DNA of 64,000 nt from Rhizobium sp. 007 (GTDB lineage Bacteria > Pseudomonadota > Alphaproteobacteria > Rhizobiales > Rhizobiaceae). Position numbers and translations under genes: made by a program. Below, in pieces: positions 1 through 64,000 of this stretch (the stretch's first letter is position 1; each line of letters opens with the position of its first letter). The DNA lies in contig NZ_CP064187.1 in the NCBI RefSeq assembly GCF_015353075.1, positions 4,099,001-4,163,000 on the forward strand, given 5' to 3'. The notes under the pieces were generated by a model. That model ran no database searches and had not been told where the DNA came from. It saw only the letters and a program-made list of their open reading frames with translations.

Positions 1-206
1 TTCACGTTTTTCGGCTAGATATTTCTGTATAAACACAAAAATAACGATTTTAATTCAGAAATTCCAGGATTTTGACTTAAATTGAAGCAATACGCCACTG
101 TGATGTATCAAACTAATATTTGCGAATTAATCGAATATTTTCAGTTGGCGCCTCATTGTTCGGGCTGCGATCAACACCGATTGCTTTCGAACCGAGGAGA
201 TGGAGC

Positions 207-299
207 ATGCAGAAGAAGAGCAAGCCGAACCTTAAGGTTACCGCAGCCAAGGCTAAGCCGACTTTTGTCAGCCGCGGCATGATGTTCCGCATCGATTAA
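207..299 (+). CDS. 30-residue peptide, candidate RiPP precursor
   Basis: The ATG lies 7 bases after a good AGGAG ribosome binding site at 195-199, and the frame runs 30 codons to TAA. The peptide is very basic: lysines dominate the N-terminal half, and the end reads KPTFVSRGMMFRID. It has no Cys, two Ser and two Thr, and no signal peptide. It sits directly in front of a SagB-type dehydrogenase with a hairpin terminator between them, as expected when a precursor peptide is made in excess of its modifying enzyme. From memory, rhizobial genomes carry short peptides with a similar K-P-x-(L/F)-x-x-R-G part annotated as putative RiPP precursors; I could not check this. That the enzyme acts on the peptide is inference. 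Confidence 0.6.
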   Translation: MQKKSKPNLKVTAAKAKPTFVSRGMMFRID

Positions 300-307
300 G
301 CGATGAG

Positions 308-344
308 ATGCCTGCCGCGCGAATGAGTTGCGGCGGGCATTTTT
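308..344 (+). terminator. hairpin terminator/attenuator between peptide gene and dehydrogenase gene
   Basis: An 11-bp stem (308-318 pairing with 330-340, one G-T wobble) is followed at once by a T-run at 340-344. It starts 9 bases after the peptide stop codon. Possible upstream starts of the dehydrogenase at 308 and 323 fall inside this hairpin, which favours ATG 350. It probably lets some transcription through to the enzyme gene. Confidence 0.75.
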
Positions 345-349
345 CTGCG

Positions 350-1393
350 ATGCGCTATCGTTCCTCCCGCACGCTCGTCTTCCATAATGATGGTGCCGAG
401 TTCGTAGCCTGTAATTTCCTCACCAAGGCTGTCTTCGAGTGCAGTCCGGACCTTCTGGATTTTTTGGGCGCTATTGCCGAGTGGAGTGATCGCGCCGCGA
501 TCCGCGATCAAGCGCCCGGCCATAGTGAGGACGAACTCGATGAAACGCTTGTGGCGCTTGTCGAGATGTCCGCACTCGTCGTCGAAGGATCCGAACTTGA
601 GATGCGAGAGGACGCCTTCCGTCAGCATTGGAAGTGGGGCGTGCCCGCCGCCCTGATGCATTTTTGCGTTCAGGACCCCGATTACATGTCCCTTAATGAG
701 GCCGAAGATCTGCAGCGCGCTGCGCTCGCAAGCGATGGCGAGATCGAGCTCTACAGCCTCAATTCGGGGCAAGGCGATGTCATTTCGTTATCCGCCGAAC
801 CCTCCGGAAATTCCTTGCTGGAGCTGATGGCGAGGCGGCGGACTCAACGCAAGGGCCTTACGAAAGCCGTGTCATTGCACGCGCTCTCCGAAGCGCTTTT
901 CGCAGGCCTTGGGATTACAGGTACTGCACGAAATTCGGTGGTGACGCTGCCGCTGTCGATGACACCGTCCGGCGGCGCACGCAACCCTTATGAAGCCTAT
1001 GTTTTTGTGAAGGCGGTCGACGGGCTGGCGCCAGGAATCTATCACTATTCGGCCTTCGAGCATTCGCTGGCAAAGATATCGGACGCTTCGCCCTCTTTCG
1101 GCGATCTGGTGGGCGGCCAGGAGTGGGCGGATACCATGCCCTGCATGATCGTACTCGTTGCCCATATGGACCGCAGCATGTGGAAATATAGCGATGCCAA
1201 CGCCTACCGCGTGGTTTTGATCGAGGCCGGGCACATTGGGCAAAACATCATGCTTTCGGCCACGGCGCACGGCATGACGGCTTGCCCAACCGCGGCTCTG
1301 AGCCATACGCGGATAGGCGAATTGGTTGGTCTGCGCAATCCTGCTCATGCGCCGATCTACGCACTGACGCTTGGTTTCCCTGACGTAGCGTAA
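350..1393 (+). CDS. SagB-type FMN-dependent dehydrogenase with N-terminal RRE-like domain
   Basis: This 347-residue protein has a C-terminal nitroreductase-fold domain of the SagB/ThcOx type (about residues 150-347). Visible features are the basic RRRTQRKG stretch expected to contact FMN, the PSGGARNPYEAYV motif, and APGIYHY. Family members oxidise azolines to azoles in modified peptides. The first 110 residues resemble a PqqD-like RiPP recognition element: a small winged-helix pattern ending in ALVEMSALVVEGS. No YcaO cyclodehydratase is visible in the window, so the substrate chemistry is unknown. The start at 350 is chosen because upstream ATGs at 308 and 323 lie within a terminator hairpin; its ribosome binding site is weak. 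The family call is firm; the role on the neighbouring peptide is inferred. Confidence 0.8.
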   Translation: MRYRSSRTLVFHNDGAEFVACNFLTKAVFECSPDLLDFLGAIAEWSDRAAIRDQAPGHSEDELDETLVALVEMSALVVEGSELEMREDAFRQHWKWGVPAALMHFCVQDPDYMSLNEAEDLQRAALASDGEIELYSLNSGQGDVISLSAEPSGNSLLELMARRRTQRKGLTKAVSLHALSEALFAGLGITGTARNSVVTLPLSMTPSGGARNPYEAYVFVKAVDGLAPGIYHYSAFEHSLAKISDASPSFGDLVGGQEWADTMPCMIVLVAHMDRSMWKYSDANAYRVVLIEAGHIGQNIMLSATAHGMTACPTAALSHTRIGELVGLRNPAHAPIYALTLGFPDVA

Positions 1394-1431
1394 AGCCCAA
1401 AAAAAGTCGGTTGAATTTTGCAACTATCGGG

Positions 1432-1446
1432 TTGAGTTCTGCTCAA
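1432..1446. promoter_or_regulatory. short inverted repeat upstream of XRE regulator
   Basis: TTGAG, five bases, then CTCAA forms a perfect 5-bp inverted repeat about 50 bases before the GTG start of the XRE gene. Such a site could be an autoregulatory operator. There is no direct evidence beyond symmetry and position. Confidence 0.3.
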
Positions 1447-1496
1447 GAACCGGCATAGTATCGTTAGCAATTCGTTAATATATGAGGGAATGCTAG

Positions 1497-1853
1497 GTGC
1501 CTGATCCCGTAGATATCCTCGTCGGTCGCAATGTCAGACAGCTCCGCGCCCGCCGCCGTGTCTCGCAACTGGAGCTGGGGGAAGCTCTTGGTTTGACGTT
1601 CCAGCAAATTCAGAAATACGAAAAAGGCACCAACCGGGTCTCCGCCAGCAAGTTGCACCAGATCGCGGTCTTTCTTGGCGTTGAGATCTCCGCACTCTTT
1701 GAAGGCGCGGAAACGTCGCAATTCCCGTCAAAAGTTGCGCTAAGCCCCGAGGCTTATGAACTGGCTGTCAATTATGACAGGCTTCACTCGCCCGCGGGCA
1801 AGGAAGCGGTCAAAACCATTCTGACGCTGATGAGCGCGGAAAAGGCTGCCTGA
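1497..1853 (+). CDS. XRE-family helix-turn-helix regulator
   Basis: This 118-residue protein has a clear HTH_XRE domain at about residues 8-65: NVRQLRARR, QLELGEALGLTFQQIQKYEKG, then ASKLHQIAVFLGV. The remaining 50 residues have no recognised domain. Start is GTG at 1497, with GAGGGA at 1484-1489 giving 7-base spacing. This architecture is common among rhizobial chromosomal repressors. It lies downstream of the SagB gene but separated by about 100 bases holding an inverted repeat, so it is probably transcribed on its own. Target genes cannot be told from the sequence. Confidence 0.85.
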   Translation: MPDPVDILVGRNVRQLRARRRVSQLELGEALGLTFQQIQKYEKGTNRVSASKLHQIAVFLGVEISALFEGAETSQFPSKVALSPEAYELAVNYDRLHSPAGKEAVKTILTLMSAEKAA

Positions 1854-1897
1854 CGCTCCGATTCCGGCGATAGCAAAAGAGTATCCCGGTACCTTAT

Positions 1898-1922
1898 GCC
1901 CGCCGCAGGCGGGTTTCTTTTT
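1898..1922 (+). terminator. rho-independent terminator after XRE gene
   Basis: CCCGCC (1899-1904), a GCA loop and GGCGGG (1908-1913) are followed by TTTCTTTTT. It is 45 bases downstream of the XRE stop codon. Confidence 0.8.
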
Positions 1923-1933
1923 GTTTCGGGATT

Positions 1934-2140
1934 CTAATGAAGTTCGCGCTCGTGCAGCGCGACAAGCAAGTCGTCCTGCGTGTGATGCCCGGCGTGATAA
2001 AGGTCGATCGCGATGCTGGCGATCGAAAGGCCCTGCTGGCTGCGGAGCTTGATGTTGCGCTCGGCACACCAAGTATAAAGCGCGCCGGCAAGGACGTCGA
2101 CGTCATCCGGCTGAAAGGACAAGGAGGCTGCTGCCGTCAT
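1934..2140 (-). CDS. small hypothetical protein, 68 aa
   Basis: No known domain was recognised. The protein is soluble-looking with a helical middle (SIASIAIDLYHAG) and an acidic end (TQDDLLVALHERELH). The codon usage and residue balance look like a genuine gene. ATG at 2140 is preceded by GAAGG at 8-base spacing; an in-frame TTG at 2155 would add five residues and is less likely. It converges on the XRE gene, whose terminator lies between the two stop codons. Confidence 0.6.
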   Translation of the reverse strand: MTAAASLSFQPDDVDVLAGALYTWCAERNIKLRSQQGLSIASIAIDLYHAGHHTQDDLLVALHERELH

Positions 2141-2560
2141 GGAAGTGACCTTCAATTGGTTTGTTCCCCAGAATTATGCGGGTAGTAGTGATGGCATTTC
2201 AGCAGGTTGCAAGCGGCATCCGCAGCCTGCGTTAACGCAGGACGTATTGCCGGTTTTCTCTGTTTCAAATTGGAACAGAAATGGCCGGCTCTACGGAGCG
2301 GTTCTGGATTCGTGTGGTTTTGAGACATGCCGCCATGTGCCGGGTGGCGGTTTACCGTCTATCGGCCGCTCCAAAATTAGGCTCCAAAGCGGCGCGCGTG
2401 CTTCGATCACGGCCAGCTTGGGGATCATCCGATCAAAAATCACGCTCAGTCGCGACGGTGAGAGCACTGACATTTTGCACTATAGCCTATCAGAAGTCCG
2501 AGGAACTCGATGACGCTATTGCCGTTACATATCAGCAGAGATCGCAATGGGAGTTTCCAA
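2141..2560. other. intergenic region without a convincing gene
   Basis: This 420-base stretch lies between the minus-strand 68-residue gene and the plus-strand DUF2147 gene and should contain the promoters of both. Open frames across it have skewed composition and no recognisable domain. I see no RNA structure or repeat that I would call. Confidence 0.5.
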
Positions 2561-2902
2561 GTGACGATCAGGACTGTTTTTGTAACAATCTTCATATTGA
2601 TAGCCAGCGTCGCGAGTGGTGCCGATACAGTGGTGGGAACCTGGAAGACGGAAAACGGCGAGACGTCGGTGATCGACCATTGCGGAGCGAATTATTGCAT
2701 TGTGGCAAAGAGCGGGCGATATGCGGGACAGCAGATCGGTTTCTTTTCAGGCAGGGCGGATACATATACCGGCCGGCTCACAGATCCCCGGACCAAAACA
2801 ACCTATAGCGGCAGGCTCACCGTATCGGGAAACAGCCTCAAACTCCGGGGCTGCGCGACGAGCGTATTGTGCAAGACCCAGATTTGGACCCGCCTGAACT
2901 GA
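2561..2902 (+). CDS. DUF2147-like secreted protein
   Basis: This 113-residue protein starts with a signal peptide (hydrophobic VFVTIFILIASVASGA, likely cleaved after GA). The mature part reads VVGTWKTENGETSVIDHCG, then YSGRLTVSGNSLKLRGC, then TQIWTR, which fits the small DUF2147 family of periplasmic proteins. Four Cys in the mature region could form disulphides. The GTG at 2561 is preceded by GGGAG at 7-base spacing; an upstream ATG at 2510 would put a hydrophilic tail before the signal peptide. Function is unknown. Confidence 0.7.
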   Translation: MTIRTVFVTIFILIASVASGADTVVGTWKTENGETSVIDHCGANYCIVAKSGRYAGQQIGFFSGRADTYTGRLTDPRTKTTYSGRLTVSGNSLKLRGCATSVLCKTQIWTRLN

Positions 2903-2944
2903 GATAGCGCTATCATCAGACCGTTTTGTTTTCCGAGCATCATT

Positions 2945-3158
2945 GTGGCGCTGGGCGGAACGATTGTTTCCAAGGGCCCGTATCGCTTCTTGCGCTATCC
3001 GAACTATGTTGTCGTGATGGGCGAGATCGCGGCACTCCCACTCGGTTTTGCCACTTTATGCACTTCTGTTTTCCATCGCCAATGCAATCATTGTGACTAT
3101 TCGCGTCAAGGCCGAGAATGCCGCACTTGCAGGATTGTCCCATGCCGAACCGGCTTGA
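2945..3158 (+). pseudogene. isoprenylcysteine carboxyl methyltransferase remnant, truncated and frameshifted
   Basis: The first frame reads VALGGTIVSKGPYRFLRYPN and then VVVMGEIAALPLG, typical of the membrane methyltransferase (ICMT) family C-terminal half (GPYRxxRHPNY motif). Near base 3050 the homology jumps to another frame: LYALLFSIANAIIVTIR, then AENAALAGLSHAEPA and a stop at 3156-3158. The N-terminal half is missing, so this is a dead fragment. Its original stop overlaps the start of the following MFS gene by 17 bases, as in a former operon. Confidence 0.7.
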
Positions 3159-4689
3159 TTCTGATCTTACCGATCGCCGCCAGAGCGTCATTTGGATCGG
3201 TTTCTTCGCCATGTGCATCGGCATGTTTATGGCGATCTTGGATGTGCAAGTTGTGGCGACGTCGTTGCCAACGATCCAGGCTGCTCTCGACATCGATCCC
3301 GAGCAGATGAGCTGGATTCAGACCGTCTATCTGATTGCCGAGGTAGTCGCCATCCCGTTAACCGGGTTCCTGACGCGTTTTCTCACCATGCGATGGCTGT
3401 TCGTGACGTCGCTGGTCCTGTTCGTGATCGCGTCGGCGGGGTGTGCGATCAGCAGCGGCTTCCGTGAACTCGTCGCCTGGCGGGTTCTGCAGGGCTTTTC
3501 AGGCGGAACGCTGATACCCGCTGTCTTCTCGGCGGTGTTCATTCTGTTTCCAAACGAGCGCCAAGCCCTTGCCACGACCATTGCCGGCGTTCTTGCCGTC
3601 CTCGCTCCGACTGTCGGGCCGATTGTCGGTGGCTGGCTGACAGAGACCTACTCCTGGCATTGGCTTTTTTTGATCAATATCATTCCTGGAATTCTTGCCG
3701 CTCTTGTTGCAATGCGATCGCTCCCTCAAGAGCGCGTCGACGTCTGGGAACTTCGCGGGCTTGACGGGGTTGGATTGGTCACGATGGCCGTCGCTCTGAT
3801 TACGCTGGAGCTTGGATTGAAGGAAGCGCCCACGAGCGGCTGGATGTCAGCATATGACAGTGGCCTGTTCGCCGTCTCAGCCCTATCAGCATTGGCATTC
3901 ATATGGCGATCGCTCCACCGGGCCCGGCCGTTGGTAGAGCTTCATAATTTCCAAGATCGAAACTTTATGGTGGGCTCGACGCTAAGCTTCATCCTCGGCT
4001 TCGGTCTATTCGGTTCTGTCTATCTGATGCCTGTGTTTCTGGCCTTTGTCAGAGGACATAACGCATTCGAAATCGGTATGACAATGCTCGTAACCGGCAT
4101 CGCGCAATTATGTACAGCGCCAATTGCTGTTGCGCTCGAAAAGCGAATGGACCCCCGCCTGCTGTCCGCGGTCGGCTTCGCGCTCTTTGCAATCGGCATC
4201 GGTATGAGTGCTTCGCAAAACCCTCGCTCAGATTATGACGCAATGTTCTGGCCACAGATCATAAGAGGCGTCTCCATCATGTTTTGCCTTCTGCCGCCGA
4301 CCCGTCTGGCGCTCGGCACGCTGCCGCCCGAGCGTGTTCCAGATGCAAGTGGTCTGTTCAATTTGATGCGAAACCTTGGCGGCGCAATTGGGATCGCGCT
4401 CATCGATACCATACTATATACCCGCTCGGAGCCGCTTGGACAAAAGCTCTGGGATCGCTTGCAGGCAGGGAATTTGGAGGCTGCCGAGTTCATCGGCGCG
4501 CCGGCCCAGATCGTTGCCGGCCACACTGGCGCTTTTGATGCGGACACGACAGCAATATTGAACCCCCTTGTTCAGACCGCGGCAACCGTCCAAGCGCTCA
4601 ACGAAGCGTGGATGATGGTCGCAATCATCACGGCATGCGCTGTCATATGCCTCCCTTTTGCAAAGCCTGTTTTGCCGACGCAGTCGTGA
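3142..4689 (+). CDS. DHA2-family (EmrB/QacA-type) MFS efflux transporter
   Basis: This 515-residue inner-membrane protein has about 14 hydrophobic segments. The first helix contains ILDVQVVATSLPTIQ (DHA2 motif with LDxxVVxxALP pattern). Motif C is seen as APTVGPIVGGWLTE, and the loop RFLTMRWLF follows helix 2. These are proton-driven drug or metabolite exporters. ATG 3142 is chosen because it overlaps the end of the ICMT remnant and matches where the conserved N-terminus begins; a start at 3118 would add 8 residues. Substrate cannot be told. In related genomes, from memory, such MFS genes can follow ICMT genes in polyketide-type operons. Confidence 0.85.
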   Translation: MPNRLDSDLTDRRQSVIWIGFFAMCIGMFMAILDVQVVATSLPTIQAALDIDPEQMSWIQTVYLIAEVVAIPLTGFLTRFLTMRWLFVTSLVLFVIASAGCAISSGFRELVAWRVLQGFSGGTLIPAVFSAVFILFPNERQALATTIAGVLAVLAPTVGPIVGGWLTETYSWHWLFLINIIPGILAALVAMRSLPQERVDVWELRGLDGVGLVTMAVALITLELGLKEAPTSGWMSAYDSGLFAVSALSALAFIWRSLHRARPLVELHNFQDRNFMVGSTLSFILGFGLFGSVYLMPVFLAFVRGHNAFEIGMTMLVTGIAQLCTAPIAVALEKRMDPRLLSAVGFALFAIGIGMSASQNPRSDYDAMFWPQIIRGVSIMFCLLPPTRLALGTLPPERVPDASGLFNLMRNLGGAIGIALIDTILYTRSEPLGQKLWDRLQAGNLEAAEFIGAPAQIVAGHTGAFDADTTAILNPLVQTAATVQALNEAWMMVAIITACAVICLPFAKPVLPTQS

Positions 4690-5015
4690 CCGAGGTCCCG
4701 CGTGATGCGCGCACATCAGAGCCCATGGAGCCGGCGGTGAGCACGAGGCCAGCAATGAGCTTCTACTTCGTGCTGCATCCACAAGGTTTTCGATCGCAGA
4801 TACGCACCCGCCGATCCTGATTTGCGCTTTGTCGTAAGCGGGCGCCTGAAGGAGTTCTTCCAGAACGGGAAGCACTATCATGACCTGAGGGTCAGTCGCT
4901 GCGTCTGCCTAACCAACCGAGACTGCACCCAGCATGGATGCCCAGAACTGGCATCGGGAGGAGCGTTTCCTCGACTAACGTGAGCGAACATGTCTGGGCG
5001 ACCCCTTGCAGGGCA
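4690..5015. other. intergenic region, no supported gene
   Basis: The stretch separates the MFS gene from the dnaJ terminator. A plus-strand frame at about 4800-4900 reads DPDLRFVVSGRLKEFFQNGK and could be a decayed coding fragment, but there is no start and the frame soon loses sense. I see no RNA gene. Confidence 0.4.
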
Positions 5016-5017
5016 TG

Positions 5018-5044
5018 AAAAAAGCCGGGATGAAACCCGGCTTT
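5018..5044 (-). terminator. terminator of the dnaK-dnaJ operon
   Basis: On the minus strand AAAGCCGGG, a six-base loop and CCCGGCTTT are followed by a T-run. It lies 30 bases beyond the dnaJ stop codon. Confidence 0.9.
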
Positions 5045-5073
5045 CAACCTGCGCTGTGTTTGCGTGCCAGTCC

Positions 5074-6216
5074 TTATCCCTCGAAGAATTCCTTCATGCG
5101 CGCAAAAAAGCCTGTCGATTCCGGGTTGTTCTCCTTCGAGGAAAGCTGCTCGAACTCCTGGAGCAGTTCGCGCTGCCGCTTCGAGAGCTTTTGTGGCGTC
5201 TCGATCTGGATCTGGATGTAGAGATCGCCCGTCTGGCTGGAACGCAGCACCGGCATGCCCTTGCCCTTGAGGCGGAACTGCTTGCCGGCCTGTGTGCCTT
5301 CCGGAACGGTGACCCGCGACTTCGTGCCGTCGAGCGTCGCCACATCGAAAGTGCCGCCGAGCGCTGCCGTCGTCATCGAGATCGGAACGGCGCAATAGAG
5401 GTCGGCTCCATCGCGCTGATAGAATTCGTGCGGCTTCACCGACAGGAAGATATAGAGATCGCCCGCCGGTCCGCCGCGCGCGCCGGCCTCGCCTTCGCCC
5501 TGCAAGCGGATGCGCGTGCCATCTTCGATACCAGCCGGAATATTGACCGAGAGCGAACGCTCTTCTGTTACGCGGCCCTGGCCATGGCACTTGGGGCATG
5601 GATCGGGAATGATCTGGCCGCGGCCATGACAGGTCGGGCAGGTTCGTTCGATCGAGAAAAAGCCCTGCGCCGCGCGAACGCGGCCGGAGCCCTGACAGGT
5701 GCCGCAGGTTTTCGGTTGCGTGCCGGGCTTGGCGCCGGAACCCGAGCACATATCGCAAGTGATCGAGGTTGGAACACGAATCTGCGCCGTCTTGCCGGAG
5801 AAGGCCTCTTCCAGCGAAATTTCCATATTGTAGCGAAGGTCGGCGCCACGCTCGCGTCCGCCCGATGAGCGCTGCCGTCCCCGGCCACCACCCATCATCT
5901 CGCCGAATATGTCTTCGAAGATGTCGGAGAAGCCGCCGCCACCGGCGAAGCCCGCACCGCCGCCGAAGCCGCCAGCACCCATGCCGCCATGCTCGAAGGC
6001 TGCGTGACCATAACGGTCGTAGGCCGCACGCTTCTGCGGGTCCTTCAGCGTTTCATAGGCTTCGTTGATTTCCTTGAATTTGATTTCGGCGCTCTTATCG
6101 TCCGGGTTCTTGTCCGGATGATATTTCATTGCCAGTTTGCGGAAGGCGCTTTTCAGCTCTTTTTCATCCGCCGTTTTGGCGACGCCCAGAGTTTCGTAAA
6201 AGTCCGCTTTTGCCAA
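5074..6216 (-). CDS. dnaJ: chaperone protein DnaJ
   Basis: This 380-residue Hsp40 co-chaperone stimulates the DnaK ATPase and delivers substrates in the cytoplasm. The J-domain (residues 1-70) holds YHPDKNPDD with the HPD motif. A Gly/Phe-rich linker follows, rich in GGAGFGG-type repeats. Four CxxCxGxG zinc-binding repeats occupy about residues 145-215 ([32 protein letters not shown]), then the C-terminal substrate domains. Full family length. The start codon is TTG, with GGGG six bases upstream in a structured intergenic segment. It is the second gene of the dnaK operon. Confidence 0.97.
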
Positions 6217-6224
6217 TTTAAACC

Positions 6225-6261
6225 CCGGAAATGGATTTCCGGCTGCCCTCGGGCAGCCGGA
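6225..6261 (-). promoter_or_regulatory. two overlapping, mutually exclusive hairpins in the dnaK-dnaJ spacer
   Basis: One inverted repeat is CCGGAAAT (6225-6232) with ATTTCCGG (6235-6242). The other is an 11-base TCCGGCTGCCC (6238-6248) with GGGCAGCCGGA (6251-6261). They share bases 6238-6242, so only one can form at a time. The first one covers part of the GGGG ribosome binding site of dnaJ, which has a TTG start. Confidence 0.55.
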
Positions 6262-6294
6262 TTGCAGTGTTTAGCATAACCGCTTCGCCGCGGA

Positions 6295-8205
6295 TTATGC
6301 GGACTTCTTGCGGTCGTCGTCCTTGACTTCTTCGTAGTCGGCATCAACGACATTGTCATCACCTGCCGAAGCATCTGCCGTACCGGCTTCCGCCTGCTGG
6401 GCTTCGTAGATCGCCTGACCGAGCTTCATGGACACTTCCATGAGGGTCTGCGTCTTCGCCTTGATATCCTCGGCGTCCGGGTCGGTCGCCTCGGCTGCAG
6501 ACTTCAGAGCCGCAATCGCATCGGAGATCGCGGTGCGGTCGGCCTCGGAAACCTTGTCACCGTAATCCTTCAGCGATTTTTCCGTCGAGTGAACCAGGCT
6601 TTCGGCTTGGTTCTTGGCCTCCACGGTTTCGCGGCGCTTCTTGTCTTCCGAGGCATGCGATTCTGCATCCTTGACCATCTTTTCGATGTCGGCGTCCGAA
6701 AGGCCGCCGGAAGCCTGGATGCGGATCTGCTGTTCCTTGCCGGTACCCTTGTCCTTGGCCGAAACCTGCACGATGCCGTTCGCGTCGATATCGAAGGTAA
6801 CTTCAATCTGCGGAACGCCGCGCGGCGCCGGCGGCAGGCCGACGAGGTCGAACTGGCCGAGCAGCTTGTTGTCGGCAGCCATTTCGCGCTCGCCCTGCGA
6901 AACACGGATGGTGACGGCCTGCTGGTTGTCATCGGCAGTCGAGAAAGTCTGCGACTTCTTGGTCGGGATCGTCGTGTTGCGCTCGATCAGACGGGTGAAG
7001 ACGCCACCGAGGGTTTCGATGCCCAGAGACAGCGGGGTCACGTCGAGCAGCAGGACGTCCTTGACGTCGCCCTGCAGAACGCCGGCCTGGATGGCAGCGC
7101 CGAGCGCAACGACTTCATCCGGATTGACGCCCTTGTGCGGCTCCTTGCCGAACAGCTGCTTGACGACTTCCTGAACCTTCGGCATGCGGCTCATACCACC
7201 GACGAGAACGACTTCATCGATCTCAGCCGGGGTGACGCCGGCATCCTTGAGGGCTGCCTTGCACGGCGCGATCGTGCGCTGCACGAGGTCGTCGACCAGG
7301 CTTTCAAGCTTGGCGCGCGTCAGCTTCAGCGTAAGGTGCTTCGGGCCGGAAGCGTCAGCCGTGATGAAGGGCAGGTTGATTTCGGTCTGCTGCGAGGACG
7401 AGAGCTCGATCTTGGCCTTTTCGGCAGCTTCCTTCAGGCGCTGCAGTGCGAGCTTGTCGTTCTTGAGGTCGATGCCGTTGTCCTTCTTGAACTCTGCAAC
7501 GAGGTATTCGACGAGACGCATGTCGAAGTCTTCACCGCCGAGGAAGGTGTCGCCGTTGGTGGACTTCACTTCGAAGACGCCGTCACCGATTTCGAGGATC
7601 GAAATATCGAAGGTACCGCCGCCAAGGTCGTAGACGGCAATCGTCTTGCCTTCCTTTTTGTCAAGCCCGTAAGCGAGGGCCGCTGCGGTCGGCTCGTTGA
7701 TGATACGCAGAACCTCAAGACCCGCGATCTTGCCAGCATCCTTGGTTGCCTGGCGCTGCGCGTCGTTAAAGTATGCCGGAACCGTGATGACGGCCTTCTC
7801 GACTTTTTCACCGAGGTAGGATTCAGCCGTTTCCTTCATCTTCTGAAGGATCATCGCGGAGACCTGCGCGGGCGAATAGCCCTTGCCATTGGCTTCGACC
7901 CAAGCATCGCCATTGTCACCCTTCGAAATACTGAAAGGGACAAGACCCTTGTCCTTCTCGACGGTCGGATCTTCGTAGCGGCGGCCGATCAGGCGCTTGA
8001 CGGCAAAGAGCGTATTCGTCGGATTGGTGACGGCCTGGCGTTTTGCCGGCTGGCCGACAAGGCGTTCGCCGTCGTCGGTAAATGCTACCATGGAAGGAGT
8101 CGTGCGCGCGCCTTCCGCGTTCTCAATGACCTTCGCGTCCTTGCCGTCCATGACAGCGACGCAGGAATTTGTCGTTCCGAGGTCGATACCAATTACTTTT
8201 GCCAT
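6295..8205 (-). CDS. dnaK: chaperone protein DnaK (Hsp70)
   Basis: This 636-residue ATP-dependent chaperone is of full length. The N-terminus reads [20 protein letters not shown] (phosphate 1 motif); the actin-like ATPase runs to about residue 385 with [26 protein letters not shown] and [10 protein letters not shown]. The linker [19 protein letters not shown] precedes the substrate domain and helical lid; the tail is acidic. ATG 8205 has AAGGAG at 8-base spacing. It is followed by dnaJ in one operon and preceded by a heat-shock type promoter. Confidence 0.98.
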
Positions 8206-8292
8206 GTCATTTACTCCTTGAAGCAAGCTGTCGGAACCCCGAGAAGGCGTTTCCCTGACAGCCCCTTACGGGATGTGGGTCTTCGGAATTAA

Positions 8293-8308
8293 CGCAATCG
8301 TGATTGCG
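8293..8308. promoter_or_regulatory. palindrome in dnaK 5' leader
   Basis: CGCAATC, GT, GATTGCG form a perfect 7-bp inverted repeat between the promoter and the dnaK ribosome binding site. It may be an operator or a leader hairpin; no known element was identified. Confidence 0.3.
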
Positions 8309-8320
8309 GTGATGCGGCGT

Positions 8321-8349
8321 ATATAAGGAGCGGTTTTCTTGACTGCAAG
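8321..8349 (-). promoter_or_regulatory. sigma-32 (RpoH) type promoter of dnaK
   Basis: On the minus strand CTTG (8349-8346), 18 bases, then CTTATAT (8327-8321) matches the alphaproteobacterial RpoH consensus CTTG-N17/18-CyTATnT as I know it. It lies about 115 bases upstream of the dnaK start. Confidence 0.65.
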
Positions 8350-8483
8350 GCGAGAATGAGCCCGAAATCCAGCAAAACGAACGTGTTGCATTCACTTTCT
8401 ACAGTGAGCGAAAAAAGTCCGCCGTCCTTCGCATCTCCGTGGACTTACCAAAGCCGGCTTGCACCGAGCATGAGCGGCTTCGC

Positions 8484-10769
8484 TCATTGGCCCATGATCA
8501 GGTCAAGCAGCGTGGTGCGGCGCGGCTGGACGGAAGAGGTGGCCGCAGGGCTGCCGACATCTCCCGGTGGAATCGGTCCTCCCGGGACGGCCACGGCCTG
8601 TTGCTGCTGACCGGGTGCCGGTGGAAACGATGTTTGCGCCTCCGTGCTGCTCCCACCTCCGAAAACGCCGGAAATGATGCCGCCGATCGTTGTCGGCTGC
8701 TCCTGCATCGGCTGCGGTTCAGCCTGCGCCATCGGCTGATTGCCGAACCCATTCGGGTCCGCAATGAACTGGCCGTTGCCGAAAAGCGGAGCTGGAGAAA
8801 GACCCTTGTGCGCGGCAATCATGAATTCCTGCCATGCCTTCGCAGGCAGGCCGCCGCCCGTAACCTTCTTCATCGGCGTGCCGTCGTCATTGCCGAACCA
8901 GACACCGGTCGTCAGATTGCTGGTGAAACCGACGAAGAGCGCATCGCGCGAATTCTGGGTCGTGCCTGTCTTGCCGGCCGCCTGCCAGCCAGGAATCTTG
9001 GCGCTTTTGCCCGTGCCGGTCTCGATCGTGCCCATCATCATGGCATTCATGTTGGCGGCGACCGTTTCAGAAACAACGCGCGGCGGGTTGTCATATGTGT
9101 TCTCATAGAGAACCTTGCCCTCGGCGGTCGTCACCCGGCGGATCACATGCGGGGTTGCCTTATAGCCGCCGTTCATGAAGGCGGCGTAGGAAGCGGTGAG
9201 CTCCGTGAGCGACACTTCAGACGTGCCAAGCGCGATCGAGGCATTCGGCTGCAGCTCGGTCTCGATGCCGAGTCGGTGCGCAAGCTTGATCACCTGCTCC
9301 GGCCCGTCATACATGACGAGCTGGGCGGCGACGGTATTCAACGACTTCGCAAGCGCGGTCGCGAGTGTCACCTCGCCATTGTATTTCTTTTCATAATTTT
9401 CAGGCGTCCAGTTGCCGATGCGAATCGGTGCGTCGTTGAAGACGGAATAGGGCGTCAGACCCTTTTCGAGTGCGGCGGCATAAACGAAAGGTTTGAAAGA
9501 GGAGCCCGGCTGGCGCTTCGCCTTGACCGCGCGGTTGAACTGGCTTTCGGCATAATCCCTGCCGCCGACAAGCGCTCGGATCGCGCCAGTCCCGTCGATC
9601 GAGACGAGGGCGGCCTGGGACGCATCGAGCTTTGCGCCGTCCTTGCCGAGAATGTCGTTGAGCGACTGCTCAGCCTTTTTTTCCAGCCCCTTGTCGATCG
9701 TCGTATCGACGATGAGGTCCTCTTTCACCTCGCCGACCAGCCCGGGTAGCTCGTCCATAACCATGTCGGCCACATATTGACCAGCGCCCGACCAGTAACT
9801 CTTCGCCTTGGACGGCGTCTGCGTCATCGCCGTCTTCACCTCGTTGTCGGTGATATAGCCCTGGTCGCGCATGGCCTGCAGTACGACCTGGGCACGGGCG
9901 TTTGCGGCGTCTGGGTCGCGGGCCGGAGAGAGACGTGACGGCGCCTTGACGAGACCGGCGAGCAAAGCCGCTTCCCCGAGGTTCACGTCACGCGCGGACT
10001 TGTTGAAATAGCGGCGGGCGGCGGCCTCGACGCCGTAGGCATTCGAGCCGTAGAAGACGCGGTTCAGATACATCGCCAGGATCTGATCCTTCGTATATTT
10101 CTGCTCGAGCCAGAAAGAGAGCAGCACTTCCTGCACCTTGCGCTCCAGAGTGCGATCCGGCGAAAGGAAGAGGTTCTTGGCGAGCTGCTGCGTCAAGGTG
10201 GAGCCACCCTGAATCGGCTGGCCCGTCAGGTTGTTGACGACGGCGCGGGCAAGCCCCATTGGGTCGACGCCGAAATGCGAGTAGAAGCGCTTGTCTTCTA
10301 TCGCGATGATCGCTTCAGGGATGTAGGGCGACATCTGATCGAGCGATAGCGCCTCGCCGCCGGTGGCGCCACGATTGGCAATCACGCTGCCATCGACAGA
10401 TGTGATCTTGACGTTCGGCGGCCGTTCAGGGATCGCCCAGGTGCTGGCGCTCGGCATGCGCGAGCCGTAGTAGAAAACCAGCCCAGCTGCGCCGATGCCG
10501 GCCCAAATACCAAGAACGATGCACCAATAGACCACGCGGCGGATGAAGCTGAAGAGACCGCCATCCTGGCGTTCCGGCGGCTCGCGTCTGCTGCGCCTTT
10601 TCCTGTCGGGTGCGCGGGTTCTTGTTGCGTCCGAGGAAGAACGTTTGGTTCCGCGTCGGCCCGCGATACGATCGTCGTCATCCAGCGAGAAATCGTCGTC
10701 CTCTTCAAAGCGGCTACGGCCGCTGAAGGACGGTTCGATTCTATCGCGTGATCTGCCCCTACCTGCCAT
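8484..10769 (-). CDS. class A penicillin-binding protein (PBP1A type)
   Basis: This 761-residue bifunctional peptidoglycan synthase acts on the outer face of the inner membrane. A long charged cytoplasmic N-terminus (many Asp/Arg) precedes one membrane helix (VVYWCIVLGIWAGIGAAGLV). The GT51 transglycosylase domain shows EDKRFYSHFGVDP and GGSTLTQQLAKNL. The transpeptidase domain has the active-site motif SSFK (in QPGSSFKPFVYAAAL), a SLN motif (AKSLNTVA) and KTGT (AAGKTGTTQ). The C-terminus is rich in Gln, Pro and Gly, without a domain I know. ATG 10769 is chosen because the protein then begins MAGRGRSRDR; an upstream ATG would add 15 residues. Confidence 0.93.
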   Translation of the reverse strand: MAGRGRSRDRIEPSFSGRSRFEEDDDFSLDDDDRIAGRRGTKRSSSDATRTRAPDRKRRSRREPPERQDGGLFSFIRRVVYWCIVLGIWAGIGAAGLVFYYGSRMPSASTWAIPERPPNVKITSVDGSVIANRGATGGEALSLDQMSPYIPEAIIAIEDKRFYSHFGVDPMGLARAVVNNLTGQPIQGGSTLTQQLAKNLFLSPDRTLERKVQEVLLSFWLEQKYTKDQILAMYLNRVFYGSNAYGVEAAARRYFNKSARDVNLGEAALLAGLVKAPSRLSPARDPDAANARAQVVLQAMRDQGYITDNEVKTAMTQTPSKAKSYWSGAGQYVADMVMDELPGLVGEVKEDLIVDTTIDKGLEKKAEQSLNDILGKDGAKLDASQAALVSIDGTGAIRALVGGRDYAESQFNRAVKAKRQPGSSFKPFVYAAALEKGLTPYSVFNDAPIRIGNWTPENYEKKYNGEVTLATALAKSLNTVAAQLVMYDGPEQVIKLAHRLGIETELQPNASIALGTSEVSLTELTASYAAFMNGGYKATPHVIRRVTTAEGKVLYENTYDNPPRVVSETVAANMNAMMMGTIETGTGKSAKIPGWQAAGKTGTTQNSRDALFVGFTSNLTTGVWFGNDDGTPMKKVTGGGLPAKAWQEFMIAAHKGLSPAPLFGNGQFIADPNGFGNQPMAQAEPQPMQEQPTTIGGIISGVFGGGSSTEAQTSFPPAPGQQQQAVAVPGGPIPPGDVGSPAATSSVQPRRTTLLDLIMGQ

Positions 10770-11003
10770 CGTGGACCGGCCGCACCCCATATGTCGCAAG
10801 CGCTCTTTGCGCAATCATCCGGGTGGACTTTAAATACGGCGATTTAAGGGGTGGTTAAGACTGCAGGCAAGCGGTCCCGACGGCGCTTCAGCCCTGCCGT
10901 TTGCGCATGGCTGCCATTCGTTGCGGCTGTCACGAAACTGACATATATCGCGCAACCTTACGCCGAAGAAAAAAGCAATAAGCGTAGTAGCTAGGCATTT
11001 AAT

Positions 11004-11186
11004 ATGAGCATTGACCTTAAGAGAATAGACGAGACCTGGCTTCGCGAGATCTGGAGCATCCATGAGTTTGCCCGGCAGCATCGGCTGAGCAAGATGGAGG
11101 AAAGCCGCCTGAAAATGCTGCATGGTCCGTTTGCAGAGATGCGTGAACTCGTGGCAGGCTCTGATCGCAAAGCTTCCGTTTGGTAA
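11004..11186 (+). CDS. small conserved hypothetical protein, 60 aa
   Basis: The protein is mostly helical and charged (RIDETWLREIWSIHEFARQH, then KMEESRLKMLHG). I believe short proteins starting MSIDxKRIDETWLRE are common in rhizobia, but no function is known to me. No signal peptide or membrane segment. It is divergent from the PBP1A gene and is followed by a candidate sRNA unit. Confidence 0.65.
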   Translation: MSIDLKRIDETWLREIWSIHEFARQHRLSKMEESRLKMLHGPFAEMRELVAGSDRKASVW

Positions 11187-11194
11187 TTTGGAAC

Positions 11195-11223
11195 CTTTAG
11201 CTGTCCCGCTAGTTTCCTTATAT
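11195..11223 (+). promoter_or_regulatory. candidate sigma-70 promoter for a small RNA
   Basis: CTTTAG (11195-11200), a 17-base spacer and TTATAT (11218-11223) fit the rhizobial housekeeping promoter CTTGAC-N17-CTATAT fairly well. A perfect 12-bp inverted repeat (11200-11211 with 11223-11234) spans the spacer and -10 box and could be an operator. Confidence 0.45.
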
Positions 11224-11229
11224 AGCGGG

Positions 11230-11326
11230 ACAGCCCTCAAGTCCCGTTATGGATCGGTCGTCTCCCCTCAACACGGCCGATCGAAATCAGGCCCGGCGCC
11301 TCCGTCTTGGAGCGTCGGGCTTTTTC
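11230..11326 (+). ncRNA. candidate small RNA, about 95 nt
   Basis: Downstream of the candidate promoter is a stem-loop GATCGGTCGT / ACGGCCGATC whose loop carries the anti-Shine-Dalgarno-like CTCCCCTC. It is followed by a GC-rich terminator hairpin (11291-11320) ending in TTTTT. No coding frame explains the terminator. The overall plan resembles trans-acting rhizobial sRNAs with C-rich loops, but I cannot assign a known family. The 5' end is estimated from the promoter. Confidence 0.45.
11291..11325 (+). terminator. rho-independent terminator of the candidate sRNA
   Basis: GCCCGGCGCCTCC and GGAGCGTCGGGC pair with one bulge and one G-T, followed by TTTTTC. Confidence 0.75.
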
Positions 11327-11341
11327 TATGCAGCCTATCGC

Positions 11342-11369
11342 AAAAGAAAGGGCGGCATCTCTGCCGCCC
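11342..11369 (-). terminator. terminator of the SH3-repeat protein gene
   Basis: On the minus strand GGGCGGC, a six-base loop and GCCGCCC are followed by TTTCTTTTG. It begins about 10 bases after the stop codon at 11380. Confidence 0.8.
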
Positions 11370-11379
11370 CTGGGCCACG

Positions 11380-12393
11380 TTAGTTCCGGCAACCCGGTTC
11401 GCCCGGTTGGCAGGCACCTCGCTGCGGCCTGCGGCGATCATTGTCACCACCGCCGCGGTTACGATTGTCGTCGCCACGGACGCGATTATTGCCATCATCG
11501 CCTCCACGTTCGAAGTTCCGGCGGTCATTGTCACCACCTCGGCGGTTACGATTGTCGTCGCCGCGGACGCGATTATTGCCATCATCGTCTCCACGTTCGA
11601 AGTTCCGGCGGTCATTGTCACCACCTCGGCGGTTACGATTATCGTCGCCACGGACGCGATTGCCATCATCGCCTCGACGTTCGAAGTTCCGGCGGTCGTT
11701 GTCACGATCGCTGCGGTTACGATTGTCGTCGCCGCGGCGGATGACGCGATTGCCATCATCGTCTCGACGTTCGAAGTTCCGGCGATCGCGATCGCGATCG
11801 CTGCGGTTACGATTGTCGTCGCCGCGGCGGATGACGCGATTGCCATCATCGTCTCGACGTTCGAAGTTCCGGCGATCGCGATCGCGATCGCGATCGCCGC
11901 GGCGCAGATCACGGTCAAAGTCCGGCAGGCGATCCCGACGATCGTCAAAGTCCCGGCGTCTTTCACGGCGATCCGAGTCGCGATCGAAGTCCGGTCCGCG
12001 GCGCCAGCGATCGCGGTCGCGATAGAAGTCACGGTCGCGGTAGTTACGATCCCAATAGCTGCCGAAGCTGAAGGCAACGACGGGAATACCGAGCGGGCGA
12101 TAATATTGAGGCCCGACATAAACGCGGCGCTGTTGATAAAGTGCCTGGACATATCCGCCGTGCACCCAGCCACGGCCGCCGTAGAACTCCACGTCGCACC
12201 ATGGCACGTCGGCAAGACAGCCGTAGATTTCGATGGATTCGCCGGCCGGAATTACGGTGACCGCCGGATATGCAGTGCTTGGGCCGGCCCGCATATTGAC
12301 GTTCGTCGTCGCGAAGCCTTCTGCCGCCTGAGCGATCGCCGGAGCAAACAAGAGCATACCGGTCGCGGCAATTTTCAAGAGGGTGCGTTTCAC
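11380..12393 (-). CDS. secreted SH3-domain protein with Arg/Asp/Asn-rich tandem repeat tail
   Basis: The 337-residue protein starts with a signal peptide (LLKIAATGMLLFAPAIAQA). A bacterial SH3 domain follows (about residues 25-85: TTNVNMRAGPSTAYPAV, IEIYGCLADVPWCDVEF, GRGWVHGGYVQAL), likely binding cell wall or protein. From residue 115 on the chain is almost only Arg, Asp, Asn and Gly. Five imperfect repeats of about 30 residues are built on RRNFERxxDDGN and RGDDNRNR; the end is GACQPGEPGCRN with two Cys. Start is GTG 12393 with GGGAG at 8-base spacing. The DNA repeats (11440-11900) make repeat number likely to vary between strains. Confidence 0.8.
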   Translation of the reverse strand: MKRTLLKIAATGMLLFAPAIAQAAEGFATTNVNMRAGPSTAYPAVTVIPAGESIEIYGCLADVPWCDVEFYGGRGWVHGGYVQALYQQRRVYVGPQYYRPLGIPVVAFSFGSYWDRNYRDRDFYRDRDRWRRGPDFDRDSDRRERRRDFDDRRDRLPDFDRDLRRGDRDRDRDRRNFERRDDDGNRVIRRGDDNRNRSDRDRDRRNFERRDDDGNRVIRRGDDNRNRSDRDNDRRNFERRGDDGNRVRGDDNRNRRGGDNDRRNFERGDDDGNNRVRGDDNRNRRGGDNDRRNFERGGDDGNNRVRGDDNRNRGGGDNDRRRPQRGACQPGEPGCRN

Positions 12394-12795
12394 GTTTTCA
12401 ACTCCCTGGGAGGCAGCGTCAAGCCACATCCGGTATTTGTTTTTAACTCCGGCTTTTGCCGGTTCCGGGCATAGCCGGAGGCTCGCCGACTTTTGTTAGC
12501 CGGCAATCATTCGACTAGTCTTCCAATGGTTTATAGCGCGTGTTGCATGAATGCAGCTTGAACGGAAGAATCGGGGCTCTGGGCCTTGGAAGTGGCGGAG
12601 CGATTTCCGATATGACGCTCAACAGATCGCAGCCAAGTGGATGCTGTGCGCGCCTTAAGCGTTTGCCGTTTTCCATATCATTCCGACTGCTGGGGCGCTT
12701 TAACGGCGTGTTAACCTTTCGGGATCAATCTTGGCTGCAAAGTCCGCCTTTTCCTTGACCACGGATGTACTGGCATTGAAGCGAAGCGGATGATG

Positions 12796-12824
12796 AAGGC
12801 CGGTTTATCCGGCCTTTGTTTTTT
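12796..12824 (+). terminator. orphan plus-strand terminator
   Basis: AAGGCCGG (12796-12803), a five-base loop and CCGGCCTT (12809-12816) are followed by TTGTTTTTTG. The genes on both sides are on the minus strand, so it must end an unannotated plus-strand transcript starting somewhere in 12400-12790. Confidence 0.7.
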
Positions 12825-12832
12825 GTCTGAAT

Positions 12833-12870
12833 GCGTGCCCCGCGTAAATCATCGCGAGGGACGCTTTTTT
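12833..12870 (+). terminator. second plus-strand terminator-like hairpin
   Basis: GCGT-x-CCC-x-GCG and CGC-x-GGG-ACGC pair around an eight-base loop and run into TTTTTT. It lies 10 bases beyond the first terminator and just before the convergent M20 peptidase stop codon. Confidence 0.6.
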
Positions 12871-12872
12871 GT

Positions 12873-14261
12873 TCAAGCTGCCAATGCGTCGAGGATGCGC
12901 ACCCAGGAGCGGATGCCCTTGTGGTAGGAGGCGAGTTCGTATTTCTCATTGGGCGAATGGATCCGGTCATCTGCGAGGCCGAAGCCGACGAGCAGCGATT
13001 CCATGCCGAGCATTTTCTGGAAATCGCCGACGATCGGGATCGAGCCGCCCATGCCGATAACGACGGCGGGCTTGGGCCATTCGTCGGAAAGCGCGTTCTT
13101 CGCTTTCGTGATCACCGGAGAATCATAGGCAAGGTGAATTGCCGGCGAAGCGCCATGGGGATGGAACTCGACCGAGCAATCGGCCGGAATCTTCGAGCGG
13201 ACATAGTTTCGGAACGTCTCTCGAATCTTTGCCGGATCCTGTTTGCCGACGAGGCGGAAGGAAACCTTGGCCGACGCCTTGGCGGCAATCACTGTCTTGA
13301 AGCCCTCGCCAGTATAGCCGCCCCATATGCCGTTGACTTCAGCCGTCGGGCGCGCCCAGGTGAGTTCCAGAACGGAACGGCCTTTTTCACCAGACGGCAC
13401 CGAAAGGCCGACTTGGCCCAGTAAGTCCTCAGCGGTCTGGCCGAGCTTTTCCCATGAGGCCTTGATGTTTGCAGGCGTTTCCTCGACGCCTTCATAGAAC
13501 TTCTCGAGTGTTATGCGGCCGGTTTCGTCGTGGAGACCGGCAAGCGCTGTTGTCAGGACATGGATTGGATTGGCTGCCGCGCCGCCGAAAAGCCCGGAAT
13601 GCAGATCGCGGTCGGCCGCCGTAACGACGACTTCTTCACCGACAAGGCCGCGAAGGGCAGCAGCAATCGCCGGGGTCTCGCGGTCCCACATGCCGGTATC
13701 GCAGACAAGCGCATAGTCGGCCTTCAGTTCTGCCGCATTTGCCTCCAGAAAGGGCTTGAGCGACGGCGAGCCGGATTCCTCTTCGCCCTCGAAAAGGATA
13801 GTGATGCGGCAAGGAAGCGCGTCGTTGACCTCTTTATAGGCCCGGCAAGCTTCGACGAAGGTCATGAGCTGGCCCTTGTCGTCGGCGGTGCCGCGGCCCG
13901 TCAGGATCTTGCGGCCATTGTTCATGTCCTTGACGGCTGGTTCGAAGGGATCGTTTTCCCAAAGCTCGATGGGATCGACCGGTTGAACGTCGTAGTGGCC
14001 GTAAAACAGCACATGCGGCGCATCCGCGCTGGCGCCGGCATGATGCGCAACGACCATCGGGTGACCGGGAGTATCGCGAACGGAAGCTTCGAAACCCAGT
14101 GTCTTCAAATAGGCGACCAGCCATTCGGCAGCCGTGCGGCACTCGACTTTGTACGCCGGGTCAGTCGAGATCGATTTGATGCACAGCAACTCGAACAATC
14201 TGTCCAGGCTTGAACCGAGGTTCTGATCGGCGCGCGAAAGCACCGGGGTTACGTCTGTCAT
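12873..14261 (-). CDS. M20-family metallopeptidase (dipeptidase)
   Basis: This 462-residue zinc-dependent amino/dipeptidase has full M20 length. The first metal motif is VLFYGHYDVQPVDP (H-x-D), followed by GRGTADDKGQLMTFVEA (metal-bridging Asp) and the catalytic FEGEEESGSPSLK. The lid/dimerisation domain contains DLHSGLFGGAAANP; the C-terminal half closes with a conserved His (DDRIHSPNEKYELASYHKG). No signal peptide, so cytoplasmic. ATG 14261 has AAGGAG at 6-base spacing. It lies downstream of a marR gene on the same strand, about 90 bases apart. Confidence 0.92.
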   Translation of the reverse strand: MTDVTPVLSRADQNLGSSLDRLFELLCIKSISTDPAYKVECRTAAEWLVAYLKTLGFEASVRDTPGHPMVVAHHAGASADAPHVLFYGHYDVQPVDPIELWENDPFEPAVKDMNNGRKILTGRGTADDKGQLMTFVEACRAYKEVNDALPCRITILFEGEEESGSPSLKPFLEANAAELKADYALVCDTGMWDRETPAIAAALRGLVGEEVVVTAADRDLHSGLFGGAAANPIHVLTTALAGLHDETGRITLEKFYEGVEETPANIKASWEKLGQTAEDLLGQVGLSVPSGEKGRSVLELTWARPTAEVNGIWGGYTGEGFKTVIAAKASAKVSFRLVGKQDPAKIRETFRNYVRSKIPADCSVEFHPHGASPAIHLAYDSPVITKAKNALSDEWPKPAVVIGMGGSIPIVGDFQKMLGMESLLVGFGLADDRIHSPNEKYELASYHKGIRSWVRILDALAA

Positions 14262-14352
14262 TTCCGACTCCTTTCGAGATTCGGCCGGACGATAGACCAA
14301 AGGCGGGGACGTTTCGAGGAAGAAAAATCGAAACAAGGGAGGGCGTAGACGG

Positions 14353-14784
14353 TCAGATTTTCTTCGCGTTTTCGAGGAGGCGGCGGATATATTCCAGCAT
14401 CAGTTCGCGTTCGAAGGTCTTGAAGCCTTGGAAAAGCGCCAGATCGGCTTCACGTGCGATCTTGACCGCTTCATCTTCGATGGCCCGCGCATTGGGCGTC
14501 AGGAAGATCAGTTGCGCTCGTTTGTCTGAAGGATGGGGACGGCGCTCGATGAGGCCATCGCGCGCCATCCGCGCAAGCGTATTGGCCATCGTCGCCTGTT
14601 CGATATCGACGCGTTCGAGCAATTGCTTCTGCGTGAGGCCGTCTTCCGCCCAAAGTTCGAGAAGGATCGGGAATTGCCCGGGAGAAAAACCAAGCCGCGC
14701 CGCGCGCTGCTGCAGCGAGCGGGCAAAACCCTTGGCCAACTGGCTGGCAAGGTATGCTCCCGAATCCATCCTGTTAAATCCCAT
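14353..14784 (-). CDS. MarR-family transcriptional regulator
   Basis: The 143-residue protein has a winged-helix MarR domain: FSPGQFPILLELWAEDGLTQ, RVDIEQATMANTLARMARDG and LIERRPHPSDKRAQ (wing with DxR). ATG 14784 is preferred over the in-frame TTG six codons upstream. A perfect 12-bp palindrome at 14828-14839 lies 44 bases upstream and may be its operator. It precedes an M20 peptidase gene. In Sinorhizobium, as I recall, a marR gene stands at this place next to polA. Confidence 0.9.
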   Translation of the reverse strand: MGFNRMDSGAYLASQLAKGFARSLQQRAARLGFSPGQFPILLELWAEDGLTQKQLLERVDIEQATMANTLARMARDGLIERRPHPSDKRAQLIFLTPNARAIEDEAVKIAREADLALFQGFKTFERELMLEYIRRLLENAKKI

Positions 14785-14827
14785 GATTGCAGTTAGGCTC
14801 AAAAACTGACGCGAAACAATGCAACAA

Positions 14828-14839
14828 ATCGCATGCGAT
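14828..14839. promoter_or_regulatory. 12-bp palindrome upstream of marR, candidate operator
   Basis: ATCGCATGCGAT is fully self-complementary and sits 44 bases before the marR start. MarR proteins usually bind such palindromes near their own promoters; binding here is inferred. Confidence 0.35.
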
Positions 14840-14881
14840 GGATTAAAACTTGTCCTTTAGCTTCATAAATGTGCATCTTCG

Positions 14882-15033
14882 CCAAAAAACAAAGCCGCCA
14901 TGGCCTGGAGGTTGGCCATGGCGGCTTGAAAATGGGGACAAAGGCCCGGAGAGGGGGATAAGGCCTTTGTCCAAGCCTGATGCGGCGGGGGACAAGCCGG
15001 TAATCAGACCCTCGGCGCGATCAAACGCCGGTA
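14882..15033 (-). ncRNA. abcR: AbcR-like (alpha-r15) small regulatory RNA
   Basis: The marR-polA spacer is where tandem AbcR sRNAs are known in Sinorhizobium meliloti. On the minus strand there are three stem-loops: CTGAT/ATCAG around TTGTCCCCC, a perfect 11-bp stem GGACAAAGGCC (14936-14946 and 14962-14972) around CCCCCTCTCC, and a 14-bp terminator stem (14892-14905 with 14914-14927) with CCTCC in its loop and T-run at 14882-14891. C-rich unpaired segments fit AbcR anti-Shine-Dalgarno modules, which bind ABC-transporter mRNAs with Hfq. A promoter CTTGAA-N17-ACAAAT (15068-15040) would start it near 15033; the 5' end is uncertain. Only one copy is visible. Confidence 0.65.
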
Positions 15034-15184
15034 CACCTGATTTGTGACCGCGAATGTGGTTTTTCAAGGGAAGCCGGCCGAGCCGACAATTACAAATTGG
15101 TAACAGTTCGGTGAAGCACTAATTCCCGCGCCCTCCGGCGATCATTCCAGAAAAACGCAAGGTTCCATCCGGCAATCAATATGG

Positions 15185-15538
15185 TCATGCCTCCAAAGGG
15201 CGCAGATCAGCGCAATGATGCCAAGGTGCCTCGTAAGGGCCGACCGATATCAAAAAGGCGGAAAGAAGGAGGGCGTTCAGCAGCTGGAATTCTGCTTGGC
15301 TACCGAAGCTTCGTATGCGATCCAGATGCTGCGGAAAAAAAGGTTCGCAGACCTTGATCGCCAGCAGGAACACCGGCGCGAAGAGCACTTTGCGAAAGAC
15401 AGCCGTAGGGCCGTCGTGTGTAGGAGCCGGCAATGACGTTGCCATGGTACGGCATAGGCGGCCGCGCACCTGCGCTTTTCCAGAGGCAGCTCTTTCCGAA
15501 GGCGAGGGGTCAGCAATAAATAGTACCGCAAACTGCAT
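15185..15538 (-). CDS. possible hypothetical membrane protein, 117 aa
   Basis: An open frame with ATG at 15538 (or 15445 for an 86-residue form) encodes two hydrophobic stretches, KVLFAPVFLLAIKV and FQLLNALLLSAFLISVG, separated by a polar segment. It does not lie opposite a known gene. The N-terminal part looks less gene-like, and no clear ribosome binding site supports either start. No family was recognised. It may instead be non-coding leader DNA of polA. Confidence 0.25.
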   Translation of the reverse strand: MQFAVLFIADPSPSERAASGKAQVRGRLCRTMATSLPAPTHDGPTAVFRKVLFAPVFLLAIKVCEPFFPQHLDRIRSFGSQAEFQLLNALLLSAFLISVGPYEAPWHHCADLRPLEA

Positions 15539-15580
15539 GTGCAATGGACGTTTCCATTCCGCCACGCTATCCATGCAGCC

Positions 15581-18571
15581 ATGAAAAAAGGCGATCATCT
15601 TTTCCTTATTGACGGTTCGGGTTTCATCTTCCGGGCGTTTCACGCCCTGCCGCCGCTGACGCGCAAGTCCGACGGCTTGCCGGTCGGCGCAGTCTCTGGC
15701 TTCTGCAATATGCTCTGGAAGCTGCTGACCGATGCGCGTGACACCTCCGTCGGCGTCACGCCGACGCATCTTGCAGTTATCTTCGACTACTCGGCAAAGA
15801 CCTTCCGCAAGGATTTGTATGATGCTTACAAGGCCAATCGCTCGGCACCGCCGGATGAGCTGATACCGCAATTCGGGCTGATCCGCGAGGCGACGCGCGC
15901 CTTCAACCTGCCCTGCATCGAGACTGAAGGGTTCGAGGCCGACGATATCATCGCCACCTATGCCCGGCAGGCGGAAGGGACCGGCGCCGATGTGACGATC
16001 GTCTCCTCCGACAAGGATCTGATGCAGCTTGTGACGCCGAACGTCCACATGTACGACAGCATGAAGGACAAGCAGATCGGCATCCCGGACGTCATCGAGA
16101 AATGGGGCGTACCGCCTGAAAAGATGATCGACCTGCAGGCTATGACCGGCGATTCGGTCGATAATGTCCCGGGTATTCCCGGTATCGGCCCGAAGACCGC
16201 CGCGCAGCTTCTTGCAGAATACGGCGATCTCGACACGCTGCTGGACCGTGCGCATGAGATCAAGCAGGAAAAGCGCCGCCAGGCGATTCTCGAGAATGCC
16301 GACAAGGCAAGGCTCTCGCGCGAATTGGTTCGGCTGCGATCTGATGTGCCGCTGGTGCTTGGTCTGGACGACCTCGTTCTCGAAGTGCAGAACGGCCCGA
16401 AGTTGATCGGCTTCCTGAAGGCGCTGCAATTCACGACGCTGACGCGCCGTGTGGCGGAGGCCTGCAATTGCGATGCCAGTGCCATCGAGGCGGCCGACGT
16501 AAAAGTCGAGTGGGGTACTGCTGCGCACGGCCCCGATCTCGATGCCGCTGAACCGGAGCCGGTTGCGGGCGGCATCCCGGATGTCGAGGGCGCTGCCGTT
16601 CCGATTCCCGTCAAGGCCAAGCCCGCCGGCAAAGGCTTTACGCCCGCCGAACTTGCCAAGGCGCGCGCCGAAGCCTTTGCAGTGCTGCCATTTGATCATT
16701 CTACCTACGTGACGATCCGCGATCTCGCGACGCTCGACAAATGGATTGGCGATGCGCGGGCAACCGGCCTGGTCGCCTTCGATACCCAAACCAATTCTCT
16801 TGATGCAATGCAGGCGGAGCTGGTTGGGTTCTCGATGGCGATTGCCGACAACGACAAGAACCCGGCGGGCGTCAAGACCCGCGCCGCCTATCTCCCGATC
16901 GGCCATAAGAACGGCGTCGGCGATCTCCTTGGCGGCGGGCTTGCGGACAATCAGATACCGATGCGGGATGTGCTGCCGCGGCTGAAGGCGCTGCTCGAAG
17001 ACGAGTCCGTCCTCAAGGTCGCGCAGAACCTGAAATATGACTATCTGCTGATGAAGCGATATGGCGTCGAGACAATGAGCTTCGACGATACGATGCTGAT
17101 GTCCTACGTGCTCGACGCCGGCACCGGCGCGCACGGGATGGACTCGCTCTCAGAGAAATTTCTCGGCCATAAGCCCATTGCCTACAAGGATATCGCAGGA
17201 AGCGGCAGGGCGAATGTCACGTTCGACCTTGTCGATATCGACCGTGCTACGCATTACGCTGCCGAAGACGCCGATGTGACATTGCGGCTCTGGATGGTGC
17301 TGAAGCCACGACTTGCCGCAGCAAAACTGACGGCTGTCTACGAGCGTCTGGAGCGCCCGCTGCTGCCGGTACTGGCGCGCATGGAAGAACGCGGCATCAC
17401 GGTCGACCGTCAGATCCTGTCCCGCCTCTCCGGTGAACTGGCGCAAGGCGCTGCGCGCCTGGAGGACGAAATCTATGCGTTGGCCGGTGAGAAGTTCACG
17501 ATAGGCTCGCCGAAGCAGCTTGGCGACATCCTCTTCGGCAAGCTGGGGCTTGCCGGGGGCAGCAAGACGAAGACCGGGCAGTGGTCGACCTCGGCAAGCG
17601 TGCTGGAAGATCTTGCCGCCGCGGGTTTCGAGCTGCCGCGCAAGATCGTCGATTGGCGCCAGCTGACCAAGCTGAAATCCACCTATACAGATGCGCTGCC
17701 GGGTTACGTGCATCCGCAGACGAAGCGCGTCCACACTTCCTATTCGCTGGCTTCGACGACGACAGGGCGGCTTTCGTCGTCCGAGCCGAACCTGCAGAAC
17801 ATTCCGGTGCGAACGCTGGAAGGCCGGAAAATCCGCACCGCTTTCATCTCCACGCCCGGGCATAAGCTGATCTCGGCCGATTACAGCCAGATCGAACTGC
17901 GCGTGCTCGCGCATGTCGCGGAAATTCCGCAGCTGACCCAGGCTTTTGCCGAAGGCATCGATATTCACGCGATGACGGCCTCCGAAATGTTCGGCGTTCC
18001 TGTCGATGGCATGCCGGCCGAAGTGCGCCGCCGCGCCAAGGCGATCAACTTCGGCATCATCTACGGGATTTCCGCCTTTGGCCTTGCCAACCAGCTCTCG
18101 ATCGAGCGCTCGGAAGCGGGTGACTACATCAAGAAATACTTCGAGCGTTTCCCCGGCATTCGCGACTATATGGACAGCCGCAAACAGATGGCGCGCGACA
18201 AAGGCTATGTCGAAACGATCTTCGGGCGGCGAATCAACTATCCGGAAATCCGCTCCTCCAATCCTTCGGTGCGCGCCTTCAACGAGCGGGCTGCGATCAA
18301 CGCACCGATCCAGGGCTCGGCAGCCGATGTCATCCGCCGGGCAATGATCAAGATCGAACCGGCACTCGCCGAAGCCGGCCTTGCGGATCGGGTGCGCATG
18401 CTGTTGCAGGTGCACGATGAACTGATCTTCGAAGTCGAAGATGCCGACGTCGAAAAGGCGATGCCGATCATTGTATCCGTCATGGAAAACGCCGCCATGC
18501 CGGCGCTTGAAATGCGCGTGCCGTTGAAGGTCGATGCGCGCGCCGCGACCAATTGGGACCAAGCGCACTGA
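15581..18571 (+). CDS. polA: DNA polymerase I
   Basis: This 996-residue enzyme fills gaps and removes RNA primers. The 5'-3' exonuclease domain covers residues 1-300 (FLIDGSGFIFRAFHALPPL, TEGFEADDIIATYAR, GDSVDNVPGIPGIGPKTAA). The proofreading domain (about 370-570) keeps motif II (QNLKYDYLL) and motif III (HYAAEDADVTLRL), but motif I reads FDTQTNSLD with Gln403 where family members normally have Glu. The polymerase domain has DYSQIELRVLAH (motif A), RRRAKAINFGIIYG (O-helix, motif B) and LQVHDELIFEV (motif C). ATG 15581 begins MKKGDHLFLIDGSG. Confidence 0.97.
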   Translation: MKKGDHLFLIDGSGFIFRAFHALPPLTRKSDGLPVGAVSGFCNMLWKLLTDARDTSVGVTPTHLAVIFDYSAKTFRKDLYDAYKANRSAPPDELIPQFGLIREATRAFNLPCIETEGFEADDIIATYARQAEGTGADVTIVSSDKDLMQLVTPNVHMYDSMKDKQIGIPDVIEKWGVPPEKMIDLQAMTGDSVDNVPGIPGIGPKTAAQLLAEYGDLDTLLDRAHEIKQEKRRQAILENADKARLSRELVRLRSDVPLVLGLDDLVLEVQNGPKLIGFLKALQFTTLTRRVAEACNCDASAIEAADVKVEWGTAAHGPDLDAAEPEPVAGGIPDVEGAAVPIPVKAKPAGKGFTPAELAKARAEAFAVLPFDHSTYVTIRDLATLDKWIGDARATGLVAFDTQTNSLDAMQAELVGFSMAIADNDKNPAGVKTRAAYLPIGHKNGVGDLLGGGLADNQIPMRDVLPRLKALLEDESVLKVAQNLKYDYLLMKRYGVETMSFDDTMLMSYVLDAGTGAHGMDSLSEKFLGHKPIAYKDIAGSGRANVTFDLVDIDRATHYAAEDADVTLRLWMVLKPRLAAAKLTAVYERLERPLLPVLARMEERGITVDRQILSRLSGELAQGAARLEDEIYALAGEKFTIGSPKQLGDILFGKLGLAGGSKTKTGQWSTSASVLEDLAAAGFELPRKIVDWRQLTKLKSTYTDALPGYVHPQTKRVHTSYSLASTTTGRLSSSEPNLQNIPVRTLEGRKIRTAFISTPGHKLISADYSQIELRVLAHVAEIPQLTQAFAEGIDIHAMTASEMFGVPVDGMPAEVRRRAKAINFGIIYGISAFGLANQLSIERSEAGDYIKKYFERFPGIRDYMDSRKQMARDKGYVETIFGRRINYPEIRSSNPSVRAFNERAAINAPIQGSAADVIRRAMIKIEPALAEAGLADRVRMLLQVHDELIFEVEDADVEKAMPIIVSVMENAAMPALEMRVPLKVDARAATNWDQAH

Positions 18572-18736
18572 GCGCTTCGTCCTTCCGGCCCCAAAGATTT
18601 TTCTTGATGACTTAACTCGTTGGCAAATCTAGGTTTTTTGTTCCAGAGGTGTGCCGTTTAGATGCGGCTGGAAGGAACTTGTTAACCTTCATTTTCTAAT
18701 CCGGTTGGGTCAGAAATTGAGTGAGTAGCGGGTCGC

Positions 18737-21016
18737 ATGCGTTTTCCCAGAACGAATTTGACGGATGCCGGTGATTTTTCCTCGGAAATAGACGTACAGC
18801 ATGCGGGTGATGACATAAATGTCGCTCCCGCAGCGCCGGTTTGGCAAAGCAATTTCTCGCTTGCACCGAACGTGCGTTTTACCCGCACGCCGGAAAACCT
18901 GATCAGTAAACGCCGCGCGCCGGCCGAATCGGAACAGTCGTCTCGCGAGGAGACCGTCAGCGAAGGGCCGGCTGTTGATGTCGAGCCAAGCGCCCCGATG
19001 ATGATTGACGTGCCGTTCGACATCTATCTGCCGGAAGCCGCTCCATCCGTGTCCGAGATCGATCATCCCAAACATGTCGCCGAAATTCAGGTCGAGCCGG
19101 AACTTCGCGCTTCGTCCGAGCTGACCGACATTTCCGATTTCGCCTTCTGGGAAGTCATGGCCTTCGAGGAAGCGACTGCGGCCCCGATTACCCTCCCGGT
19201 TGCTTTCCTGCCGAAGGTTGAGGTCACGCCGGAATCGATCATCCAACATTTCCGCGTGATGGAATGGCGCCCGGGAGGGAGACCGCAGAAGCCCGACGCA
19301 CCAGCCACGGCCACGGCCGCTCCAGCGCCTGTAAGGTCTATATCGAACGTGGCTCCGGCAGCTCGACCGGCCGCCCCACCGGTGACCGCGAAAACGCAGC
19401 CGATCGCGCCGATGCCGGTTCGCGTGCAGGCCGCTGCACCCCTGGCGCCCGCACCCCGGGCTGTAACGCAGAAGACAATCCCGGCGAATATCGATCCATC
19501 CGGCTACGAGTTTCCGCCGCGCTCGCTGCTGCAGGAACCACCGGAGCGTCTTGGGGAGATCATGCCGCAGGAAACGCTCGAGCAGAATGCCGGGCTGCTG
19601 GAAAGCGTGCTGGAGGACTTCGGCATCAAGGGCGAGATCATTCATGTCCGCCCGGGTCCGGTCGTAACGCTTTACGAATTCGAACCTGCACCCGGAGTGA
19701 AGTCGTCGCGCGTCATCGGCCTTGCCGACGATATAGCCCGCTCCATGTCGGCGCTGTCGGCCCGTGTCGCCGTGGTGCCCGGCCGCAATGTCATCGGCAT
19801 CGAATTGCCGAACGCGATGCGCGAGACGGTCTATTTCCGCGAGATGATCGAGAGCCAGGATTTCGAGAAGAGCGGCTACAAGCTGGCGCTCGGCCTCGGC
19901 AAGACGATCGGCGGCGAGCCGGTGATCGCCGAGCTTGCGAAGATGCCGCACCTGCTGGTAGCCGGCACCACCGGCTCCGGTAAATCCGTCGCCATCAACA
20001 CGATGATCCTCTCGCTGCTCTATCGCATGACACCGGAACAGTGCCGTCTCATCATGGTCGATCCGAAGATGCTGGAACTGTCCGTCTATGACGGCATCCC
20101 GCACCTATTGACGCCCGTCGTCACCGATCCGAAGAAGGCCGTGATGGCGCTGAAATGGGCGGTGCGCGAAATGGAGGAGCGCTACCGCAAAATGTCGCGC
20201 CTCGGTGTGCGCAACATCGACGGCTACAACGGCCGTGTCGCGCAGGCCCGCGAAAGGGGCGAGACGGTCCACATCATGGTCCAGACCGGTTTCGACAAGG
20301 GCACAGGTGCGCCGATCGAAGAGCAGCAGGAAATGGACCTGACGCCGATGCCCTATATCGTCGTCATCGTCGACGAAATGGCCGACCTCATGATGGTCGC
20401 CGGCAAGGAGATCGAGGGCGCGATCCAGCGACTGGCCCAGATGGCGCGCGCCGCCGGCATCCATCTCATCATGGCGACACAGCGTCCGTCGGTCGATGTC
20501 ATCACCGGCACCATCAAGGCGAATTTCCCGACTCGAATCTCCTTCCAGGTCACATCGAAGATCGACAGCCGCACGATCCTTGGCGAGCAAGGCGCCGAGC
20601 AGCTGCTCGGCCAGGGCGACATGCTGCACATGCAGGGTGGCGGCAGGATTTCCCGTGTCCACGGCCCGTTCGTCTCCGACCTCGAAGTCGAAAAGGTCGT
20701 CGCGCATCTGAAGACGCAGGGCCGTCCGGAATATCTGGAGACGGTCACGGCTGACGAAGAGGAGGATGCCGAGCCGGAAGAGGGCGCCGTCTTTGACAAG
20801 AGCGCGATCGCGTCCGAGGATGGCAACGAGCTTTACGATCAGGCGGTCAAGGTCGTGCTGCGCGACAAGAAGTGCTCGACCTCCTACATCCAGCGCCGCC
20901 TCGGCATCGGCTACAACCGCGCGGCATCGCTTGTGGAGCGCATGGAAAAGGAAGGCCTCGTCGGTCCCGCGAATCATGTCGGCAAACGTGAGATCGTGTC
21001 GGGGCGCGAAGAATGA
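18737..21016 (+). CDS. ftsK: FtsK/SpoIIIE-type DNA translocase without membrane domain
   Basis: This 759-residue hexameric motor has an unusual N-terminus: the first 250 residues are acidic, then Ala/Pro-rich, with no transmembrane helices. The alpha/beta motor follows, with Walker [13 protein letters not shown] and Walker [28 protein letters not shown] and [13 protein letters not shown]. The C-terminal winged-helix gamma domain ([20 protein letters not shown]) normally reads KOPS sequences near dif. Rhizobia often have two FtsK proteins, one membrane-bound and one soluble; this is the soluble type. ATG 18737. It converges on phnN with only 6 bases between stop codons. Confidence 0.92.
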
Positions 21017-21022
21017 AGCCGG

Positions 21023-21622
21023 CTAACTAATTTTCGTGAGGAAGCCGTTGAGCGTCTCGATGATCTTGCGCCCGGCTTCTTCCAGCGAGCTGCTGTTGTC
21101 CAGTTCGGTGACGTCGTAGTCGCCCCGTACGGTCAGCGGGCCGCGGGCGAGGCGGGCCATAATGTCTTCGTGCGTCTCGCGGCCGCGGGCTTCGAGGCGG
21201 CCTGCCAGCACTTCCGGGCGGGCGGTCACGTTGATGACCTTGAGGCGGGGAAAAACGGCCTGGAAGAGGTGGAGTGCCGAGCGGGAGCCGTTGGCGATTA
21301 CCAGGTGTCCCTTGGCGAGCGCGACGGAAACCTCTGCTGGAATGCCGTATTTCAGGCCATGCGCCTCCCACCATACGGCGAAGTTGCCGGATTGCTCCAT
21401 AGAGACGAAGCCTCCGTCGGAAACGGACAGATGATCTTCGCCGCCGGCATCGCGGTCCCGTGTGATGACGCGGCGGACGAAATGCACGTCGGGACGGCCG
21501 GCAAAATGCTTTGCCGCCAAGTTTATCAGCGTGTCCTTGCCGGCGCCGCTCGGGCCGACGACGACGACCATGATGCCTCGCTCTGTGCCGGGTACCAAGT
21601 GTGGCTCGTGCGAGGGGATCAT
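21023..21622 (-). CDS. phnN: ribose 1,5-bisphosphate phosphokinase PhnN
   Basis: The 199-residue kinase converts ribose 1,5-bisphosphate to PRPP, the last step that returns the phosphonate-derived sugar to metabolism. It has a guanylate-kinase-like fold with P-loop GPSGAGKDTL and TRDRDAGGEDH. Last gene of the operon; its ATG overlaps the phnM stop (ATGA). Confidence 0.93.
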   Translation of the reverse strand: MIPSHEPHLVPGTERGIMVVVVGPSGAGKDTLINLAAKHFAGRPDVHFVRRVITRDRDAGGEDHLSVSDGGFVSMEQSGNFAVWWEAHGLKYGIPAEVSVALAKGHLVIANGSRSALHLFQAVFPRLKVINVTARPEVLAGRLEARGRETHEDIMARLARGPLTVRGDYDVTELDNSSSLEEAGRKIIETLNGFLTKIS

Positions 21623-22758
21623 GCGACCCGGCGCCCTTCGCGCCAGACGGAACGGGTCACCGGCACGCCCTCGTCGCGGAAGACGCGGACAAGATCGGCA
21701 CGAAGGCCGATCTCGATTCGGCCGCGATCATTGAGGCTGACGGTGCGCGCGGGCGTGGCGGTCACCATCGCGATGGCCTTGGACAACGAAATGGTCTCCA
21801 CCTCGTCGGCAAGAATGAAGGGTGCGTAAAGCAAGCTGAGCGGCACGTAATCGGAAGAGAGCACGTCGAGGACGCCGAGCTCTGCAAGATCGCGAGCGGC
21901 AATGTTGCCTGAGTGAGACTTGCCGCGCACGACATTGGGAGCGCCCATCAGCACGCTCATTCCGTGCGCGTGCGATGCCTTGGCGGCGTCGAAGCTCGTT
22001 GGAAACTCCGCAAGGCGCACGCCGTTTTCAATCGCCTCGTCGACATGGGCAAGTGTCGCATCGTCGTGGCTCGCAACGGTGATACCACGCTCCTTGCAGA
22101 CCGTGGCGATCGCGGTGCGGTGCGGCGTCGAATTGCGAGCGGATTCGCCGAGGCGCTTTTCGATGAAGCGCGCGAACGCCTCGTCCGAAAGGCCGCGCTT
22201 CTTCTGATAGTAGAAGACGTACTGGTCCATCGTCTGGAACTGACGCTGGCCCGGCGCGTGGTCCATGAGCGAAACGAGGCGGACATAGGGATCGTCCTCG
22301 AAGTCTGCGAAATGCGCCAGGACGTTGTCGGCCGAGACTTCGCATCGCAGGTGGATCAGGTGTTCCGCGCGAAGCCGGCCTTCCTGCTCGGCCTTCTGGA
22401 TGGCGTCAGCCATCTCGCGCATTTCGCCATGTTCAAAGCCACCGTCCTCGTCCGCGCCCATGCGCAGGCAGTCGAAAACGGTGGTGATGCCGGAGGTGAC
22501 GATCTGGGCGTCATGGGCCTGGATGGCCGCCGTCTTGTTCCAGCGCAGGCCCGGGCGAGGCGAATAGTGGCCTTCCAGGTGGTCGGTATGGAGTTCGACG
22601 AGGCCGGGGATCAGGTAATCGCCTTCGAAATCCTCTCCGTTTGCCGAATTGCCTTCGGAGATATCGGCAATCCTGCCGTCGCGGATCAAAAGCGAGCCAC
22701 TCACGATCTCGTCTTCAAGAACGATGCGGGCGTTGGAAAGGACTGTCTCTGTGGTCAT
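21619..22758 (-). CDS. phnM: alpha-D-ribose 1-methylphosphonate 5-triphosphate diphosphatase PhnM
   Basis: The 379-residue amidohydrolase-fold enzyme releases pyrophosphate from the triphosphate product of PhnGHI, giving the substrate for PhnJ. Metal-binding motifs visible are GLVELHTDHLEGH, the VASHDDATLAHV His/Asp segment and LDVLSSDYVP. The N-terminus TETVLSNARIVLEDEIVSGS is typical. Length matches the family. It is overlapped by phnN and follows a DUF1045 gene by 11 bases. Confidence 0.95.
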   Translation of the reverse strand: MTTETVLSNARIVLEDEIVSGSLLIRDGRIADISEGNSANGEDFEGDYLIPGLVELHTDHLEGHYSPRPGLRWNKTAAIQAHDAQIVTSGITTVFDCLRMGADEDGGFEHGEMREMADAIQKAEQEGRLRAEHLIHLRCEVSADNVLAHFADFEDDPYVRLVSLMDHAPGQRQFQTMDQYVFYYQKKRGLSDEAFARFIEKRLGESARNSTPHRTAIATVCKERGITVASHDDATLAHVDEAIENGVRLAEFPTSFDAAKASHAHGMSVLMGAPNVVRGKSHSGNIAARDLAELGVLDVLSSDYVPLSLLYAPFILADEVETISLSKAIAMVTATPARTVSLNDRGRIEIGLRADLVRVFRDEGVPVTRSVWREGRRVA

Positions 22759-22769
22759 CTGCGGATCTC

Positions 22770-23465
22770 TTAGAGTTTGGCGCCAGCAAGCGGCAGCCAG
22801 GAATGAATCTTGAACGGCCCGCCGCGCTCTTCTTCGGTGAAGACCGCGAGGCCGGAAATGGAAAGCGGCCGGCCGATGAAGGAGGCAAAACGCTTCTCCA
22901 GGATCGATTTCATCAGTGCTGAGCGCTCTTCCGGCATCTGGCCGGTCAGCGTCATGTGGAAACCGAAATCCTCCATTACATAGGGATAACCCCAGCGCAT
23001 GAGGTTGGCACGCTGGCTTTCCGTCAATTTTTCAGGCTTTCGCCTTGCAATATCGGCCTCGCAAAGCGCTGCGCGAAACGGCTCGAAGGACTTTACCACG
23101 CTTGCCGCGAAATCCTGAAGCGGCGCATGCAAAAAACCCGGAACGAGCGCAAAGAAGCGGCCGATCTGCCCGAGGACAAGTTCGGGGATTTCGAATGCCG
23201 GTGTTCGGCCGGTGAAATCCTCGACGACAGCCATCAAGTCTCTCTCGTTGACCGAAGAGGCAAGCGCAAAAGGCGCCTTTATAGTCGCATGAAAGCCGTA
23301 ACGGCGCGGATCGGCGGTCAGCTCGAACTGCTCTGCGGCCGTCATCCCATCTTCCTCTGGAGCCGGATAAGTTTCGCCCGCAAATGCGTCGCGCCCAAGC
23401 CAGACGGAGGCAGCGCCAGTCAGGGGATCGTTCTTTGGCGGCGTGAAATAAAGGGCGTAGCGCAA
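22770..23465 (-). CDS. DUF1045 2H-phosphoesterase-like protein of phosphonate metabolism
   Basis: The 231-residue protein contains two His-x-Thr motifs, YGFHATIKAPF (H59) and FGFHMTLTG (H170), the hallmark of 2H phosphoesterases. DUF1045 proteins occur almost only in C-P lyase operons of rhizobia and relatives and are thought to act on cyclic phosphate intermediates, a role done by PhnP elsewhere. No phnP is seen here, which supports the idea. Start is TTG 23465 (MRYALYFTPP in family); an upstream in-frame start would add 37 odd residues. A 164-base spacer upstream suggests a separate promoter. Confidence 0.85.
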   Translation of the reverse strand: MRYALYFTPPKNDPLTGAASVWLGRDAFAGETYPAPEEDGMTAAEQFELTADPRRYGFHATIKAPFALASSVNERDLMAVVEDFTGRTPAFEIPELVLGQIGRFFALVPGFLHAPLQDFAASVVKSFEPFRAALCEADIARRKPEKLTESQRANLMRWGYPYVMEDFGFHMTLTGQMPEERSALMKSILEKRFASFIGRPLSISGLAVFTEEERGGPFKIHSWLPLAGAKL

Positions 23466-23558
23466 AAGTTCTTGTCCTGAAAAAATGGTCGAGCGGAGCC
23501 GCAATGTCAGCGATTTAGCGACGGACTGCAAGCAAGCTCCCCGGCTAAAAGATTTCCG

Positions 23559-23565
23559 TGACAGA
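23559..23565 (-). promoter_or_regulatory. possible PHO-box half-site before DUF1045-phnM-phnN
   Basis: CTGTCAC on the minus strand matches one 7-base half of the PhoB box; the second half, 11 bases on, is poor. It lies about 95 bases upstream of the DUF1045 start in the only long spacer of the phn block. Confidence 0.25.
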
Positions 23566-23629
23566 ACGATGATCAAGCGGCGACATAGAACTTTCAGCAG
23601 GCCTTGCCTGCGCCCTTCTGAACAGAGCT

Positions 23630-24247
23630 TTAGCCATCATGCCGGCAAAGGAAGTCTTCGGCCGACAGCGCCCGGAAATCCTCGAGCGCTGCGCGCAACC
23701 TTGAATGCTCCCAGTCCCACCAGGCAAGTTTGTCCATCCGCTCACCGATTTCCTTGGGGAAGCGTTCACGGATAAGCTTTGCGGGAACGCCGCCGACGAT
23801 CGTGTAGGGTGCGACATCGTTCGAGACGACGGCGCCGGCGCCAACCACCGAACCATTGCCGACGGTGACGCCGGGCAGGATGGTGGCCCCGTGGCCGATC
23901 CAGACGTCATGGCCGATGACGACGCGGTTGGAACGTCGCCATTCGAAGAATTCCGTCTCCATATTCGCATCCGGCCAGTAGTCCGCGGCGCGATAGGTGA
24001 AGTGATGCAACGTCGCACGCCATGTCGGATGGTTGGTCGCGTTGATGCGAACTGCGGCGGCAATATTTACGAACTTGCCGATCGTCGCGCACCAGATGGA
24101 GCCGTCCTGCATGATGTAAGAATAATCGCCGAATTCGACTTCGCTAATCCGGCAGCGTTCGGATATTTCCGTATAACGGCCAAGTGTGGCATCGCTGACG
24201 GAGGCGGTCTCATGAATATAGGGCGTGTCGCCCAGCTTCCGGCTCAT
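23630..24247 (-). CDS. phosphonate-cluster hexapeptide acetyltransferase
   Basis: The 205-residue protein is a left-handed beta-helix transferase of the chloramphenicol/xenobiotic acetyltransferase type. Hexapeptide repeats are visible ([60 protein letters not shown]), and H in ATNHPTW is the probable catalytic base region. This subfamily is found within C-P lyase operons; acetylation of aminoalkylphosphonates is the proposed role by analogy with PhnO, not shown. Its ATG overlaps the phnL stop by 4 bases. Confidence 0.88.
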
Positions 24248-24954
24248 GCTGCAACCGCCTTTCGCGGCGAAAACTGCTGGACGTCGAGGATGCGATCGGC
24301 GACCGCCCCTCGCACCTCCTCGTCATGGAATATGCCGAGAAGGGCAACACCCGCCTTTTTTTTCTCCGCGATCATGCCGACGACCACGGCGCGATTTGTT
24401 GCATCGAGAGAAGCGGTAGGCTCATCGAGCAGCAGCACCGTATGCTCTGTGATAAAACCACGAGCGATGTTGATGCGCTGCTGCTCGCCACCCGAGAAAG
24501 TCGCAGGCGGCAGTTGCCATAACGCTTCGGGAAGATTGAGCTTTTCGAGCAGTGCTGCCGCTTTTTCGCGAGCGCCGGCTGCGGCCACTCCGCGGGCAAC
24601 CAGTGGTTCGGCAACGACATCGATCGCGGCAACGCGCGGCACGGTGCGCAGGAACTGGCTGACATAGCCGAGCGTATGACGGCGGACATCGATAACGGTG
24701 CGTGGGTCCGCAGCGCCAAGATCGACAACCCGGCCCTTGTGGCTGATCAGGATCTGGCCGGTGTCGACGGCGTAGTTGCCGTAGATCATCTTGAGCAGGG
24801 AACTCTTGCCGATGCCCGAAGGGCCGCCAAGGACGACGCATTCGCCGGCAGCAACGGAGAAGGCGACATCGGAGATGACCGGCAGCTTGATGCCATCGCG
24901 CAAATGCATGGTGAAGCTCTTCGAGACTTCGGAAATGACGAGGGGCGTTGCCAT
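24244..24954 (-). CDS. phnL: C-P lyase ATP-binding protein PhnL
   Basis: The 236-residue ABC-type ATPase has Walker [15 protein letters not shown], signature [15 protein letters not shown] and Walker [13 protein letters not shown]. PhnL belongs to the C-P lyase system without a partner permease and supports the core complex. It is 12 bases from phnK and overlaps the acetyltransferase gene. Confidence 0.94.
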
Positions 24955-24966
24955 GATTGTTGCCTT

Positions 24967-25743
24967 TCAGACCTGCAGGATCGATGAGACGAGCAATTGC
25001 GTGTAGGGCTCGCGCGGGTCATCGAGCACCCGATCGGTCAGACCGTGCTCAATGACATAGCCATCCTTCATCACCATCATGCGATGCGAGAGCAGACGCG
25101 CGACGGCGAGGTCGTGCGTGACGATGATGGCCGAAAGGCCGAGATCATTGACGAGACCTCGAACCAGATCGAGCAGGCGCGCCTGAACCGAGACGTCGAG
25201 GCCGCCGGTCGGTTCGTCCATGAAGACGAGCCGCGGGCTGGTGACGAGATTGCGGGCGATCTGCAGGCGCTGGCGCATGCCGCCCGAAAAAGCGCGGGGC
25301 TGATCATCGATGCGGCCGGCGTCGATTTCGACACGCTCCAGCCAGTCGATGGCAGTCGAGCGGATTTTGCCATAGTGCCGGTCGCCGATCGCCATCAGCC
25401 GTTCGCCGACATTGGCGCCGGCCGACACCGTCATGCGCAGGCCGTCGGCCGGATTCTGGTGCACGAAACCCCAATCGGTGCGCATCAGGAAGCGACGCTC
25501 TGCCTCGTTCATGCGGTAGAGATCGCGATAGCTTCCGTCGCGCATATGATATTCGACGCTTCCGGTCGTCGGCATCAGGCGCGTCGAGATACAATTGAGT
25601 AGCGTCGTTTTGCCGGAACCGGACTCGCCGACGACGGCCAGCACTTCGCCCGGCCAGAGCTCGAAAGAGGCATTCCGGCAGCCGATACGATTGCCATAGA
25701 ATTTCGAAACGTCGTTGACTTTGAGAAGAGGGGTGTCGGTCAC
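24967..25743 (-). CDS. phnK: C-P lyase ATP-binding protein PhnK
   Basis: The 258-residue ABC ATPase binds the PhnGHIJ core. Walker [14 protein letters not shown]-loop FVHQNPADGLRM, signature FSGGMRQRLQIARNL, Walker B LVFMDEPTGGLDVS. GTG start at 25743 gives MTDTPLLKVND and overlaps the phnJ stop by 4 bases, consistent with coupled translation. Confidence 0.95.
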   Translation of the reverse strand: MTDTPLLKVNDVSKFYGNRIGCRNASFELWPGEVLAVVGESGSGKTTLLNCISTRLMPTTGSVEYHMRDGSYRDLYRMNEAERRFLMRTDWGFVHQNPADGLRMTVSAGANVGERLMAIGDRHYGKIRSTAIDWLERVEIDAGRIDDQPRAFSGGMRQRLQIARNLVTSPRLVFMDEPTGGLDVSVQARLLDLVRGLVNDLGLSAIIVTHDLAVARLLSHRMMVMKDGYVIEHGLTDRVLDDPREPYTQLLVSSILQV

Positions 25744-26618
25744 TCCGCAGCCTCCTTTGGCGCAAGCATCTCGCCTGCATGTCCCTGCTCGCGGCGGTCT
25801 TCGCAATGGTCGGTATCGGAGCAGACGAACATCCGGCCGCCCTTGTCGTCGAGGATCACTTCGTCGAGATAGACATCCTCCGCGCTGCAAAGCGCGCAGG
25901 GTTTGCCGAAGCGCTGGATCTCGAAAGGGTAGTCTTCGAAATCGAGGCTGACGACTTCAGTATGGGGCGGCACGGCATAGATCCGTTTCTCGCGGCCGGC
26001 GCCGAAGAGCTGCAGCGCGTCCGACAGATGCATCTTCGGATTGTCGAATTTCGGCGTCGGCGAAGGATCCATCACGTAGCGGCCGGCGACCTTCACGGGA
26101 TAGGCATAGGTCTTGGAGATGCGGCCGTTATGGGCGATGTCCTCATAGAGCTTCACATGCATGAGGCCGTATTCTTCTAGCGCATGCATCTTTCGCGTTT
26201 CGGTTTCACGTGGCTCGAGGAAGCGGAGCGGTTCGGGGATCGGCACTTGGTAGACGAGCACTTGGTTGGCTCCGAGCGTTTCTTCCGGGATGCGGTGGCG
26301 CGTCTGGATGATCGTCGCATCCTTGGTGCGGGTGGTCACCGCGACGTTTGCGACCTTCTGGAAGAAGGCGCGGATGGAGACAGCGTTTGTGGTGTCGTCG
26401 GCGCCCTGGTCGATGACCTTGAGCACGTCGTCCGGCCCGATGATCGAAGCGGTCACCTGCACTCCACCGGTGCCCCAACCATAGGGCATGGGCATTTCGC
26501 GCGAAGCAAAAGGCACCTGATAACCGGGAATCGCAATCGCCTTCAGGATGGCGCGGCGGATCATCCGCTTGGTCTGCTCGTCGAGATAGGCGAAGTTGTA
26601 GCTGGCAAGATCGCTCAT
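25740..26618 (-). CDS. phnJ: C-P lyase radical-SAM subunit PhnJ
   Basis: The 292-residue subunit breaks the carbon-phosphorus bond of ribose 1-phosphonate 5-phosphate with S-adenosylmethionine. The non-classical Cys cluster is complete: CALC, 21 residues, C, 5 residues, C (GKPCALCSAEDVYLDEV and VCSDTDHC). An early Gly-rich segment (MPYGWGTGGVQVT) is typical. ATG 26618 overlaps the phnI stop by 4 bases. It sits within the strictly ordered phnGHIJK set. Confidence 0.97.
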   Translation of the reverse strand: MSDLASYNFAYLDEQTKRMIRRAILKAIAIPGYQVPFASREMPMPYGWGTGGVQVTASIIGPDDVLKVIDQGADDTTNAVSIRAFFQKVANVAVTTRTKDATIIQTRHRIPEETLGANQVLVYQVPIPEPLRFLEPRETETRKMHALEEYGLMHVKLYEDIAHNGRISKTYAYPVKVAGRYVMDPSPTPKFDNPKMHLSDALQLFGAGREKRIYAVPPHTEVVSLDFEDYPFEIQRFGKPCALCSAEDVYLDEVILDDKGGRMFVCSDTDHCEDRREQGHAGEMLAPKEAAE

Positions 26619-27721
26619 TCGGCCGCCTCCTTGATGGTGTCGCCGCCGGCTCGGCTTGCCTCGAAGTCGCGGCGCATGCGGCGGACAAGGTCCAGTTCGG
26701 CCTGGAAATCCACATAGTGCGGCAATTTCAGGTGCTCGACGAAGCCGGTCGCCTGGACATTGTCGGAGTGAGAAATGACGAATTCCTCGTCCTGTGCCGG
26801 CGCCGTGATGTCTTCCCCGAGCTCTTCGGCGCGTAGCGCGCGATCGACCAGCGACATCGACATCGCCTTCCGTTCGCTCTGGCCGAAGACGAGGCCGTAG
26901 CCGCGCGTGAACTGCGGCGGTGCCTTGGCCGAACCCTTGAACTGATTGACCATCTGGCATTCCGTCAATTGGATAACGCCGAGCGACACGGCAAAGCCGA
27001 GTTCGGGAACGTAAAACTCCACTTCGACCTCGCCAATGCGGATTTCCCCCGTGAAGGGATGATTGCGGCCGTAGCCCCGTTGCGTGGAGTAGCCGAGTGC
27101 CAGGAGGAAGCCCTCGTCGCCGCGGGCGAGCGCCTGCAGGCGAAGGTCGCGGCTCATCGGAAATTCCATCGGTTCACGAGTAAGGTCACCGATCTCGTGA
27201 TCCTCCGGCATATCGCCGTCGGCCTCGATCAGCCCCTCCTGGCCAAGGATCTCCGACACGCGCATCATGCGGCCGGCTTCGGCAGGGCGTTGCGCCGGTT
27301 CTTCAACGGTCTCGTCGGAAAGCAGCGAAGGATCAAGCAGTCGGTGGGTGTAGTCGAAGGTCGGACCGAGAAGCTGGCCGCCAGGCAAATCCTTGTAGGT
27401 CGCCGAAACGCGGCGCTCGATCTTCATCGCCGCGGTGTCGAGCGGTTTCGAATAGCCGAAGCGTGGCAGCGTCGTGCGATAGGCGCGCAGCAGGAAAATT
27501 GCCTCGATCATGTCGCCGCGCGATTGACGGACGGCAAGTGCGGCGAGCGTGCGGTCGTAGAGCGAGGCTTCCGCCATGACACGGTCGACGGCAAGAGCCA
27601 GCTGTGCGACGATCTGGTCGATGCCAATCGCAGGCAGCGAGCGGTCGCCGCGACGGCGGTCGGCAAGTAGGCGATGGGCATTCTCGATGGCGGCCTCACC
27701 CCCTTTGACGGCAACATACAT
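26615..27721 (-). CDS. phnI: C-P lyase core subunit PhnI
   Basis: The 368-residue nucleosidase subunit, with PhnG and PhnH, joins the phosphonate to ribose triphosphate from ATP. The N-terminus MYVAVKGGEAAIENAHRLLA is characteristic, as are the HPFTGEIRIGEV and VISHSDNVQATGFVEHLKLP segments. Full length; 3 bases separate it from phnH. Confidence 0.96.
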   Translation of the reverse strand: MYVAVKGGEAAIENAHRLLADRRRGDRSLPAIGIDQIVAQLALAVDRVMAEASLYDRTLAALAVRQSRGDMIEAIFLLRAYRTTLPRFGYSKPLDTAAMKIERRVSATYKDLPGGQLLGPTFDYTHRLLDPSLLSDETVEEPAQRPAEAGRMMRVSEILGQEGLIEADGDMPEDHEIGDLTREPMEFPMSRDLRLQALARGDEGFLLALGYSTQRGYGRNHPFTGEIRIGEVEVEFYVPELGFAVSLGVIQLTECQMVNQFKGSAKAPPQFTRGYGLVFGQSERKAMSMSLVDRALRAEELGEDITAPAQDEEFVISHSDNVQATGFVEHLKLPHYVDFQAELDLVRRMRRDFEASRAGGDTIKEAAE

Positions 27722-27724
27722 GGC

Positions 27725-28333
27725 TCACATCTCCGTTGCGATGATCTTGGTGGTGCGCGGCAAGCAGAGGAAACGGCTGCCTGCCGTCAGCATGAGGTCG
27801 ATGCCACGCGGAAAGAGGGCGTGGTTTTCCGCCCAGAGCCGCAGGAACGCCTCCGGCAGGCCGACAGGCGCAATCTCGTTCACGCCTTGAATGCCGGGGC
27901 CCGTCAAGGCCAGCCGGCGGCCCCCTTCGAGTCCTGCAAGTTCGACGATCAGCGTCGTCGAGCGATCAGGATATTCCTGCGTGCCTAAGGCAAAGAGTCC
28001 AAACGAGGAAAGCGTCACGCCGTGCTCAATAAAGGCAAAGCGGGCTTCGGCCCTTTCCGGCACCACGGGCGCGCCGGTGTGAAAGCCGAGCCAATCGAGC
28101 ATTGCGGATTTCGCGAGCCCGGAAGATAGCCAGACCGGTGTATCATGGTCGCACAGCGTCAGCGCAATTGCGCCTGCGGCTACGCCAAGTGGCGCAGGTG
28201 GCGCGACTTCGGGCGCGATGGTCTGGATCGTGCCGGGGCGCGCCATGCCATCCATCATGGTCTTGAAGACCCTTTGGGCGTGGAAGACCGGTTCGGCAAA
28301 ACCACCCGTCAGGGCTTCTGTCTTGAGGCTCAT
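27725..28333 (-). CDS. phnH: C-P lyase core subunit PhnH
   Basis: The 202-residue subunit has the usual FxAQRVFKTMMDGMARPGTI start and the FCLPRTTKI-like end (FLCLPRTTKIIATEM). ATG 28333 overlaps the phnG stop by 1 base; longer frames upstream lie within phnG and are not used. Confidence 0.95.
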   Translation of the reverse strand: MSLKTEALTGGFAEPVFHAQRVFKTMMDGMARPGTIQTIAPEVAPPAPLGVAAGAIALTLCDHDTPVWLSSGLAKSAMLDWLGFHTGAPVVPERAEARFAFIEHGVTLSSFGLFALGTQEYPDRSTTLIVELAGLEGGRRLALTGPGIQGVNEIAPVGLPEAFLRLWAENHALFPRGIDLMLTAGSRFLCLPRTTKIIATEM

Positions 28334-28809
28334 CAGTCGTCTCCGCGCACCATGGTGAAGAAATCGACCCGTGTCGCCGCCGTCTCGTCCGCCTTGCGCT
28401 GATCGACCCCAGCGATCCGCGCCGCGATTGGCGAAAGCAGCCTCTCCTCGACGAAATCCTTCATCGCATCGTCCTGCCACAGTGCGTCGAAGATCGCGGC
28501 AAGCCTTACCTTTTCGCGGTCCGTGCCGAGCGCCTGTGCATGACCCACGGCGCCGGAACCAAGCCGTATTGTTGCGCGCGTAACCGTGACCTCGCCGAGA
28601 TTGAAGGGGGCGCCGCCGCCGCCGATGCGGCCGCGCACCATCACGAGACCGGTTTCCGGCCCGCGCACCGGTTGAGCCGCTGGCTTTTCAGCGAGTCCGT
28701 CAAAGGCTTCAACGAGTTCGTGCCGTTCAGCCCGCGCGAGAAGATCGGCAACGCGCTTGCGGTCAATCTCGGGCTGGCTTGCAAGGTCCTTCTGTTTCGC
28801 TGATGTCAT
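28333..28809 (-). CDS. phnG: C-P lyase core subunit PhnG
   Basis: The 158-residue subunit is the first gene of the operon. The LLARAERHELVEAF segment and GAPFNLGEVTVTRATIRL with GHAQALGTDREKVRLAAI are family signatures. It is transcribed from the phnF-phnG divergent region with PHO box and PhnF site. Confidence 0.95.
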   Translation of the reverse strand: MTSAKQKDLASQPEIDRKRVADLLARAERHELVEAFDGLAEKPAAQPVRGPETGLVMVRGRIGGGGAPFNLGEVTVTRATIRLGSGAVGHAQALGTDREKVRLAAIFDALWQDDAMKDFVEERLLSPIAARIAGVDQRKADETAATRVDFFTMVRGDD

Positions 28810-28823
28810 CGCCGTTCCCTAAA

Positions 28824-28841
28824 TGTCTATTGATATAGACA
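28824..28841. promoter_or_regulatory. PhnF operator
   Basis: TGTCTAT, four bases, ATAGACA is a perfect 7-bp inverted repeat 15 bases upstream of the phnG start. It resembles the TGGTCTA-type palindromes bound by PhnF/GntR-UTRA repressors. Confidence 0.7.
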
Positions 28842-28876
28842 ACCATACAAGGTACTTGTAGCCTTAAGGTGAGGAC

Positions 28877-28894
28877 GTGACAAGCGTGTGACAT
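28877..28894 (-). promoter_or_regulatory. PHO box (PhoB binding site)
   Basis: On the minus strand two 7-base direct repeats, ATGTCAC and TTGTCAC, are separated by 4 bases (11-base period), the arrangement of the PhoB consensus CTGTCAT-N4-CTGTCAT. It lies 68 bases upstream of phnG and 30 upstream of phnF. Confidence 0.75.
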
Positions 28895-28924
28895 CACTCA
28901 AGTGAAAGTGCAGGGCGGGAACGA

Positions 28925-29662
28925 ATGGCCGGACTGAACCAGGTACAGAGACAGACGGGCGTGGCGCTCTGGCGCCAGATCGCGGACCGTATTCGCGACG
29001 CAATCAGTGCCGGGGCGTATGACGAGACCGGCATGGTGCCGCCGGAAACTGTTCTGGCGCTGCGATTCGGCGTCAATCGCCATACGGTCAGAAGCGCGCT
29101 TGCCGCCCTTGCTCAGGAAGGTATCGTGCGCGCAGTGCAAGGCCGCGGCACCCTGATCGAGCGGAAGGAGCGGCTGAATTTCCCGATCACGCGGCGTACG
29201 CGCTTCACTGCCGGTATTGGCGCTCAGGCGCGCGAGATGCGCGGCCTGCTGCTCGACCATGCGGAAGAGAGGGCTGATGCTGACGTTGCGCGCTGGCTGA
29301 GGCTTAGGTCCGGGACGGCGGTGATCCGTCTCGAAACATTGCGTCTGGCCGACAAGCGGCCGGTATCTTGCGCAACGACATGGTTTCCGGCCGACCGGTT
29401 TGCCGGTATCGACGAAGTCTATCGCAAGACGGAATCGATCACCAAGGCCTTTGCCGAACTCGGCCTGCCGGATTACGTCCGCGCAACGACCGAGATTACC
29501 GCCGCTCACGCCGATTCACACGACATCGCCACGCTGGAATTGACGCCGGGCGCCATCCTGCTCATCGCCAAGGCAATGAATACCGATCTTGACGGCGTGC
29601 CGGTTCAGTACTCGATCAGCCGCTTTGCAGCCGACAGGGTGCAGTTCACGATAGAGAATTGA
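28925..29662 (+). CDS. phnF: GntR/UTRA-family regulator PhnF
   Basis: The 245-residue protein has a GntR winged helix (about residues 8-75: LWRQIADRIRDAISAGAYDE, VLALRFGVNRHTVRSALAAL, RAVQGRGTLIE) and a C-terminal UTRA ligand-binding domain. Divergence from phnG and the palindrome between them identify it as the operon repressor PhnF; the ligand is unknown. It ends at a bidirectional terminator. Confidence 0.92.
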   Translation: MAGLNQVQRQTGVALWRQIADRIRDAISAGAYDETGMVPPETVLALRFGVNRHTVRSALAALAQEGIVRAVQGRGTLIERKERLNFPITRRTRFTAGIGAQAREMRGLLLDHAEERADADVARWLRLRSGTAVIRLETLRLADKRPVSCATTWFPADRFAGIDEVYRKTESITKAFAELGLPDYVRATTEITAAHADSHDIATLELTPGAILLIAKAMNTDLDGVPVQYSISRFAADRVQFTIEN

Positions 29663-29666
29663 ACTG

Positions 29667-29694
29667 AAAAAGCCGGGCAGCGAGCCCGGCTTTT
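29667..29694. terminator. bidirectional terminator between phnF and gpmA
   Basis: AAAAGCCGGGC, a five-base loop and GCCCGGCTTTT give an 11-bp perfect stem with T-runs on both strands, between two convergent genes. Confidence 0.9.
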
Positions 29695-29712
29695 GAATGA
29701 GATGTCGAAGGC

Positions 29713-30348
29713 TTAATGCGCCCCGGACATATCGCCGAGCACTTCCTTGGAAGCGACGGTGGAGTCGGCATTGAGCTTGTAGACCATGGGAACGCCGGTC
29801 GCGAGGTTGAGTGCCAGGATCTGTTCCTTGGTCAGGCGGTCCAGCACCATGACCAGCGAACGCAGCGAGTTGCCGTGGGCAGCGACGAGCACTTTTTCAC
29901 CGCGCAGCACGCGTGGCAGAATCTCGGTGAGATAGTAAGGCCAGACGCGCGCGCCGGTGTCGCGCAGGCTTTCGCCGCCAGGAGGCGGGGCGTCGTAGGA
30001 ACGCCGCCAGATATGAACCTGCTCCTCGCCCCATTTGGCGCGGGCATCGTCCTTGTTGAGGCCCGAGAGGTCACCGTAGTCGCGCTCGTTCAGCGCCTGG
30101 TCGCGGATCGTCTTGAGGTCCGGCTGGCCGATTTTGTCGAGAATGAGCGTCAGCGTGTGCTGCGCGCGCACGAGCGCCGACGTGAAGGCGATATCGTATT
30201 TTATGCCGTAGTCGGCAAGCGCCTGCCCTCCCGTATTGGCTTCTTCGATACCGAGTTCCGTGAGATCCGGATCCTTCCAGCCGGTGAAGAGATTTTTCAG
30301 GTTCCAGTCGCTCTGGCCGTGGCGAACGAGGACGAGGGTGCCGCTCAT
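29713..30348 (-). CDS. gpmA: 2,3-bisphosphoglycerate-dependent phosphoglycerate mutase
   Basis: The 211-residue glycolytic enzyme interconverts 2- and 3-phosphoglycerate. The phosphohistidine motif is [12 protein letters not shown]; other active-site parts are [16 protein letters not shown] and [13 protein letters not shown]. The short rhizobial form lacks some of the insertions of longer enzymes. ATG 30348 has GGAGG at 8-base spacing. Last gene of the block after dapB. Confidence 0.95.
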
Positions 30349-30370
30349 GAAATATGCCTCCGTAGTAAGA

Positions 30371-31195
30371 TCAATGTGAGGAGAGCCCGAGCACGTCGAG
30401 CATGGAGTAAAAGCCGGGCTTCTTGTCGCGCGCCCAGAGCGCCGCCTTGATGGCGCCGCGCGCGAAGATCGAGCGGTCAGCGGCGCTGTGCGACATCGAT
30501 ACTATCTCGCCTTCTCCGGCGAAGAGAACGGAATGTTCGCCGATCACCGAACCGCCGCGTAGCGTCGCAAAACCGACCGTACCCGTCTCGCGCGCGCCGG
30601 TATGGCCGTCGCGGACGCGCACGGATTGCGACGACAGGTCGATATTCCGGCCTTTGGCGGCAGCTTCTCCCAGAAGCAGGGCGGTGCCCGACGGCGCATC
30701 GACCTTGCGCTTGTGGTGCATTTCGAGGATTTCGATATCCCAATCGGCAGCATCGAGCGCTCGTGCAGCCTGCTCCACGAAAACGCTGAGGAGGTTCACG
30801 CCAAGGCTCATATTGCCCGATTTCACGATACGCGCATGACGCGATGCTGCCGCGATCTTGGCATTATCCGCATCCGAACACCCGGTCGTGCCGATGACAT
30901 GGACGATGCGCGCCTGAGCGGCGAGTGCAGCAAATTCGTTTGTCGTCGCGGGCGTTGTAAAATCCAGGACGCCGTCGGCATGAAGAAAGGCCGCGAGAGG
31001 GTCGTCCCCAATGGTGACGCCGTTTGGTCCAAGGCCTGCGATTTCGCCTGCATCCTTGCCGACGAATGGCGAGCCGGGCCGGGCCACGGCCGCATGCAGC
31101 GTGACACCCTCCATGGAATCGATAAGCCGGATCAGCGTTTGTCCCATGCGACCCGCTGCCCCAACCACCACCAGCTTCATCGCAGCATCGCTCAT
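30371..31195 (-). CDS. dapB: 4-hydroxy-tetrahydrodipicolinate reductase
   Basis: The 274-residue NAD(P)H-dependent enzyme of lysine and meso-diaminopimelate synthesis starts with the Rossmann motif [14 protein letters not shown]. The signature around the active site reads [16 protein letters not shown]. Full length. It is 22 bases from gpmA and 18 from the upstream exporter gene. Confidence 0.96.
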
Positions 31196-31213
31196 GTCAG
31201 CTCATAATCCGTG

Positions 31214-33001
31214 TCAAAAAGAATCCGAGGCGGCGGGCCGCTGAAGATTGTTGAGGCGAGCGTAAAGTCCGTCGTTGCGCTTCGCAAGCGTCTCGTGATT
31301 GCCTTCTTCGACGACACGGCCCTGCTGCATCACGACCATCTTGTCGGCACGTACGACCGTCGAAAGACGATGGGCGATGACGACGACGGTGCGGCCGGTC
31401 ATCGCTTCATCGAGCGCCCTCTGCACGGCCGCTTCGGATTCCGTGTCGAGTGCCGATGTAGCCTCGTCGAGAAGCAGGATCGGCGCTTTCCGGACGAGCG
31501 CCCGGGCGATCGACAGTCGCTGGCGCTGGCCGCCTGACAGCGTCACGCCGTTTTCGCCGACAGGTGTGTCGTAGCCCTGCGGCTGCGCCAGGATGAATTC
31601 ATGGGCGTAGGCAAGCCGGGCGGCCTCTTCCACCTCGGCGTCCGGCGCTTCCGGCCGCCCATAACGGATGTTTTCGCGGATCGTGCCTTCGAAGAGATAC
31701 GGCTGCTGCGACACATAGGCGAGTTGCTGGCGAAGCGACTGTTTGGTGACGTGTGCAATATCCTGACCATCGATGAAAATCTGCCCGCTCTTCGGGTCGA
31801 AGAAGCGCGGAATGAGATTGATGACCGTTGATTTGCCGGCACCGGACGGGCCCACAAGCGCCGTCGTCTTGCCGCCCTCTGCAACAAAACTCACGTTGTT
31901 GAGGATCGGATCGGCACTGTAAGCAAAGGACACGTCACGGAATTCGATGCGGGCATCCGTCACATTCAACGGCTTGGCATCAGGAAGATCGCGCTGACGC
32001 GGCTCCATGTCGAGCAGTTCGTAGATCATGCGGGCATTGACGACGGCGCGCTCCAGCTGAACCTGCAGTCTTGCAAGACGGCGGGCCGGATCGTAGGCGA
32101 GCAGCAATGCAGTTACGAAGGAGAAGAATGCGCCCGGCGGCACGTTATGATAGATCGAACGGTAAGCGGCATAGGCAAGGATGCTGGCGACGGCGAAACC
32201 GGCGAAGGTCTCCGTCATCGGCGCATTGCGCTCCGAGAGGCGCGCGATCCGATTTGCGCGGTTTTCCGCAGCCCCGACAAGCTTGTTGAGCTTGCGTACC
32301 AGTTCGCCCTCCATTGTGAAGGCTTTGACGATCGCAATTCCCTGGATCGTTTCCTGCATTGCGCCCAAGACATGGCTGTTGAGATGAATCGCTTCCCTGG
32401 TCACCTGACGCAGACGCTTAGACAGATATCGCAAGCCGTAAAGGAGCGGCGGAGCCAAGATGAAGACTGCTAGACTTAGCAGCGGATCCTGAAAAACCAT
32501 CACGCCGAGCAGCGCGATGAAAGTGAGCAGGTCTCGCGCAGTCGACGTGATGGTCAGATTCATGACATCGCGGATGCCGCCGACATTCTGGCTGACTTGC
32601 GCTGCGATGTGCGCCGAGCGGGCTTCGTTGTAGAAGCCGACGGACAGCGTCATCAGGTGGGCATAAAGGCGCCGCTGGTAGCGCGCCACGATGTTGTTTC
32701 CGATCCTAGACAGAGCCACCGCTTGGCCGTAGCTCGCAAAGCCACGCAGTACGAATGCGACGAAGATCGAAAGACAAATGATCCAGACCATATCCGCACG
32801 GCGATTGGCGAAGGCTTCGTCAATGATTACCTTCATGATCCAGGCGGTGAACGCAGTAGAAAGTGCGACAACAACGAGGCAGCTGATCGCGAAAGCATAG
32901 CCCCCAATATGATCACGGCCGTTTTCGGCGATGATGCGCTTCAAGACGCCGGTGATGGTATCGCTGCTGACGGTGCGCTTTTTGTTCGCGGACGATTCCA
33001 A
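31214..33001 (-). CDS. ABC transporter, fused permease-ATPase (MsbA-type exporter)
   Basis: The 595-residue half-transporter has six membrane helices in the first 320 residues. The ATPase has Walker A GPSGAGKSTVINLIPRFF, signature [15 protein letters not shown], Walker B ILLLDEATSALDTESE and H-loop VVIAHRLSTV. Such homodimeric exporters flip lipids or drugs; MsbA-like lipid A transport is possible but not provable here. Start is TTG 33001, with AGGAAG upstream. It is just upstream of dapB on the same strand. Confidence 0.9.
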   Translation of the reverse strand: MESSANKKRTVSSDTITGVLKRIIAENGRDHIGGYAFAISCLVVVALSTAFTAWIMKVIIDEAFANRRADMVWIICLSIFVAFVLRGFASYGQAVALSRIGNNIVARYQRRLYAHLMTLSVGFYNEARSAHIAAQVSQNVGGIRDVMNLTITSTARDLLTFIALLGVMVFQDPLLSLAVFILAPPLLYGLRYLSKRLRQVTREAIHLNSHVLGAMQETIQGIAIVKAFTMEGELVRKLNKLVGAAENRANRIARLSERNAPMTETFAGFAVASILAYAAYRSIYHNVPPGAFFSFVTALLLAYDPARRLARLQVQLERAVVNARMIYELLDMEPRQRDLPDAKPLNVTDARIEFRDVSFAYSADPILNNVSFVAEGGKTTALVGPSGAGKSTVINLIPRFFDPKSGQIFIDGQDIAHVTKQSLRQQLAYVSQQPYLFEGTIRENIRYGRPEAPDAEVEEAARLAYAHEFILAQPQGYDTPVGENGVTLSGGQRQRLSIARALVRKAPILLLDEATSALDTESEAAVQRALDEAMTGRTVVVIAHRLSTVVRADKMVVMQQGRVVEEGNHETLAKRNDGLYARLNNLQRPAASDSF

Positions 33002-33096
33002 AAATAAAGCTTCCTGTCTCGGACTACGTGCGCCACATGAGCCGCGCGCTTGGGGCGGCTCTATAAAGAGTTGGCGCGCCTTTGGCTAGAGCGGCG

Positions 33097-34122
33097 CTAT
33101 CGGCGCCAGCGGCGGCCCTCGGTTGAGACGCCGAAGCTTGCGGGCTGGCGTGCATAGAAGGAAAGCCCGGCAAGAGCTGCAAGCGGGTGAGTCACCACAT
33201 AAGTCGGAATCGCCCTCAGCCAGTGCGAGTGCGGCGCTTTGTCCTCGAACGCAGCGCGGAATTCCGACCGTCTCAATGCCGGCAGGATCTTCTGCGAGAT
33301 GCCGCCTGAAAGATAGACGCCGCCTTTGGCCATGAAGATCATCGCCAGATCGCCCGCGAGACGGCCGAGGTAAGTTGAAAAAAGCGAGATGGTCTCCACG
33401 GCCGTCTTGTCAGTTCCAGCAAGTGCATGAGAGGTGATATCGGCCGGATCGTGGTACTTGGAATCAATGCCGTCCGCCTTGCATATCGCGCGGTAGAGAT
33501 TGACGATGCCGCGTCCGCACAGGATCTGCTCGGCCGCGACGCGGCCCTCGATCGTCTCGATATATGGAAAGATTTCCAGGTCGCGTCTGCTGCGTGGTCC
33601 GAGATCGACATGGCCGCCTTCGCCCGGCACGGGAATCCATGAGCCTTGCGCGTGCACGAGCCCGCCAACGCCGAGGCCGGTTCCGGGACCGAGCACAACA
33701 CGGGAAGCGACAAGTTCTCCGGATGCAGCGCCAATGCGCTCGCGATCGTTTTCACCGAGCGCGGAAATCGCCAGTGCCTGCGCCTCGAAGTCGTTGATGA
33801 CAATCACGTCCTCGATGCCGAGACCTTCAAGCATCGTGTGAGGACGGACGATCCAGTCGCAATTGGTCAGCGGAATTTCATTGCCGTTGATCGGACCGGC
33901 AACGGCGAGAATAGCCGCACGCGGGCGCATGTCCGTCTTTGCAAAAACGCCCTTCAGGATCGCTTCATCGATGGTTCCGAAATCGGCTGTGCGAACGTTC
34001 GGGAAATTGACGGCCTCGGCCGAGGCGTCCGCAAGAATGGAGAAGCGCGCATTCGTTCCGCCGATATCGCCAATCAGAATCGGAAAAGGCAGGTGGGCAT
34101 CGCTGGTGTTGAGCATGGACAT
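33097..34122 (-). CDS. glk: glucokinase
   Basis: The 341-residue proteobacterial Glk phosphorylates glucose with ATP. It shows the phosphate-binding motif [15 protein letters not shown], the sugar-binding [13 protein letters not shown] and [30 protein letters not shown], and [13 protein letters not shown]. Family length. It lies 14 bases downstream of mgsA in the same operon; a second possible start is two codons on. Confidence 0.95.
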
Positions 34123-34136
34123 AGCCGGTTCCGTGT

Positions 34137-34517
34137 CTAGGCGTGCAGAGTCGGGATGAGTTTTTCGGCGGTCGCTTCGTTCAGCGCCATTGGAATATCG
34201 TAAACGATCGCAAGCCGCATCAATGCCTTCACGTCAACATCATGCGGCATCGGCGTCAATGGATCGACAAAAAAGATAAGTGCGCCGACTTCACCGGTCG
34301 AAATCAATGCGCCGATCTGCTGATCGCCGCCGAGCGGTCCGCTCTTCAGCCGGGTGACATCGAGATCGGGCACCGCATCGAGGACGCGGCCGCCGGTTGT
34401 TCCGGTTGCCACGATCTTCCATTTGGAAAGCTGATCTTTGTTGCGGCGGGCAAATTCCGCCATCTCATTCTTCTTCTGGTCATGCGCAATCAATGCGAGG
34501 CATTTGCCGCCGGCCAT
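34137..34517 (-). CDS. mgsA: methylglyoxal synthase
   Basis: The 126-residue enzyme turns dihydroxyacetone phosphate into methylglyoxal and phosphate, a bypass when sugar phosphates accumulate. Motifs seen: [23 protein letters not shown] (phosphate binding), [14 protein letters not shown], and [20 protein letters not shown] with catalytic Asp and His. ATG 34517 has GGAGG 9 bases upstream; longer upstream reading has no family match. Upstream partner of glk. Confidence 0.94.
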
Positions 34518-34602
34518 GAAAAAGAACCTCCATCCCGTGAATTCAATCGATTTGGCCGCTTCTATACCAAGCCCACGATTTGAAAAACAAGCATTTCCAC
34601 TC

Positions 34603-35658
34603 TTATTGCACCAAGGGCTTGTCGGTGGGGACCGGACCAACGGCAGGAAGAAGGTCTCCGGCTGCTGCCGGTACGGCCGGTGCGACTGTCAGGGCGGTTG
34701 CGGCTGAGCCGCCATCAGTCGTCGCCATGGATGCAGCGGCCGGCGCATCCAGAACGGCGGCGCAAGATTTGGGAAGATCGGACACCATCATTTCGCGCGG
34801 GGGCTTAGGTGGCCGGGCATTGGGCTTCGGTGCGGCCCACGGCTCCTTGGTGAACCACCAGGCCAGCGACTTGCCGCAGCCATCGCCGTCGGTAATTGGC
34901 GCTTGCGGCTTGCAGGCCGCAGCGCCCGGCGGGCATTTCATACGAATGTGGAAATGCGAATCGTGGCCGTAAATCGGGCGCAGCTTGCCGAGGTTCGTGC
35001 GGTCGCCCGTCCAGGTATCGCACATCTTTTTCTTGATTGCGGGGTTGACGAAAATGCGCTCCACCTCCGGATAGCTTGCCGCAAGCATCAACAGTTTGGC
35101 ATGGGATTGCGTCCAGACCTTGGGGTCGATTGTCAGGAACTTCCCCTTCTGCAGCGTCGTGGTGAAGGGAAGATCTTCGCGCTCCTGCGCCGTCATCCGG
35201 CGTGAAGGCATCGGCGTCAGCCAGACGTCGGCATCGAGGCCGATCTGATGCGAGGCGTGGCCGTTAAACATCGGCCCGCCGCGAGGTTGGGCAATATCGC
35301 CGACCAGCAGCCCCGGCCAGCCGATCTTCAGTTGCGCATCGCGGGACAATTGCTCAAGCAATGCAATCATCGCCGGATCGCCCCAACGGCGGTTGCGGGA
35401 AAGGCGCATCGCCTGCCATGTCGGACCATCCACGGGCAAGGCAACGCCGCCCAGCATGCACCCTTTCGAATAAAAGCCGATCGGTTTGGCCGGGCCCTGC
35501 GCGGGCAGCGAAGCCGAACCGAAGAGCGCTTTGGCGCTGCCGGGACTCGGCTGTTTCTGCTGTGCTCCCGCATCGCCCGCAATCAGGCTTGCACCGATAA
35601 TACCCGCCAAAGCGAGTCTGCCGATTGTCTGGAAAGGCGGAGCGAGGCGGAATGTCAT
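34603..35658 (-). CDS. mepA: penicillin-insensitive murein endopeptidase MepA
   Basis: The 351-residue periplasmic protein starts with a signal peptide ([18 protein letters not shown]). The LAS-type metallopeptidase domain has [14 protein letters not shown] (zinc His and Asp) and [14 protein letters not shown] (zinc His). It cuts D-alanyl-meso-DAP cross-links. Six conserved Cys are typical. A Pro/Ala-rich C-terminal extension of about 80 residues has no known domain. ATG 35658 is chosen at the signal peptide. Confidence 0.92.
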
Positions 35659-35954
35659 GCGGTATCCTGAATGTCTGCCGGAGTGATTTGCGTCGAATCT
35701 ACCGTGAAAAGCAATTTTGGTGAATCGATGTTCTGCCAGCAGGGTCGGGATGGCATTCGTGGAGCGGGCGATCCGCAGCTCGTCTCGGAACTGCGCGGCA
35801 TACTGCGAAGGCGGCTTGAGGAAGCCGCGCCCTAACGGCTGCCATCCGGTCAAAATTTTGCGAGATGGCCGAAAACTGCACACTCTCCTGTTTTTTGCCC
35901 CTATTTCCCGTATTCTCTTCTCGGTGAAAGCTAAAATAACATGGGGTTTGGTGA

Positions 35955-37790
35955 ATGGTATCGTTGAGGGCGAAGCTTGTTTTATGCGCCGTGGGTTCCG
36001 CACTGTTTGCATGGAGTGCCGGCGCGCAGGATGCGGATGGATGGCGGACCGGTATCTCCACCGTCGGCGACCTGAAGCATCCGTCCGGCTTTGCCCATTA
36101 CGACTATGTCAATCCGCAGGCGCCGAAGGGCGGAACCCTTCGTCTATCCGACGAAGGTAGCTTCGATACGCTCAATCCCCTTCTAGCTAAGGGAGAGGCA
36201 GGCGCCGGACTAGCTCTCGTTTTCGAAACGCTGATGACGCCTGCGCTCGATGAAGTCTCGTCGAGTTATGGCCTGCTTGCAGAGGCGGTAAAGTATCCGG
36301 ACGACATGTCTTCCGCGACTTTTCGCCTTCGAGCCGAGGCAAAGTGGGCGGATGGTCAGCCTGTGACTCCTGAGGACGTGGTCTTCAGTTTCCAGCAGGC
36401 GACGAAGAACGACCCGCAGCAGGAATTTTATTACCGGCATGTCAAATCCGTCGAAAAGACGGGCGAGCGCGAAGTCACCTTCCAGTTCGATGAGGCGAAT
36501 AATCGCGAATTGCCGCAGATCGTCGGGCAGCTCGTCGTCGTTCCTGAGCATTGGTGGAAGGCGAATGGGCCGGACGGCAAGCCGCGCGATATCTCGCGAA
36601 CGACGCTGGAAATACCGATGGGTTCTGGCCCCTACAAAATAGCCTCTGTCGCACCCGGCTCCACCATCCGCTATCAATTGCGGGACGACTATTGGGGCAA
36701 GAACCTGAACGTAAACATCGGCCAGAACAACTTTGGCGCCATCGAATACACCTATTATGCGGATCGTGACGTGATGTTCGAGGCTTTCCGCTCCGGTAAT
36801 ACCGACTACTGGTGGGAAAATGCCGCAAAGCGCTGGGCAACAGCCTACAATTTTCCGGCCGTTTCCGACGGGCGTGTAAAGCGCGAGGAAGTCGAAAACG
36901 AAATGCGCACGGTCGGGGTGATGGTGGGCTTTATCTTCAACCTTCGCCGGGAAAAATTCGCCGACGAGCGCGTGCGCCAAGCGCTGAACTACGCCTTTGA
37001 TTTCGAGGAGCTGAAACGAACTATTTTTTACGGCTCGTACGACCGTATCGACAGTTTCTTCTTCCGCACCGAGCTTGCTTCTTCCGGACTTCCGGAAGGA
37101 AGAGAGCTGGAAATTCTCAATGAAGTAAAGGATCTCGTTCCGCCGAAGGTCTTCACGGAGCCCTACAAAAACCCCGTCAACGGCGATCCGGCAAGACTGC
37201 GCGACAATCTCCGTACAGCGATCGGCATGCTCAAGAATGCGGGCTACGAACTGAAAGGCAGCCGGATGATGAGCGTCAAAACCGGCCAGGCGCTTTCCTT
37301 CGAAATATTGCTGAACGGCCCGACGATCGAGCCTATAGCGCTGTCTTTCTCCCAAAATCTGCGGAAAATTGGCATCGAGGCGACAGTTCGCAGCATCGAG
37401 CCCTCGCAGTTTACCAACCGCTGGCGGTCGCGGGATTTCGACGTGATCTACAGCGGATGGGGGGAGTCGATGAACCCCGGTAACGAACAGGCCGAGTATT
37501 GGGGCTCGGATGCCGCAAAACGCGATGGCTCACAGAACTATAGCGGCATCAGCGATCCCGGTATCGACGCGCTGGTGAAGAAAGTGATTTTTGCCAAGAA
37601 TCGCGAGGATCTGGTAGCCGCGACCAAGGCGCTGGACCGGGTTCTGCTGGCCCACCACATCGTCGTTCCGAGTTATGGCTCCAGAACTTCGCGGGTTGCC
37701 TACTGGAACGGGATCACACACCCACCCGAGCTGCCTGAATACTCGCTTGGAATGCCCTCCGTCTGGTGGTCGGCGAATGCCGGCAAGTGA
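35955..37790 (+). CDS. yejA: peptide ABC transporter substrate-binding protein YejA
   Basis: The 611-residue periplasmic SBP_bac_5 protein has a signal peptide ending near SAGAQ. Typical segments are GFAHYDYVNPQAPKGGTLRL, FETLMTPALDE, and MLKNAGYELKG. The YejABEF system imports peptides and, in enterics, microcin C. First gene of the operon, with 147 bases before yejB that hold a small ORF. Confidence 0.92.
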   Translation: MVSLRAKLVLCAVGSALFAWSAGAQDADGWRTGISTVGDLKHPSGFAHYDYVNPQAPKGGTLRLSDEGSFDTLNPLLAKGEAGAGLALVFETLMTPALDEVSSSYGLLAEAVKYPDDMSSATFRLRAEAKWADGQPVTPEDVVFSFQQATKNDPQQEFYYRHVKSVEKTGEREVTFQFDEANNRELPQIVGQLVVVPEHWWKANGPDGKPRDISRTTLEIPMGSGPYKIASVAPGSTIRYQLRDDYWGKNLNVNIGQNNFGAIEYTYYADRDVMFEAFRSGNTDYWWENAAKRWATAYNFPAVSDGRVKREEVENEMRTVGVMVGFIFNLRREKFADERVRQALNYAFDFEELKRTIFYGSYDRIDSFFFRTELASSGLPEGRELEILNEVKDLVPPKVFTEPYKNPVNGDPARLRDNLRTAIGMLKNAGYELKGSRMMSVKTGQALSFEILLNGPTIEPIALSFSQNLRKIGIEATVRSIEPSQFTNRWRSRDFDVIYSGWGESMNPGNEQAEYWGSDAAKRDGSQNYSGISDPGIDALVKKVIFAKNREDLVAATKALDRVLLAHHIVVPSYGSRTSRVAYWNGITHPPELPEYSLGMPSVWWSANAGK

Positions 37791-37827
37791 AGACGTCTTG
37801 CCATTCCGGCCGGGAAGCGTTCACAGT

Positions 37828-37855
37828 GAACCCGCGAATCAAGGACGGGTTCGCG
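37828..37855 (+). promoter_or_regulatory. hairpin in the yejA-yejB spacer
   Basis: GAACCC pairs with GGGTTC and, as an alternative, CGCGAA with TTCGCG (37833-37838 and 37850-37855). A Shine-Dalgarno-like AAGGA (37841-37845) lies in the loop. It stands directly before a 25-codon ORF coupled to yejB. Confidence 0.4.
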
Positions 37856-37860
37856 ACAGA

Positions 37861-37938
37861 ATGATTGAAAGGAAGATCGCATTGGGGAAGCTTGGACGCC
37901 GTAAGACGGTGATCGCCCGCGGGACTGGCAAGCGTTAA
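37861..37938 (+). CDS. 25-residue basic leader-like ORF coupled to yejB
   Basis: ATG at 37861 opens a frame for a very basic peptide (9 Lys/Arg of 25; [20 protein letters not shown] then GTGKR) that ends in TAATG, so its stop overlaps the yejB start by one base. yejB has no clear ribosome binding site of its own, so translation of this ORF could deliver ribosomes to it. Its only possible Shine-Dalgarno lies in a hairpin loop. Product function, if any, is unknown. Confidence 0.35.
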
Positions 37939-39023
37939 TGGGAGCTTACGTACTTCGACGCCTGCTTCTGATGATACCGACGATTATCGGCATCATGGCA
38001 ATTTCGTTTACAGTCATCCAGTTCGCACCGGGCGGCCCTGTCGAGCAGGTCATCGCGCAGTTGACCGGCCAGGCAGATGGTGCCGACCAGCGCCTCTCCG
38101 GCGGCGGGGATGCCGGACAGCAGTTCGATGACAGTGGTTCCAGTTACCGCGGCGCCCAGGGCCTGGATCCGGAACTGATCGCCAAGCTCGAGAAGCAGTT
38201 CGGCTTCGACAAGCCGCCGCTGACGCGCTTTCTGGAAATGATGTGGAACTACATCCGTTTCGATTTCGGCGAGAGCTTCTTCCGCAATACCTCCGTGCTC
38301 GATCTGATCAAGGAAAAGCTGCCGGTCTCGGTCTCGCTCGGCATCTGGATCATGATCTTTTCGTATGCCATCTCCATTCCGCTTGGCATCCGCAAGGCGG
38401 TGAAGGATGGCTCGACCTTCGACGTGTGGACGTCCGGCGTCATTATCGTCGGTTACGCCGTGCCGAGCTTCCTATTCGGTATCCTGCTGATCGTGCTTTT
38501 CGCCGGCGGCTCGTTCTATGACTGGTTTCCGCTCCGCGGACTGGTGTCGGATAACTTCGACCAACTCGCCTGGTGGCAAAAGCCGCTCGATTATTTCTGG
38601 CACCTGACGCTGCCACTGATCTCGCTCTCGCTTTCCGCCTTCGCGACGACGACACTGCTGACGAAGAATTCCTTCATCGAGGAGATCAAGAAGCAATACG
38701 TCACGACCGCCCGAGCCAAGGGGTTGAATGAGCGGCAGGTGCTTTATGGTCATGTCTTCCGCAATGCCATGCTGATCATTATCGCCAGTTTTCCGGGCGC
38801 CTTCATTTCCGCCTTCTTCACCGGTTCGCTGCTGATCGAGAATATCTTCTCGCTCGACGGACTCGGCCGCCTCGGCTATCTCTCGGTCGTCAATCGCGAT
38901 TATCCCATCGTCTTTGCGACACTCTATATCTTCTCGCTGCTTGGCCTTTTCGTCAGCCTGCTCTCCGACCTGATCTATACCTGGATCGACCCGCGCATCG
39001 ATTTCGAGCGGAGGGATGTCTGA
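37938..39023 (+). CDS. yejB: peptide ABC transporter permease YejB
   Basis: The 361-residue inner-membrane permease has N-terminal [20 protein letters not shown] and five further helices. The ABC permease EAA loop is visible ([20 protein letters not shown]). A variable hydrophilic insert rich in Gly/Asp (about residues 48-75) is usual in YejB. Its stop overlaps the yejE ATG. Confidence 0.95.
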
Positions 39024-40171
39024 TGGATACGGCTGCCAATCCGACGTCTGTCACGCCAGTCAAGCCGCCGCGCAAGGGCCTGCTTTCCCCAACGAACATC
39101 CGCCGCTGGCGGAATTTCAAGGCAAACCGACGCGGCTACTGGTCTTTCTGGCTGTTCATGGTGCTGTTCGTCCTCACCCTGTTTTCGGAATTCATCGCCA
39201 ACGACAAGCCGATCATCGCATCCTACAAGGGTGAAATCCTGTTTCCGGTGCTGGTGGATTATCCGGAGGAAAAGTTCGGCGGCTTCCTGGCGGAAACGGA
39301 TTACCGCTCCGATGTGATCGCCGATGAGATCAAAGCCAATGGCTGGATGATCTGGCCGCCGATCCATTATTCCTATCGATCGGTGAATTCCAACATCCCG
39401 CATTCCGCGCCGACGCCGCCGTTCTGGCTGATGAGCAAGGAGGAGCGCTGCTCCGGCTATCCGCAAGGCGTCAACGACCCCGATTGCAACTACGGCAATC
39501 TCAACTGGCTCGGAACCGACGACCAGGCGCGCGACGTGCTGGCGCGTATCATCTACGGGTTTCGCGTTTCCGTGCTCTTCGGCTTGGTATTGACCATCTG
39601 CTCGGCAGTTGTCGGCGTAACGGCCGGCGCCGTGCAAGGCTATTTCGGCGGTTGGACGGACCTGCTTCTGCAGCGCTTCATCGAGATATGGTCGTCGATG
39701 CCTGTGCTCTACATCTTGCTGATCATCGCCGCGATCCTGCCGCCGGGCTTTTTTGTGCTGCTCGGCATCATGCTCCTCTTCTCCTGGGTGGGGTTCGTCG
39801 GTGTCGTGCGCGCGGAGTTCTTGCGCGCCCGCAACTTCGAATATGTCCGCGCCGCCCGCGCGCTCGGTGTCAATAACCGGACGATCATGTGGCGCCATAT
39901 GCTGCCGAACGCCATGGTGGCGACCCTGACGTTCCTGCCCTTCATCCTGTCCGGCTCGATCACGACGCTCACTTCGCTCGACTTCCTGGGCTTCGGCATG
40001 CCGCCCGGCTCGCCGTCGCTCGGCGAGATGATCGCGCAGGGCAAGGCCAATCTTCAGGCGCCATGGCTGGGGCTGGCGGCCTTCTTCACCATGTCGATCA
40101 TGCTTTCCCTGCTGATCTTCATCGGCGAGGCCGTGCGCGACGCGTTTGACCCGAGAAAGACCTTCGCATGA
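39023..40171 (+). CDS. yejE: peptide ABC transporter permease YejE
   Basis: The 382-residue permease has one N-terminal helix (YWSFWLFMVLFVLTLFSEF), a large periplasmic loop with two Cys, and the LGTDDQARDVLARIIYGFR motif of DppC-type permeases. The EAA loop reads VRAARALGVNNRTIMWRHML. It overlaps yejB and yejF by a few bases. Confidence 0.95.
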   Translation: MDTAANPTSVTPVKPPRKGLLSPTNIRRWRNFKANRRGYWSFWLFMVLFVLTLFSEFIANDKPIIASYKGEILFPVLVDYPEEKFGGFLAETDYRSDVIADEIKANGWMIWPPIHYSYRSVNSNIPHSAPTPPFWLMSKEERCSGYPQGVNDPDCNYGNLNWLGTDDQARDVLARIIYGFRVSVLFGLVLTICSAVVGVTAGAVQGYFGGWTDLLLQRFIEIWSSMPVLYILLIIAAILPPGFFVLLGIMLLFSWVGFVGVVRAEFLRARNFEYVRAARALGVNNRTIMWRHMLPNAMVATLTFLPFILSGSITTLTSLDFLGFGMPPGSPSLGEMIAQGKANLQAPWLGLAAFFTMSIMLSLLIFIGEAVRDAFDPRKTFA

Positions 40172-41805
40172 GCCAGATGCCTGAACCACTTCTGTCCGTC
40201 CGCGATCTTTCCGTCGCCTTCCATCAAAGCGGTGAAACATCGCTGGCTGTCGATCGCATCTCCTTCGACATCAAGAAGGGCGAGGTCGTCGCGCTGGTCG
40301 GCGAATCCGGGTCGGGCAAGTCCGTCTCCGCAAATTCCATCCTGCGGCTTTTGCCTTATCCTGCAGCAAGCCATCCGACTGGCGAAATCTTCTTCAAGGG
40401 CAAGGATTTACTCAAGGCATCGGAGAAGGCGCTGCGCGAGGTGCGCGGCAACGACATCACGATGATCTTCCAGGAGCCGATGACCTCGCTCAATCCGCTT
40501 CACACGATCGAAAAGCAGATCGCCGAAATCCTCGATCTGCACCAGGGCGTGACGGGCCAGGCGGCCCGCACGCGGGTGCTGGAACTCTTGAACCAAGTCG
40601 GCATCCGCGAGCCGGAAAAGCGGCTGAAAGCCTATCCGCACGAGCTTTCCGGCGGCCAGCGCCAGCGCGTCATGATCGCGATGGCACTCGCCAACCGGCC
40701 CGAACTGCTGATCGCCGACGAGCCGACGACGGCGCTCGATGTCACGGTCCAGGCACAGATATTGGACCTGCTGCGCAAGCTGAAAGGCGCGCACGGCATG
40801 TCGCTGCTCTTCATCACCCATGATCTCGGCATCGTCCGCAAATTCGCTGATCGCGTCTGCGTCATGACCAAAGGCAGGATTGTCGAGACGGGCACGGTCG
40901 AAGAGGTCTTCAGCAATCCGAAGCATGACTACACGCGCCATCTGCTCGCCGCGGAGCCGCGCGGCGAGCCACCTGTTGCCGATCCGTCCAAGCCGTTGGT
41001 GATGGAGGGCTCCGACATCCGGGTCTGGTTCCCGATCAAGGCCGGATTGATGCGCAGGGTTGTTGACCATGTGAAGGCTGTCGACGGCATCGATCTCTCG
41101 CTGCGCGCCGGCCAGACGCTCGGGGTTGTCGGCGAATCCGGCTCGGGCAAGACGACGCTTGGCCTGGCGCTCACCCGGCTGATTTCCTCCAAGGGGCGCA
41201 TCAGCTTCGTCGGCAAGGATATAGCGGACTTTTCGTTCACCGAAATGCGGCCGCTGCGCAACCAGCTTCAGGTCGTATTCCAGGATCCTTACGGCTCGCT
41301 CAGTCCGCGCATGTCGGTCGGAGATATCATCGCGGAAGGGCTGAAAGTGCATGAGCGCTCGCAGTCGCATGAAGAACGGGACCAGCGCGTCTGCTGGGCG
41401 CTGGAAGAGGTTGGCCTCGACCCGCTGACCCGCTGGCGCTATCCGCACGAATTCTCCGGCGGCCAGCGTCAGCGTATCGCGATTGCCCGCGCCATGGTGC
41501 TGAAGCCGCGCTTCGTCATGCTCGACGAGCCGACATCGGCGCTCGACATGAGCGTCCAAGCGCAGGTCGTCGATCTGTTGCGCGACCTGCAAAAGAAGCA
41601 CGATCTGGCCTACCTCTTCATCAGCCACGACCTGAAGGTCGTCAAGGCGCTCGCCAACGACGTCATCGTCATGCGTTTCGGCAAGGTGGTGGAGCAGGGG
41701 CCGTCTGCAGAAATTTTTCGCGCGCCGAAAGACGACTACACCAAGGCGCTGATGGCAGCCGCTTTCAATATCGAGGCAGTGCCGACGCCTGCCGTCCAGC
41801 AGTAA
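40168..41805 (+). CDS. yejF: peptide ABC transporter ATPase YejF, two ATPase domains
   Basis: The 545-residue protein joins two ATPases. Domain 1: Walker [15 protein letters not shown], signature [15 protein letters not shown], Walker [15 protein letters not shown]. Domain 2: Walker [15 protein letters not shown], signature [15 protein letters not shown], Walker [15 protein letters not shown]. It energises YejBE. Followed by ghrA after 8 bases. Confidence 0.96.
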
Positions 41806-41813
41806 AAAAGATC

Positions 41814-42773
41814 ATGCCCGCAAGACCTCCTGTTCTCATCGATTTGAAGTTCAACCCCGAAGGCATCGCCCGTATTCTGAAAACCGCCTTTCCGGATCGA
41901 GGCAGCATCAATCTTGCCGATCCGGCGGCCAAAAGCCGCGATTTGAGCGCGATCGACTATGCGTTGCTATGGAAGCCGGATACCGACCTGTTCGAACGCG
42001 CACCGAACTTGAAGGTCATCTTCTCGGGCGGTGCCGGCGTCGATAGCTTCATGAACCTTTCGGGGTTGCCGGACGTGCCGATCGTTCGCTTCGTCGACAG
42101 CAGCCTGACGGTTCGCATGAGCGAATGGGTGGTGCTGCAGTGCCTGATGCACCTGCGCCAGCAGCGCGAACATGACCGGCATCAGCGCGATCGGATCTGG
42201 AGCCAGATGGCGCCGCCGGAAGCTGCGGAAATCACCGTTGGCGTTATGGGACTTGGGGTATTGGGGCAGGATGCCGTTCGCAAGCTGAAGGTCATGGGCT
42301 TCAACGTCATTGGCTGGTCGCGAAGCCGCAAACGGCTTGAGGGGATCGAAACCTTCGATGCAAGCGAACTCGATACCTTCCTGTCGAAGACCGATTTCCT
42401 CGTTGGCCTGCTGCCGCTAACGCCGGAAACCACGGGCCTTTATAATGCGCGGCTGTTTGCGAAGCTCCGTCGGGGCGGTGCACTCGGAAAGCCGGTCTTC
42501 ATCAATGCCGGCCGCGGCAGGAGCCAGGTGCAACGCGACATCGTTGCGGCGATTGAAAGCGGTGTGCTCGGCGGCGCATCGCTCGACGTCTTCGAGGTCG
42601 AGCCGCTTCCGGCGGACGATCCGCTCTGGGGTTTGGAGTGTGTCTTCATAACCCCGCATGATGCCGCAATCTCCGAAGAGAATGCGCTCTTCCGCCATGT
42701 CGAGGCACAGATCGCCCGCTACGAGCGCGGTCAGTCGCTGGAGTTCGTGGTGGACCGGAAGGCAGGCTACTAA
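41814..42773 (+). CDS. ghrA: glyoxylate/hydroxypyruvate reductase A
   Basis: The 319-residue D-2-hydroxyacid dehydrogenase has the NAD(P) Rossmann motif VGVMGLGVLGQDAV followed by WSRSRKR (basic residues suit NADPH), catalytic Arg in INAGRGRSQVQ, Glu in DVFEVEPLP, and His in FITPHDAA. It reduces glyoxylate and hydroxypyruvate. It appears to be read together with yejABEF; why is unclear. Confidence 0.9.
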   Translation: MPARPPVLIDLKFNPEGIARILKTAFPDRGSINLADPAAKSRDLSAIDYALLWKPDTDLFERAPNLKVIFSGGAGVDSFMNLSGLPDVPIVRFVDSSLTVRMSEWVVLQCLMHLRQQREHDRHQRDRIWSQMAPPEAAEITVGVMGLGVLGQDAVRKLKVMGFNVIGWSRSRKRLEGIETFDASELDTFLSKTDFLVGLLPLTPETTGLYNARLFAKLRRGGALGKPVFINAGRGRSQVQRDIVAAIESGVLGGASLDVFEVEPLPADDPLWGLECVFITPHDAAISEENALFRHVEAQIARYERGQSLEFVVDRKAGY

Positions 42774-42826
42774 GGCGGGGTGGAACCATGCCGCCGCATA
42801 GCCGTTGCTCCTACCGACAGTTCTAA

Positions 42827-42849
42827 CGCGGGCCGGCATACGGCCCGCG
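42827..42849 (+). other. perfect 9-bp stem hairpin before the small membrane protein gene
   Basis: CGCGGGCCG and CGGCCCGCG with a five-base loop lie 21 bases before the next ATG. No T-run follows, so it is not a normal terminator; it may stabilise mRNA ends or affect initiation. Confidence 0.45.
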
Positions 42850-42870
42850 AGACATCGAAGGGAGACGAAG

Positions 42871-43236
42871 ATGGCTCGTCAGATGGAAAAGGGCTGGGAA
42901 AACGCCGATGGAAAGCGGCATGCCGAAGAGCAGATCTCTGCGGTGAAGGCAAAGCAGGGCCGCACCGGTGCCCGCATCCTGATGGTTCTGGTCGTTGCGC
43001 TCATTCTTGCATTCGTCGTTTGGATACCGGTCGAGATCTGGGGCAACCGCGAAGCCGATGAAGTAGCGCCACAGCAGCCCGGTCAGGAAATGCAGTCCCA
43101 GTCGCCGGCACCGGCTGCGCCGCCAACCACGCAAAATGGCGGTGCGGTTCCCACGGAGACGCCGAATACGCAGCCGGCACCGAACGCTGAGCCCGTGACG
43201 CCTGCCACACCAGCGCCGTCTCAGCCGGCGCAATAG
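42871..43236 (+). CDS. single-pass membrane protein with Pro/Ala/Gln-rich tail
   Basis: The 121-residue protein has a charged N-terminus, one membrane helix (ILMVLVVALILAFVVWIPVEI) and an outside tail rich in Pro, Ala, Thr and Gln (APAAPPTTQNGGAVPTETPN), with no known domain. ATG 42871 has GGGAG 6 bases upstream. A terminator follows. Function unknown. Confidence 0.7.
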   Translation: MARQMEKGWENADGKRHAEEQISAVKAKQGRTGARILMVLVVALILAFVVWIPVEIWGNREADEVAPQQPGQEMQSQSPAPAAPPTTQNGGAVPTETPNTQPAPNAEPVTPATPAPSQPAQ

Positions 43237-43266
43237 GCTTCAGTCCAAGGCGATCATTGAAAGAGG

Positions 43267-43299
43267 CCCTGCCGCCTGGCTGCGGCGGGGCTTTTATTT
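43267..43299 (+). terminator. rho-independent terminator
   Basis: GCCCTGCCGC (43267-43276) and GCGGCGGGGC (43283-43292) pair with one G-T and are followed by TTTTATTT. Confidence 0.85.
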
Positions 43300-43401
43300 G
43301 CGCTGGACATTACCCGCTGATTTTTCGATAAGAAGGCGCACGAGCCGGTCGTCGTGTGCTGGCCTTTTGCGGCACCCGACCGGATTGGGACGGGATGGAG
43401 C

Positions 43402-44706
43402 ATGGCCAAGACAGATATTGCAAGGCGCGTTTACAATCACGCCTGGAAGCTTGATCCCATCGTCCGTAGCCTCATCGATACGGACTTCTACAAGCTTCTG
43501 ATGCTGCAAATGATCTGGAAGCTTTATCCGGATGTCAGCACCACATTCACGCTCATCAACCGCACCAAGCGCGTCCGTCTCGCCGAGGAGATCGACGAGG
43601 GGGAACTGCGCGCTCAGCTCGATCATGCCCGCACGCTGCGGCTCTCCAAGAAGGAGATGATCTGGCTCGCCGGTAACAGTTTTTATGGCCGTGCGCAGAT
43701 TTTCGAGCCGGAGTTCCTCGCCTGGCTATCTCATTTCCAGCTGCCGGAATACGAGCTGTCGAAGAAGGACGGCCAGTACGTGCTCGATTTCCATGGCTCG
43801 TGGAAAGAGACGACGATGTGGGAAATCCCGGCGCTTGCGATTATCAACGAGATGCGCTCGCGTTCGGCGATGAAGGCGCTCGGACCCTTCACGCTTGATG
43901 TGCTTTATGCACGTGCCAAAGCCAAGATGTGGGCAAAGGTAGAGCGGCTGCGCGAATTGCCTGGCCTGCGTATCTCCGATTTCGGCACACGCCGCCGCCA
44001 CAGCTTTCTGTGGCAACGCTGGTGCGTTGAGGCACTGAAGGAAGGTATCGGCCCTGCTTTCACCGGCACAAGCAATGTATTGCTCGCTATGGATTCCGAT
44101 TTGGAAGCGGTAGGAACGAACGCCCACGAGCTGCCGATGGTAGCCGCCGCACTTGCCGACACCGACGAGGAGTTGCGCAACGCGCCCTACAAGATCCTGC
44201 GGGATTGGAACAGGCTCTACGGCGGCAACCTCTTGATCGTCCTGCCGGATGCCTTCGGCACCGCGGCCTTCCTGCGTGACGCGCCCGAGTGGGTCGCTGA
44301 TTGGACCGGCTTCCGCCCGGACAGTGCGCCGCCGATCGAGGGCGGCGAGAAGATCATCGATTGGTGGAAGAAAATGGGCCGCGATCCGCGCCAGAAGCTG
44401 CTGATTTTCTCGGATGGACTCGATGTTGACGCGATCATCGATACCTACAAGCACTTCGAGGGCCGTGTTCGCATGAGCTTCGGCTGGGGCACCAACCTGA
44501 CCAACGATTTTGCGGGCTGCGCGCCGACCGAAATTTCCGGCCTCAACCCAATCTCGATCGTCTGCAAGGTCAGCGAGGCAAACGGCCGCCCCGCGGTCAA
44601 GCTCTCCGACAATCCTCATAAGGCAACCGGAGACCCGAAAGAGGTCGAGCGTTACCTCAAATTCTTCGGCGCGGAGGACCGCACTGAGCAGACGGTTCTC
44701 GTCTGA
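43402..44706 (+). CDS. pncB: nicotinate phosphoribosyltransferase
   Basis: The 434-residue NAD-salvage enzyme makes nicotinate mononucleotide from nicotinate and PRPP. Seen: [17 protein letters not shown], the phosphorylated-His region [26 protein letters not shown] and [12 protein letters not shown]. Full family length. ATG 43402 is followed by AKTDIARRV, typical; an upstream ATG at 43354 is in the terminator-proximal leader. It converges on the DUF72 gene. Confidence 0.95.
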
Positions 44707-44712
44707 TGAAGG

Positions 44713-45684
44713 TTACGGGGAGGGCCAGTGCGGCCTCGCCTCCTCCTTTTCGCTCCGCCGGCTTTTTCTGCGTGGTTTTGTTGACATGGCCGCTTCCTCA
44801 AATGGCGTGGCAACGCCAAGCCTCTCGGCAAGCGAGCGTGCATCTGTCGGCGCGCAAACCTTCACGTCGTTGTCGAAATAGACGAAGACGTCACGGCCTT
44901 TGGCTGACGTCTTGAGCGGCGGCAGTACGCGATTGGCATCTTCCGGCTCGTGTCCGCGCGCCCATGCCGCGATACGTTTGGCCCATGCATCGAGCGCCGC
45001 ATCGTCGTATCCGCTGACATAAAGCTCCTCGGATCCATGAAGGCGGCAATAGACGAAGTCGGCAGTGACATCCATCAGAAGCGGCCATTCGACCGTGTCG
45101 GCGCAGACGAGCCCCACGTGATGTTTTCGCAGCAGTTCGATGAATTCCTTGGCGCAAAAACTGTCGTGGCGAATTTCCAGCGCGTGACGAAGCGGCTGCT
45201 GCACATCGCTTTCCAGCCAGTCACGGCCGTTCAGCCGGTCATCATGCCGCTTTGCAAGTTTTGCCGCGTCATCCGTATCTTTCGGCAGCATTGCCAGAAA
45301 TCGCGCGAAAAGTTCTGCGTCGAATTTCATGGTCGGCGGAAACTGCCAAAGAATGGGGCCGAGCTTTGGCCCCAGCCGCAGGAGGCCGGACGCCATGAAA
45401 TTGGCAAGCGGCGTCTCGACGTCGCGAAGCCGCTTCAGATGCGTGATGTAGCGTGAACCTTTAACGGCGAAGACAAAGCCGTCGGGTGTCGCCTCCCGCC
45501 AGCGCGCGAAGGCGTCAGGCTTTTGCAATCCGTAAAACGTGCCGTTGATTTCAACGGAGGCAAAACTGCGCGCGGCAAAATGCAATTCGCGCTTCTGCGG
45601 CAGGCGCTCAGGATAAAATACCCCGCGCCACGGCGCATAGGTCCAGCCGGATATGCCGATACGGATGGTGCCGTTCCTTGCCAT
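44713..45684 (-). CDS. DUF72 family protein
   Basis: The 323-residue protein has a TIM-barrel-like DUF72 fold: IRIGISGWTYAPWRGVFYP, FASVEINGTFYGLQ, FAVKGSRYITHLKRL, LEIRHDSF and YCRLHGSEELYVSGY. The end is basic (STKPRRKSRRSEKEEARP). Role unknown; DUF72 proteins have been linked to nucleic-acid or iron-sulphur functions without proof. ATG 45684 gives the conserved start. Confidence 0.88.
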   Translation of the reverse strand: MARNGTIRIGISGWTYAPWRGVFYPERLPQKRELHFAARSFASVEINGTFYGLQKPDAFARWREATPDGFVFAVKGSRYITHLKRLRDVETPLANFMASGLLRLGPKLGPILWQFPPTMKFDAELFARFLAMLPKDTDDAAKLAKRHDDRLNGRDWLESDVQQPLRHALEIRHDSFCAKEFIELLRKHHVGLVCADTVEWPLLMDVTADFVYCRLHGSEELYVSGYDDAALDAWAKRIAAWARGHEPEDANRVLPPLKTSAKGRDVFVYFDNDVKVCAPTDARSLAERLGVATPFEEAAMSTKPRRKSRRSEKEEARPHWPSP

Positions 45685-45738
45685 GAAAGACAAACTGACC
45701 GCGCGGCCGCTTGTTCCCCCGCCGCGTCGGTCAGATAT

Positions 45739-45930
45739 TCAGGCTTGCGGTTTTCGCTTTTCTTCAGCTTCGCGGATGGCGTCTTCGTGGTACCAGGTAT
45801 CGAAGGCGGCGTCGCAGACATCGGGATCGATGTCGAGCGGCTGGCGCGCACCAAAGCGTTCGTCCGACCTGCGGAATTTTACTGGGAACTGATAGATCTT
45901 CGCGGTTTCGCGATGGACATTTGCTGGCAT
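45739..45930 (-). CDS. gstI: GstI, inhibitor of glnII expression (DUF2735)
   Basis: The 63-residue protein begins MPANVHRETAKIYQFPVKFR, the DUF2735 signature (ETAKIYQFP). In Rhizobium leguminosarum gstI lies upstream of glnII, is divergently transcribed, and codes for a 63-residue product that blocks glnII translation. Position, orientation and length agree here. ATG 45930 has GGAAGG at 7-base spacing; an ATG five codons upstream overlaps that site. NtrC repression of gstI is known in R. leguminosarum but not visible here. Confidence 0.82.
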   Translation of the reverse strand: MPANVHRETAKIYQFPVKFRRSDERFGARQPLDIDPDVCDAAFDTWYHEDAIREAEEKRKPQA

Positions 45931-46234
45931 CAAATTGCCTTCCATTATCTTCGCACACCGGTTACCCGGATATTTATAGTAACAGAGTGCACATCATTTG
46001 CGCAAATCGCCTAAAAAAGCGCCAATAACTGTGGGATTCATAAGCATTTGATAAATCGAATAAAATGCCCCGCAATGCCTGCATCTTTTTGAGGCGTTGG
46101 GTGTAGATCAAAAAAACGTCCCGCGCGCCGATGAGTTCCATGGCCCTAAACCCTCGCTTTCGTTGAAAGTTGACGATTGTCTGAAGGTTGATTCCCGCCG
46201 CCGTCTCATGGCAGTCCTTTATGTCTACTCGAAA

Positions 46235-46253
46235 CTGGCACGCCACGTGCTTG
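46235..46253 (+). promoter_or_regulatory. sigma-54 promoter of glnII
   Basis: CTGGCACGCCACGTGCTT holds GG at -24 and GC at -12 with exactly 10 bases between, matching TGGCACG-N4-TTGC with one change. It is 86 bases before the glnII ATG. Upstream NtrC sites were not recognised with confidence. Confidence 0.85.
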
Positions 46254-46338
46254 GTATCTGGCATCCGGTGGTGATCAAGCACGCGCTTAGCGGTCGCTTC
46301 GGAAATTGCTCACACCCTTACGTTTGAGAGACTGGCCA

Positions 46339-47379
46339 ATGACAAAGTATAAGCTCGAATACATCTGGCTCGACGGTTACACACCGACGCCGAACCTGCG
46401 CGGCAAAACGCAGATTAAGGAATTTGACGCGTTTCCTGCTCTTGAGCAGCTTCCGCTCTGGGGCTTTGATGGTTCCTCCACGATGCAGGCCGAAGGCCGC
46501 AGCTCCGATTGCGTGCTGAAGCCTGTTGCCGTCTACCCGGACCCGGCCCGTAGCAACGGCGCTCTCGTCATGTGCGAAGTCATGATGCCCGATGGCGTCA
46601 CGCCGCATCCGTCGAACAGCCGCGCAACCATCCTTGATGATGAAGACGCCTGGTTCGGCTTTGAGCAGGAATACTTCTTCTACGAGAATGGCCGTCCGCT
46701 CGGCTTCCCGGAGCAGGGTTACCCGGCTCCGCAGGGTCCGTACTACACCGGTGTCGGCTACAAGAACGTCGGCAGCGTTGCTCGCGAAATCGTTGAAGAG
46801 CATCTCGACCTCTGCCTGGCTGCTGGCATCAACCACGAAGGCATCAATGCCGAAGTGGCCAAGGGCCAGTGGGAATTCCAGATCTTCGGCAAGGGCTCCA
46901 AGCGCGCCGCCGACCAGATCTGGATGGCTCGCTACCTGCTTCTCCGCCTCTGCGAAAAGTACGGCATCGACATCGAGTTCCACTGCAAGCCGCTCGGCGA
47001 CACGGACTGGAACGGCTCGGGCATGCATTGCAACTTCTCGACCAAGTTTATGCGTGAAGTCGGCGGCAAGGCCTACTTCGAAGCGCTCATGGCGCAGTTT
47101 GACAAGAACCTGCAGGCTCACATCGACGTTTACGGCCCGGACAACCACCTGCGCCTGACCGGCAAGCACGAAACGGCCCCGTGGAACAAGTTCAGCTATG
47201 GCGTTGCCGACCGCGGCGCGTCGATCCGCGTTCCGCACTCCTTCGTCAAGAACGACTACAAGGGCTATCTGGAAGATCGCCGCCCGAACTCGCAGGGCTG
47301 CCCTTACCAGATCGCTTCGCAGGTCCTGAAGACGATTTCGGAAGTTCCGACTTCCGGCTTCGCTTCGGCTGCTGCCTAA
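46339..47379 (+). CDS. glnII: glutamine synthetase II (eukaryotic-type GSII)
   Basis: The 346-residue ammonium-assimilating enzyme is of the short eukaryotic type found in rhizobia and a few other bacteria. It shows LEYIWLDGYTPTPNLRGKT, PLWGFDGSSTMQAEG (substrate site), GFEQEYFFYENGRP, the His-bearing EVAKGQWEFQI, DWNGSGMHCNFSTKFMR and ENRRPNSQ-like EDRRPNSQGCPY. It is transcribed from a sigma-54 promoter and opposed by gstI. Confidence 0.97.
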   Translation: MTKYKLEYIWLDGYTPTPNLRGKTQIKEFDAFPALEQLPLWGFDGSSTMQAEGRSSDCVLKPVAVYPDPARSNGALVMCEVMMPDGVTPHPSNSRATILDDEDAWFGFEQEYFFYENGRPLGFPEQGYPAPQGPYYTGVGYKNVGSVAREIVEEHLDLCLAAGINHEGINAEVAKGQWEFQIFGKGSKRAADQIWMARYLLLRLCEKYGIDIEFHCKPLGDTDWNGSGMHCNFSTKFMREVGGKAYFEALMAQFDKNLQAHIDVYGPDNHLRLTGKHETAPWNKFSYGVADRGASIRVPHSFVKNDYKGYLEDRRPNSQGCPYQIASQVLKTISEVPTSGFASAAA

Positions 47380-47402
47380 GCCTCAGGCTTTCCTCCCAAG
47401 GG

Positions 47403-47431
47403 CGCCGGTTGCCTCGCAACCGGCGTTTTTT
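47403..47431 (+). terminator. glnII terminator
   Basis: CGCCGGTTGC and GCAACCGGCG form a perfect 10-bp stem with a three-base loop followed by TTTTTT. Confidence 0.92.
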
Positions 47432-47494
47432 ATTTGCCGAAGCGTCTCCAAGGAAAACATTCCTTCACGTCGTCCGCCGCGCTATAGTCGCAGC

Positions 47495-48739
47495 ATGGCA
47501 CAACGAGCAGGCAGCGCTGATCTTCCATTGCATGGCGGCAGAGTTCCGAAGTGGCTCGGCGAGCGGATGACGAAGCTCGGCGCCGTGATCACCGAAGCAG
47601 TCGTGCACCATTATGGCCGGGATGAACTGCTCCGGCGCCTCGCGCATCCCTTTTGGTTCCAGTCTTTCGGTGCCGTGATGGGCATGGATTGGCATTCGTC
47701 GGGCATAACCACCAGCGTGCTTGGCGCCCTCAAGCGCGGGCTTACTCCACTTTCAAGCGAGCTTGGCCTGCATGTCTGCGGTGGCCGCGGATCGCATTCG
47801 CGCAAGACGCCGGGCGAACTACTTGCGATCGGTGACCGCGTTGGTTTCGACGGCGGGGCGCTCGCGACTGCGAGCAGGCTGGTGGCGAAAGTCGATAGCG
47901 CCGCCGTTCAGGATGGCTTTGATCTCTATCTCCATGGCTTCATCGTCACGGATGACGGCAAATGGGTCGTGGTGCAGCAAGGCATGAATGGTGACAAGCG
48001 TCAGGCCCGGCGCTATCACTGGCTCTCGGAAGGTCTCGAGAGCTTCGTCAATTCGCCGCACACGGCAATAGAGGGCCGCAGCCAGGGCAATATCATCAAT
48101 CTGGCCGACAGGCGTGCCGAGCGTTCGCGCACCGGGCAGCTTGATCTTCTAGCAACGCTCGGTCCGGATCGTATTTTGCGCGAAGCGGCAGCCTTGGCAT
48201 TCGATATCGCAAAGCCCGCGCCGCAGCCCGACCAGCCGCTTCTGCCGCATCTCATCATGCCCGCCCATCACGACGTCCGCGAAAAGGACGTCAACATGAA
48301 GCGCCTGCATGGCAATCTTGCAGCCGCCGCCGACCGCGGGCCGGAAGATTTTGAGCAGCTTCTGCTCGTGCCCGGCGTCGGAGCCCGAACGGTACAGGCG
48401 CTGGCGATGGTTGCCGAAGTGGTTCATGGTGCGCCCTGCCGCTTTGCCGATCCCGCGCGTTTCTCGCTTGCCCACGGCGGCAAGGACCGGCATCCCTTTC
48501 CCGTCCCGCTGAAGGTCTATGATGAGACGATCAAGGTGATGAAGTCGGCCGTGCAGAAGGGCAGGCTCGGCCGCGAGGAGGAACTGCAGGCGCTGAAACG
48601 CCTCGACGACCAGTCCCGCCAGCTCGAGCGATATGTCACTGGCCCAGACCTCAAGGAGATCGTCGCCGGCGAATTCCGAAACTCACCCGACTGGGGCGGC
48701 AGAAGCGTCTTCGGCTGGGAGGAAGAGGATTCGCCTTAA
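47495..48739 (+). CDS. DUF763 domain protein
   Basis: The 414-residue protein matches the uncharacterised DUF763 family: GSADLPLHGGRVPKWLGERM, FGAVMGMDWHSSGITTSVLG, GLHVCGGRGSHSRKTPGEL and DGKWVVVQQGMNGDKRQARR. A helix-hairpin-helix-like LLLVPGVGARTVQALAMVAE (about residue 290) suggests DNA contact. Conserved His, Cys and Asp could make a catalytic centre. The family is scattered among archaea and bacteria. It follows the glnII terminator and looks independent. Confidence 0.8.
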   Translation: MAQRAGSADLPLHGGRVPKWLGERMTKLGAVITEAVVHHYGRDELLRRLAHPFWFQSFGAVMGMDWHSSGITTSVLGALKRGLTPLSSELGLHVCGGRGSHSRKTPGELLAIGDRVGFDGGALATASRLVAKVDSAAVQDGFDLYLHGFIVTDDGKWVVVQQGMNGDKRQARRYHWLSEGLESFVNSPHTAIEGRSQGNIINLADRRAERSRTGQLDLLATLGPDRILREAAALAFDIAKPAPQPDQPLLPHLIMPAHHDVREKDVNMKRLHGNLAAAADRGPEDFEQLLLVPGVGARTVQALAMVAEVVHGAPCRFADPARFSLAHGGKDRHPFPVPLKVYDETIKVMKSAVQKGRLGREEELQALKRLDDQSRQLERYVTGPDLKEIVAGEFRNSPDWGGRSVFGWEEEDSP

Positions 48740-48780
48740 GGCGCTTCATACGGTAGGAAGTCTTTGATTTTATTAAGAAA

Positions 48781-48870
48781 TGGCGGACAGAGAGGGATTC
48801 GAACCCTCGGTACGCTTTCACGTACACACGCGTTCCAGGCGTGCGCCTTAAACCACTCGGCCACCTGTCC
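48781..48870 (-). tRNA. tRNA-Ser (anticodon GGA)
   Basis: The 90-base minus-strand sequence folds as a cloverleaf: GGACAG/CTGTCC acceptor, D-arm GGCCGAGTGGTTTAAGGC, anticodon arm CACGC-CTGGAAC-GCGTG, a long variable arm typical of Ser, GGGTTCGAATCCC T-arm and encoded CCA. Confidence 0.97.
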
Positions 48871-49093
48871 ATTTGCGTTTCGCACCCGGAGAGGAGCAAA
48901 TCGTCGGAACGGCGCGATATATACCGATGAATTTTCGCTGATCAACCTAAATCTAACAGTTTTTTGACTTCTTCCGATAAAACTCCGCGCGCGCTGTCCA
49001 TTGCGCTTTGGCCGTGAGATAATTATTTATTGGCTAGGGTGGAGAATGGCGCGGCTGACCGGAAAATCCGGCGGTAGGGCGTCGGAGGTATTG

Positions 49094-49411
49094 ATGCGTT
49101 TCTTGTTGCGTTTGGCTAGCCTTGTCGCGCTTGCTGTAGCCGTGATGGCAGGAACGATCGATTCAATTCAATCCGTTGCGGCGTCGGCAGTCGTGGTAAC
49201 ACCCATGGGCGATGCCTGGCAGGATTTGAGCCCTTCGTCGCTATTGGCACTGCAGTCGTCCGTTTCCTACTATGTGCATCCGCGCTTCTATGCCTTCCTA
49301 TTCCAATGGCTGATGCTGCAGCCCGCTTTTGCCGTCTTTCTGGTGATCGCGCTGCTGCTTTGGATGATCGGCTATAAGAAGCCGCCGGTGGCGGGCCGCT
49401 TTACCGCGTAA
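49094..49411 (+). CDS. small inner-membrane protein with two helices
   Basis: The 105-residue protein has helices at about 3-20 ([18 protein letters not shown]) and 72-92 ([15 protein letters not shown]), with a periplasmic loop between. It ends in the cytosolic basic [13 protein letters not shown] 49094 has GGAGG 5 bases upstream. I believe it is a conserved rhizobial membrane protein, function unknown. Confidence 0.7.
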
Positions 49412-49687
49412 CAAAACGCGCGGCCCTGGCCTATCAGCTTTGAGGCCCCACATCCACGGCAACGCCGCAACAGCTAGCCACGGCAGAGCGCGTGCGCGAC
49501 ACGTTCCAGAGGCGCTGACGTCGACGATCACCACGGAGATCGCTCCGGTAGGTGAATTCTACTATGCCGAGAACTATTACCAGCAGGATCTGGCGGAAAA
49601 GCCGGATGGTTGTTACGGTCTTGACGGAACCGGCGTGAGCTGCCCGATTGGTTCGAAAAATCGCATTCCAGCAGCGCATTTTGCGCA

Positions 49688-49848
49688 AAAATCAGCCATC
49701 TGGACTGATTTTCAGCATCTACGCGGAATTTTTACCAGCCGAAAAATTTCTCGTGAATTTTTCCTTGAGCCATGCAAGGATGCGCGCAGCCAGGCCTCCG
49801 GGGGGAGGCCGGTGGTTCCGCAGACATGCCTGCCGAAGGCTTGCGGGA
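49688..49848 (+). promoter_or_regulatory. structured leader upstream of nucleoside uptake operon
   Basis: Four hairpins stand in a row: AAAATCAG/CTGATTTT (49688-49712), GAAAAATT/AATTTTTC (49741-49763), GGCCTCC/GGAGGCC around GGGG (49793-49810), and a branched stem TTCCGCA/TGCGGGA enclosing GCCT/AGGC (49816-49848). The last ends 34 bases before the BMP gene. None matches a riboswitch class I know. The rest of 49412-49882 shows no gene. Confidence 0.4.
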
Positions 49849-49882
49849 GGACCCAGACAAATAGCAACAATAGGGCTGCACT

Positions 49883-50875
49883 ATGAAAAAAACCCTTCTT
49901 TCTTTCCTGGCCGTGGCCGCGATGTCCACGACGGCGCTCGCTGCCGACGTCAAGCCGGCTCTGGTTTACGGCACTGGCGGAAAGTTCGACAAGTCCTTCA
50001 ACGAAGCAGCCTATAATGGCGCTGAGAAGTTCAAGGCTGAAACCGGCATAGCCTATCGCGACTTCGAGCCGACCGGCGACACACAGGGTGAGCAGGCGAT
50101 CCGCAACTTCGCAAGCCGCGGTTTCAACCCGGTGGTAGCCGTGTCCTTCGCATGGACCTCGGCAATCGAAAAGGTCGCTGCAGAATTCCCGGACACCAAG
50201 TTCATCATCGTTGATTCAGTCGTCGACAAGCCGAATGTCCGCTCGGTCGTCTATAAGGAAGAAGAAGGTTCGTTCCTCGTCGGCGTTCTCGCCGGCATGG
50301 CTTCCAAGACCGGTAAGGTCGGGTTCGTCGGCGGCATGGATATTCCTTTGATCCGCAAGTTCGAATGCGGCTATGAGCAGGGCGCCCGTTCCGTCAAGGC
50401 GGACATCGAAGTCTTTCAGAACATGACCGGCACAACCGGTGCTGCCTGGAACGACCCGGTTCGTGGCGGCGAGCTCACCAAAAACCAGATCGACCAGGGC
50501 GCCGACGTCATTTACGCCGCTGCAGGCGCGACTGGCCTCGGCGTTCTGCAGACGGCTGCCGACAACAAGAAGTTTTCGATCGGCGTCGATTCCAACCAAA
50601 ACCATCTGCATCCGGGCTCCGTGCTGACCTCGATGGTCAAGCGCGTCGATCTCGCCGTCTACAACGCCTACACCGATACGAAGAACGACAAGTTCACCGG
50701 TGGCGTGCAGGCTCTCGGCGTCAAGGAAGACGGCGTCGGCGCTGCGATCGACGATAACAACAAGCCGCTGATCACGCCGGAAATGCAGGCCGCCGTCGAC
50801 AAGGCAAAGGCTGACATCATCGCAGGAACCATCAAGGTTCACGATTACACGACGGACAACTCTTGCCCGAAGTAA
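49883..50875 (+). CDS. BMP-family nucleoside-binding lipoprotein-like periplasmic protein
   Basis: The 330-residue protein has a signal peptide ([17 protein letters not shown]) and the PnrA/BMP fold: [74 protein letters not shown] and [19 protein letters not shown]. There is no lipobox Cys, so the product should be free in the periplasm. It is the binding protein of the ABC system that follows, probably for purine (deoxy)nucleosides. Confidence 0.9.
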
Positions 50876-50946
50876 TCCGCGACTGAGATGGGCGTATGGC
50901 GGCCAGATTTTTCCGCCATACGCCCTTTTCGTATTTGGAGCCTGCA

Positions 50947-52458
50947 GTGACAGACACGCCCGCTATTGAACTTGTGGGCATCGATAAGAAATTCGGTGCC
51001 GTTCACGCAAACAAGGACATCAACCTTACCGTCGCCAAGGGCACGATCCACGGCATCATCGGGGAAAACGGTGCCGGTAAATCGACGTTGATGTCGATCA
51101 TCTACGGTTTTTATCACGCCGATGCCGGGGAGATCCGCGTCAACGGCACGCCGGTGACCATCCGCGACAGCCAGGCGGCGATCGCAACCGGTATCGGCAT
51201 GGTTCACCAGCACTTCATGCTGGTCGATAATTTTACGGTCTTGGAAAACGTCATGCTCGGCGCCGAAGGCGGCGCACTGCTGGCAAAGGGCGTTGCGTCT
51301 GCTCGCGCCGAATTGAAACGGCTGGAGAAGGAATACGGGCTCGAGGTCAATCCGGATGCGCTGATCGAGCAGCTCCCGGTCGGCCTGCAGCAGCGCGTCG
51401 AAATCCTCAAAGCCATGTATCGCGGCGCCGAAATCCTGATCCTCGACGAGCCGACCGGCGTCCTGACACCGGCTGAAGCCGACCACCTGTTCCGCATCCT
51501 CAAGGTGTTGCGTGACCAGGGCAAGACCGTCATCCTCATCACGCATAAGCTGCGCGAAATCATGGCCATCACCGACACCGTCTCGGTGATGCGCCGCGGC
51601 GAAATGGTCGCGACCCGTAAGACCGCGGAAACAACTGTCGAAGAGCTTGCCGAACTCATGGTTGGCCGCCGTGTTCTTTTGCGTGTCCAGAAGGGCGAGG
51701 CGACGCCCGGCGATGTACTGCTGTCGGTCCGCAACCTGACAGTCAAGGACAATCGCGGCGTGACGATGGTCGACAACGTCTCCTTCGATGTCCGGGCTGG
51801 CGAAATCGTCGGTATTGCAGGCGTGGCGGGCAACGGCCAGTCGGAGCTGCTGGAGGCGATCGCGGGCATCCGCAAGCCGCATTCCGGCGAGATTTTCCTT
51901 GACGGCCAGCCGATCGACAAGGCCGACGCGGCGCGACTGCGCGAGCTGGGCCTAGCCCATATTCCCGAAGACCGCCACCATATGGGACTCGTGCTGAAGT
52001 TCGAGGAATACGAGAACTCGGTTCTCGGCTATCACCGCAAGCCTGCCTACAGCAGAGGCCCGCTGCTCGATCTCGATGCGATCCGCAAGGATGCCATGGA
52101 GAAGATCGAGAAATACGACATCCGCCCGCCGAACCCGCGGCTGAAGACCGCCAATTTCTCGGGCGGCAACCAGCAGAAGATCGTGGTTTCCCGCGAAATC
52201 GAGCGCGACCCTGCCGTGCTCATTATTGGCCAGCCGACACGCGGCGTCGATATCGGCGCCATCGAATTCATCCACCGCCGCATCATCGAGATGCGCGACG
52301 CGGGCAAGGCGATCCTGCTCGTCTCCGTCGAACTCGATGAAATCCGCGCCCTTTCAGACCGTATCCTTGTCATGTTTGCCGGCCATGTCGTCGGCGAGAA
52401 GACGCCCGATGCCGGTGAACAGACCCTCGGCCTGATGATGGCCGGCATTGCCGCGTGA
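50947..52458 (+). CDS. nucleoside ABC transporter ATPase, two domains
   Basis: The 503-residue protein has two ATPase domains as in sugar and nucleoside importers. Domain 1: Walker A GENGAGKSTLMSI, signature-like LPVGLQQRVEILKAM, Walker B ILILDEPTGVLTP. Domain 2 keeps GVAGNGQSELLEAI in place of Walker A and FSGGNQQKIVVSREI with LIIGQPTRGVDIG, so it is likely regulatory or weakly active, as usual in this family. GTG 50947 has GGAG at 7-base spacing. Confidence 0.93.
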   Translation: MTDTPAIELVGIDKKFGAVHANKDINLTVAKGTIHGIIGENGAGKSTLMSIIYGFYHADAGEIRVNGTPVTIRDSQAAIATGIGMVHQHFMLVDNFTVLENVMLGAEGGALLAKGVASARAELKRLEKEYGLEVNPDALIEQLPVGLQQRVEILKAMYRGAEILILDEPTGVLTPAEADHLFRILKVLRDQGKTVILITHKLREIMAITDTVSVMRRGEMVATRKTAETTVEELAELMVGRRVLLRVQKGEATPGDVLLSVRNLTVKDNRGVTMVDNVSFDVRAGEIVGIAGVAGNGQSELLEAIAGIRKPHSGEIFLDGQPIDKADAARLRELGLAHIPEDRHHMGLVLKFEEYENSVLGYHRKPAYSRGPLLDLDAIRKDAMEKIEKYDIRPPNPRLKTANFSGGNQQKIVVSREIERDPAVLIIGQPTRGVDIGAIEFIHRRIIEMRDAGKAILLVSVELDEIRALSDRILVMFAGHVVGEKTPDAGEQTLGLMMAGIAA

Positions 52459-52465
52459 GGCCTTA

Positions 52466-53569
52466 ATGAGCACTGCTTCTGTTTCTCTTCCAAATTGGAT
52501 CACCTACGGTCTCATCCCGGTTTTGAATCTGATCGTTGCCTTCCTGATCTCCGGCGTTGTCGTCTGGCTGATCGGCGAAAGTCCGCTTGGTGCTCTTTCT
52601 TTGCTGATCGAGGGGGCGCTCGGCAGCGGCGAAGGCATTGGGTTCACGCTGTATTATGCCACAAGCTTCATTTTCACTGGCCTTTCGGTCGCGGTTGCGA
52701 TCCATGCCGGTCTCTTCAACATCGGCTCGGAAGGTCAGGCCTATCTCGGCGGACTTGGTTGTGCACTGGTTGCGCTGGCGCTCGACCGCTTCGTGCCCTG
52801 GTATGTCACCATGCCGGTTGCCGTCGTCGGTGCCGGCCTTTTCGGCGCCGCCTGGGCATCCATTCCAGCCTTCCTCCAGGCAAAACGCGGCAGCCACATC
52901 GTCATCACGACCATCATGTTCAATTACATCGGCGCGGCGCTGATGGTTTACCTGCTGGTCCACGTCCTGATCGTCCCCGGCAAGATGGCGCCGGAAACGC
53001 GCACTTTCCTCGAAGGCGGCCAGTTGCCGAAGCTCGGATGGGTGATGAACCTCTTTGGTGCAAAGCTCGGGGCCGCGCCGTTCAATGTCTCCTTCATCAT
53101 CGCTCTTGTCGCCGCCTACTTCGTCTGGCTGCTCATCTGGCGAACGAAGCTTGGATTTGAGATGCGCACGCTCGGCGCCAGCCCCACTGCCGCCTCCTAT
53201 GCAGGCATTCCCTATGCCCGCACGGTCATGATCGCTATGCTGCTCTCTGGCGCGCTGGCCGGCATGATGGCGCTGAACCCGGTCATGGGCTCTTCCGCCC
53301 GCCTGCAGGTCGAGTTCGTCGGCGGCGCCGGTTTCGTCGGTATTGCCGTCTCGCTGATGGGACGCAATCATCCCGTCGGGATCATCTTCGCGGCGATCCT
53401 TTTCGGCATCCTCTATCAGGGCGGCGACTGGGTCTCCTTCGAGATGCCGAACATTACCCGCGAAATGATCCTCGTGATTCAGGGCCTGGTCATTCTCTTT
53501 GCAGGCGCGCTCGAATATATGTTCCGCCCGGCGCTCGTCCGCGTCTACCAACAGTTCAAGGCCAAGTGA
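52466..53569 (+). CDS. nucleoside ABC transporter permease 1
   Basis: The 367-residue inner-membrane protein of the BPD_transp_2 family has 8-10 helices. GLFNIGSEGQAYLGGLGCAL and FEMRTLGASPTAASYAGIP are family signatures. ATG 52466 follows the ATPase stop by 7 bases. It forms the channel with permease 2. Confidence 0.93.
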   Translation: MSTASVSLPNWITYGLIPVLNLIVAFLISGVVVWLIGESPLGALSLLIEGALGSGEGIGFTLYYATSFIFTGLSVAVAIHAGLFNIGSEGQAYLGGLGCALVALALDRFVPWYVTMPVAVVGAGLFGAAWASIPAFLQAKRGSHIVITTIMFNYIGAALMVYLLVHVLIVPGKMAPETRTFLEGGQLPKLGWVMNLFGAKLGAAPFNVSFIIALVAAYFVWLLIWRTKLGFEMRTLGASPTAASYAGIPYARTVMIAMLLSGALAGMMALNPVMGSSARLQVEFVGGAGFVGIAVSLMGRNHPVGIIFAAILFGILYQGGDWVSFEMPNITREMILVIQGLVILFAGALEYMFRPALVRVYQQFKAK

Positions 53570-53579
53570 GGGGCGGACG

Positions 53580-54551
53580 ATGGATTACTACGACATCCTT
53601 ATCAACGTTCTGAGTTCGACGATCCGACTCTCGATCCCGCTGATCTTTACCGCCCTTGCTGGCCTCTTTTCCGAACGCGCCGGCGTCTTCGACATCGGTC
53701 TCGAAGGCAAGATGCTGGGCGCGGCCTTTGCCGCCGCCTGCGTTGCATACATCACCGACTCGGCTTGGCTCGGCCTTGTCGCGGGCATCCTCTGCTCTGT
53801 CGCGCTGAGTTTGGTGCATGGCTTTGCATCGATCACCAATCGGGGCAATCAGATTATCTCGGGCGTTGCCATCAACTTCTTCATCGCCGGGATCACCATT
53901 GTGCTTGGCCAGGCCTGGTTCGGTCAGGGCGGCCGCACGCCGCAGCTCTCCCCGGCAAGCCGGTTCTCGCCAATTACGCTTCCGGGCGCAGACGCGATGC
54001 GGGAGGTTCCGGTCATCGGTCCGCTCTATTCGAACGTGATCTCCGGCAACAACATCCTGACCTACCTCGCATTCCTGGCAGTTCCGCTTTCCTGGTGGAT
54101 CCTCTACAGGACGCGCTTCGGGCTGCGCCTTCGCGCCGTCGGCGAAAATCCCGGAGCAGTCGATACAGCCGGTATCTCGGTCAGTTGGCTGCGCTATCGT
54201 GCCGTCATGTGCGCCGGCATTCTGTGCGGCTTCTCGGGCACCTATCTGGCGATCGCGCAGTCGGCGGCCTTCATCAAGGATATGTCGGCGGGCAAGGGTT
54301 ATATCGCCCTTGCCGCCCTGGTCTTCGCGAAATGGAAACCGGTGCCGGTGATGTTCGCCTGCCTGCTCTTCGGCTTCCTCGATGCGCTGGCGAACTTCAT
54401 GCAGGGTAAGCAGGTGCCGCTGATCGGCGCAGTACCGGTTCAGATATTCCAGGCTTTGCCGTATATTCTCACCTGCATCTTGCTTGCTGGATTCATCGGC
54501 GTTGCAACTCCGCCGAAGGCTGGTGGCGTCCCCTATACGAAGGAGCGTTGA
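53580..54551 (+). CDS. nucleoside ABC transporter permease 2
   Basis: The 323-residue BPD_transp_2 permease shows GLFSERAGVFDIGLEGKMLG and LRLRAVGENPGAVDTAGISV. ATG 53580 is 10 bases after permease 1. The pair of unequal permeases plus BMP protein is the classic nucleoside importer layout. Confidence 0.94.
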   Translation: MDYYDILINVLSSTIRLSIPLIFTALAGLFSERAGVFDIGLEGKMLGAAFAAACVAYITDSAWLGLVAGILCSVALSLVHGFASITNRGNQIISGVAINFFIAGITIVLGQAWFGQGGRTPQLSPASRFSPITLPGADAMREVPVIGPLYSNVISGNNILTYLAFLAVPLSWWILYRTRFGLRLRAVGENPGAVDTAGISVSWLRYRAVMCAGILCGFSGTYLAIAQSAAFIKDMSAGKGYIALAALVFAKWKPVPVMFACLLFGFLDALANFMQGKQVPLIGAVPVQIFQALPYILTCILLAGFIGVATPPKAGGVPYTKER

Positions 54552-54554
54552 AAC

Positions 54555-54944
54555 TTGTCACACGACCTTTTCGAAGCCGCCCGCGGAGCCATGGCCTTTG
54601 CCCACGCGCCCTATTCCAAATTCCCGGTCGGTGCGGCGATCCGCGCCGAGGACGGCAAGGTTTATACTGGCGCCAATATCGAAAACCTCTCCTTCCCGCA
54701 GGGTTGGTGTGCCGAGCCGACGGCCATCAGCGCCATGATCATGGGCGGAGCGAAGAAAATCGTCGAAATGGCGGTCATTGCCGAGAAGCTGCCGCTTTGC
54801 CCGCCTTGCGGCGGCTGCCGGCAGAAGATTTCTGAATTTGCGTCGAAGGATACGAAGATTTATCTTTGCGATGAGATGGGCGTGAAGAAGACCATGACGA
54901 TGGAAGAGCTTCTTCCCTTCAGCTTTGTGGCCGAACTCGGATGA
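54555..54944 (+). CDS. cdd: cytidine deaminase
   Basis: The 129-residue tetrameric-type enzyme turns (deoxy)cytidine into (deoxy)uridine. Zinc ligands are Cys in WCAEPTAI with catalytic Glu, and the two Cys of PPCGGCRQ. Start is TTG 54555 with AAGGAG 9 bases upstream. It overlaps the next gene by 4 bases. Confidence 0.95.
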   Translation: MSHDLFEAARGAMAFAHAPYSKFPVGAAIRAEDGKVYTGANIENLSFPQGWCAEPTAISAMIMGGAKKIVEMAVIAEKLPLCPPCGGCRQKISEFASKDTKIYLCDEMGVKKTMTMEELLPFSFVAELG

Positions 54945-55750
54945 GCGCCGCCATCGATCTGCTCGTCGGCAAACTCGGTGGGCTCGTGCCGCGTTACGGC
55001 ATCGTGCTCGGCTCAGGCCTTGGCTCGCTGGTAAGCGAACTGACGGATGCGGTGCGAATTCCCTATCGGGATCTGCCGGGCTTTCCTGTCAGCGCCGTCT
55101 CCGGGCATGCGGGCGAGGTCGTTGCCGGTCGTCTCGGCGGCGTGCCTGTCATCATGCTGTCGGGCCGCGTCCATTATTACGAACAAGGCGATGCCAACGC
55201 CATGCGGCTGCCAATCGAGGTGCTGAAAGGCCTTGGAGTGCAATCGCTGTTCTTAACCAATTCCGCAGGCTCGCTGCTTGAGGAGATGGCGCCGGGCTCG
55301 GTGATGCAGATCACCGACCACATCAATTATTCCGGCATGAATCCGCTGATCGGCGAGGAAAGCGACCGCCGCTTCGTCGGCATGACGAGCGCCTATGATG
55401 GCGACCTTTCCGTGTCCATGCGCAAGGCGGCCGAGAAGCTTGGCATCAAGCTCTTTCACGGCGTCTATATGTGGTTTTCGGGACCAAGCTTCGAAACGCC
55501 TGCGGAAATCCGCATGGCGCGGTTCCTCGGTGCGGATGCCGTCGGCATGTCGACCGTACCGGAGGTCATCATCGCTCGAATGCTTGGTTTGAGGGTTGCC
55601 GCAGCTTCGGTAATCACCAATTATGGAGCTGGCATGACGGGTTCCGAACTCAGTCACGAAGAAACAAAAGACATGGCGCCCGTCGGCGGCGCGCGTCTCG
55701 CCGCGATCTTGAAGGAAATGATTGCGGGTGGAGGAAGCGATAATGAATAA
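54941..55750 (+). CDS. purine-nucleoside phosphorylase
   Basis: The 269-residue enzyme is of the trimeric PNP (MTAP/PNP) family: YGIVLGSGLGSLVSEL (phosphate site), SGRVHYYEQGD, LFLTNSAGSL, FSGPSFETPAEIRM, and VGMSTVPEVIIAR. It splits purine nucleosides to base and (deoxy)ribose 1-phosphate. Its end overlaps deoC. Confidence 0.94.
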   Translation: MSAAIDLLVGKLGGLVPRYGIVLGSGLGSLVSELTDAVRIPYRDLPGFPVSAVSGHAGEVVAGRLGGVPVIMLSGRVHYYEQGDANAMRLPIEVLKGLGVQSLFLTNSAGSLLEEMAPGSVMQITDHINYSGMNPLIGEESDRRFVGMTSAYDGDLSVSMRKAAEKLGIKLFHGVYMWFSGPSFETPAEIRMARFLGADAVGMSTVPEVIIARMLGLRVAAASVITNYGAGMTGSELSHEETKDMAPVGGARLAAILKEMIAGGGSDNE

Positions 55751-56519
55751 TCACTCGCAGAAGGAGACGGCAGCTGTCGCGCTGTCGCTGCTTGATCTCA
55801 CCAATCTCAAGGACGATTGCACGCAAGAGCAGATCGATACGCTTTGCGCCCGCGCGCAGACGCCCTACGGGAATAGTGCCGCGATCTGCATCTGGCCACG
55901 CTTCGTGGCACATGCCCGCACGGTTCTCGGCAAAGGTCATCCGGTCCGCATCGCAACGGTCGTCAACTTCCCGTCCGGCGAAATGGAAGTGGCCGATGTC
56001 GCCGCTGAAACTCGGGAGGCAATTGCGGACGGTGCGGATGAGATAGATCTGGTCATTCCCTACCGCAAATTCCGCGACGGTAACGAAAAGGCCGTAATCG
56101 ACATGGTGACGGCGGTGCGCGCGGAATGTACCGGTGGCGTATTGTTGAAAGTCATCCTGGAGACGGGCGAGATCAAGGACCCCGGCCTCATTGGCCGTGC
56201 GTCCGAACTTGCAATCGATGCGGGCGCGGACTTCATCAAGACATCCACCGGCAAGGTCGCCGTGAACGCGACGCTCGAAGCTGCGGATATCATGATCCGC
56301 GCGATCCGCCACAGCGGCCGCAAGGTAGGCTTCAAGCCGGCCGGTGGCATTGGCTCGGTCGCCGATGCCGCCCTTTATCTCAGCCTTGCCGAAACGATCA
56401 TGACGCCGGATTGGCCGATGCCGTCGACCTTCCGTTTCGGGGCCTCCGGCCTGCTCGATGACATTCTCGCTGTCCTCAGCGGCGTCCAGTCAGCGCCCGC
56501 CAAGGCCTCGAGCTATTGA
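55743..56519 (+). CDS. deoC: deoxyribose-phosphate aldolase
   Basis: The 258-residue class I aldolase cleaves deoxyribose 5-phosphate. The Schiff-base Lys is in DFIKTSTGKVAV; the second Lys lies in VGFKPAGGIGSV. It is of the E. coli-like length. ATG 55743 overlaps the PNP stop by 8 bases. Confidence 0.95.
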   Translation: MNNHSQKETAAVALSLLDLTNLKDDCTQEQIDTLCARAQTPYGNSAAICIWPRFVAHARTVLGKGHPVRIATVVNFPSGEMEVADVAAETREAIADGADEIDLVIPYRKFRDGNEKAVIDMVTAVRAECTGGVLLKVILETGEIKDPGLIGRASELAIDAGADFIKTSTGKVAVNATLEAADIMIRAIRHSGRKVGFKPAGGIGSVADAALYLSLAETIMTPDWPMPSTFRFGASGLLDDILAVLSGVQSAPAKASSY

Positions 56520-56521
56520 GC

Positions 56522-57829
56522 ATGATCCCGCAGGAGATCATCCGGCAAAAGCGGGATGGCGGTGTCCTTTCCACGGATGAGATTCAGTCGTTCGTTGCGG
56601 CCCTTTCCGCCGGTGAGTTATCAGAGGGGCAGATCGGTGCCTTTGCGATGGCCGTCTGGTTCAAGGGCATGTCGCGCGGGGAGACCGTCGCGCTGACGCT
56701 CGCCATGGCGGGCTCCGGCGACATGCTGACGTGGCCCGGGATCGATCATCCGATCGCCGACAAGCATTCGACCGGCGGTGTCGGCGATAACGTTTCGCTG
56801 ATGCTGGCGCCGATTGCGGCTGCTTGCGGGCTTGCGGTACCGATGATCTCGGGCCGCGGCCTCGGCCACACCGGCGGAACGCTTGACAAGTTGGAATCCA
56901 TTCCCGGCTATCAAATCAAGCCGGATGCTGCTCTTTTCCGCAACGTCGTCAACGAAGCCGGCTGCGCCATCATTGGACAGACGGGCTCGTTTGCGCCTGC
57001 CGACGGCAAACTATACGCCGTGCGTGATGTCACGGCGACGGTCGATTCCATTCCGCTAATCACGGCTTCCATTCTCTCCAAGAAACTCGCCGCCGGGCTT
57101 CAGACCTTGGTGCTCGACGTGAAAACCGGCAACGGCGCCTTTATGGCAGATCACGATCAGTCAAAGCTTTTGGCGCAATCTCTGGTGGATGTGGCAAATG
57201 GGGCAGGGATCAAGACCTCCGCGTTGATCACCGATATGAACCAGCCGCTGGCGGACGCAGCGGGCAACGCCGTGGAGATATGGAACTGCCTGGATTTCCT
57301 GGCCGGCAGAAAAGCTGGAACCCGGCTCGAGGCCGTCGTTGTGGCCTTCGCAGCCGAGATGCTGGTGAGCTCCGGTATTTGCCAGTCTCTGAAAAATGGC
57401 GAAGTGAAAGCCCGCGAGGCGCTGACGTCTGGCAAGGCGGCGGAGGTTTTTGCCCGCATGGTGCATATGCTGGGCGGCCCGGTGGATTTTGTCGAAAAGC
57501 CCGCAAAATATCTGGTGAAAGCGCCGATCGAAAGGCCGGTTCTCGTAAGCGAGAGCGGATGGCTTTCAGCTTGCAATGCGCGCGAGATCGGCATGGCCGT
57601 TATCGATCTCGGCGGCGGGCGCCGCCATCCGGCAGACACGATCGACCATCGGGTCGGCTTTGCCGCTCTGCTGCCGCTCGGCACGCGCGTCGAGAAGGGC
57701 GATACGCTCGCGATCGTGCATGCTGCAAGCGAGGCGGCGGCGCAAAAGGCAGCAGCCTCGATCGCGTCGAGCTACCGCATCTCCGGCGACGCGCCTTCGC
57801 TGCCGCCGGTCATTTCCGGCCGCATTTGA
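56522..57829 (+). CDS. deoA: thymidine phosphorylase
   Basis: The 435-residue enzyme breaks thymidine and deoxyuridine. Seen: MIPQEIIRQKRDGG start, DKHSTGGVGDNVSL (phosphate loop), MISGRGLGHTGGTLDKLESI signature and VLDVKTGNGAFM. A TTG at 56516, overlapping the deoC stop, is another possible start. It ends base-to-base with the convergent protease gene, with no terminator seen. Confidence 0.95.
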   Translation: MIPQEIIRQKRDGGVLSTDEIQSFVAALSAGELSEGQIGAFAMAVWFKGMSRGETVALTLAMAGSGDMLTWPGIDHPIADKHSTGGVGDNVSLMLAPIAAACGLAVPMISGRGLGHTGGTLDKLESIPGYQIKPDAALFRNVVNEAGCAIIGQTGSFAPADGKLYAVRDVTATVDSIPLITASILSKKLAAGLQTLVLDVKTGNGAFMADHDQSKLLAQSLVDVANGAGIKTSALITDMNQPLADAAGNAVEIWNCLDFLAGRKAGTRLEAVVVAFAAEMLVSSGICQSLKNGEVKAREALTSGKAAEVFARMVHMLGGPVDFVEKPAKYLVKAPIERPVLVSESGWLSACNAREIGMAVIDLGGGRRHPADTIDHRVGFAALLPLGTRVEKGDTLAIVHAASEAAAQKAAASIASSYRISGDAPSLPPVISGRI

Positions 57830-58366
57830 TTATTGCTTCAGATTCAGTGAGCCGTCGGCAACGGAATAAGACTCGAGTTTCTTCAGGAAACTCATGCCGA
57901 CCAGAGTCGTCGAAAGCGCATCATCCTTGAGCACGAAGGCTTCCACGCCTTGCACGCGGATGCCGCCGATCTCCATGCGATCGAGCGTGACATGTGCGGC
58001 CTTGGTCTGGCCGTTGGCTGTGTTCACGGTGTGCCGGAAATCGAGCTGATTGGCACTGTAGCCGAGACGGCGGGCAAGGCTTTCGTTGAGCGCCACATAG
58101 GTCGCGCCCGTATCGATCAGGCCCTTCACGGGTCTGCCGTTGATCTTGAAGTCGCCTGTATAGTGCCCCTGCGCATTGGCCTGAAGGCGCATGCGGCCGT
58201 TACCGGGAACCGGCGCGGGTGTCGTAGGCTGGTCGGTCGCGGTTGAGACGATGTTGGCCGAAGCGGTCTCGGTAGCCGGCTGGCCGCCGTTGTCTTCGAA
58301 GAAGGAGGGGACTTGCGTGGCGAGTGCGGCGATAATGCTCGCGAAAATGACGATACGCATGAGCAT
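57830..58366 (-). CDS. TIGR02281-type aspartic protease (retropepsin-like)
   Basis: The 178-residue protein has an N-terminal anchor helix (MRIVIFASIIAALATQV), a Thr/Pro-rich linker and a single aspartic-protease domain with catalytic DTG in GLIDTGATYVALNE, then LGMSFL-like VGMSFLKKLESY. Periplasmic. The family is found in many alphaproteobacteria; substrates are unknown. It interrupts the salvage genes between deoA and upp. Confidence 0.88.
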   Translation of the reverse strand: MLMRIVIFASIIAALATQVPSFFEDNGGQPATETASANIVSTATDQPTTPAPVPGNGRMRLQANAQGHYTGDFKINGRPVKGLIDTGATYVALNESLARRLGYSANQLDFRHTVNTANGQTKAAHVTLDRMEIGGIRVQGVEAFVLKDDALSTTLVGMSFLKKLESYSVADGSLNLKQ

Positions 58367-58462
58367 GAACGGAAATCCTGCCTGTATAAACCACGCCTCA
58401 TGCGGGGCTTGAGTCTTCAAGATCGCTACGCCGCAATTGCTGATAAGTCGCTAATGGCGAAG

Positions 58463-58494
58463 TTAAAAAGGCCCGGATTATTGCTCCGGGCCTT
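58463..58494 (-). terminator. terminator after upp
   Basis: On the minus strand AAGGCCCGG, a nine-base loop and CCGGGCCTT run into a T-run (58465-58469 as A on plus). Confidence 0.85.
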
Positions 58495-58528
58495 CGATAT
58501 CTTTGGATTTGGTAAAGGAAAGTTGAAG

Positions 58529-59158
58529 TTACTTTGTACCGTACATGCGGTCGCCTGCATCCCCAAGTCCGGGCATGATATAGCCCTTTTCGTTCAGATG
58601 GCTGTCGATCGCTGCCGTAAAGACCGGCACATCCGGATGCGCCGAACGGAAATTCTTGATGCCTTCGGGAGCCGCGAGCAGGCAGAGGAAGCGGATATTG
58701 TGTGCGCCACGTTCCTTCAGCTTGTCGATCGCGGCAATCGAGGAATTGCCGGTCGCTAGCATCGGGTCGACGACGATGATGAGACGCTCTGCCACGTCCT
58801 CCGGCGCCTTGAAGTAATATTCCACAGGCTGCAGCGTTTCGTGATCGCGATAGACACCGATATGGGAAACGCGGGCAGAAGGCACGAGATCGAGCATGCC
58901 TTCAAGCAGCCCATTGCCAGCGCGCAGGATCGAGGCGAAGACGAGTTTCTTGCCCTCCAGGATCGGCGATTCCATCGTCTGCAGCGGCGTTTCGATGGTT
59001 TCCATCGTCAGTTCGAGATCGCGCGTCACCTCGTAGCAGAGCAGCGTCGAGATCTCGCGGAGCAGCCGGCGGAAACTGCCCGTCGATGTCTCCTTGCGCC
59101 GCATGATGGTGAGTTTGTGCTGCACAAGCGGGTGATCGATGACGATGACGCCTTCCAT
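58529..59158 (-). CDS. upp: uracil phosphoribosyltransferase
   Basis: The 209-residue enzyme makes UMP from uracil and PRPP. The PRPP loop is [37 protein letters not shown] and the C-terminal [14 protein letters not shown] are signatures. It follows add on the same strand with about 110 bases between. Confidence 0.97.
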
Positions 59159-59267
59159 GGCCTGGCCTTCCTTTAGTTGTTCTTATCGGACGTTTCTTTC
59201 ATGGAAAGCGCCTCAACTGCAAGAGTGGAGGCGATTTTCACGGCATGATCTTCAAGTCCCGGGCGGT

Positions 59268-60236
59268 TCAAAGGCGGGCGAGCAGCGCCATGCGGGTTGC
59301 TTCATCGACGAAAGCCGCTTCGATGCCGGTCCGCGTCAGCTCGTTGATTTCGCTGTCGCTGAAACCGAACGCATCGGCGGCGAGCTCATACTCGCGCTGC
59401 AATGAAGTATGAAAAAAGGGCGGATCGTCTGAACTGATCGTCACGCGAACGCCGGTTTCCTTGAACTTGCGCAGTGGATGCGAAGCGAAATCGGGAAAGA
59501 CGTTCAGCGCAATATTGGAGCCAGGGCAAACCTCGAGAACGGTGCCGAGATCGGCAAGCCGCCTGACGAGGTCTGCGTCCTCGATCGCACGAACGCCATG
59601 CCCGATGCGCGATGGACGCACGACGTCGAGCGCATCGGAAACGCTGAAGGCGCCACAGACTTCGCCGGCATGAATGGTGAGGCCAAGACCGGCGTCGCGG
59701 GCGATATCGAAGGCGCGGGCATAATCGGCAACGCGCCCCATGCGCTCCTCGCCGGCCAAGTTGAAGCCGGTGATCAGCGGGTTGTTGGCCTTGGCCGCGT
59801 ATTTCGCAGCCGCGATCACGCGCTCAGGCCCGAAATGCCGCTCGCCGGTGACGATCAGCCGCGCTTCGATGCCACTCTTTGCCCTGGCCTGGCGAATGCC
59901 TTGGCAGATGCCGGCGATGTAGGCATCTGCACCAAGCCCGATACGCTCGCCGTGGTCGGGTGAAACGATGAGTTCGCTATAGATCGTACCGATCCCCGCA
60001 AGCTCCTGCAGATAGGTCTCGGTAAGAAGCGCATAGTCCTCGTCGGTCTTGTAGACCTCGGAAACCTTGTCGTAGCATTCGAGGAAGCTCGCAAAATCAT
60101 GCCAGACATATGTTCCGTCGCGGAGATAAGCGCTGATGTCGGTATTGTATTTTCGCGCCTGGGCTTCGGTCAGCGCCGGAGGTGCCGCACCCTCCAGATG
60201 GCAGTGCAGCTCGACCTTCTTCAAATGCGATGTCAC
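59268..60236 (-). CDS. add: adenosine deaminase
   Basis: The 322-residue zinc enzyme turns (deoxy)adenosine into (deoxy)inosine. Metal and catalytic motifs: [37 protein letters not shown] and [15 protein letters not shown]. Start is GTG 60236 with GGGAG upstream; it overlaps deoB by 4 bases. Some enzymes of this clade deaminate adenine instead; the motif context supports adenosine. Confidence 0.9.
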
Positions 60237-61453
60237 AGAAAGCTTCTCCCATGCTGCCCGGCGGCTATGCCGAGATGCCGGGCAACCGTCTCGCCGATAT
60301 CGGCATATGTGCTGCGAATGCCGATATTGCGCGACTTCAGCCCCGGACCGTAAGCGATGATCGGCACGCGCTCGCGTGTATGATCCGTGCCGCGCCAGGT
60401 TGGATCGCAGCCGTGGTCGGCCGTAAGGATGACGAGATCGCCGGGGGCAAGCTTGCGGTGCACGTCCGGCAGCCGCGCATCGAAGGCTTCGAGCGCGGCG
60501 GCATAGCCAGGCACATCGCGCCGGTGGCCATAGACCATGTCGAAATCGACAAAATTGGTGAAGACGAGGTCGCCGTCGTTCGCCTCTTCCATTGCAGCGA
60601 GCGACGCGTCCATCAGTGCGTCGTTGCCGTTCGCCTTGATGACCCTTGAAACACCCTGATGCGCGAAGATATCGCCGATCTTGCCGATGGCATGAACCTT
60701 GCGCTCCGCCTTGACGAGACGATCGAGCAGCGTCGGCTCCGGCGGCGGCACCGAGAAATCGCGGCGATTGCCGGTGCGCTCGAATGTTGAGGAAGTTTCG
60801 CCGATGAAGGGCCGGGCGATCACCCGGCCTATGTTGTGGCTGTCGAGGAGTGCGCGGGCGATGCGGCAAAAGCCGAGCAGCCGGTCGAGACCGAAATGCG
60901 TCTCATGTGCCGCGACCTGAAAGACGGAGTCGGACGAGGTATAGCAGATTGGCTTGCCGGTGCGGATATGCTCCTCGCCGAGCCGGGCGATGATTTCCGT
61001 GCCTGAGGCGTGGCAATTGCCGAGAATGCCCGGAACCTCCGCCGCGTTGCAGAGCGCCTCGATAAATTGTGACGGAAAAGCCTCGCCTTCCGTGGGGAAA
61101 TAACCCCAATCGAATGTCACGGGCGTTCCCGCGATTTCCCAATGGCCCGACGGCGTATCCTTGCCACGGGAGATCTCATTGGCGCAGCCATGAATGCCGT
61201 AGACTTTATCTGGAACCGGCATGCCGGCTGGAGCGCGCCCGGTCGCAGTCTTGGCAATCTGCATCAGGCCGAGGGCCGACAAATTGGGAAGCGAAAGCGG
61301 GCCGGACCGCAAGCCTTGCCTGTCGGCAGCGCCGGCCGCGCAAAATTCCGCGATATGGCCAAGCGTATCCGAACCCTCGTCGCCATAGTGCGCCGCGTCC
61401 GGCCCGCCGCCGACGCCGAAGGAATCAAGAACGAAGAGAAATGCACGTGCCAT
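60233..61453 (-). CDS. deoB: phosphopentomutase
   Basis: The 406-residue alkaline-phosphatase-fold enzyme interconverts ribose or deoxyribose 1- and 5-phosphate, linking PNP/DeoA to DeoC. Motifs: [68 protein letters not shown]. Full length; first of the deoB-add-upp set. Confidence 0.96.
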
Positions 61454-61544
61454 CGCAAACCATCAAGCTGGGCGGCTAAAAAGCCGCAATTCTGCTCAGG
61501 CATATAATGCTGCCGCAGGCTTGGCAAATTTCAACGGATCGCGA

Positions 61545-62129
61545 TCAGCAATCGCCGCAGGCAACATTGTCGCCCTGCCGCTGGCGGAAATAGTAGGTGC
61601 GGCGGATGGTGAGTTCCTGCATGTCGCCTGGAAGAAAATCGGGGCCGAATGCGAACAGCTTATAGGGGATGCTGAGATCGGCCCGCACGAGAAAGCTATC
61701 TGCCTTCTGCATGTCGGTCGGAACGCCCGTAACGGTGGAATTTGCCGCGTAGGGCGCCGTCGTCGCGTCGTTTGCCCAAGACCATAGAACCTTGGCATTG
61801 GCACCGGCATCGATGGTGATGCCGGTCACTTTGATCTGCATGCCGGTCGTATCGAAGGGCGCGAAAATCGCGCCGGCAAGAGAACTGATATCGCTCAGCG
61901 AACTCCTGGTCACATTCTGCTGTTGCGTGATCAGGTCGGCGATCGAGCCGGCAGCGCGGCTGGTGCGTTTGCTGACGTTCAGTCCGATCGTGATCTCGAA
62001 GGCGCCGATATAGAGCATCACCAGGACAGGAAAGAGGATGGCGAATTCGATTGCGCCCACGCCGCTGCGATCCCGCCCGAGCCGGACGAGCTTCTCTTTC
62101 AACCGTATCAGGGTTCTTCTCGCCGCCAT
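61545..62129 (-). CDS. TadE-like pilus assembly protein
   Basis: The 194-residue protein has the pseudopilin-like N-terminus GVGAIEFAILFPVLVMLYIG (TadE signature, one helix) after a short basic segment and a periplasmic remainder with QNVTRSSLSDISSLAGAIF. Two Cys end the chain (NVACGDC). ATG 62129 overlaps the upstream TadE gene's stop by one base. It probably works as a minor pseudopilin of the Flp/Tad system. Confidence 0.85.
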   Translation of the reverse strand: MAARRTLIRLKEKLVRLGRDRSGVGAIEFAILFPVLVMLYIGAFEITIGLNVSKRTSRAAGSIADLITQQQNVTRSSLSDISSLAGAIFAPFDTTGMQIKVTGITIDAGANAKVLWSWANDATTAPYAANSTVTGVPTDMQKADSFLVRADLSIPYKLFAFGPDFLPGDMQELTIRRTYYFRQRQGDNVACGDC

Positions 62130-62764
62130 CAGTATTGCTCGTTCTGGAAGGCGGCTGTGGCGACGATAAGGTAATCGTTCAGCCTCGATCCGTCGGCGGT
62201 GCGGTATGGGGTGATATAGGGCCGGACAAGATCGGTGACGACCTGCCAGTGGTAGTAGGCGCGAACCATGTTGATCGAGCTTGAGCCGCCGGGTGAATAT
62301 TGCATCCCTGTCGTATCGAGGCCCGTCGCATTCATCGGAATGGTGGCGGGGATATCGGAGAATTTGCTGAAAGTGCGGACATCGAGCCAAAGTTTGTTCG
62401 GCGTGGCGATCTCGGTGGCGGAGCACTGGATCAGGATCGAGACTTCGTCGCAAAAGTTCTGCCGGAATGCCGTCCGGTCCTTATAAGTCGTCTGCCCGAC
62501 GACATTGGTGATCTGTCCGGTCCGCAGCTTGCGGCTCATCGTGTCGACGGCGTTGGAGACCAGTTCTTCCGCGGCGAAGGCGATGAAGGTCTCCAGGATT
62601 GCGAAGATCACCATGAAATAGGGAATGGCAAGCAGCGCAAATTCTATCGCTGCCGATCCGTCGCGCGAGCGCGCAAAAGCCCGCCATCCGCCCCGCCTGC
62701 CGGGCGGCATGCTATCTGCCTGGTGATCATTGGCCGCGACGGCGCCATCCGGTGGAACGTTCAT
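62129..62764 (-). CDS. TadE-like pilus assembly protein
   Basis: The 211-residue protein has a 35-residue polar N-terminus and then DGSAAIEFALLAIPYFMVIF, the TadE helix with conserved E. The C-terminal half ends ATAAFQNEQY. Two Cys (NFCDEVSILIQC) may pair. It lies just upstream of a second TadE-type gene. Confidence 0.87.
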   Translation of the reverse strand: MNVPPDGAVAANDHQADSMPPGRRGGWRAFARSRDGSAAIEFALLAIPYFMVIFAILETFIAFAAEELVSNAVDTMSRKLRTGQITNVVGQTTYKDRTAFRQNFCDEVSILIQCSATEIATPNKLWLDVRTFSKFSDIPATIPMNATGLDTTGMQYSPGGSSSINMVRAYYHWQVVTDLVRPYITPYRTADGSRLNDYLIVATAAFQNEQY

Positions 62765-62841
62765 GCAGCGATCGTAAAGTGCGTTCGTTGATTTTCCGTT
62801 TCAGGGCGGGTCAACAATTTAAGGATGACGACGATCCTGCG

Positions 62842-63255
62842 TCAGCCGCCGGCATCTGCCGCATTGTTCTGCTGCGTGTGTTGTTCGCAGTTCGGCGTGC
62901 AGGAAAGGACGGAGCGATCGGTCTGCCGGTAGACGCGAACCGTATTGCCTTCGTCGATGGAAACGAGGACGGTCTCGTCGAGTATCGCATTGCCATCGAC
63001 ATCGAGCAGCACCAGATTGGTCGTCCCGAAACTGCGGCCTGTCAGCACGATGGTCTTTGGATCGGCAACGGTCGCGTCGGCAACCTTGGAATTGCCGATG
63101 ATCACTTTGCTGGCTGGCCGGTCGAGCTTCAAAACACGCGCGTGATCCATATAGACGCGCAGCACGTCTTCCTCGGCGCGCACGGGAGCCTGAAGCCCGC
63201 AAAGCACGAGGATGGCTGCCGCGGTAAAGGAGATAGTCTTGCCGCTCGATGGCAT
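62842..63255 (-). CDS. secreted protein with CpaC/secretin N-terminal (T2SS-T3SS_pil_N) domain only
   Basis: The 137-residue protein has a signal peptide (ISFTAAAILVLCGLQAPVRA). The domain reads VLKLDRPASKVIIGNSKVAD, VLTGRSFGTTNLVLLD and VLVSIDEGNTVRVYR, as at the start of CpaC/RcpA secretins, but the BON and secretin parts are absent. Two Cys near the end (SCTPNCEQ). It faces away from pilA and is followed by the TadE genes. Confidence 0.82.
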   Translation of the reverse strand: MPSSGKTISFTAAAILVLCGLQAPVRAEEDVLRVYMDHARVLKLDRPASKVIIGNSKVADATVADPKTIVLTGRSFGTTNLVLLDVDGNAILDETVLVSIDEGNTVRVYRQTDRSVLSCTPNCEQHTQQNNAADAGG

Positions 63256-63432
63256 AGCGTTCTCTTTATTGGATCCGGATCAGAGTCCGGCAGAAATCTC
63301 AAGATAGAATGGAAAAAAATGGTGAATGAAGCTTTAAGAATTGCCGGCCCTGCCTGATGATGGGACGTGTTTATCCAAATTGGGTCAGGCAAGGAGGATT
63401 TCCCGGGGCATAGTGATCTTTAATGACGCAGC

Positions 63433-63624
63433 CTATGTAATGTTTTGGTGCATCTCGAAGATCGGTGTTTTATAGGATTCGCAATATAGATAAATTTGAA
63501 TATATCCGAGTAACGTAATACTTACCATGGAAGTTTCTACTTTAGCATTTACGATCTGGTAACCCTCTTCCTTAAGCCGATTGAAACAGCCCCTCGCTAG
63601 GTTGTGGCATCCGATCAACGGCAA
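63433..63624 (-). CDS. doubtful 63-residue ORF in AT-rich DNA
   Basis: A TTG-start frame reads NLARGCFNRLKEEGYQIVNA and IYLYCESYKTPIFEM, vaguely like small secreted proteins with a C-(x)n-L-(x)-G and I-x-C pattern, but lacks a ribosome binding site and signal peptide. Base composition is more AT-rich than around it. It may be a decayed gene. Confidence 0.22.
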   Translation of the reverse strand: MPLIGCHNLARGCFNRLKEEGYQIVNAKVETSMVSITLLGYIQIYLYCESYKTPIFEMHQNIT

Positions 63625-63668
63625 CAGTTGGCGGACGTGCTGAACCTCAACTGGAGTTAGGAGTAACC

Positions 63669-63866
63669 ATGACCAAGCTTTTTAGCCGTTTTCTGAAGGA
63701 CGAATCCGGCGCGACCGCAATTGAATACGGCCTGATCGCAGCGCTGATTTCCGTAGCGCTCATCGCCGGCGCCACCAGCCTCGGCACCAAGATCAATGCC
63801 ACGTTCAACAACCTTGCGACGACCATGAACGGTGCTGCCGCAAAGGGCAACGTTGCCATCCCGTGA
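63669..63866 (+). CDS. pilA: Flp-type IVb pilin
   Basis: The 65-residue prepilin has leader MTKLFSRFLKDESG, cleaved by CpaA after Gly, then ATAIEYGLIAALISVALIAG (Flp motif with conserved Glu and Tyr). GGAG lies upstream. It is the major subunit of the Flp/Tad pilus used for surface attachment. Confidence 0.95.
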   Translation: MTKLFSRFLKDESGATAIEYGLIAALISVALIAGATSLGTKINATFNNLATTMNGAAAKGNVAIP

Positions 63867-63896
63867 TGGTTGCCGGTGGCAATGAGTGATGAAATC

Positions 63897-63926
63897 AGGC
63901 TCACAGCTCGAAGCGGTGAGCCTTTT
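63897..63926 (+). terminator. partial terminator between pilA and cpaA
   Basis: AGGCTCAC (63897-63904) and GTGAGCCT (63916-63923) form an 8-bp stem followed by TTTT. It probably makes pilA mRNA more abundant than the rest of the operon. Confidence 0.65.
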
Positions 63927-63949
63927 CATATTTCGCACAGGAGGCGCGG

Positions 63950-64000
63950 ATGACCGCAGCAGCAATTTTTGTGGTTTTCCCTCTCTGTCTCGCGATCGCG
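63950..64000 (+). CDS. cpaA: prepilin peptidase CpaA, N-terminal fragment cut by window end
   Basis: ATG 63950 has AGGAGG 6 bases upstream and opens MTAAAIFVVFPLCLAIA before the window ends. A hydrophobic start directly after the Flp pilin gene is the usual position and sequence of the A24-family leader peptidase CpaA. Confidence 0.7.
   Translation, partial: MTAAAIFVVFPLCLAIA

Follow-up and report, generated by a model that had tools for sequence, protein, structure and literature searches.

The window, the whole stretch of 64,000 nucleotides analysed here (G000:C1:4099001-4163000, Rhizobium sp. 007), begins 206 bases 5' of a small open reading frame (ORF) that opens with ATG and encodes a basic peptide of 30 codons. 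The gene for a SagB-type FMN dehydrogenase lies behind it on the same strand (Table 1). An earlier inspection of the DNA, referred to here as the sequence-only reading, had picked out this peptide with its ribosome binding site and the dehydrogenase that follows, and both identifications stand. GGAGA is kept at the Shine-Dalgarno site in six aligned Rhizobium-type upstream regions. Farther upstream, AATATTTGCGAATTAATCGAATATTT at window 115-140 forms an imperfect palindrome that is mostly kept in six Rhizobium-type loci and, judged by its sequence, is a candidate operator before the peptide gene.

Table 1. Features of the peptide and SagB genes, in window coordinates
Feature	Position	Strand	Basis
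Shine-Dalgarno-like GAGGAG	194..199	+	7 bases 5' of peptide ATG; read in sequence
Precursor peptide gene, 30 aa, MQKKSKPNLKVTAAKAKPTFVSRGMMFRID	207..299, stop included	+	Conservation before SagB, pN/pS, co-occurrence
Presumed leader stretch KPNLKVT	222..242	+	Comparable hydrophobic stretches in other peptides
Presumed core PTFVSRGMMFRID; Gly24 = -7, Phe27 = -4 from C-terminus	258..296	+	Column counts, 30 peptides
Phe27 codon, proposed dehydrogenation site (inferred)	285..287	+	F/Y/L class kept in 30/30 peptides
Hairpin, 12-bp stem 308-319/329-340, then TTTT	308..344	+	Between peptide stop and SagB start
SagB-type FMN dehydrogenase, 347 aa	350..1393	+	TIGR03605, predicted fold, structural matches
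N-terminal RRE-like winged-helix domain	350..589 (~residues 1-80)	+	Predicted fold
Nitroreductase/SagB catalytic domain	809..1390 (~residues 154-347)	+	
Lys279-Tyr280, Lys-Tyr motif	1184..1189	+	Alignment

The enzyme scores 103 bits against NCBIfam TIGR03605, above the cut-off of 78.4, and has a Pfam nitroreductase match. Its predicted model (pLDDT 92.8) has the nitroreductase fold which, together with the Lys-Tyr motif, marks the SagB type, and the structural matches of the model are ThcOx, BmdC and McbC. The motif is invariant in 80/80 aligned sequences, 17 of which come from loci recruited by sequence patterns, one pattern itself holding WKY. For azole-forming dehydrogenases, the Lys-Tyr motif has been proposed as general base (PMC11055893). 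The ORF can also open at 308. Of 18 relatives aligned at their starts, with the window row cut at 350, 16 have as first residue the Met of codon 350, and two, P0094 and P0102, extend farther. Because the relatives start there and 308-340 are taken up by the hairpin, 350-1393 is preferred as the SagB gene, a correction to the sequence-only reading.

The N-terminal domain of SagB looks RRE-like in the model, as had been suspected from the sequence. Its predicted order of strands and helices is the PqqD-like winged-helix topology of RRE domains, and BmdC, for which an N-terminal RRE-like domain has been published, aligns with the model from residue 1, over 299 residues in all. Profile-profile comparison of the domain returns PqqD at 28.8% probability, which is weak but above controls. 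A Pfam scan of the domain in 28 members gave single-member chance matches only and no RRE; among the fold-search matches listed, which are dominated by the nitroreductase domain, there is no stand-alone PqqD/RRE chain, an absence that is uninformative.

Conservation of the pair and of the presumed core

A protein search found 1592 relatives at E<=0.001 and listed 120 of them. The locus set comprises 85 stretches (70 from a genome-contig scan, 14 added to these, and that of the window), with a median of ~6 kb of sequence ahead of the SagB start and ~7 kb behind it. It includes duplicates, for example L111/L057, L114/L062 and L117/L070, each pair from one genome. Recruitment of the 70 contig-scan loci relied on a pair of short patterns that includes MWKYxD[AP]N, which biases these loci towards keeping that motif. 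A profile built from 29 family peptides, some of them from the loci scored, reaches at least 12 bits in upstream same-strand ORFs of 74/85 loci (60/70 of the contig-scan loci) and in 0/85 in control frames (opposite strand, and downstream on either strand; best 5.3 bits). Since the profile had been built from some of the peptides it scored, a left-out test was run in which rows >60% identical to each locus's own peptide were removed. It still gave at least 10 bits in 68/85 loci and at least 12 in 63/85, with controls at 5.6 or lower. The peptide frame had been expected to be conserved beside SagB homologues, and these counts bear that out. Eleven loci have no match to the full profile (L064, L066, L067, L068, L071, L073, L075, L077, L078, L081 and L113); they stand at 36-40% identity, except L081, which is a partial match, and L075 has only 200 bases of upstream sequence. 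The left-out profile additionally loses L047, L057, L059, L062, L111 and L114 (below 8 bits).

The peptide frame gives a pN/pS of 0.12 for six Rhizobium-type sequences and, for 30 distinct ones of the Mesorhizobium type, 0.22, against values >1.5 in shifted frames (counted on single-difference codons). Judged by these substitutions, the frame is under purifying selection.

Co-occurrence was followed in a sample of 397 genomes of the order. Of these, 36 carry a SagB-like match at E<=0.001: in 13 it is strong, at E 8.7e-74 or lower, and in the other 23 weak or partial (best 5.3e-25). The peptide profile matches 14 genomes at E<=1e-3, namely the 13 with strong SagB and G397, and the next E is 0.0186; several of the 14, or near-identical genomes, gave profile rows, which makes their matches partly a matter of construction, and G397 gave none. 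G397 (98% complete) carries a regulator of the kind described below and a family peptide, MTKTVKKPNLAVTAIAPKKAGAFIRPGMHYRPE. SagB does not adjoin them, and the assembly as a whole gave no match to it at E<=0.001, so the peptide may act unmodified there or SagB was lost. The gene after this peptide (L119, G397:C55) resembles an adenylate/guanylate cyclase by eye. The unit is patchy in the window's own genus: among 37 genomes, the window genome and G016 have a close form, G002 has a distant SagB (36%), and G012 and G017 show weaker matches. Nine candidate stretches came out of a pattern scan of viral contigs, none of them confirmed as viral carriage. The loci show one mark of a RiPP, a precursor gene adjacent to a modifying-type enzyme and conserved together with it.

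Columns were counted in 30 peptides, the 29 chosen for the family alignment and that of G397. Near-identical Mesorhizobium peptides were mostly left out of the 30, and the HFSR end, shorter by one residue, was anchored on its Phe. Position -4 (Y 14, F 13, L 3) is the only one at which a residue class is kept in 30/30 tabulated peptides. Gly occupies -7 in 24/30, Lys -2 in 23/30 and Phe -11 in 18/30, and -3 is mixed (N 16, R 6, D 5). None of the last 15 positions forms a conserved Cys, Ser or Thr column; the window peptide lacks Cys, as had been read from its sequence, and Cys occurs in 4/30 family peptides. Hydrophobic stretches like KPNLKVT recur, by eye, in the N-terminal half of many aligned peptides.

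Some of the more distant SagB relatives are preceded by repeat or long precursors, which are ORFs as read here and not annotated genes. RIVF-type units occur five times in L066 and four times in L071, RMPYAAGAM-type units four times in L068, and RMLWATGSA three times in L073, with one aromatic residue per unit in all four precursors. Such repetition of the core ahead of an enzyme gene is typical of RiPPs. These four loci are from Caulobacteraceae-type MAGs, and CHASE2 histidine kinases lie upstream in L066 and L068. Long ORFs before SagB contain GYNKA (L064), RYNKA (L067) and GMNKS (L113), comparable with the [FYL]-N-K ends of the short peptides; L064 and L067 are titled Mucilaginibacter and Polaribacter. 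Before the distant SagB of Rhizobium sp. GN54 lies a ~276-aa ORF (L078:5105-5932) with many AMHHP/AMHHS repeats, possibly, by its sequence, a multi-core precursor.

Intergenic hairpin, regulator and other neighbours

The hairpin between the two genes has a z of -3.8 in the window. The peptide-to-SagB gap was folded in 47/85 loci with 60 shuffles each, L019 and L064 being too short. To one decimal, z is -2.0 or lower in 35/39 single-core loci (exactly -2.0 in three of the 35), the four exceptions being L041 (-1.9), L058 (-1.3), L061 (-1.9) and L072 (-1.9); among six repeat, long or distant precursors, only that of L113 reached -2. In 29/45 loci the eight bases behind a stem include four or more T, and many stems lack a clean T run. 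Two-sided compensatory changes were found in 5/17 stem pairs among six Rhizobium-type sequences and in 2/12 among 11 Mesorhizobium sequences, and individual pairs are disrupted in part of the sequences. The window hairpin is missing from the output of a consensus terminator scan, its loop of 9 being longer than the 8 that the scan allows. We propose that this element may be a partial terminator or an mRNA stabiliser.

The sequence-only reading had described a minimal two-gene unit, which is too small: a regulator with an HTH and a beta-barrel is encoded upstream in 71/85 loci. In the window's own genome it falls outside the window (L109, C1, ~window -1071 to -268) and combines an XRE-type HTH with a C-terminal domain predicted as an eight-strand beta-barrel. 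The regulator family is wider than the SagB unit, and in 16 regulator-paralogue loci a family peptide is found only in G397, among the downstream small ORFs listed. The gap behind the regulator in the window's genome holds a small ORF of 72 aa (C1, ~window -271 to -53, minus strand), convergent with the regulator; comparable small ORFs occur in this gap in several lineages and also behind the SagB-free regulator paralogues L121, L123 and L129. In G171 (C1:4751922-4752658), the match to the regulator next to SagB falls into two parts that lie in different frames, which looks like a frameshift.

No protease was recognised among the shared neighbour clusters listed. The only adjacent transporter found beside SagB is EamA-like; its gene stands directly behind SagB on the same strand in 7/85 loci (L043, L048, L054, L055, L057, L076 and L111, the last from the genome of L057), ~1.1-2.3 kb after the SagB start, and is known in L055 and L111 by tblastn only. 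From its position, the protein is a possible exporter in some lineages; seven loci are too few for it to count as a fixed part of the unit, and we rejected that idea.

Downstream in the window, a 118-aa HTH_3 protein is encoded just behind SagB (1497-1853), an arrangement shared, among 45 clustered loci, only with L014 and L015. Farther on are a 130-aa protein with a DUF2147 match (2510-2902) and a major-facilitator transporter gene (3118-4689; PF07690, 160.5 bits). DnaJ and DnaK (Hsp70) genes occupy the minus strand at 5074-8226 and lie near the unit in L014 and L015 too.

Proposed reaction and alternative readings

We hypothesize that the unit is a YcaO-free RiPP-type cassette with Calpha-Cbeta dehydrogenation of Phe27 as its leading mechanism, and give this reading as a whole about an even chance. 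Its parts are graded differently. SagB and the peptide very likely form an enzyme-substrate pair, the flavin enzyme very probably oxidising the peptide encoded beside it; that the peptide is modified at all is something we infer. Conservation, co-occurrence, coding selection and the hairpin are seen in the sequences and the fold is predicted, whereas peptide binding, the site, the reaction and every regulatory role are proposals. Given such a pair, we hold with high confidence that the reaction is YcaO-independent, and given both, dehydrogenation at the F/Y/L position would be, by analogy, moderately probable. The observation of a conserved peptide gene before SagB is confirmed, and its RiPP-like interpretation is partly supported.

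The mechanism we propose would begin with the N-terminal half of the peptide (..KPNLKVT..) binding as a strand to the RRE-like domain of SagB. Leader binding would lay the C-terminal half over the FMN, where the Lys-Tyr motif could act as base and the flavin as hydride acceptor. The fourth residue from the C-terminus, which is Phe27 in the window peptide and Tyr, Phe or Leu in others, would lose two hydrogens from Calpha-Cbeta, and the product would be a dehydro-amino acid, lighter by 2 Da. The hairpin after the peptide gene could ensure that more peptide than enzyme is made, and the upstream regulator would control the unit and might sense its product. This reaction leads because there is a precedent in PflD and because the F/Y/L-only position -4 overlaps the Phe and Leu used by AlbAB (both described below). 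A bolder reading is speculative, and we regard it as doubtful: in a one-enzyme RiPP family, a free SagB without a cyclase would convert one Phe, Tyr or Leu near the end of peptides of 25-42 aa to a dehydro-amino acid, and the neighbouring HTH regulator, with its beta-barrel as sensor, would respond inside the cell to the product or to part of it. If true, the product would be an intracellular modified-peptide signal or cofactor, not an antibiotic, and the close link with the regulator makes an intracellular RiPP role testable.

Against our reading, the repeat precursors have cores with ends other than [FYL]-N-K, and in L113 the corresponding place is taken by Met. The F/Y/L position could also be kept for recognition instead of reaction. 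Maturation and export remain unexplained by the unit, given the lack of a protease among the neighbour clusters listed and the small number of loci with an adjacent transporter.

The reading that survives best beside ours keeps the same pair and changes the chemistry: oxidation at the conserved Gly, Asn or Lys, a crosslink, or a small excised product resembling a redox cofactor. We consider this possible but rather unlikely. The Gly at -7 and the Lys at -2 are conserved too, and the scarcity of transporter genes directly beside SagB would suit a product of this kind. Cofactor precursors can be as short as this peptide, PQQ and mycofactocin being excised from short precursors. However, several peptides have other residues in place of Asn and Lys, that of the window with its FRID end among them, whereas the F/Y/L class is kept in 30/30. 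The nearest described YcaO-free reaction yields dehydroPhe (PMC12636437).

It is improbable, in our estimate, that the short frame is instead a regulatory or leader ORF, with the peptide or its translation controlling the hairpin and SagB or acting on the HTH regulator, and with SagB acting elsewhere. The position of the hairpin right behind the peptide, the regulator upstream in most loci, and G397 with peptide and regulator and without SagB would all fit such a role. The amino-acid sequence, however, is conserved far past the closest relatives, distant relatives have repeated-core precursors, and SagB carries an RRE-like domain, all of which speak against such a role.

The absence of a YcaO cyclase nearby had been noted from the sequence, with two explanations: a partner encoded elsewhere or a different oxidation. 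Two YcaO queries from the window genome matched nothing by tblastn in the 85 stretches. A search for PF02624 in 41 genomes with a SagB relative (the genome of L027 was left out) found it in 26, leaving 15 without; G002, G455 and G456, which have distant relatives only, all have YcaO, so the count for single-core genomes is 15/38 without. One of the 15 is G450, the complete Mesorhizobium chromosome that holds L051. The window genome has two YcaO genes on contig C2, and the SagB unit lies on C1. An ordinary azole-forming pathway with a distant cyclase would fit these two genes, the presence of at least one YcaO gene in each of the 26 related genomes, and the TIGR03605 membership of the enzyme. 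Yet the two marks of azole RiPPs (LAP/TOMM) are missing, a YcaO in the cluster from all 85 stretches and a conserved Cys, Ser or Thr in the core from the 30 peptides, and 15/41 genomes have no YcaO to offer. After searches in the window genome, the 41 others and the 85 stretches, we retain this pathway only as a weak and very improbable rival. Of the two explanations, we prefer a different oxidation to a partner elsewhere, because of the genomes without YcaO and because the core keeps no Cys, Ser or Thr. A chance ORF beside an unrelated oxidoreductase can be dismissed: short ORFs are common, and many chance ORFs occur in the same stretch, but the pN/pS values, the absence of any match in the 85 sets of control frames and the matching distribution over 397 genomes rule it out for practical purposes.

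Relation to known systems

The best NCBIfam score of the window SagB, 140.6 bits, is to TIGR04511 (SagB_rel_DH_2, 'putative peptide maturation dehydrogenase') and lies below the cut-off of 240, which places the enzyme outside that family. Seven scanned relatives match it too, at 113-155 bits, all below 240. TIGR04511 goes together with a target-peptide family and a cyclase family. An NCBIfam search with nine precursors and neighbours found no partner of the TIGR04509/TIGR04510 type.

ThcOx, BmdC and McbC share with the window enzyme the FMN nitroreductase fold and a Tyr or Lys-Tyr base, and ThcOx and BmdC also have the N-terminal RRE-like domain. All three oxidise azolines made by a cyclase (for BmdC, by an NRPS), unlike the window unit, which has no cyclase and no conserved Cys, Ser or Thr. 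SagB-like genes at graspetide loci likewise place a SagB-like enzyme in a RiPP locus outside the usual YcaO setting; the main enzyme there is an ATP-grasp ligase (PMC8939145). No ATP-grasp ligase was recognised among the shared neighbour clusters of the window unit. AlbAB dehydrogenates Phe and Leu in a cyclodipeptide and differs in its cyclic dipeptide substrates, its second subunit and its filament (PMC11055893).

The closest parallel for the reaction is PflD of Pseudomonas fluorescens CH267, whose nitroreductase domain makes Z-dehydroPhe in a RiPP; its authors suggest that further nitroreductases working without YcaO may produce different dehydro-amino acids (PMC12636437). Like the window SagB, PflD is a nitroreductase in a YcaO-free cluster, and it dehydrogenates a Phe of its precursor. 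PflD, however, forms one protein with an MNIO, and a HEXXH enzyme, a GNAT and two transporters go with it, whereas the enzyme of the window unit is free, carries an RRE-like domain and stands with a 30-aa peptide and a regulator.

In the literature searched, which was largely open-access, we found no description of the peptide family or of its combination with a free SagB. An enzyme of this family acting without its normal partner would represent a type of peptide modification that has been little explored. Since the unit offers one enzyme, a candidate substrate in plain view and a conserved candidate site that varies naturally between F, Y and L, its chemistry is testable with two short genes. 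If the proposed dehydrogenation is true, the pair would offer a simple tool for placing dehydroPhe, dehydroTyr or dehydroLeu in peptides. The individual parts are of known kinds; what that literature did not describe is the combination of a free SagB with an RRE-like domain, a single-core peptide of 25-42 aa and a regulator, with no YcaO.
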